DNA from: a virus
Strand: one strand, 5' to 3'
Virus record (IMG/VR): IMGVR_UViG_3300046388_000122
Coordinates: 1-20,424 of that record
DNA length: 20,424 bases
Program-made: the position numbers and the translations under genes
Shown here: piece by piece, positions 1-20,424 of the stretch
How the letters are laid out: the number at the start of each line of letters is the position of its first letter
How positions within the stretch are numbered: position 1 is the stretch's first letter
The notes under the pieces: generated by a model
Databases searched by the model: none
What the model was told of the DNA's origin: nothing
What the model saw: only the letters and a program-made list of their open reading frames with translations

Positions 1-51
1 TTGGTGTTAGTGGCTCATTGCAGAGCCTGCCCATGACTCTTCTGCCTTCAT

Positions 52-531
52 CTATGACGTACTTTTGGCATGTGTCATACTTTTCTTCTGGGCCTTTTGG
101 TATGCCTGCGTCACGTCTTTTTTTTTTGGTTTTTTTATTTTGACACTGAGCCACTCTTTTATTTTTTGTTCTGAGATTTTCTTTACTCGGAATGCATTGA
201 TTAGTTCTTGAACGCACGACTTGCCAACATTTGGAGTATCCAACATTTTTTGTTGGCTGACGTTATCCAAGAACTCATCGAAGGTCATTTCTGTTGCGTC
301 CATATTCATTATTCCACTACGCAATCTTCCAGATATTAATAAATCTTTCATTATTTTAGCGTTTTTCCCACGCTCAAATGCTTTTTCAAACCTCTCTCCC
401 ATTACAACTCTACACCTTGCTTGTTCAAGACTTACGCCAAGCTCAGCGCCTATTTCTCGGAAAAGTTTACCTGACCGTCTAAGCTCCAGTGCGTACTGAT
501 TAAGGTCTGTATTTCTGTTATTTCCAATCAT
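52..531 (-). CDS. HTH protein with RNA polymerase alpha-CTD-like hairpin domain
   Basis: This 159-residue protein looks like a DNA-binding regulator. Residues about 12-46 read as a helix-turn-helix (a helix, then 'FREIGAELGVSLEQAR'). Residues about 60-114 resemble the C-terminal domain of bacterial RNA polymerase alpha, which binds UP-element DNA: a helical stretch, then 'DTPNVGKSCVQELINAF', close to the family's 'TPNLGKKSLNEIK' hairpin. The last 30 residues are lysine-rich, consistent with nucleic-acid binding. It is the last complete gene of a minus-strand operon and its ATG overlaps the stop of the upstream gene by four bases. I infer a phage transcription factor that may redirect host RNA polymerase. 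It could instead be a plain HTH protein with a generic helix-hairpin-helix. Confidence 0.7.
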   Translation of the reverse strand: MIGNNRNTDLNQYALELRRSGKLFREIGAELGVSLEQARCRVVMGERFEKAFERGKNAKIMKDLLISGRLRSGIMNMDATEMTFDEFLDNVSQQKMLDTPNVGKSCVQELINAFRVKKISEQKIKEWLSVKIKKPKKKDVTQAYQKAQKKSMTHAKSTS

Positions 532-734
532 AATTTATCCTCCCGTTCATCGAAGTGGTGAGCCAGCCTGCGTAGCTCTGTTGCAGTTCCTTTGGTGATG
601 ACGCCCGTAAATAGTGGGCGTCGATCCTTTACGTGTACGGCCTCTCCTGCGATTACTTTGTAGGTCGTGTCGGTCAGTTCAAAAGTCAGGTGATCAACTT
701 TGAACTGCTCTCGTTTAATTGCCTGTCTGGTCAT
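528..734 (-). CDS. small hypothetical protein (68 aa)
   Basis: I do not recognise this 68-residue protein. It has alternating beta-type sequence in the middle ('HLTFELTDTTYKVIAGEAVHV') and a charged helix at the C-terminus rich in Arg, His, Glu and Asp. There is no membrane segment or cysteine. The ATG is preceded by AGGACAG, a fair ribosome binding site, and lies 20 bases inside the upstream gene. Its stop overlaps the next ATG, so it is translated as part of a coupled cluster. It is cytosolic in appearance, and no function is assigned. Confidence 0.7.
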   Translation of the reverse strand: MTRQAIKREQFKVDHLTFELTDTTYKVIAGEAVHVKDRRPLFTGVITKGTATELRRLAHHFDEREDKL

Positions 735-915
735 ATTCTGTCCTGACGTTTTGATATGCTTTTCGGAGCATTCCTCTGGCCTCTTCTAACATTTTGAGCG
801 CGTCATTGAGGTCTGGGAAATCATCGGGCGTTATTTTGCACGACAACATATGTGAGATTGTCAGGTCAAGTTTTGATAAAATTTGACCCAACTCTTCGAT
901 GCGTTCTAGGCTCAT
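715..915 (-). CDS. small helical hypothetical protein (66 aa)
   Basis: This is an almost entirely helical 66-residue acidic protein with heptad-like leucine and isoleucine spacing, suggesting a short coiled coil or helical hairpin split by 'CKITPDDFPD'. The start forms ATGA with the stop of the upstream OB-fold gene. No strong ribosome binding site is visible, so translation probably depends on coupling. I recognise no family. It might be a partner of one of its operon neighbours, but nothing in the sequence shows which. Confidence 0.65.
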   Translation of the reverse strand: MSLERIEELGQILSKLDLTISHMLSCKITPDDFPDLNDALKMLEEARGMLRKAYQNVRTEYDQTGN

Positions 916-1463
916 AGAGTAAACCTTGATACGTTATGCGCCCAGAGGTTAAAGCTACATTTAGATTGCTCTGGGCTTCCCCACACTTCTGCCTTGGCTA
1001 TTTTGCCTTTGCCGTGCATTCTAGCCAGATTGTTATTGATGTCTTTATCTGTTGTGGCTGTATGTTCTGGGTTGTCTTCGCGGTATGCTGCGATCACTTC
1101 GGACGTGATGAGATATGTGTCTGCGGCTTTTAGAACTGCCTTTAGGTCTTCCGCGATTTGTTGCGGCGTTTGTTTTTGCCGCTCAATAATTTCGGTTAGG
1201 ACGCCATGTTCTGGCTGCTCTGGACTTTCCTCTGGCAGACTTTCCTTGAGCTTTACGCAACCGACTGCGCGGTATGGTATTGTTTGCGCCTTGTCTGGAT
1301 GATTTGGCACGACTTCCATTAGCACTTGATCGCCTACGGATAGTTGCAGGAACCGTGCGAGATTGTTGGTGATGAAGGTATTTTGGCCTTCTGTGTTTAC
1401 AGCGAATGCGCTGTAGTGCTGGGTGATATTTGTGATTAACCCGTGAATTTTTTGAAGTTCCAT
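912..1463 (-). CDS. OB-fold (cold-shock-like) protein with possible C-terminal winged helix
   Basis: The protein has 183 residues. The start is placed at the ATG at 1463 because the in-frame extension up to 1622 runs through another gene (1522-1674) and looks non-coding. Residues about 1-75 ('GLITNITQHYSAFAV', 'FITNNLARFLQLSVGDQVLM') resemble a single OB/cold-shock-type nucleic-acid-binding domain. After an acidic proline-containing linker, residues about 105-170 suggest a winged helix-turn-helix ('TYLITSEVIAAYRE', 'INNNLARMHGKGKIAK'). A nucleic-acid-binding role, perhaps regulatory, is inferred. GGGAAA lies upstream of the ATG. The 3' end overlaps the next gene as ATGA. It may be cotranscribed from the promoter at 1708-1735. 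Confidence 0.7.
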   Translation of the reverse strand: MELQKIHGLITNITQHYSAFAVNTEGQNTFITNNLARFLQLSVGDQVLMEVVPNHPDKAQTIPYRAVGCVKLKESLPEESPEQPEHGVLTEIIERQKQTPQQIAEDLKAVLKAADTYLITSEVIAAYREDNPEHTATTDKDINNNLARMHGKGKIAKAEVWGSPEQSKCSFNLWAHNVSRFTL

Positions 1464-1521
1464 TGTTTTTTTCCCATTGATTGATTTGACGAGGGGGCAG
1501 TTTTTACCGCCCCCTTTCGCA

Positions 1522-1674
1522 TTACATTTTTTCGTTGTAGATTTTTTGCAGCTTATCGAATGCGTAGACTGCTTCTTCGCGGTTTTGCACAAATGGAAGA
1601 ATTTCTTCGATTGCGAGTTCACGAATTTCTTCTTTTGTTTTGCCTTTGCAGAGTTCTTTGACGCTTGGCTTCAT
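1522..1674 (-). CDS. small hypothetical protein (50 aa), first gene of operon
   Basis: This 50-residue ORF (MKPSVKELCKGKTKEEIREL, ending YNEKM) is strongly supported by a near-perfect ribosome binding site, AGGAGGT, five bases before its ATG. It is helical, charged and has one cysteine. A hinge-like 'ILPFVQ' separates two helices. It is the first gene after the putative promoter at 1708-1735, and the OB-fold gene starts about 58 bases after its stop. Its presence explains why the downstream gene should not be extended to 1622. Function is unknown; small first genes of early phage operons are often host-interacting proteins, which is only a guess here. Confidence 0.75.
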   Translation of the reverse strand: MKPSVKELCKGKTKEEIRELAIEEILPFVQNREEAVYAFDKLQKIYNEKM

Positions 1675-1707
1675 TTTTTACCTCCTTTCTTTTTTGACTG
1701 TGACTTA

Positions 1708-1735
1708 CAGATAGAGATTTATTTTATATGTTCAA
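1708..1735 (-). promoter_or_regulatory. putative promoter (TTGAAC-N16-TATCTG)
   Basis: On the minus strand a -35 box TTGAAC (1730-1735) is followed after exactly 16 bases by TATCTG (1708-1713), continuing TAAG. Spacing and the TATnTGTA form match four other promoters in this window. The predicted transcript would start near 1701 and lead into the AGGAGGT site of the 50-residue gene. Confidence 0.55.
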
Positions 1736-1765
1736 GTTTTTTCTTTACTGTCTGCAAAGTTTATT

Positions 1766-2350
1766 TCAGTTTTTTTGCACATAAGAAAACCAACCTGTTA
1801 CAATTATTTTTCTTTGTGTTGGTGATGAAATTCCTCTGTGTGTAAATGTCCAGTCGGCAGGCCATATAACAGTCAGTCCTTTTTTTGGTTTTACTTTTAA
1901 TTTTTGATGGAACCACTCTGTCTCGCCACGATCACTCACATCATTAAGATATGTCATAAATACCAAATGCCTGTCACGAACCGCATTATCGGCTCCACCT
2001 CTTTCTGTGTGCCAAGAGTGGAAGCCTTGTTTTGGCTCATATCGTTGGATGTTTGTTGGTGCTGTCACTGCGAATTTGCTGTATTCAGCGCAAAAATTAT
2101 ACTCTTCCATATAACGATCTAAACATTTCTGAAGCTCATCCATATAACCACCGAACAGAATAGGATAATTGTCCAAAACCAAATCATTGCTTTCTTTGAT
2201 TTCTTTATTAACAATCGATTCTCTGCTGCCACACCTTCCTTCTTGCGAATTATCTTTTTCTAAAATTGTTAATTTTGAGATTTCATCACAAAGATCAAGA
2301 TCAATAAGGTATCCTCGTAAGAAGTCTGCACCTTTTAATTCTGTTTTCAT
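1766..2350 (-). CDS. 2-oxoglutarate/Fe(II)-dependent oxygenase
   Basis: This 194-residue protein carries the signature of the prolyl-4-hydroxylase-like 2OG-Fe(II) oxygenase superfamily common in marine phages. It has an iron-binding H-x-E at H114/E116 ('WHTE'), a 'YLND..DRGETEW' strand at about 134-146, the distal iron-binding H171 in 'FTHRG', and R180 nine residues later to hold 2-oxoglutarate. Such enzymes hydroxylate proteins, nucleobases or small molecules; the substrate is not predictable here. Glu replaces the usual Asp of the HxD motif. The start has AAGGGGGA upstream and forms ATGA with the stop of the preceding gene, so the two are coupled. The gene looks AT-richer than the replication genes, suggesting separate acquisition. 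Confidence 0.85.
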   Translation of the reverse strand: MKTELKGADFLRGYLIDLDLCDEISKLTILEKDNSQEGRCGSRESIVNKEIKESNDLVLDNYPILFGGYMDELQKCLDRYMEEYNFCAEYSKFAVTAPTNIQRYEPKQGFHSWHTERGGADNAVRDRHLVFMTYLNDVSDRGETEWFHQKLKVKPKKGLTVIWPADWTFTHRGISSPTQRKIIVTGWFSYVQKN

Positions 2351-3117
2351 TTCACTTTCCCCCTTAGTGGTTTTCGATTTATTTTATCTGATTTATCCCA
2401 AAATTTATTTCTATTTTTATAAAACATTGGCATAGGATCATCTCTAAATACCATGCCAGCGCCATAATTTAATATTGATTCTGAGAAGTCTTCTTTGCTT
2501 ATGAGGTGATGTCTGATTTCTACTTTCCTTTCAGTCATTGGATGCATTATTACCATTGGCGTCAATGGTGGCACTCTAAATGTTACTTCATCTTTTTTTG
2601 GGCAGACGATATAATTCATTTCAAGCGCCGATTGATTTTTAAACTCTAATATTCCCGGCAGCAAAGTAAAATGCTCAAAAAAATCTCTTTGGCTCCAGAT
2701 AGGTTGAGTGTAAGTAAAATATATCATTTCCCGCATTTTTATGACCCAAACTGAAGTTAGTTTTATATTGTGTCTTTTGTTTTGCGAGAAGCCTTGAAAC
2801 TGTTCACAGGCATGTTGTTCAGAACCAAAGTCTTTGTTTGAAAATCTCCATTCATATTCATTGCCTTCAATTGAAGCGACTTTTACTTCAAGCTCCCCCC
2901 AAAGTGGAACTACAATTCCTTTGCTGTAATATTCTGAGAATGCTCTGCAATTTTTTATTGTTGGGCCTTTGGGACACATTTTTGGTGTGTCCTTCCACCA
3001 GTCAGGAATGTAGTTTTTGCCTTCAGATATTTTGGCATGGTTATACGCATATGTTGAATACGTGTAGCAATCCATTATCAGAGGTTCTTTATTTTTTTTA
3101 AACAGTTTCATCATCAT
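2347..3117 (-). CDS. hypothetical phage protein coupled to the 2OG oxygenase
   Basis: This protein of about 256 residues belongs to no family I can name with confidence, although similar proteins with 'IPDWWKDTP' near the N-terminus occur in marine phages. It is rich in Trp, Phe and Tyr with alternating strands and has conserved-looking cysteines ('MCPKGPTIKNC') and histidines ('IRHHLISKED'), consistent with a beta-rich, perhaps enzymatic, globular protein. Three consecutive ATGs (3109-3117) follow GGTGAGG, so the exact start is ambiguous. A TTG at 3129 is less likely. It overlaps its upstream gene by 20 bases and the oxygenase by four. A joint role with the oxygenase is inferred from this coupling only. 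Confidence 0.75.
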   Translation of the reverse strand: MMMKLFKKNKEPLIMDCYTYSTYAYNHAKISEGKNYIPDWWKDTPKMCPKGPTIKNCRAFSEYYSKGIVVPLWGELEVKVASIEGNEYEWRFSNKDFGSEQHACEQFQGFSQNKRHNIKLTSVWVIKMREMIYFTYTQPIWSQRDFFEHFTLLPGILEFKNQSALEMNYIVCPKKDEVTFRVPPLTPMVIMHPMTERKVEIRHHLISKEDFSESILNYGAGMVFRDDPMPMFYKNRNKFWDKSDKINRKPLRGKVK

Positions 3118-3256
3118 TTTCCTCACCAATTTTTTTTATTAATTCCTCCAGTGCTTCTGTTGCTGCTGGATTGAAGATGGTTCGCATTGCGGCTTGATTG
3201 ATGCGCCGAATTTCTTGGCGCACTTCTGTGAGCGTATCTAGATCATCTTGGTTCAT
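3098..3256 (-). CDS. small hypothetical protein (52 aa)
   Basis: A 52-residue ORF (starts MNQDDLDTLTEVRQEIRR) has a very strong ribosome binding site, AAGGAGGA, before its ATG. It is helical and acidic, ending in 'EENDDETV', and could form a small coiled coil. Its 3' end overlaps the start of the 256-residue gene by 20 bases, and the ribosome binding site of that gene (GGTGAGG) lies inside it. The stop of the upstream gene abuts its ATG. Function is unknown. Confidence 0.75.
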   Translation of the reverse strand: MNQDDLDTLTEVRQEIRRINQAAMRTIFNPAATEALEELIKKIGEENDDETV

Positions 3257-3448
3257 TTAATCCTCCTTATATTCTTTGAGACAGATGTCAGCAGCGTTTT
3301 TTTTATCGTCCATTGCTTCAATAACTTTTACCCAAGCCTCTGAACACATATCATGACTGCCACCCATGCGTTTTAAAAAGCAGACGTGCTTCATGTCGCG
3401 TAGGGTTTGCTCCTCTACCATCAGAGTGATTTCGACATACTTTGTCAC
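3257..3448 (-). CDS. small hypothetical protein (63 aa), GTG start
   Basis: The 63-residue protein starts at a GTG directly downstream of AGGAGGAGG, and this site overlaps the last codons of the preceding gene. A longer in-frame version to 3610 was rejected because its extra part is the wrong frame of the gene at 3445-3642 and is improbably Arg-rich. The sequence shows a strand ('YVEITLMVEEQTLRDM'), then a helical part with three cysteines ('HVCFLKRMGGSHDMCSEAW', later 'ADICLKEY'). Three Cys and two His could bind metal, but no known finger pattern fits. Function is unknown. Confidence 0.65.
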   Translation of the reverse strand: MTKYVEITLMVEEQTLRDMKHVCFLKRMGGSHDMCSEAWVKVIEAMDDKKNAADICLKEYKED

Positions 3449-3642
3449 TTCATCCTCCTCCTGAGTTCGTCTGAATATGTCATGCCTTGGTCGGCATAGA
3501 AGTTTTCTTTTTCGGGGTTCCAGCCTTTCATGGCTTCCCGCGCATTGCGGCAGTCTTGGATGATGAAGACGAGGGCGTCTTGATCGACGCTCTTGGCGTG
3601 GTCTTCCCACTTTGCGAAGTCTTGTGCTGTTGCGCCACTCAT
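3445..3642 (-). CDS. small hypothetical protein (65 aa)
   Basis: This 65-residue acidic protein contains 'KWEDHAKSVDQDALVFIIQDC' and 'WNPEKENFYADQGMTYSDELRRR', helices around one hydrophobic strand. I know no family for it. The ATG forms ATGA with the upstream stop, and its 3' end carries the ribosome binding site and GTG start of the next gene, so it sits in a chain of coupled small genes. A cytosolic early phage protein is likely; nothing more can be said. Confidence 0.7.
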   Translation of the reverse strand: MSGATAQDFAKWEDHAKSVDQDALVFIIQDCRNAREAMKGWNPEKENFYADQGMTYSDELRRRMK

Positions 3643-3842
3643 TGTCCGATACCTTTCAAAAATGTTTGAGCCTCATTGATCCACTGGCTTAGAGACAAAT
3701 GTTTTAGCCGATACACGTAGACGCTGTGATCATCGTAATCATTGATGTCGCCATTATCGAAGACGAAATAAAAGTAACCGTCTGAAGCATATAGATTGAG
3801 GTGTGGGTTACCTACTGCTTTGATGATTTGATTGCGTGTCAT
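3639..3842 (-). CDS. small hypothetical protein (67 aa)
   Basis: The start is set at the ATG at 3842, five codons inside the longest frame, because GGGAGGC lies seven bases before it and the stop TAA of the upstream gene overlaps it as TAATG. The 67-residue product is tyrosine- and aspartate-rich ('YASDGYFYFVFDNGDINDYDDHSVYVYRLKHLSLSQW', given for its aromatic strands) and probably a small beta sheet with a C-terminal helix. It resembles short phage proteins of unknown role; no metal or nucleotide motif is visible. Confidence 0.7.
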   Translation of the reverse strand: MTRNQIIKAVGNPHLNLYASDGYFYFVFDNGDINDYDDHSVYVYRLKHLSLSQWINEAQTFLKGIGQ

Positions 3843-4144
3843 TATTCTGCCTCCCATGAACTAGCGCCGCCGCTCTCAAATCTTTTCATCAAGCCTTTGT
3901 TGCCAGAATGATAAAAAGCCCTGACGATTTTATCGCCTTTCATCAGGACAACGTGTTCGCAATATCCACCCCATCCATCGCTATCAGTCCAGCGTTTTAG
4001 GATTTCCCAGCCTTTGTCTTCAGCATCAGCAAGGACGCTGTCCATGCCTGCCAAGTCTTTTGCGGCTTTGCGCTCTGGGCCACCGTTTAATTCCCACTTT
4101 AAGTAGGCCAGTTCTTCGCGGTCATATTCACTAAGTTTTGTCAT
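3842..4144 (-). CDS. hypothetical protein (100 aa), first gene of operon
   Basis: The 100-residue product begins MTKLSEYDREELAYLKWEL. The ATG at 4144 is chosen over the in-frame ATG at 4171 because GAGGAAG precedes it and the promoter -10 box (4174-4179) would leave 4171 outside the transcript. The C-terminal half, with 'GWEILKRWTDSDGWGGYCEHVVLMKGDKIVRAFYHS', looks like a compact alpha/beta fold rich in Trp and Gly. I recognise no family. It leads a run of seven coupled minus-strand genes ending in the 2OG oxygenase. Confidence 0.7.
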   Translation of the reverse strand: MTKLSEYDREELAYLKWELNGGPERKAAKDLAGMDSVLADAEDKGWEILKRWTDSDGWGGYCEHVVLMKGDKIVRAFYHSGNKGLMKRFESGGASSWEAE

Positions 4145-4173
4145 TTTTTTCTTCCTCTCTCTCTTACACACTA

Positions 4174-4201
4174 CAAATAGATACTTTTACGGATACATCA
4201 A
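4174..4201 (-). promoter_or_regulatory. putative promoter (TTGATG-N16-TATTTG)
   Basis: On the minus strand TTGATG (4196-4201) and TATTTG (4174-4179) are separated by exactly 16 bases. The following TAGTGTGTAAGAGAGAG nearly repeats the TATTGTGTAAGAGAGAA downstream of the plus-strand promoter at 15338-15365. That long match outside the core boxes makes a shared promoter class convincing. It would serve the operon 4144 to 1766. Confidence 0.65.
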
Positions 4202-4288
4202 GAGCCATCGATAAATTATTTACTTTATTTTTTGCTTATTTATTGCAGATCAGTAAATGCAATAAATCAAACCGCCCTAAGTACCTTG

Positions 4289-4333
<45 letters not shown>

Positions 4334-4343
4334 TGTATTACTG

Positions 4344-4390
4344 CCCCCTACCCCCTACCCCCCACCTATGTATGAGGGGGGGTGGAGGGT
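4344..4390. repeat. C-tract/G-tract hairpin
   Basis: Three C runs of five or six, spaced by TA, are followed after a short loop by seven Gs, GG and GGG. ACCCCCC (4357-4363) pairs with GGGGGGT (4377-4383) across a 13-base loop, and neighbouring runs can slide in register. The minus strand also holds several G runs that might form a quadruplex. It may act as a terminator for the operon arriving from 4507 or as an origin structure. Confidence 0.55.
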
Positions 4391-4506
4391 GAGGAGTATA
4401 GACGCCCCCCAAGGTACTGCAAAAATGCAATAAATACACAAAATACATACCCCGTTGAAATCATTGACAAATACCCCAATGTTTAGTGATGCAGTAAATC
4501 ATGCAG

Positions 4507-4662
4507 TTAATCATCGCGACATTTGTCGAGTGCTTTCTCTGCCAGCATCGCGTAAAACTGCACACCCTCGCTGACATTAGCGATGTCTCTGATCTCCTCC
4601 AGTGCGCCCCTCATTATCAAATTCTGCTCGTAGATTTTTTTCCACTGCTCTCGCTCAAACAT
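4507..4662 (-). CDS. small hypothetical protein (51 aa)
   Basis: The start at 4662 (MFEREQWKKIYEQN) follows AGGGGGGG at suitable distance; an in-frame ATG at 4692 inside the primase gene is an alternative. The product is a short amphipathic helical protein with 'MRGALEEIRDIANVSEG' and a C-terminal 'AEKALDKCRDD'. No family is recognised. It follows the primase-helicase gene by about ten bases and is probably cotranscribed with it. Its last codons overlap the iteron-like repeats of the neighbouring non-coding region. Confidence 0.6.
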   Translation of the reverse strand: MFEREQWKKIYEQNLIMRGALEEIRDIANVSEGVQFYAMLAEKALDKCRDD

Positions 4663-4672
4663 TATGCCCCCC

Positions 4673-6976
4673 CTATTGAATTGATGGTGCAAACCAAGCC
4701 ATCGTCGGACGGCCCCGCTTACCCTCGTTCAGATTGCGGCACTCTATGCCCCTATCGTTTGCCAGCGCGTCCAGAACGTCTCCACGTTTGCGCCGATCCA
4801 TATTTGCGAATGCCCCTACACCACGGGTGATCTGGCTCTCCGTGATGCCCCCCAGACCCGCGCCTTCGATCTTGGTGAACACTGCCTTGCAGCAGGCATC
4901 GAAGGGGCCATCGGCCATATTGGATCGAAACATTGCAATGGTCTCGGTAGCGTAAAACTCCACGTAATCTATCGACCACTGCATTGCATCCAGACCAATA
5001 CTTTCCTGTCCCATTGATCTGGCAATGATAAGTGACAGGCGCATGGCAATCTCTCTGGATCGATTGTACATGGCCTCCAGTCCTGACCCTGTCTCTTTCC
5101 TAATGGCGTCCACCAGCCGCTCCTCGTACTGTCTGAGCAGCTTCTCAGCCTCTGGTGTGAACGGCACCTCAAACGGATTGCTTGGCATGTCATGTATATT
5201 GCCTGCATCCAGATCGCCATCGTGGGCGTGGGCGTGTTCTTTTGCCCACTTTGACAGGCGGTCTGATATCGACGCCACGCTGTTGCGCTGGGATAGCTGC
5301 ACCCCGATTTCCGATTTTACGATCAGGAAGCGGTTCAGTAGGCCGCTTGCCACATCGCCCCCTCCGATTGCCTTCATAAATTCTGACGGCGTTGACATGC
5401 CCACTAGGGTCAGGCTTGGCCTCTTTACCACCTTCTCCAGCTTTTCGGCCTCAGACGCCTTCAGTGTCATAGTTGAATAGCCCTGCGGCCTCAGTGTGCC
5501 GTCCTGCCGACCAAAGCATTCCATGATGGCAGTCAGAGCATCAGCCTTGTGCTGCATACCAGATGCACTTGCGGCCTTTAGCTGCCTGCCTAGCTCATCG
5601 ACCACCGCGACATGGACTGGCTTGTTGATGAGTGTAGACATCACCCCCGCCCCACTGGTGTAACCTGCGGGGCCAATTAGGTCTGTCAGGCCAGCCTGAT
5701 CCAACATTGTTTCCAAAACAGTTTTGGTGTGTTCCTTTCCCGATCCTGTCTCACCAATATTTAGCAAGTACAAAGATGAGAAATTACGCCTGTCTGTTAC
5801 CCAGCGCCTGCCCATCACCACTGATCCAAACGCTATGGCGCACTGCACGGCGAACTGGGGCTGCGGCTTGATGGCTGAGATCGAATAGCCATTGACCACA
5901 TCTTGCAGAACACCGGGTATCGCCAGCAGATGATCTGGTATGTGATCCAGTGGCCCTGCGTCTGGCTTGGAAACAACTCTGGGTTTATTCTGCATTTTTT
6001 CCATGAGTTCTGTCCCACGGGCAAATATCTCTTTCTCGTCGGCCTCTGGCTCTTGCTTGATGTGCAGGAAGGCAGCGGCCTCGCGCACGGCCTTTGTGAC
6101 GTTGCCTTGAAAATCGTACTGGCACCATAGCTCAAAGCAATCGAAGCTATGCTCTGAACTGAACGGATCGGACGCATGGTGACTGAAGGCGCGGCCATCC
6201 TCAAATACCTTGACGCCTGCCAACTTTGACGTGGAGTTGGGTGATAGGAAGCGATCCTTTGCCGTCTGCTTGTAGCCGTATTGAACTAATAAACTGTGCA
6301 TATCGTGGGCCTGATTAAAGGCGTCGATCACGCTGGTGCCGTCATTGTTCTTGGGCCGTGGCTTTCTGGGTGGCTGATATTCTGGCTCACGCCGCCACGG
6401 GCATATGGATTGCATCTGTGGCCGAAATTTATCCCACTCTTTCCAGATTGTTAAAAGCTGCGGCGGTAGCTCTGGCAGGCCATCCCAGATTGATCGACCT
6501 GCCCACTCGTATGGACGGCCCGTATCTGGGTGAATTGATGGCGGCAGGACATCTTGCACGGCCCCAGCGCGAAGCTCAAAGACCACTTCTGTCTTGCGCG
6601 GATCGCCCTCGACAGGCCACGATATTTTGTGGGTGATTAAATCGGGCGGTGCCTTGAAGATCAGCTTGCCGCGATTTTCGCGCCCAATGATTTGGGGGGC
6701 CGACTGCATTAGCTCTGAGAAATCGATCCCAAGTTCTTCAAAAATCAGCTTGGTGTGTTCCACATGATCGATGTCCACGGCGCACGTTCCAGACGCCCCG
6801 TGCAGCAGCCCCACATTATGGGTGGGGTTTTGCTCGTAATACAGACGCGCCTTTTCTGGGTCAGACAGCGCCTGCTCTGGCTTCTGCCAGCCAAAGCGGG
6901 TTGGGCCTTTTGTGCCAGCGGGTATCGTAACCAGATACCAGCCCAGCTTGGAGCAATACTCTTCCACGTTAGTCAT
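4673..6976 (-). CDS. Prim-Pol primase fused to DUF3987-like helicase
   Basis: This 767-residue protein is likely the phage replication primase-helicase. Residues about 8-175 match the bifunctional primase-polymerase (archaeo-eukaryotic primase) domain: 'GTKGPTRFGWQKP', the catalytic D68-x-D70 in 'CAVDIDH', and 'LPPSIHP' with H149. A middle region (about 215-310) has Cys and His and could bind DNA. Residues about 345-700 form a P-loop ATPase of the DUF3987/helicase type: Walker A GETGSGKE (408-415), Walker B 'VAVVDELG' (D460, E461), a sensor 'GMSTP' near 526-530 and a candidate arginine finger R549. The residue after the Walker A lysine is Glu, not Ser/Thr, which is unusual. A winged-helix-like C-terminus follows. 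It lies beside the possible origin at 4202-4506. Confidence 0.85.
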   Translation of the reverse strand: MTNVEEYCSKLGWYLVTIPAGTKGPTRFGWQKPEQALSDPEKARLYYEQNPTHNVGLLHGASGTCAVDIDHVEHTKLIFEELGIDFSELMQSAPQIIGRENRGKLIFKAPPDLITHKISWPVEGDPRKTEVVFELRAGAVQDVLPPSIHPDTGRPYEWAGRSIWDGLPELPPQLLTIWKEWDKFRPQMQSICPWRREPEYQPPRKPRPKNNDGTSVIDAFNQAHDMHSLLVQYGYKQTAKDRFLSPNSTSKLAGVKVFEDGRAFSHHASDPFSSEHSFDCFELWCQYDFQGNVTKAVREAAAFLHIKQEPEADEKEIFARGTELMEKMQNKPRVVSKPDAGPLDHIPDHLLAIPGVLQDVVNGYSISAIKPQPQFAVQCAIAFGSVVMGRRWVTDRRNFSSLYLLNIGETGSGKEHTKTVLETMLDQAGLTDLIGPAGYTSGAGVMSTLINKPVHVAVVDELGRQLKAASASGMQHKADALTAIMECFGRQDGTLRPQGYSTMTLKASEAEKLEKVVKRPSLTLVGMSTPSEFMKAIGGGDVASGLLNRFLIVKSEIGVQLSQRNSVASISDRLSKWAKEHAHAHDGDLDAGNIHDMPSNPFEVPFTPEAEKLLRQYEERLVDAIRKETGSGLEAMYNRSREIAMRLSLIIARSMGQESIGLDAMQWSIDYVEFYATETIAMFRSNMADGPFDACCKAVFTKIEGAGLGGITESQITRGVGAFANMDRRKRGDVLDALANDRGIECRNLNEGKRGRPTMAWFAPSIQ

Positions 6977-6989
6977 TTTTTTTGACCCT

Positions 6990-7169
6990 CTATTTATATA
7001 CGGTGAGATATTCTGACAATTTCCTCCATGTGTTCAGACTGATTCGTTCGTTGCCCTGCTGCACGGCCTTTACGGTGGGGTGCGACAGCCCAGATTTCTC
7101 TGCCACAACCGTCAAACGTCGATCTTGCAGGGCGTCTCTTATTGTATCAAGGGGTATCATATCGTCCAT
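6990..7169 (-). CDS. Cro/XRE-like HTH regulator (59 aa)
   Basis: The start at 7169 is chosen for the GGAGA seven bases upstream. The 59-residue product is almost entirely one helix-turn-helix: 'LDTIRDALQDRRLTVVAEKSGLSHPTVKAVQQGNERISLNTWRKL', with the two DNA-contact helices around 'VAEKSGLSHPTVKAVQQG'. Its size and position, transcribed leftward from a short divergent promoter region in front of the replication/recombination operon, fit a Cro-like repressor or autoregulator. The most likely operator is the symmetric dyad at 7204-7232. No CI-like partner or integrase is visible, so lysogeny cannot be inferred. Confidence 0.8.
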   Translation of the reverse strand: MDDMIPLDTIRDALQDRRLTVVAEKSGLSHPTVKAVQQGNERISLNTWRKLSEYLTVYK

Positions 7170-7202
7170 TGTAGTCTCCAATTTACATATTTTCAAAAAA
7201 GA

Positions 7203-7233
7203 GCTTTACACCATAAAATAAATTTCGTAAAGA
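7203..7233. promoter_or_regulatory. symmetric divergent promoter with CTTTAC/GTAAAG dyad
   Basis: CTTTAC (7204-7209) and GTAAAG (7227-7232) form a perfect dyad. On the plus strand this reads TTTACA-N17-TAAAGA. On the minus strand the same bases read TTTACG-N17-TAAAGC. One site could thus fire both ways, toward the recombination operon and toward the HTH regulator and primase, and a dimeric regulator could cover both promoters. Confidence 0.5.
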
Positions 7234-7285
7234 TCGGCGTGTAGAAAATGTGAATGAATGAATGAAAACGAAAACGGAGAACGAA

Positions 7286-7669
7286 ATGGACAATATCATT
7301 GTAGATAGTCTTGCCGCCGATTGGTTGGCAGTTAAGGCAGAAGAAAAAGCGCTGACCGCAATGCGCCACGCGATTGAAGAGCAAATCGCAGCGGCTCTAG
7401 AAGCCAAAGATGAAGGCTCTATATCCCACAAAACTGAAGGCCATAAGATTACGCTGACACAGCCTGTGTCTCGTAAAGTTGATGCTATTGTGTGGGACAA
7501 AGTATCGAAAAAAATACCCCAACATTTGCAGCCAGTAAAACACACAATCAGCGCGGATGCTGCTGGCTGTCGATATCTTTTGGCTAATGAGCCAAAGCTG
7601 TGGGCAAAAATCGCGCCTGCCTTTGAAACAAAAGCTGGCAAAATCGGCGTCAAGGTTGAGGCTCTTTGA
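7286..7669 (+). CDS. hypothetical protein (127 aa), first gene of the recombination operon
   Basis: The start at 7286 (MDNIIVDSLAADW) has GGAGA five bases upstream; an in-frame ATG at 7262 lies within a GAAT repeat and would place that ribosome binding site inside the gene. Residues about 5-45 form a charged helix likely to be coiled coil ('LAVKAEEKALTAMRHAIEEQ'). A beta segment follows ('HKITLTQPVSRKVD'), then a C-terminal part with 'CRYLLANEPKLWAKI'. Such proteins stand beside recombination genes in other phages, but I know no function. The stop overlaps the next gene as TGATG. Confidence 0.7.
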   Translation: MDNIIVDSLAADWLAVKAEEKALTAMRHAIEEQIAAALEAKDEGSISHKTEGHKITLTQPVSRKVDAIVWDKVSKKIPQHLQPVKHTISADAAGCRYLLANEPKLWAKIAPAFETKAGKIGVKVEAL

Positions 7670-7821
7670 TGCGCCTGACTGATGTCGAGCTTGAGATGCT
7701 GATTGCTGCTCTGGACGCTATCGTTGTGATGGATGGCGAAGACTGGCGATCAACAAAACTCAGATTAGAACGTAAATTGAACAGGTGGCGCGACCACCCA
7801 GACTTGGAGTTTGCAGAATGA
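7669..7821 (+). CDS. small hypothetical protein (50 aa)
   Basis: The 50-residue product (MRLTDVELEMLIAALDAIVV) is helical: a hydrophobic helix with regular leucine/isoleucine spacing, then an Arg-rich helix 'STKLRLERKLNRWRDHPD'. It may be a small helical hairpin. The ATG overlaps the upstream stop (TGATG) and the 3' end overlaps the following ATG (ATGA), so translation is presumably coupled. Function unknown. Confidence 0.6.
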   Translation: MRLTDVELEMLIAALDAIVVMDGEDWRSTKLRLERKLNRWRDHPDLEFAE

Positions 7822-7880
7822 GAAGCATGGATGAAATTTTGGACGAGGTGTTTAGCCTTGTTTTTGGGAGGGACTGGTAA
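7818..7880 (+). CDS. possible 20-residue micro-protein or translational coupler
   Basis: This frame encodes MRSMDEILDEVFSLVFGRDW. It starts in an ATGA overlap with the preceding gene and ends in a TAATG overlap with the next, fitting exactly into the chain. Its GGGAGGG codons double as the ribosome binding site of the next gene. It may be a true amphipathic micro-peptide or only a device to carry ribosomes to the next start. Confidence 0.4.
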   Translation: MRSMDEILDEVFSLVFGRDW

Positions 7881-8098
7881 TGTTTAAGATCGAAAAGGGG
7901 GTGCCAATGACGGCACCCTCGCGGGATAGATCGGGCAAGTGGAAAGATTTGCTGGGTCAAATGGAAGTTGGCGACAGCGTTCAGCTTGATAGCCAGACGC
8001 AAGCCACATCCATTCGCAATACAGCCAAGCGCATGGGGCTGTTGGTGCATTGCCAACAGCAGGAAGATAGCAGCTTCAGAGCATGGAGGATTGAGTAA
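7880..8098 (+). CDS. small conserved-looking phage protein (72 aa)
   Basis: The product has a basic N-terminal part ('TAPSRDRSGKWKDLLGQMEVG') and a C-terminal alpha/beta part ('SIRNTAKRMGLLVHCQQQEDSSFRAWRIE'). Similar short proteins with an 'SIRNTAKRMG'-type helix followed by a strand are common in phage replication operons and look like small DNA-binding proteins; their function is not known to me. The ATG at 7880 follows GGGAGGG, but the ATG at 7907, after AAGGGGGTG, is also plausible. It overlaps the ATPase gene as TAATG. Confidence 0.65.
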   Translation: MFKIEKGVPMTAPSRDRSGKWKDLLGQMEVGDSVQLDSQTQATSIRNTAKRMGLLVHCQQQEDSSFRAWRIE

Positions 8099-8853
8099 TG
8101 GCGATTGATCTTAAAACATTGAGCAAGCCATCGGGCCAACGCCCGATTATAGCGACCATTTTTGGTGAGGGCGGCATGGGTAAAACTACACTGGCTAGTA
8201 TGTGGCCTAGCCCAGTGATAATTCGCACAGAGGACGGCACAGCCAGCCTGACAGGCAATGACAACGTCAGCCTGTTTCCACTGTCCACATCCAGCCAAGA
8301 CGTGCTGGACGCCATTGAGGCGCTTGCCACGCAAGACCACAAGCACAAGACGCTGGTGATTGATTCGATCAGTCAATTAGCGACTATGATTGAGGCCGAG
8401 ATTGTCGCGGCTGACCCCAAGGCCAAGTCGATTAATGCGGCGGCTGGAGGTTTTGGTGCTGGTCAATCTGCGGCGGCTGAAAGGCACAGGCAGATCAGAG
8501 ACTGGGCTGGATCACTGGCATACGAAAAGGGCATGAATGTCATCTTCATTGCCCATGCCGACACAGAACACTTGGAGCTACCAGATAGCGATAGTTACTC
8601 AAGATACACGCTGCGGTTGCATCGTAAATCTTTGGCAAACTATACAGACAATGTCGATCTTGTGGCGATGATCAGGCTAAAGACTTTCGTCAGAAATGGC
8701 GAGGGCGACAAGAAACGTGCAATTAGTACGGGTGAGCGCGAAATCATCTGCCATCCGCAGGCGGCATCTATCACCAAAAATCGTTTCAACATCAGTGAGC
8801 CGCTGCCGTTCACTTTTGACCGCAACCCTTTTGCAGACTTTTTAACAGAGTAG
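8098..8853 (+). CDS. Sak4-like phage P-loop ATPase (AAA_24)
   Basis: This 251-residue ATPase is a RecA-fold phage nucleotide-binding protein. Walker A is G-E-G-G-M-G-K-T-T (23-31), Walker B 'TLVIDS' (85-90, D89), and 'NVIFIAHAD' (147-155) is the sensor strand after it. The order and length match the AAA_24 family, whose Sak4 members promote single-strand annealing in phage recombination together with an SSB. The next genes encode a DUF669 protein and a Cas4-like nuclease, giving a complete annealing-recombination module. A GGAGG site lies upstream of the ATG. Assignment to Sak4 proper, rather than a related phage ATPase, is inferred. Confidence 0.8.
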   Translation: MAIDLKTLSKPSGQRPIIATIFGEGGMGKTTLASMWPSPVIIRTEDGTASLTGNDNVSLFPLSTSSQDVLDAIEALATQDHKHKTLVIDSISQLATMIEAEIVAADPKAKSINAAAGGFGAGQSAAAERHRQIRDWAGSLAYEKGMNVIFIAHADTEHLELPDSDSYSRYTLRLHRKSLANYTDNVDLVAMIRLKTFVRNGEGDKKRAISTGEREIICHPQAASITKNRFNISEPLPFTFDRNPFADFLTE

Positions 8854-8864
8854 GAGAAACTAAA

Positions 8865-9308
8865 ATGGACTTTAGCAATATTAACTTCGACGCAGTGGAA
8901 GTGGCACCATCGTTTGAGCCGCTGCCAGCAGGCAATTACAAGTGCGTGATTACCGATCACGAACAGAAGCCTACGAAGGCGCAGACTGGATCATATCTTC
9001 AGTTGAAGATTGAAGTGATTGAGGGCCACTACACTGGCCGTGTGGTGTTCGACAGATTGAACCTTGAGAACCCTAACGCCACCGCCGTTGAGATCGCAAC
9101 TCGCACTCTCAAGTCTATTGGCGCGGCGTTGCAGGTTCCTCTGCATAATTCGGAGGAATTGCTGGACAAGCCACTGATGGTCAAGCTGGCGGTACGGCCA
9201 GCGTCTAATGGCTATGAAGCCAGTAATGACGTTAAGGGGTATGCAAGTGCTGGTGCGGCTCCAGCGGCTGCACCACAGGCGGCGGCTGCTCCACCTTGGA
9301 AAAGATAA
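8865..9308 (+). CDS. DUF669 protein, probable single-strand DNA-binding partner
   Basis: The 147-residue protein has the DUF669 pattern: 'FEPLPAGNYKCVITD' (17-31), 'SYLQLKIEVIEGHYTGRVVFDRLNLENPN' (43-71; cited for the strand-turn-strand), then a helix 'AVEIATRTLKSIGAAL'. After about residue 125 it becomes an Ala/Pro-rich tail ending PPWKR, like a flexible SSB tail but lacking the acidic tip of bacterial SSB. DUF669 proteins are found with phage recombination ATPases and are thought to bind single-stranded DNA. It starts 11 bases after the ATPase stop, with AGGAGA upstream. Confidence 0.8.
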   Translation: MDFSNINFDAVEVAPSFEPLPAGNYKCVITDHEQKPTKAQTGSYLQLKIEVIEGHYTGRVVFDRLNLENPNATAVEIATRTLKSIGAALQVPLHNSEELLDKPLMVKLAVRPASNGYEASNDVKGYASAGAAPAAAPQAAAAPPWKR

Positions 9309-9309
9309 T

Positions 9310-9354
9310 CTATTTTGCAATGGGGTGGCTTTTGCTGCCCCATTTTACAAATAG
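9310..9354 (+). terminator. imperfect inverted repeat, possible terminator or attenuator
   Basis: CTATTTTGCAATGGGG is mirrored by CCCCATTTTACAAATAG around a GGC-TTTT-GC tip, giving a long stem with two G-U pairs. The T run after the C-rich arm is short, so it may only reduce read-through or protect the upstream message. Confidence 0.5.
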
Positions 9355-9366
9355 AGAGGAGCCAAG

Positions 9367-10296
9367 ATGAACCTTGAAAAATATATGCAGCCCACCACAG
9401 TGCAGAAAATTTACGAACACTACGAGACCAGCCGCGAGAACGGCCACAGGCCGCATCTGGGGGGGAGCCAGATAGGCAACCCGTGCAGTCGGGCATTGTG
9501 GTATCAGTTTCGACACGCAAGCTCACAGAGCTTTGAGGGGCGTATGCTGCGCCTGTTTGAAACGGGTGACCGCGAGGAAGAGCGGATTGTGGCAAACTTG
9601 AGGGCGATTGGGGTCGAGGTGTGGGAGGTCGATCCAGAAACGGGCCGACAGATTAATTACACGGCCTGTGGTGGTCATTTTGGACTTAGCTTAGATGGAA
9701 TTGGCGTTGGCTTCCCAGAAAGCAAAGAGACACATACGCTGGAATTTAAAACGATGAACGACAAGAGCTTTGCTCAGACCAAGATGAAGGGCGTCAGGAT
9801 CAGCAAGCCGATCTACTGGGCGCAGTGCCAAGTTGGAATGCACTTGGCTGACATTGATCGTTGCTATTTCTTTGCGGTGAATAAAAATAACGATGAGATT
9901 TACGCAGAGCGGATCAAGCGGGATCGGGCAGAGGGTGAAATGCTAATCAGCAAGGCCAGCAATATTATCTTTGATGAAAAGCCACCGTCTAAGATCAGCC
10001 ACGACCCGTCAAAGTTTGCTTGTAGGTTTTGCAATTATATTCCGATTTGCCACGGTGGTGAATTGCCAGAGGTTAATGATCGGACGGACGCCCACAGCAC
10101 CCCAGAGAGGGACGGCACTTGGAGCCGCAAGGAGGGCGCGGGGGGCCACCTGTTTAATCCGTTTATGGTTCCTGACGATTGGGAAATCATAGACGCTGGA
10201 GATGATTTCGTGGAGTATCAAACACCGAAAGGCGTCATTCGCAATCAAGACAACAGCGAGGAATTGAGGGAGAAGTTTAGTGAAGACGCCAAGTGA
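9367..10296 (+). CDS. Cas4/RecB-like PD-(D/E)XK nuclease with putative Fe-S cluster
   Basis: This 309-residue protein reads as a phage Cas4-like exonuclease. The nuclease core is visible as 'FGLSLDG' (D110), 'LEFK' (E126, K128) and 'YWAQCQVGMHL' (Q153/Q155). C40 in 'GNPCSR', followed by C219, C222 and C228 ('CRFCNYIPIC'), matches the four-cysteine arrangement that binds a 4Fe-4S cluster in Cas4 and AddB-type nucleases. It probably resects DNA ends to feed the neighbouring annealase and DUF669 protein. The last 70 residues, after the final Cys, are an acidic extension I cannot assign. GAGGAG precedes the ATG. Confidence 0.85.
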   Translation: MNLEKYMQPTTVQKIYEHYETSRENGHRPHLGGSQIGNPCSRALWYQFRHASSQSFEGRMLRLFETGDREEERIVANLRAIGVEVWEVDPETGRQINYTACGGHFGLSLDGIGVGFPESKETHTLEFKTMNDKSFAQTKMKGVRISKPIYWAQCQVGMHLADIDRCYFFAVNKNNDEIYAERIKRDRAEGEMLISKASNIIFDEKPPSKISHDPSKFACRFCNYIPICHGGELPEVNDRTDAHSTPERDGTWSRKEGAGGHLFNPFMVPDDWEIIDAGDDFVEYQTPKGVIRNQDNSEELREKFSEDAK

Positions 10297-10564
10297 AATG
10301 ATGGATATCGTGAATGCTCTGTACTTAACCTTGCCTGACGAAATTGAGCAGGAAGAAATGGCCTGCATTTTTACGGTGCTGCTTGGAATGTTTGGGTTAA
10401 ATTTGGAATGGCATAAAATAAAAGATCGTGTGTCCAATAATGTCGCAGACAACATCTCAGCCGATTTGGACGCTGACGAAATAGGTGTGCCAATTATGAG
10501 CCAAGAGACAATCTTGAAAGCGCAAAAAGATGCTGATGACTTTCTGGGGAAAATTGTAAAATGA
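10280..10564 (+). CDS. hypothetical protein (94 aa), GTG start
   Basis: The start is a GTG at 10280 with GAGGGAG about seven bases before it; an ATG at 10298 would avoid overlap with the nuclease gene but has a weaker site. The 94-residue product is helical, with hydrophobic helices in 'EMACIFTVLLGMFGLNLEWHKIK' and an acidic C-terminal half. I recognise no family. It ends in an ATGA overlap with the HNH endonuclease gene. Confidence 0.65.
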   Translation: MKTPSEMMDIVNALYLTLPDEIEQEEMACIFTVLLGMFGLNLEWHKIKDRVSNNVADNISADLDADEIGVPIMSQETILKAQKDADDFLGKIVK

Positions 10565-11163
10565 CATTGGAAAACTGGTGGGAAGATTTGGAATTGATGC
10601 GGCGTTTGTTTCGCTATGATGCAAAGACTGGATTGATTTACGCAAAGGATCGATCAGAGGAAGATTTTTACGACACTGGCGAGGGCAGTTCATTTGTTAG
10701 TGCTGCGGGTGCTGCCGCTAAATATAACAAAGAACGCAGTGGCAAGCTGGCTATGAACCGCAGGGTAAAGACTGAGAGATCGACGTGCTATTATTTATGC
10801 GGTGGCATTTCTTATCGCGGCCATGACAAAAAAATGCAGGCGCATCGCGTGGCTTTCTTTTTGCATCACGGTCATTATCCCCAATGGCCTAACTCTGTGG
10901 ATCATATCAACAGAGATGGCTGCGATAACAGGATCGTAAATTTGCGTGAGGTCACGGCGAGAGAGCAGTCAGCTAATACTGGATTGAGTAAGTCCAACAC
11001 ATCAGGCGTCAAAGGCGTTAGCTTTTTAAAAGACAAGGGCAAGTGGAGGGCATCGATGAATATTGATGGAAAGAAAACCAATCTTGGTACGTTTTTAACA
11101 ATGAACGAGGCAGTGGCTGCAAGGCTACAAGCGGAAAAAAGAATTCTGTCCCATGACCTTTGA
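10561..11163 (+). CDS. HNH homing-type endonuclease with AP2 DNA-binding domain
   Basis: Residues about 80-135 form an HNH nuclease: H95 in 'AHRVAFF', the catalytic D114-H115 in 'SVDHINRDG', and N123/N127 in 'DNRIVNLREVT'. Residues about 148-192 form an AP2-type DNA-binding domain ('SGVKGVSFLKDKGKWRASM', 'LGTFLTMNEAVAARLQAE'). This architecture is that of free-standing phage HNH endonucleases, which are mobile genes that spread by cutting related genomes. It is wedged between two genes with four- and eleven-base overlaps and looks AT-richer than the helicase that follows. A role in phage replication or packaging is possible but less likely. Confidence 0.88.
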   Translation: MTLENWWEDLELMRRLFRYDAKTGLIYAKDRSEEDFYDTGEGSSFVSAAGAAAKYNKERSGKLAMNRRVKTERSTCYYLCGGISYRGHDKKMQAHRVAFFLHHGHYPQWPNSVDHINRDGCDNRIVNLREVTAREQSANTGLSKSNTSGVKGVSFLKDKGKWRASMNIDGKKTNLGTFLTMNEAVAARLQAEKRILSHDL

Positions 11164-12808
11164 ATTACGCGATTATCAAAGAGAAGCCGTCGATGGCTTG
11201 TACAATTATTGGGCAAGCAAGGCTGGCGATAATCCATTGATCGTGGCACCCACTGGATCGGGCAAGACGGCTATCATAGCCCAGATCGTAAAGGACGCTA
11301 TGTCATTTGCTGGCACACGGGTAATGATTGTGACGCATGTAAAAGAGTTGCTGGAGCAGGGGGCCAATGGCCTGCTGAAAATGTACCCAGAGGCTGATTA
11401 CGGGGTTTACAGTGCGGGGCTGAAACAGAAGGTCTTAGACCGCCCCATTACCTTCGCAGGCATCCAGTCGGTCTGGGAACGCGCCTATGACATCGTTCCT
11501 GCGCCAGACCTGATCTTGATCGATGAGGCGCATATGTTGCCCAAGAATACTGAGACCAGATACAATCGCTTTATTGCCGATCTGAAAGTTTGCAACCCCG
11601 CGATAAAAGTGGTGGGCCTGACAGCGACACCCTATCGATTGGACAGTGGCTATCTCCACAAAGGCGAGGGCGCTATCTTTGACGGCATTGCCCATGACAT
11701 TCCAATAGATATGTTGATGGAGCAGGGCTACCTGTCGCCTGTCATATCGAAGGGCGGTCTGAACCAGATTGATCTGACCAACGTAAAAAAACGGGGCGGT
11801 GAGTTTATTGAAAGCGACCTTGCCACTGCTGCGTCCGATCCCGAATTGGTGAGAAAAACTGTCGAAGAAATTGTAGAACTGAGCGAAGATCGCAAAAGTT
11901 GGTTGGTGTTTAGCAGCGGCGTCGATCACGCGCATATGTTGGCAAATGAGTTTGATTACCACGACATTGAGGTCGCTGTGATCACTGGCGGCAACAGCAA
12001 CAAAGTACGCCAGAAAACCATTGCCGATTTTAAGAGCGGCAAAATCCGCTGCCTAATTAATGTAAACGTCTTAACGACTGGATTTGATCACCCTGCCGTC
12101 GATGTTGTTGCGTTGGTCAGGGCCACAGCATCTGCTGGTTTGTATGTCCAAATGGTTGGGCGTGGCACTAGGATTGCCGAAGGAAAGACTGATGCCCTCA
12201 TTCTGGACTTCGGCTCAAATGTACAGCGTTTGGGTTTCATAGATAGGGTGAAACCCAAAGATAAATCTGCGGGGGCAGGCGAGGGTACGGCACCCGTGAA
12301 GCAATGTAAGTCTTGCCAGACGATGTGCTTTGCGGCGGCACTGCAATGCCACGTCTGCGGCCATGAGTTTCCACCACCAACGCTAAACCACAACTCCAGC
12401 AGTTATGATGGTGCCATGCTGTCGGGCCAAGCAAAACCCGAATGGGTGGACGTGGACAGCGTTCTTTATCACCGCCACCGCAAGGAGGGCAAACCTGATT
12501 CAATCAAGGTGACGTATTACGCTGGGTTGCGATCTGTAAACGAATGGCTCTGCCCAGATCACGGTGGCTATGCGGCCAGCAGATATCAGGCGCGGCGGTC
12601 ACTGCTGGCCTCTGGCGCTGACACAACCGACGAGGCGATGGACGAGTGCCACTTTTGGAATTGGCCCAGCCGCATCAAGATAAAACCAAGCACATACAAT
12701 CCGAAATATTTTGAAGTTGTGCAGTTCGACTATACAAAAGTGGAGAGAAAATATGAGACGCAAGAAGGCCCAATCGCTGACTGGGGTGTCGAAGACATAC
12801 CGTTTTAA
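11153..12808 (+). CDS. RadD-like superfamily 2 DNA helicase
   Basis: The 551-residue protein is a complete SF2 helicase. It has 'LRDYQREAV' (Q motif region), Walker A A32-P-T-G-S-G-K-T39, DEAH at 124-127, TAT at 157-159, 'LTTGFDHP' at 308-315 and motif VI 'QMVGRGTR' (333-340). A zinc ribbon follows with C385, C388, C399 and C402 ('CKSC', 'CHVC'), as in E. coli RadD. After this comes an unassigned C-terminal domain with 'KVTYYAGLRSVNEW'. RadD-type helicases act in double-strand break repair and recombination, so here it likely remodels recombination intermediates. The ribosome binding site is weak and the start lies inside the HNH gene, suggesting coupling. Confidence 0.88.
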   Translation: MTFELRDYQREAVDGLYNYWASKAGDNPLIVAPTGSGKTAIIAQIVKDAMSFAGTRVMIVTHVKELLEQGANGLLKMYPEADYGVYSAGLKQKVLDRPITFAGIQSVWERAYDIVPAPDLILIDEAHMLPKNTETRYNRFIADLKVCNPAIKVVGLTATPYRLDSGYLHKGEGAIFDGIAHDIPIDMLMEQGYLSPVISKGGLNQIDLTNVKKRGGEFIESDLATAASDPELVRKTVEEIVELSEDRKSWLVFSSGVDHAHMLANEFDYHDIEVAVITGGNSNKVRQKTIADFKSGKIRCLINVNVLTTGFDHPAVDVVALVRATASAGLYVQMVGRGTRIAEGKTDALILDFGSNVQRLGFIDRVKPKDKSAGAGEGTAPVKQCKSCQTMCFAAALQCHVCGHEFPPPTLNHNSSSYDGAMLSGQAKPEWVDVDSVLYHRHRKEGKPDSIKVTYYAGLRSVNEWLCPDHGGYAASRYQARRSLLASGADTTDEAMDECHFWNWPSRIKIKPSTYNPKYFEVVQFDYTKVERKYETQEGPIADWGVEDIPF

Positions 12809-13136
12809 GCACTCTGAACACAGCGAACAGGTGGGTTTTGTGAACTGGTTTCGGGCCAAATATCCACACACTTTGATCTTTGCAATCCCCAACGGTGAGA
12901 AGAGATCGATCAGCGTGGCGACACGGCTGAAGGCAGAGGGGGTAACCAGAGGGATACCCGATCTTTATATCCCCTCCTGCAATTTGTGGGTGGAAATGAA
13001 GAGGGCCACGGGCGGCAGGCTGTCTCCCGATCAAAAAAAAGTGATCGAATATCTGAGATCAGTGGGACACACTGTGATCGTTGGAAAGGGCGCAGGCGAT
13101 GCGTCGAAGCAAGTGCTGGAGTTTTTGAAAAAATGA
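12753..13136 (+). CDS. VRR-NUC family endonuclease
   Basis: The start at 12753 (MRRKKAQSL) follows GGAGAG and overlaps the helicase gene; the in-frame extension to 12711 is rejected. The 127-residue product is a minimal VRR-NUC (PD-(D/E)XK) nuclease: 'SEQ' near 24-26, 'IPNGEKR' (45-51), 'GIPDLYIP' with D70, E81-M-K83, and 'LSPDQKKVIEYL' with Q94. Stand-alone phage VRR-NUC proteins are probably structure-specific nucleases. Next to a RadD-like helicase, a role in resolving replication or recombination junctions is inferred. Its stop overlaps the Mom-like gene as ATGA. Confidence 0.87.
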   Translation: MRRKKAQSLTGVSKTYRFKHSEHSEQVGFVNWFRAKYPHTLIFAIPNGEKRSISVATRLKAEGVTRGIPDLYIPSCNLWVEMKRATGGRLSPDQKKVIEYLRSVGHTVIVGKGAGDASKQVLEFLKK

Positions 13137-13885
13137 AAGCTCACCAAAAAGTAGTTAGAGATCGTGTTGCGGAAACAAAATCTGGTGATTTGTTTGGCAG
13201 TTGGTGGAATGATGTTGATACAGACATTTCAAAAGCTGTGGTGCGAGAGACAACACAAGCTACAGCAAAAAAAATCATTGAAGAATATGAATGGCTGGGC
13301 TGTTTGGCCGCTGTGAATTGGCATTATTATGGCATATTTTTTGACAATGTTTGCGGTGGCGTTGCTTGCTACGGCCAAGAATATATTGAGAATTTGGGCA
13401 TTTGGGACAAATACGATTACACGGGAAAAATAATTCTTTTGAACCGTGGCGCTTGTGTGCATTGGGCGCATCCTCATTCTGCCAGTAAATTAATTAGGCA
13501 GTCCATGAGATTGCTGCCTAAAAAATATGAAATAGTCACTTGTACAGTTGATGATTTGGCTGGAGAGATTGGAACAATTTATCAGGCTTGTGGGTTTGAT
13601 TATGTTGGATCGATGAGGGATGCCAATCCTAATGTGAACAGCAGGAAGGGCGACAGATCAGCATGGTTAATCAATGGAAAATTATATGGCCCAAGAGCTA
13701 TGCGCCAGCAATTCGGCACAACTAAAATTGACGTAATAAAAAAATCGCATCCGAATGTTGAGCATATAAAACAAAATAGCAAAGGCAGATATTTTGCATT
13801 TAGAGGCTCTAAAAAAACAAAAAAAGAAAACAGGAAAAGTATTGATCACTTGATAAAACCTTATCCAAAGAGGGGAGTAGAATGA
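13133..13885 (+). CDS. Mom-like DNA-modification acyltransferase (GNAT fold)
   Basis: The ATG at 13133 overlaps the nuclease stop; upstream in-frame sequence is the wrong frame of that gene. The 250-residue product resembles the phage Mu Mom family, GNAT-fold proteins that convert adenine in DNA to N6-carbamoylmethyladenine and shield phage DNA from restriction. Supporting motifs are the N-terminal substrate strand region 'YEWLGCLAAVNWHYYGIFFD' (52-71), 'LLNRGACVHWAHPHSASK' (102-119), the GNAT-type 'YQACGFDYVGS' (150-160), and the C-terminal 'KGRYFAF.GSKK' with 'PYPK' (218-246), which is typical of Mom relatives. No com-like translational activator is seen. The gene looks AT-richer than its neighbours. 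Which base is modified is unknown. Confidence 0.75.
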   Translation: MKAHQKVVRDRVAETKSGDLFGSWWNDVDTDISKAVVRETTQATAKKIIEEYEWLGCLAAVNWHYYGIFFDNVCGGVACYGQEYIENLGIWDKYDYTGKIILLNRGACVHWAHPHSASKLIRQSMRLLPKKYEIVTCTVDDLAGEIGTIYQACGFDYVGSMRDANPNVNSRKGDRSAWLINGKLYGPRAMRQQFGTTKIDVIKKSHPNVEHIKQNSKGRYFAFRGSKKTKKENRKSIDHLIKPYPKRGVE

Positions 13886-14064
13886 AAAAACTAACACCAG
13901 CGCATGAAGCTGAACTGCGACATTTGAGAGGCCAAGTGGATCGTTTAGAGGGGGAGGCTTATCGCACAAGCCCAGTCCCAGATGCACAGAACGATCTCTG
14001 GTTGGCGCGACAGGAACTGAAAAACTTTGTGAGTGGACTGAGACAAAACGATTACCAAATCTGA
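13882..14064 (+). CDS. small helical hypothetical protein (60 aa)
   Basis: The 60-residue product ('LTPAHEAELRHLRGQVDRL', 'WLARQELKNFVSGLRQNDY') is a charged helical hairpin, probably coiled coil. GGGGAG precedes the ATG, which overlaps the Mom-like stop as ATGA. That tight pairing suggests a partner or simple co-translation, but nothing more can be read from it. I recognise no family. Confidence 0.6.
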   Translation: MKKLTPAHEAELRHLRGQVDRLEGEAYRTSPVPDAQNDLWLARQELKNFVSGLRQNDYQI

Positions 14065-14076
14065 GGGAGAGAACAG

Positions 14077-14460
14077 ATGACAGACGATAAGCTAGGCCAG
14101 AAAATGTTGGAGTTTGAGCGCAGCCAGACAAAAATTATTAGAACCACTGGGAATGAGTTTCTGATAGGCAAGCCAATGCGACCCACTTTGCCGTGCGATA
14201 TGGAAGAGCCAAAGCCGAGCCGTACAGATACTGGCGCGTTTACGCCGATCTTGAGGGCGCTAGAAAAACACGGGCCAATGACCAGTCGAGACTTGGCGCG
14301 GCTACTGAAGAAAAACTCACACAATATTTGTGGAACAATTCGACACGCCGTGGCGGCTGGATTAATTGATCAGACCCCTCACTCTATCCCAAGAGAGGAA
14401 GATGAGGACAATAAAACAAACGGCCACATGGATTGCTGGCTGTACCACATCGCGGCATAG
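14077..14460 (+). CDS. probable winged-helix protein (127 aa), last gene of operon
   Basis: Residues about 55-100 look like a winged helix: 'FTPILRALEKHGPMTSRDLA', then 'LLKKNSHNICGTIRHAVAAGLI', the second of which would be the recognition helix. The flanks are polar. The ribosome binding site is GGGAGAG. Placed last in the recombination/modification operon and in front of a terminator-like hairpin and a new promoter, it may be a DNA-binding regulator. Similar short winged-helix proteins are frequent in phages; the target is unknown. Confidence 0.65.
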   Translation: MTDDKLGQKMLEFERSQTKIIRTTGNEFLIGKPMRPTLPCDMEEPKPSRTDTGAFTPILRALEKHGPMTSRDLARLLKKNSHNICGTIRHAVAAGLIDQTPHSIPREEDEDNKTNGHMDCWLYHIAA

Positions 14461-14468
14461 ATCGCATC

Positions 14469-14498
14469 GGGGGAAAGTCGCCCATTTTGGCTTCCCCC
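14469..14498 (+). terminator. terminator-like hairpin after the recombination operon
   Basis: GGGGGAA (14469-14475) pairs with TTCCCCC (14492-14498), and an inner GCC/GGC pair closes the loop, leaving a four-base bulge. The sequence CATTTTCC follows, so the U run is short. Its place just after the last operon stop supports termination. Confidence 0.5.
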
Positions 14499-14504
14499 CA
14501 TTTT

Positions 14505-14548
14505 CCCCCCATATATTCCCCCCATATATTAATTAAATATATTTAATT
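14505..14548. repeat. tandem CCCCCCATATATT repeat plus 18-base palindrome
   Basis: CCCCCCATATATT occurs twice in direct tandem (14505-14517, 14518-14530), followed immediately by the perfect palindrome AATTAAATATATTTAATT (14531-14548). The palindrome lies directly upstream of a promoter, where A/T-rich DNA acts as an UP element. The tandem repeat could bind a regulator. Confidence 0.7.
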
Positions 14549-14551
14549 TGT

Positions 14552-14588
14552 ATTCTGCTATTGTATCTCCGATCAGAATGCCTATATG
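14552..14588 (+). promoter_or_regulatory. promoter P1 with dyad over the -35 box
   Basis: TTGTAT (14561-14566) is 16 bases from TATATG (14583-14588), which continues TATTGTGTAAGATC. ATTCTG (14552-14557) and CAGAAT (14574-14579) flank the -35 box as an inverted repeat, extendable by one wobble and one G-C pair. The leader to the next ATG is AT-rich and carries GGAGAG. Confidence 0.7.
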
Positions 14589-14628
14589 TATTGTGTAAGA
14601 TCAAAAACTCAAAAAATGGAGAGACCCA

Positions 14629-14931
14629 ATGAGCATCGAAACCAAAAACCTTACTGCCAATCAAGTGAATGCCATGACTGCCTTAATCAAAAGTTGCCTC
14701 GGCAACATGGGCGGTTCAACCCTCGCTGATTTAGAAGACGATCCGTTTACATGGGTTGATGCCTCTGATCTCGTTGAAGCTGGCTGGGGCCAAAAAGAAG
14801 CTGAAGGCACATTCGGCTCACTGGTCGCTGCTGATTTAGTTTATCTTTATGACCAACGCTCGGCTGGCGATGGAGGTAACTTATATTCGCTGGCGGCAGA
14901 CTGGGACGTTCTTCGCAAATTTCACTCATAA
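14629..14931 (+). CDS. hypothetical protein (100 aa), possibly winged helix
   Basis: This 100-residue acidic protein starts after GGAGAG and promoter P1. Residues about 10-90 have the helix-helix-wing look of a small winged-helix fold ('TANQVNAMTALIKSCLGN', 'WVDASDLVEAGWGQKEAEGTFGSL', 'DLVYLYD'), resembling orphan proteins of marine phages. If so it may bind DNA or serve as a protein adaptor; this is inferred. It is followed by a stable GC hairpin. Confidence 0.65.
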   Translation: MSIETKNLTANQVNAMTALIKSCLGNMGGSTLADLEDDPFTWVDASDLVEAGWGQKEAEGTFGSLVAADLVYLYDQRSAGDGGNLYSLAADWDVLRKFHS

Positions 14932-14937
14932 TCCAAC

Positions 14938-14955
14938 GAGGGGCTACGGCCCCTC
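14938..14955 (+). terminator. intergenic GC hairpin
   Basis: GAGGGGC (14938-14944) and GCCCCTC (14949-14955) form a perfect seven-pair stem with a TACG loop, six bases after a stop codon. No U run follows, so message stabilisation or partial termination is more likely than strong termination. Confidence 0.55.
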
Positions 14956-14982
14956 ATCCAACGATCTAGAAAGGATCAAAAA

Positions 14983-15309
14983 ATGAGACTCTATACCAAC
15001 TCAAAAGGCCAGTGGGTCGGAACGCAAGCCGAAGCCAAGACAATTGGCGCGGAGCAGACTGAAGTTCCCACCGACAAGCCCAGCCTGCTGGCGTGGCTCA
15101 ACAACAGGACAGAGGCTGCAAATGCCCTTGGCCTGCCAGTGGACCCAGTGCCAGCCCCAGTGGTCACTGAGAGGGTGACAAGCCACCCACAGGGCCGACC
15201 ACACCCTTGGGTGACCATCAGGGAGTGCGCTGAGAAAGCATCGCTCAAAGACTTGAGCCACGCTCTGGCGATCTACATGAACCGTGTCGATGAATTGCTG
15301 GACGATTAA
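14983..15309 (+). CDS. hypothetical phage protein (108 aa)
   Basis: The N-terminus 'MRLYTNSKGQWVGTQAEAK' followed by 'EVPTDKPSLLAWLN' is a pattern I associate with a widespread small phage protein of unknown function. A proline-rich linker (about 50-75) leads to a helical C-terminus with 'ECAEKASLKDLSHAL'. AAGGA lies upstream of the ATG. It shares transcription with the previous gene and is followed by promoter P2. Confidence 0.7.
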   Translation: MRLYTNSKGQWVGTQAEAKTIGAEQTEVPTDKPSLLAWLNNRTEAANALGLPVDPVPAPVVTERVTSHPQGRPHPWVTIRECAEKASLKDLSHALAIYMNRVDELLDD

Positions 15310-15325
15310 AAATATTAATTAAATG

Positions 15326-15365
15326 TATCTGGGGGTATTGTATTCCCAGATATACTTCTTATATG
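15326..15365 (+). promoter_or_regulatory. promoter P2 with perfect dyad over the -35 box
   Basis: TTGTAT (15338-15343) is 16 bases from TATATG (15360-15365), followed by TATTGTGTAAGAGAG. TATCTGGG (15326-15333) and CCCAGATA (15345-15352) form a perfect eight-pair inverted repeat whose 11-base loop contains most of the -35 box. ATTAATTAAAT lies upstream as a possible UP element. Confidence 0.72.
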
Positions 15366-15405
15366 TATTGTGTAAGAGAGAAAATTAAAAATCAGGAGAC
15401 AGACT

Positions 15406-15633
15406 ATGACAACAATCGCCGAAGCCAAAGCCATCGCAAAGCACATCAAATATCATGTGCGCCAGCGTTTTCTGGAGCAGGAGCGGGAGGCTTATTATAA
15501 TTACAAGAGCGAAAGTCGCGCTTGTGGTTATGAGGTCGAGAGCTTTGAAGAGTATATTGGCGATAGGAACTTGAAAAACGAATTTGCTGAGTTTTACGCC
15601 AGCCTGACCGAACAAGAATTGTCGGAATATTAA
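15406..15633 (+). CDS. small hypothetical protein (75 aa)
   Basis: The 75-residue product is helical and acidic with many Tyr and Glu residues ('HVRQRFLEQEREAYYNYKSE', 'FEEYIGDRNLKNEFAEFYAS'). It begins after ATCAGGAGA, the ribosome binding site shared by several genes of this row, and is the first gene behind promoter P2. I recognise no family. A small protein-binding or inhibitor role would fit its composition but is not shown by the sequence. Confidence 0.65.
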   Translation: MTTIAEAKAIAKHIKYHVRQRFLEQEREAYYNYKSESRACGYEVESFEEYIGDRNLKNEFAEFYASLTEQELSEY

Positions 15634-15669
15634 CCACCGCCCCACCCACCCACTATCCAATCAGGAGAC
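15634..15669 (+). repeat. 36-base intergenic repeat, copy A
   Basis: This spacer begins directly after a stop codon with CCACCGCCCCACCCACCCAC and ends in CAATCAGGAGAC, the ribosome binding site of the next gene. It matches 15900-15935 with two substitutions. Confidence 0.8.
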
Positions 15670-15674
15670 AAAAA

Positions 15675-15893
15675 ATGAAAATCACTAAAGCAGCCATCCA
15701 AGCCCTCGCCACCCAATCGGTCAAAGCTCAATATGCCCGTGAGACTGACAAGGCTTTGTATCTGGAAGAAATCATTGTTTTGGCTGGCTTTGACATCAGC
15801 CTGACTGACCGCCCCGATCAATGGGATCGCTGCATCGAATGGCTTGAAAACGCCATCGCTGCTAGATGGACGGCTGCACGTTATTTAGTTTGA
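15675..15893 (+). CDS. small hypothetical protein (72 aa)
   Basis: The 72-residue product has three helices ('AAIQALATQSVKAQYARETD', 'YLEEIIVLAGFD', 'WDRCIEWLENAIAARWTAARY') and no recognisable motif. CAGGAGAC lies upstream of the ATG, and its spacers on both sides are copies of the same 36-base repeat, so it looks like a cassette within this row of genes. Confidence 0.65.
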   Translation: MKITKAAIQALATQSVKAQYARETDKALYLEEIIVLAGFDISLTDRPDQWDRCIEWLENAIAARWTAARYLV

Positions 15894-15895
15894 CA

Positions 15896-15935
15896 GGGGC
15901 CACCGCCCCACCCACCCACCATTCAATCAGGAGAC
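15896..15935 (+). repeat. 36-base intergenic repeat, copy B, with GC hairpin
   Basis: GGGGC (15896-15900) and GCCCC (15905-15909) form a short hairpin right after the stop. Bases 15900-15935 repeat 15634-15669 with two mismatches and end in the ribosome binding site CAGGAGAC. Confidence 0.75.
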
Positions 15936-15941
15936 CATCCA

Positions 15942-16388
15942 ATGCTTCCAAGAACTGCCCAAGCCCACACCCCCCTCCGCACCAGCAAGAGCCGCCACAC
16001 ATGGTGTGGCCCATACGCCGCCGCTGTGTTCATGCGTCAGCACTATGACGCCGCATATGAAGTGTGCCTGTGTCACACGTTTCGCGGCAAGATCACAGGC
16101 ATGAGCAACAAGCTCATGAAGACGGTCATGGGGGCCAATGGCATTCAGATGACGTTACACTACTGCCGTGAGGTTGGATCGTATGCCAGACACAATCCTA
16201 CGCTGGCGGCTTGGCTCAAGACCCGTGATCGCAAGAAGACCTATCTGGTCAACATCACGGGCCACTACATTGTGGTGTCGGGCGACAAGACCATCGACAA
16301 CCAGTCTGGCGAGTGGCACAGCGTCCGTAAATCCAAGCACCGCCGCAAGCGCGTGGCCTACGCTTGGGAAATAAAATCACCCCACTAA
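15942..16388 (+). CDS. possible papain-like cysteine protease (148 aa)
   Basis: This 148-residue basic protein has motifs resembling a minimal papain-like (C39-type) cysteine peptidase. 'HTWCGPYAAAVFM' places C22 at the start of a helix, as in the 'CGP.A' motif of C39 peptidases. 'TGHYIVVSGDKTIDNQSGEW' gives H108 on a strand with D115 or D119/N120 as third residue. The middle is helical and the tail Lys/Arg-rich ('SKHRRKRVAYAW'). It could process phage or host proteins, or be an anti-defence factor or peptidoglycan amidase. All are inference, and the Cys-His pairing might be accidental. CAGGAGAC precedes the ATG. Confidence 0.55.
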   Translation: MLPRTAQAHTPLRTSKSRHTWCGPYAAAVFMRQHYDAAYEVCLCHTFRGKITGMSNKLMKTVMGANGIQMTLHYCREVGSYARHNPTLAAWLKTRDRKKTYLVNITGHYIVVSGDKTIDNQSGEWHSVRKSKHRRKRVAYAWEIKSPH

Positions 16389-16401
16389 TAAATTATTTAA
16401 A

Positions 16402-16437
16402 GATACCCCTTGATATATCTTGGGGTATCACTATATG
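16402..16437 (+). promoter_or_regulatory. promoter P3 with perfect dyad over the -35 box
   Basis: TTGATA (16410-16415) is 16 bases from TATATG (16432-16437), followed by TATTAGGTAAGATC. GATACCCC (16402-16409) and GGGGTATC (16422-16429) form a perfect eight-pair inverted repeat around the -35 box, with a 12-base loop. An A/T-rich stretch lies upstream. Confidence 0.72.
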
Positions 16438-16479
16438 TATTAGGTAAGATCAAAAATTCAAAAATCAGGAGATCAAAAA

Positions 16480-16878
16480 ATGAAAGTATTCAATTTTACA
16501 GACGGCGTTAAGGGTGAACTTTTGGGAGACATCAAAGTTGCCAGCGCACATTCTGGGGGCCATGTTGAAAAAAATGGCGTCAACTATAAAGTTGAGTTGG
16601 CAAACCCTGCAAACGTAAAGCCTGTTGCTGGTGGCAAATCTGGTGCTGAATGGACATGGCACCACGCTGTAGAACATCGTGTCGATGGAGAAACTAAAGA
16701 CATCACCGCCGAAGATTTTGGTGTTGGCGCAATCTGTTTCTGCACAGGTGAATATTACGTTGCTTGGTATGCGGGTCATCCAGAAGTGCAAACAGAGTGG
16801 TGGTGGACAGTTGTCGGCACAAACGATTGGAACCGCGAAGCCTGCAAGTCAGGCATTCTTAAAGCCACCAAAATTTAA
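16480..16878 (+). CDS. hypothetical beta-rich protein (132 aa)
   Basis: The protein has 132 residues with many Gly, Val and Trp residues and alternating strands ('GVKGELLGDIKVASAHSGGH', 'AEWTWHHAVEHRV', 'CFCTGEYYVAWYAGH', 'TEWWWTVVG'), suggesting a beta-sandwich or barrel. 'ICFCTG' and several His residues could bind metal, but there is no known pattern. It starts behind promoter P3 with AGGAGA upstream and is followed by a GC hairpin. No family is recognised. Confidence 0.65.
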   Translation: MKVFNFTDGVKGELLGDIKVASAHSGGHVEKNGVNYKVELANPANVKPVAGGKSGAEWTWHHAVEHRVDGETKDITAEDFGVGAICFCTGEYYVAWYAGHPEVQTEWWWTVVGTNDWNREACKSGILKATKI

Positions 16879-16884
16879 TTCAAC

Positions 16885-16900
16885 GGGGGCTTTGGCCCCC
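16885..16900 (+). terminator. intergenic GC hairpin
   Basis: GGGGGC (16885-16890) and GCCCCC (16895-16900) pair around a TTTG loop six bases after a stop. The spacer then runs ACCAATCAAGGAGAG into the next ATG, like the other spacers of this row. Confidence 0.55.
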
Positions 16901-16920
16901 ACCAATCAAGGAGAGAAAAT

Positions 16921-17088
16921 ATGACCAGCAAAATCTTTAAATTTGGGCGGCACACGTTATCGCTTATCCACTCACCCTCTTCCAAATTGTTTGCAATCAA
17001 ATCCAGCAAAAACTCTTACGGCGATAGAGTAGTGGCATTACATTTAGGCAAAGTCGGGGGGTGGTATTGTTATCGCCCCTGCGCCTAA
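16921..17088 (+). CDS. small basic hypothetical protein (55 aa)
   Basis: The 55-residue ORF (MTSKIFKFGRHTLSLIHSPS, ending WYCYRPCA) has AAGGAGAG nine bases before its ATG and lies between two hairpin-bearing spacers, which supports it as a real gene. It is basic, beta-rich and has two cysteines near the end. It could be a small nucleic-acid-binding protein. No family is recognised. Confidence 0.6.
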   Translation: MTSKIFKFGRHTLSLIHSPSSKLFAIKSSKNSYGDRVVALHLGKVGGWYCYRPCA

Positions 17089-17094
17089 TCAACA

Positions 17095-17112
17095 GGGGGC
17101 CATCGCGCCCCC
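17095..17112 (+). terminator. intergenic GC hairpin
   Basis: GGGGGC (17095-17100) and GCCCCC (17107-17112) pair around CATCGC, six bases after a stop. The spacer then continues ACCCATCAAGGAGACAG to the next ATG, again the repeated spacer design. Confidence 0.55.
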
Positions 17113-17132
17113 ACCCATCAAGGAGACAGAAA

Positions 17133-17336
17133 ATGGCACGTAGAAGTTTTAAAATCTTTGGGATTAAAGACGGTGGCTCAGAGGAGTGGGTCGATACTGT
17201 CAGCAGCCCCAAAGCGGGAAAAGCCGCACATGAGGCAATGAAGACGCAAGGCTACTTTGATTACATCCGTTGCCGCGATTGCTTGGGCGGCTTGCGCTTT
17301 GAATACAATTTAAAAACAGGGAGGAAGACAGCATGA
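17133..17336 (+). CDS. small hypothetical protein (67 aa)
   Basis: The start at 17133 (MARRSFKIFGIKDG) follows AAGGAGACAG; longer in-frame sequence upstream is the hairpin spacer. The 67-residue product is basic with strands ('SFKIFGIKDGGSEEWVDTV'), a helix ('KAGKAAHEAMKTQGY') and 'IRCRDCLGG', whose CxxC could be half of a zinc site. The next gene, overlapping as ATGA, encodes a protein with two CxxC pairs. Function unknown. Confidence 0.65.
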   Translation: MARRSFKIFGIKDGGSEEWVDTVSSPKAGKAAHEAMKTQGYFDYIRCRDCLGGLRFEYNLKTGRKTA

Positions 17337-17497
17337 TGATCCCCTGCCCAGTGTGCGACCACACTGCCTATCACGGTAAGGTCGAAAAGACTGTCTACCA
17401 ACGTTTCGGTGGCACACTGGAGCCTGTTGGAGAATGGGTCGATTGCAATTACTGTGATGGCAGTGGCGAAGTTAAGGAGGATGAAGATGAGCGATGA
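17333..17497 (+). CDS. small zinc-ribbon protein (54 aa)
   Basis: The 54-residue ORF starts MMIPCPVCDHTAYHGKVEKT, with GGGAGGA upstream. C5-x-x-C8 ('CPVC') and C38-x-x-C41 ('CNYCDGSGEV') form a two-knuckle zinc ribbon resembling the DnaJ cysteine-rich repeats 'CxxCxGxG'. Such small proteins may act as protein or nucleic-acid adaptors. It overlaps both neighbours (ATGA upstream, 11 bases downstream). The role is inferred only from the fold. Confidence 0.7.
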   Translation: MMIPCPVCDHTAYHGKVEKTVYQRFGGTLEPVGEWVDCNYCDGSGEVKEDEDER

Positions 17498-17621
17498 GAA
17501 AGTAGTTAAATTTCCTGAGCCTCTGTCCGATCTGGATCGGCAGTTTGAAGAGCTTGAAAGGCAGCGTGAATTGATCAGGGAGCAGGCGCGACAGCTTGCT
17601 GCTGTTCACAAGCCCAAATAG
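17487..17621 (+). CDS. small coiled-coil protein (44 aa)
   Basis: The start at 17487 (MSDEKVVKFPEPLSD) follows AAGGAGGATG and overlaps the zinc-ribbon gene. The 44-residue product has an extended N-terminus and a long charged helix ('DRQFEELERQRELIREQARQ') with clear heptads, so it probably forms a coiled coil. It is the last gene before the TATAAT promoter of the next block, whose -35 region lies in its final codons. Function unknown. Confidence 0.6.
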   Translation: MSDEKVVKFPEPLSDLDRQFEELERQRELIREQARQLAAVHKPK

Positions 17622-17631
17622 CCGCTATAAT
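17605..17631 (+). promoter_or_regulatory. putative promoter with perfect TATAAT
   Basis: TTCACA (17605-17610) precedes a consensus TATAAT (17626-17631) by 15 bases, shorter than ideal. It differs from the TATnTGTA promoters elsewhere. A transcript from it would begin near 17638, inside the hairpin that follows. Confidence 0.5.
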
Positions 17632-17653
17632 CCCCCTAATTCCATTTAGGGGG
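17632..17653 (+). promoter_or_regulatory. hairpin overlapping the ribosome binding site of the next gene
   Basis: CCCCCTAA (17632-17639) pairs perfectly with TTAGGGGG (17646-17653) around a six-base loop. The right arm contains the ribosome binding site AGGGGGTGA of the gene at 17663. Read-through transcripts would hide that site; transcripts starting at about 17638 would lack most of the left arm and leave it free. Confidence 0.6.
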
Positions 17654-17662
17654 TGATGACCC

Positions 17663-18139
17663 ATGATCGATCCTGTGAGCGCCTACGCTGCCGCCACAAC
17701 CGCCTATAAAGGCGTTAAAATGCTGCTGCAGGCTGGCCGTGAAATCGAAGACGTTTCAAAGCAGCTTGGGTCTTGGTATAGCGCAGTGGCTGATATTACT
17801 CGCGCCGAATCACAGCGCAAGAACACAACGTGGCTGGAAAAGAAACAGCACGGCGAGGCATCAATTGAGCAAGAGGCGATGGACATCACGATCCGCGCCA
17901 AAAAATTAAAAGAATTTGAATATGAAATTCGCGTAATGCTGGACTATCGTTTCGGTTTAGGCACCTATGAAGGTATGCTTGATATGCGCCGAAAAATAAG
18001 AAAAGAACGCGAAGAGACTGTGTATCGGGCAATGGAGGCAAAACGCCAAATGGCAAACAATCTTGCAATCACGGGATTGGCTGTGGGCATTGTGGCCGTT
18101 TTGGGAGGCGGCATTTATTTGCTGACGCTTGTGTTATGA
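17663..18139 (+). CDS. phage protein with coiled coil and C-terminal membrane segment
   Basis: The 158-residue protein begins 'MIDPVSAYAAATTAYKGVKM', followed by a helix with 'GREIEDVSKQLGSWYSAVADI', a long charged helical region (about 45-130) and one membrane segment at about 138-157 ('LAVGIVAVLGGGIYLLTLVL'). I have seen this layout, including the 'MIDPV' start, in marine cyanophage-type genomes as a conserved protein of unknown role. C-terminal anchoring plus coiled coil could fit lysis, a spanin-like function or virion assembly. It leads a three-gene overlapping block with its own promoter and an occludable ribosome binding site, suggesting timed, probably late, expression. Confidence 0.75.
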   Translation: MIDPVSAYAAATTAYKGVKMLLQAGREIEDVSKQLGSWYSAVADITRAESQRKNTTWLEKKQHGEASIEQEAMDITIRAKKLKEFEYEIRVMLDYRFGLGTYEGMLDMRRKIRKEREETVYRAMEAKRQMANNLAITGLAVGIVAVLGGGIYLLTLVL

Positions 18140-18345
18140 CAGGCTCTTGGGTGCTGTACATTATTATATTCTTTGTAAATGGTGAAACGATTGTGTTAGA
18201 AAATGATGAAAAATTTAAAACAGAAGATCAGTGCTGGGCCGCAGGCATGATAAAGGGGCCGTATCTTTTAGAGAAAACTTCACATATTTTTGGCGTACCT
18301 GTGAGGGGCAGTTTTTCATGCCAGAAGGCAGGGCAGAGTGCTTAA
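18136..18345 (+). CDS. small protein with N-terminal hydrophobic segment (69 aa)
   Basis: The ATG overlaps the upstream stop as ATGA. The 69-residue product opens with a hydrophobic stretch 'WVLYIIIFFV' (5-14), then a polar part with two cysteines (C33, and C62 in 'SFSCQKAG'). This suggests a short membrane-anchored or exported protein with a possible disulphide. Position between a membrane-anchored protein and another secreted-looking protein hints at a lysis or envelope role, but no family is recognised. Confidence 0.6.
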   Translation: MTGSWVLYIIIFFVNGETIVLENDEKFKTEDQCWAAGMIKGPYLLEKTSHIFGVPVRGSFSCQKAGQSA

Positions 18346-18607
18346 AGTTTTATTGATGTCCGTAACGCTGGCTGGCGTTGCCAATCCCACGCACGTTCAG
18401 TGCCACCTGTGGAAAAGGCTTACCGACAAAAATACTGGTCAGAAAATTTGCGTTTATCGTTTTACAGCGGGGTATGGGGGTCTGGCCTACCATTACCCAA
18501 CTCGCAGCTTCAAAGAGTGTCCCAAGGTTTTTTCCTGCGTTTATGAAAAGAAAGACAAAAGACCCACGCTAAACGAGATATTGGATGGGTTAAGGGACGG
18601 CTTCTGA
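18338..18607 (+). CDS. secreted-looking cysteine-rich protein (89 aa), GTG start
   Basis: The start is a GTG at 18338 preceded by AGGGCAG and overlapping the previous gene; an ATG at 18356 is the alternative. The first 20 residues ('LKVLLMSVTLAGVANPTHVQ') resemble a signal peptide. The mature part has four cysteines (C22, C38, 'ECPKVFSC'), consistent with two disulphides outside the cytoplasm. No lipobox is clear. It ends one base before the stop of the convergent virion gene. Together with the two preceding genes it may act at the envelope, an inference from topology only. Confidence 0.6.
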   Translation: MLKVLLMSVTLAGVANPTHVQCHLWKRLTDKNTGQKICVYRFTAGYGGLAYHYPTRSFKECPKVFSCVYEKKDKRPTLNEILDGLRDGF

Positions 18608-18608
18608 G

Positions 18609-20424
18609 CTATTCAGCGGCCTGTCGTACCTGTGCCGCTGCGTCAGTGCCTCTGAGAGACCTTATGAGGGCCGCTGTAGCCCCGTCTGCATCAAATTGCA
18701 TTGTCGGTACTTTCACGCTGTCATACATAGCCTGTGCCTCTGGTGTGGCCGCTTCTGCTGGCCCTACGCTACTTTCATTTGTTGAAGACGCCAACAGTGC
18801 AGCTTCCAAGAACCCACGGCCATCACTAATATTGAGAGCATTTGCCAGTCGTTTAAACGCAGGCGTTTTAATCGCAGCAGCAATTTCTGGTTCAGACGCT
18901 GAGACTGCAAGTTTTTTGAACGTAGAGCTATTAAAGAAATCACCCGCCGCAGCAATTTTAATTTTGTCTTTTTTTGACAACAAAATCTCACCCAGAGTGT
19001 CCATAGCCATAGCCCCAGCTTGGCCTCCACCCGCATAACCAACGCCAGCACGAACAATTCTATTCCCCATAATTCTTTGGAAAACAGTTTTTACGGCTCC
19101 TTCGGCAGTAATCGCCTGCACCACAGCTTGATTGGCCTTACCTGTCGGAATAACCGCCGCACGGCCCTGCGTGATGAGCTTGGAGATGTCATTGAGATCG
19201 TTGAAGACCTTTTCCGTTTCGGGGCCAAGAATTTTAATCACCCGTTTATAAACGTCATCGTTTATTTTAAGCGCATTAAAAGTTGACGAAAATTTGGCAA
19301 AATCAAACGGCCCATCAAATGCCTGATTATCAGACCTAGATATTGCGCCAAGTGCAGTTGCCAATGCCTCTCTTTGCATTTCTTGGGGAACTAATTTTAA
19401 AATCCTGTTTAGATTTGTAATATCTCCCTTTTTTGATCCCTGTGACATTGCTGCTGTTAAAACGCTGGCTATACTTTTTTCGCCATCTTTAGCAAAGAAA
19501 TTAATCATACGTTTTTCTAGAGCTTTTTGTTTCGCCGTTGTTTGATTTGCCAAACGCAGTGTGGCTCTAGCTTCATCTCCACCAACCTTCTGCGCCGTTG
19601 CAAGATAATCTTCGGTTAATGCTCCATATATACGTTTTGCGGTTCCTATATCCATATCAGCATATTCGCCTTCACCTTGATTTACGGCTCTTCCAATGCT
19701 GGTTCTGAATTTTTTCAGTGCGGCGTAAGTCAAAGGCGTGTTTGGGTCTGTTAATTTATCGAAAAGAATTTTTTCTTTTCCTGTCAAGCCACCTACGCCG
19801 CCAAGGTCTTCAAGCATTTTATTCAAAAGCATCACACTATTTTGTGGCTCTACCAATGAGCTTGCTGGGACTGCTGCGTCAACTTCTTTGTACAACCTTT
19901 TTGCGGCTCTTTCTAACTCTGCTCTTGTTTGCAAAACAGTTGTTTTAATTCTTGCAGCCACTGTCGAAATATCAGGCGTGGCATCCATTTCTGCCATTAC
20001 TTCATTGGCGCGTCTAGATGCAGCAACAACAACATTTCTAAAATCTGCTTCGGCTTCCGACCCTGCAATTGATCGGCTTAGACCAGCCGCACTTTTTAGC
20101 TGCGTGTCATTGCTTAAAATATCTGCTGGCACGTCAATGCCAAGGCGCTCTGCCGCTGCCGCTGCGTCTGGATTTACTTTAGCCGCTGCCGCTAGAGCTT
20201 CCGCTGCCTTCTGTGAGCCTCTGCCACCAGTGGAAGCCACACGAATTAACTCGCCCAACGCATCTGGAGTTAGGGTAGGTGCCGCCCGTGCTGTGGCTTG
20301 TGCTGCCACAGGAGCCGTGGGGGCCGCTGCAACGGGGGCAGGGGCTTGAGCAGTACGCATTGCTGTGATCTCGTCAGGCGTAAACTGTCTAGCCACCTGT
20401 GCCTCTGTTATGCCGCCCACGCTT
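18609..20424 (-). CDS. large alanine-rich protein, probable internal virion/DNA-ejection protein (5' end outside window)
   Basis: At least 604 residues are visible; the frame is still open at the window edge, so the true start lies beyond it. The visible N-terminal part is an Ala/Pro-rich low-complexity linker. The rest is predicted helical with repeated coiled-coil character ('EVMAEMDATPDISTVAARIK', 'AELERAAKRLYKEVDAAV'). A glycine/alanine-rich stretch near 'RAGVGYAGGGQAGAMAM' could insert in a membrane. No catalytic motif is seen. This composition fits the internal core/ejection proteins of podovirus-like phages or another large structural protein. It is the only likely late structural gene in the window, on the minus strand, convergent with the preceding block. 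Confidence 0.6.
   Translation of the reverse strand, partial: SVGGITEAQVARQFTPDEITAMRTAQAPAPVAAAPTAPVAAQATARAAPTLTPDALGELIRVASTGGRGSQKAAEALAAAAKVNPDAAAAAERLGIDVPADILSNDTQLKSAAGLSRSIAGSEAEADFRNVVVAASRRANEVMAEMDATPDISTVAARIKTTVLQTRAELERAAKRLYKEVDAAVPASSLVEPQNSVMLLNKMLEDLGGVGGLTGKEKILFDKLTDPNTPLTYAALKKFRTSIGRAVNQGEGEYADMDIGTAKRIYGALTEDYLATAQKVGGDEARATLRLANQTTAKQKALEKRMINFFAKDGEKSIASVLTAAMSQGSKKGDITNLNRILKLVPQEMQREALATALGAISRSDNQAFDGPFDFAKFSSTFNALKINDDVYKRVIKILGPETEKVFNDLNDISKLITQGRAAVIPTGKANQAVVQAITAEGAVKTVFQRIMGNRIVRAGVGYAGGGQAGAMAMDTLGEILLSKKDKIKIAAAGDFFNSSTFKKLAVSASEPEIAAAIKTPAFKRLANALNISDGRGFLEAALLASSTNESSVGPAEAATPEAQAMYDSVKVPTMQFDADGATAALIRSLRGTDAAAQVRQAAE

Follow-up and report, generated by a model that had tools for sequence, protein, structure and literature searches.

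We propose that the gene at 17663 is under the control of a promoter-dependent translational switch, which we consider the best explanation of its leader sequence and to which we give an even chance of being correct. The DNA analysed, which we will call the window, is the whole IMG/VR virus record IMGVR_UViG_3300046388_000122 (20,424 bases), from a marine bacterial virus, for which near-identical and related records were found, and it is probably a fragment of a genome. According to this proposal, the RNA that reads through in the early direction would hold both arms of a hairpin that covers the strong Shine-Dalgarno sequence of the 17663 gene, and the effect would reach the partner genes through the overlap. 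A promoter with TATAAT at 17626 would give an RNA that begins at about A17638, past most of the left arm, leaving the site usable. The mask would stop early read-through from making a virion-type pair that, in one clade of relatives (type A, defined below), is placed behind the early operon. The features involved are the following:

17490-17621, + strand: upstream early-direction gene, stop codon at 17619-17621, proposed source of the read-through
17602-17610, + strand: CTGTTCACA, candidate -35 or upstream promoter element, marking the left boundary of the unit found inverted in relatives
17626-17631, + strand: TATAAT, candidate -10 box, invariant in all type A relatives
17632-17639, + strand: left arm of the hairpin, CCCCCTAA, anti-Shine-Dalgarno
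17640-17645, + strand: loop of the hairpin, TTCCAT, 6 nt
17646-17653, + strand: right arm of the hairpin, TTAGGGGG, overlapping the Shine-Dalgarno and nearly invariant across relatives
17648-17657, + strand: extended Shine-Dalgarno AGGGGGTGAT, serving the ATG at 17663
17663-18139, + strand: the regulated gene, 158 aa, predicted to be mostly helical with a hydrophobic C-terminus, PHROG 32327
18136-18345, + strand: small gene, a lineage-specific insert present in 7 of 156 homologous loci
18338-18607, + strand: partner gene, 89 aa with a hydrophobic N-terminus, adjacent to the 17663 homologue at 148 of the 156 loci

The two arms form eight Watson-Crick pairs without mismatch, and the AGGGGG at 17648-17653, which is part of the Shine-Dalgarno, falls inside the right arm. 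The first-pass annotation had described an eight-pair hairpin over the ribosome binding site of the 17663 gene, and its geometry is borne out. The isolated hairpin has a predicted stability of -13.3 kcal/mol, the 101-nt fold around it has a z of -2.0, and the duplex of the extended Shine-Dalgarno with the anti-Shine-Dalgarno (-16.7 kcal/mol) is the strongest predicted among the 35 starts examined. The window contains five perfect stems of at least 8 pairs with a loop of 3-10; shuffled sequences give 2.7 +/- 2.0, with about 0.6 expected to be G+C-rich. An eight-pair stem somewhere in the window is thus ordinary, and what is unusual is its exact placement on a Shine-Dalgarno beside a TATAAT. Copies of the hairpin or of the promoter were found neither elsewhere in the record nor in the seven related records, and no Rfam leader family matched at its gathering score anywhere in the window. 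Sites with the same succession of TATAAT, C run and G run were also sought in other viral contigs, and outside the family most of them look like chance matches of the pattern.

The strength of the predicted mask was estimated as the energy needed to open the region from the Shine-Dalgarno to the start codon, in a read-through RNA with 80 upstream bases and in a short leader of 25 bases. For the 17663 gene, the read-through form costs 9.9 kcal/mol more, which ranks first of 37 window genes; the 36 other starts, some of which were set by a rule and could be wrong by one codon or more, have a mean difference of 0.83 (sd 2.06, maximum 6.65 kcal/mol). The opening energy is also the highest among 35 starts examined, and dinucleotide shuffles of the window's own upstream sequence place the observed value at z = 2.3 (p = 0.027, uncorrected). 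By predicted fold and opening energy, the hairpin would hide the Shine-Dalgarno in upstream-initiated RNA, as in a T4 gene e-type arrangement. The short leader is itself partly folded, as its Shine-Dalgarno still pairs with codons 2-5 and takes 7.7 kcal/mol to open. The second most masked start of the window (12.1 kcal/mol to open) is the ATG at 7907, which lies in the loop of a + strand hairpin at 7893-7918 (GGGTGCC-AATGAC-GGCACCC) that has the corresponding Shine-Dalgarno in its stem and that reads as a terminator-like site on the - strand. Two G5/C5 hairpins without T runs (16885-16900 and 17094-17112, + strand) also lie ahead of two genes, directly 5' of their CAAGGAGA ribosome sites.

Homologues of the 17663 protein split three ways by leader sequence. 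Type A, to which 10 of the distinct leaders analysed belong, that of the window among them, carries CTGTTCACA-AGCC-AAATAGCCGC-TATAAT followed by a C-rich arm and by TTTAGGGGG. Types B (L013 and L092) and C (L191, L194, L195 and L201) carry CTGTTCACAGCCCC and, at the aligned -10 place, TACAGT and TATGGT, respectively. The 75 remaining distinct leaders, neither A nor B/C, are termed cassette-free. The masking difference is 3.6-9.9 kcal/mol in all ten type A leaders, -1.4 to 2.7 kcal/mol in the six leaders of types B and C, and at most 3.2 (mean -0.5) kcal/mol in the 75 cassette-free homologues; since the sequences are related, the p values of the rank tests across types should not be read literally. 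When the C-rich upstream sequence of each type A relative is shuffled, the observed masking is not above expectation (z -0.6 to 1.0). The eight-pair stem is limited to the window and its identical copies, the other type A relatives having 5-7 pairs, with left arms of the forms GCCCCTA(A), GCCCCCA and GACCCTA. Few parts of the leader are less conserved than this arm. Compensatory changes in the stem, which had been put forward as a check, were sought in the relatives and none was found, all ten leaders keeping 5-8 pairs; this negative result is a weak one, because the 3' arm is fixed as the Shine-Dalgarno, and the divergence among the relatives is low. The idea that the left arm had moved between the -35 and the -10 in types B and C was dropped, as ensembles computed in a longer context did not support it for L092 and type C. 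In two distant relatives (L261 and L263), a clear intrinsic terminator, with a G+C-rich stem and TTTTTTT, lies shortly 5' of the 17663 homologue.

The TATAAT predicts a +1 at A17638, within the left arm, so that the RNA from this promoter would lack about six of the eight left-arm bases and keep two. That transcription starts there, as the first-pass annotation had it, is favored by the position of the box and by its conservation in 10 of 10 type A leaders, and is weakened by the poor -35 candidates (TTCACA with a 15-nt spacer, TGTTCA with a 17-nt spacer) and by a promoter scan of the window that did not call the site at 17626. Only one of 30 columns varies among type A leaders in the stretch from CTGTTCACA to TATAAT, against 5 of 14 (a hand count) in the left arm and loop (Fisher p 0.009); the comparison with the end of the upstream gene, where 4 of 22 columns vary, is not significant (p 0.15). 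Moreover, CTGTTCACA is invariant across types A, B and C, being coding in A and non-coding in B and C. This low variability and this retention favor a promoter, without proving one. No further copy of CTGTTCACA is followed by TATAAT, and the late operon start regions inspected share no motif with the promoter of the 17663 unit, which leaves the lateness of this promoter unsupported. The same strand carries another promoter-like unit, TATATGTATTRKGTAAGA, in three copies (14582-14615, 15359-15392 and 16431-16464) ahead of small genes, at least two of them directly after a hairpin. An analogous promoter-like series, with the palindrome GTGACAnnTGTCA, is seen in the corresponding genome part of the Roseobacter phages CRP-901 and CRP-902.

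The genomic setting gives the proposed mask its possible role. From about 7.2 kb, the + strand carries genes annotated for replication and recombination (a Sak4-like annealing protein, a Cas4-type exonuclease and a helicase), while from 18609 the - strand carries a gene for a protein of DNA-transfer or virion type, and the two sides, early-direction and virion, converge where the 17663 gene block ends. In type A, the 17663 unit ends the early-direction operon, opposite the last virion gene; in the window, the pair thus closes an operon with the Sak4, exonuclease and helicase genes, and no + strand terminator is predicted between 15354 and the block. Among the cassette-free records that were annotated, the 17663 homologue is found directly 3' of the portal (L028) or amid tail-fibre-type and virion structural genes (L044 and L058), and in phage CRP-345 it comes after the tail genes. 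The pair being in the virion operon in these relatives and behind the early operon in type A, the mask would serve to block its early read-through product. The 17663 gene would then be a late-type gene in an early-transcribed region, with expression times deduced from gene content. Three further observations concern this record and its relatives: the stretch 6990-7196 may encode an HTH protein (the Pfam match being under the curated cut-off), a (TAT)n-type AT-rich microsatellite lies at 4297-4326, flanked by - strand genes, and in a related record (G002:42517-44193, L176) the homologue of the helicase gene 11153-12808 is apparently broken into three open frames.

The block itself had been described as a three-gene envelope block. 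It rather comprises a conserved pair, 17663 and 18338, with a lineage-specific insert at 18136, and the envelope label, which is based on hydrophobic segments only, is still a reasonable guess. A Pfam search returned no match for the proteins of the block, the sole match of the 17663 product is PHROG 32327, a family of unknown function, and its structure is predicted with low confidence (pLDDT 66). Bacterial genomes yielded one homologue, from a Porticoccaceae MAG.

In types B and C, the entire unit is inverted, with its left edge and junction at CTGTTCACA, so that it is co-directional after a virion gene and faces an early gene. In this orientation after late genes, the -10 departs from the consensus and most of the masking is lost. 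Lineages in which the read-through would be early thus have a consensus -10 and a mask, and those in which it would be late have neither in full; this is a single contrast, perhaps from one event. The inversion appears to have taken place in situ between the early and late operons (L013, L092, L191 and L194), and long inverted repeats were not seen at its borders. We tentatively suggest, as a history with rather less than an even chance, that a promoterless virion pair moved behind the early operon, where it carries promoter and mask, and that both decay once the unit is inverted after late genes. If this were so, mask strength would track orientation, showing selection to silence read-through at the wrong time, and these lineages would amount to a natural before-and-after experiment in regulation.

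Among the rival explanations, the one that deserves most attention, although we find it unlikely on balance, is that the promoter is real and the hairpin incidental, a G-rich Shine-Dalgarno lying 3' of a C-rich discriminator and pairing with it without selection. The variation of four of the eight left-arm columns without compensation, the relatives doing no better than shuffles and the private nature of the eight-pair form all speak for it; against it, all ten type A leaders keep at least 5 pairs with a masking above that of each of the 75 cassette-free homologues, and the 17663 gene ranks first among the 37 window genes. It is distinctly less probable that the TATAAT is unused and that all RNAs carry the hairpin, as a standing translational brake or one opened by a protein or by coupling to the upstream gene. 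Such a brake, of which Bacillus subtilis sigG has an example (PMC5942855), would suit the poor -35, and in the inverted type C a long alternative stem TGTTCA/TGAACA is possible, as one of two competing folds. However, the most conserved part of the leader is the TATAAT with its 30-nt stretch and not the stem. As for coupling, a calculation with the usual footprint puts the leading edge of a ribosome terminating at 17619 near 17631, at the base of the stem rather than inside it, which makes simple coupling unlikely.

The inverted repeat could also be read as a DNA operator, bound by a repressor over the transcription start. In the window, it does form a 22-bp dyad, perfect in both arms, over the predicted +1, and the possible HTH gene mentioned above could provide the protein, but the spacing of the C run and the G run shifts by one base among relatives, all of which have a shorter symmetry, and the dyad sequence is single-copy in the window, so we regard this reading as improbable. 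Least probable of all, and already disfavored, is an intrinsic terminator between the upstream operon and the block: the stem has eight pairs and is G+C-rich, but it is followed by no T run on either strand and was not called by terminator prediction.

The promoter-dependent switch remains our preferred reading. The T4 e-type logic proposed in the first-pass annotation is upheld as regards the geometry, the difference in accessibility, the invariant TATAAT, the masking in all type A leaders, the homologues in virion operons and the reduced masking of the inverted units that follow late genes; it is weakened by the stem of eight pairs being private to the window and its identical copies, and by relatives that do not exceed their own shuffles. 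We infer from the sequence the start at 17638, the untranslated read-through RNA and the late promoter, the lateness being the weakest of these elements. The data agree just as well with a constitutive promoter belonging to the pair, and a mask that simply shields the pair from the genes around it.

Among cultured phages, the nearest relatives found are CRP-901 and CRP-902 (OQ401623 and OQ401624), with 84-85% identity in the terminase (the query being that of the related record G002) and 66% in the helicase. They are described as strictly lytic and as encoding no RNA polymerase (PMC10149686). They show the same convergent layout of early and late genes, with promoter-like sequences before the last early-direction genes, but the genes at the corresponding place are unrelated to the 17663 pair, and the promoter-like units are repeated and palindromic, inspection by eye revealing no masking hairpin. 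In B. subtilis sigG, the spoIIG read-through RNA forms a hairpin proposed to block the ribosome site, which the RNA from its own promoter cannot form; sigG differs in being a cellular gene with a stem of more than 20 pairs, and in the additional small brake of the own-promoter RNA (PMC5942855). The nearest parallels are the genes with promoter-dependent unmasking, namely e, soc, 49, I-TevI and segB of T4 and mobE of Aeh1 (reviewed in PMC3014915 and PMC2988022); in T4 e, as reviewed, the structure in the long RNA cuts lysozyme synthesis about 100-fold. Like these, the 17663 unit would have a hairpin hiding the Shine-Dalgarno in a long RNA initiated upstream and a nearby upstream promoter, here a predicted one, yielding RNA without the 5' arm, and it would place a late-type gene within an early-transcribed region, as do T4 e and soc. 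The T4 late promoters (TATAAATA, gp55 sigma) and the inhibition by RNA structure are established, whereas the 17663 unit, with its sigma-70-like -10, comes from an unrelated roseophage-like group and is predicted from sequence, and its stem is shorter in relatives (5-7 pairs) than in the window (8 pairs). The unit is probably a further case of an already known kind of switch, that of T4 e, soc and I-TevI. The 17663 family offers matched sets, masked, inverted and cassette-free, in which orientation can be set against the masking of read-through. If the proposal is right, the T4 e-type switch would not be confined to T4-like phages with special late promoters, and would also arise in unrelated marine phages once a virion gene lands behind early genes.
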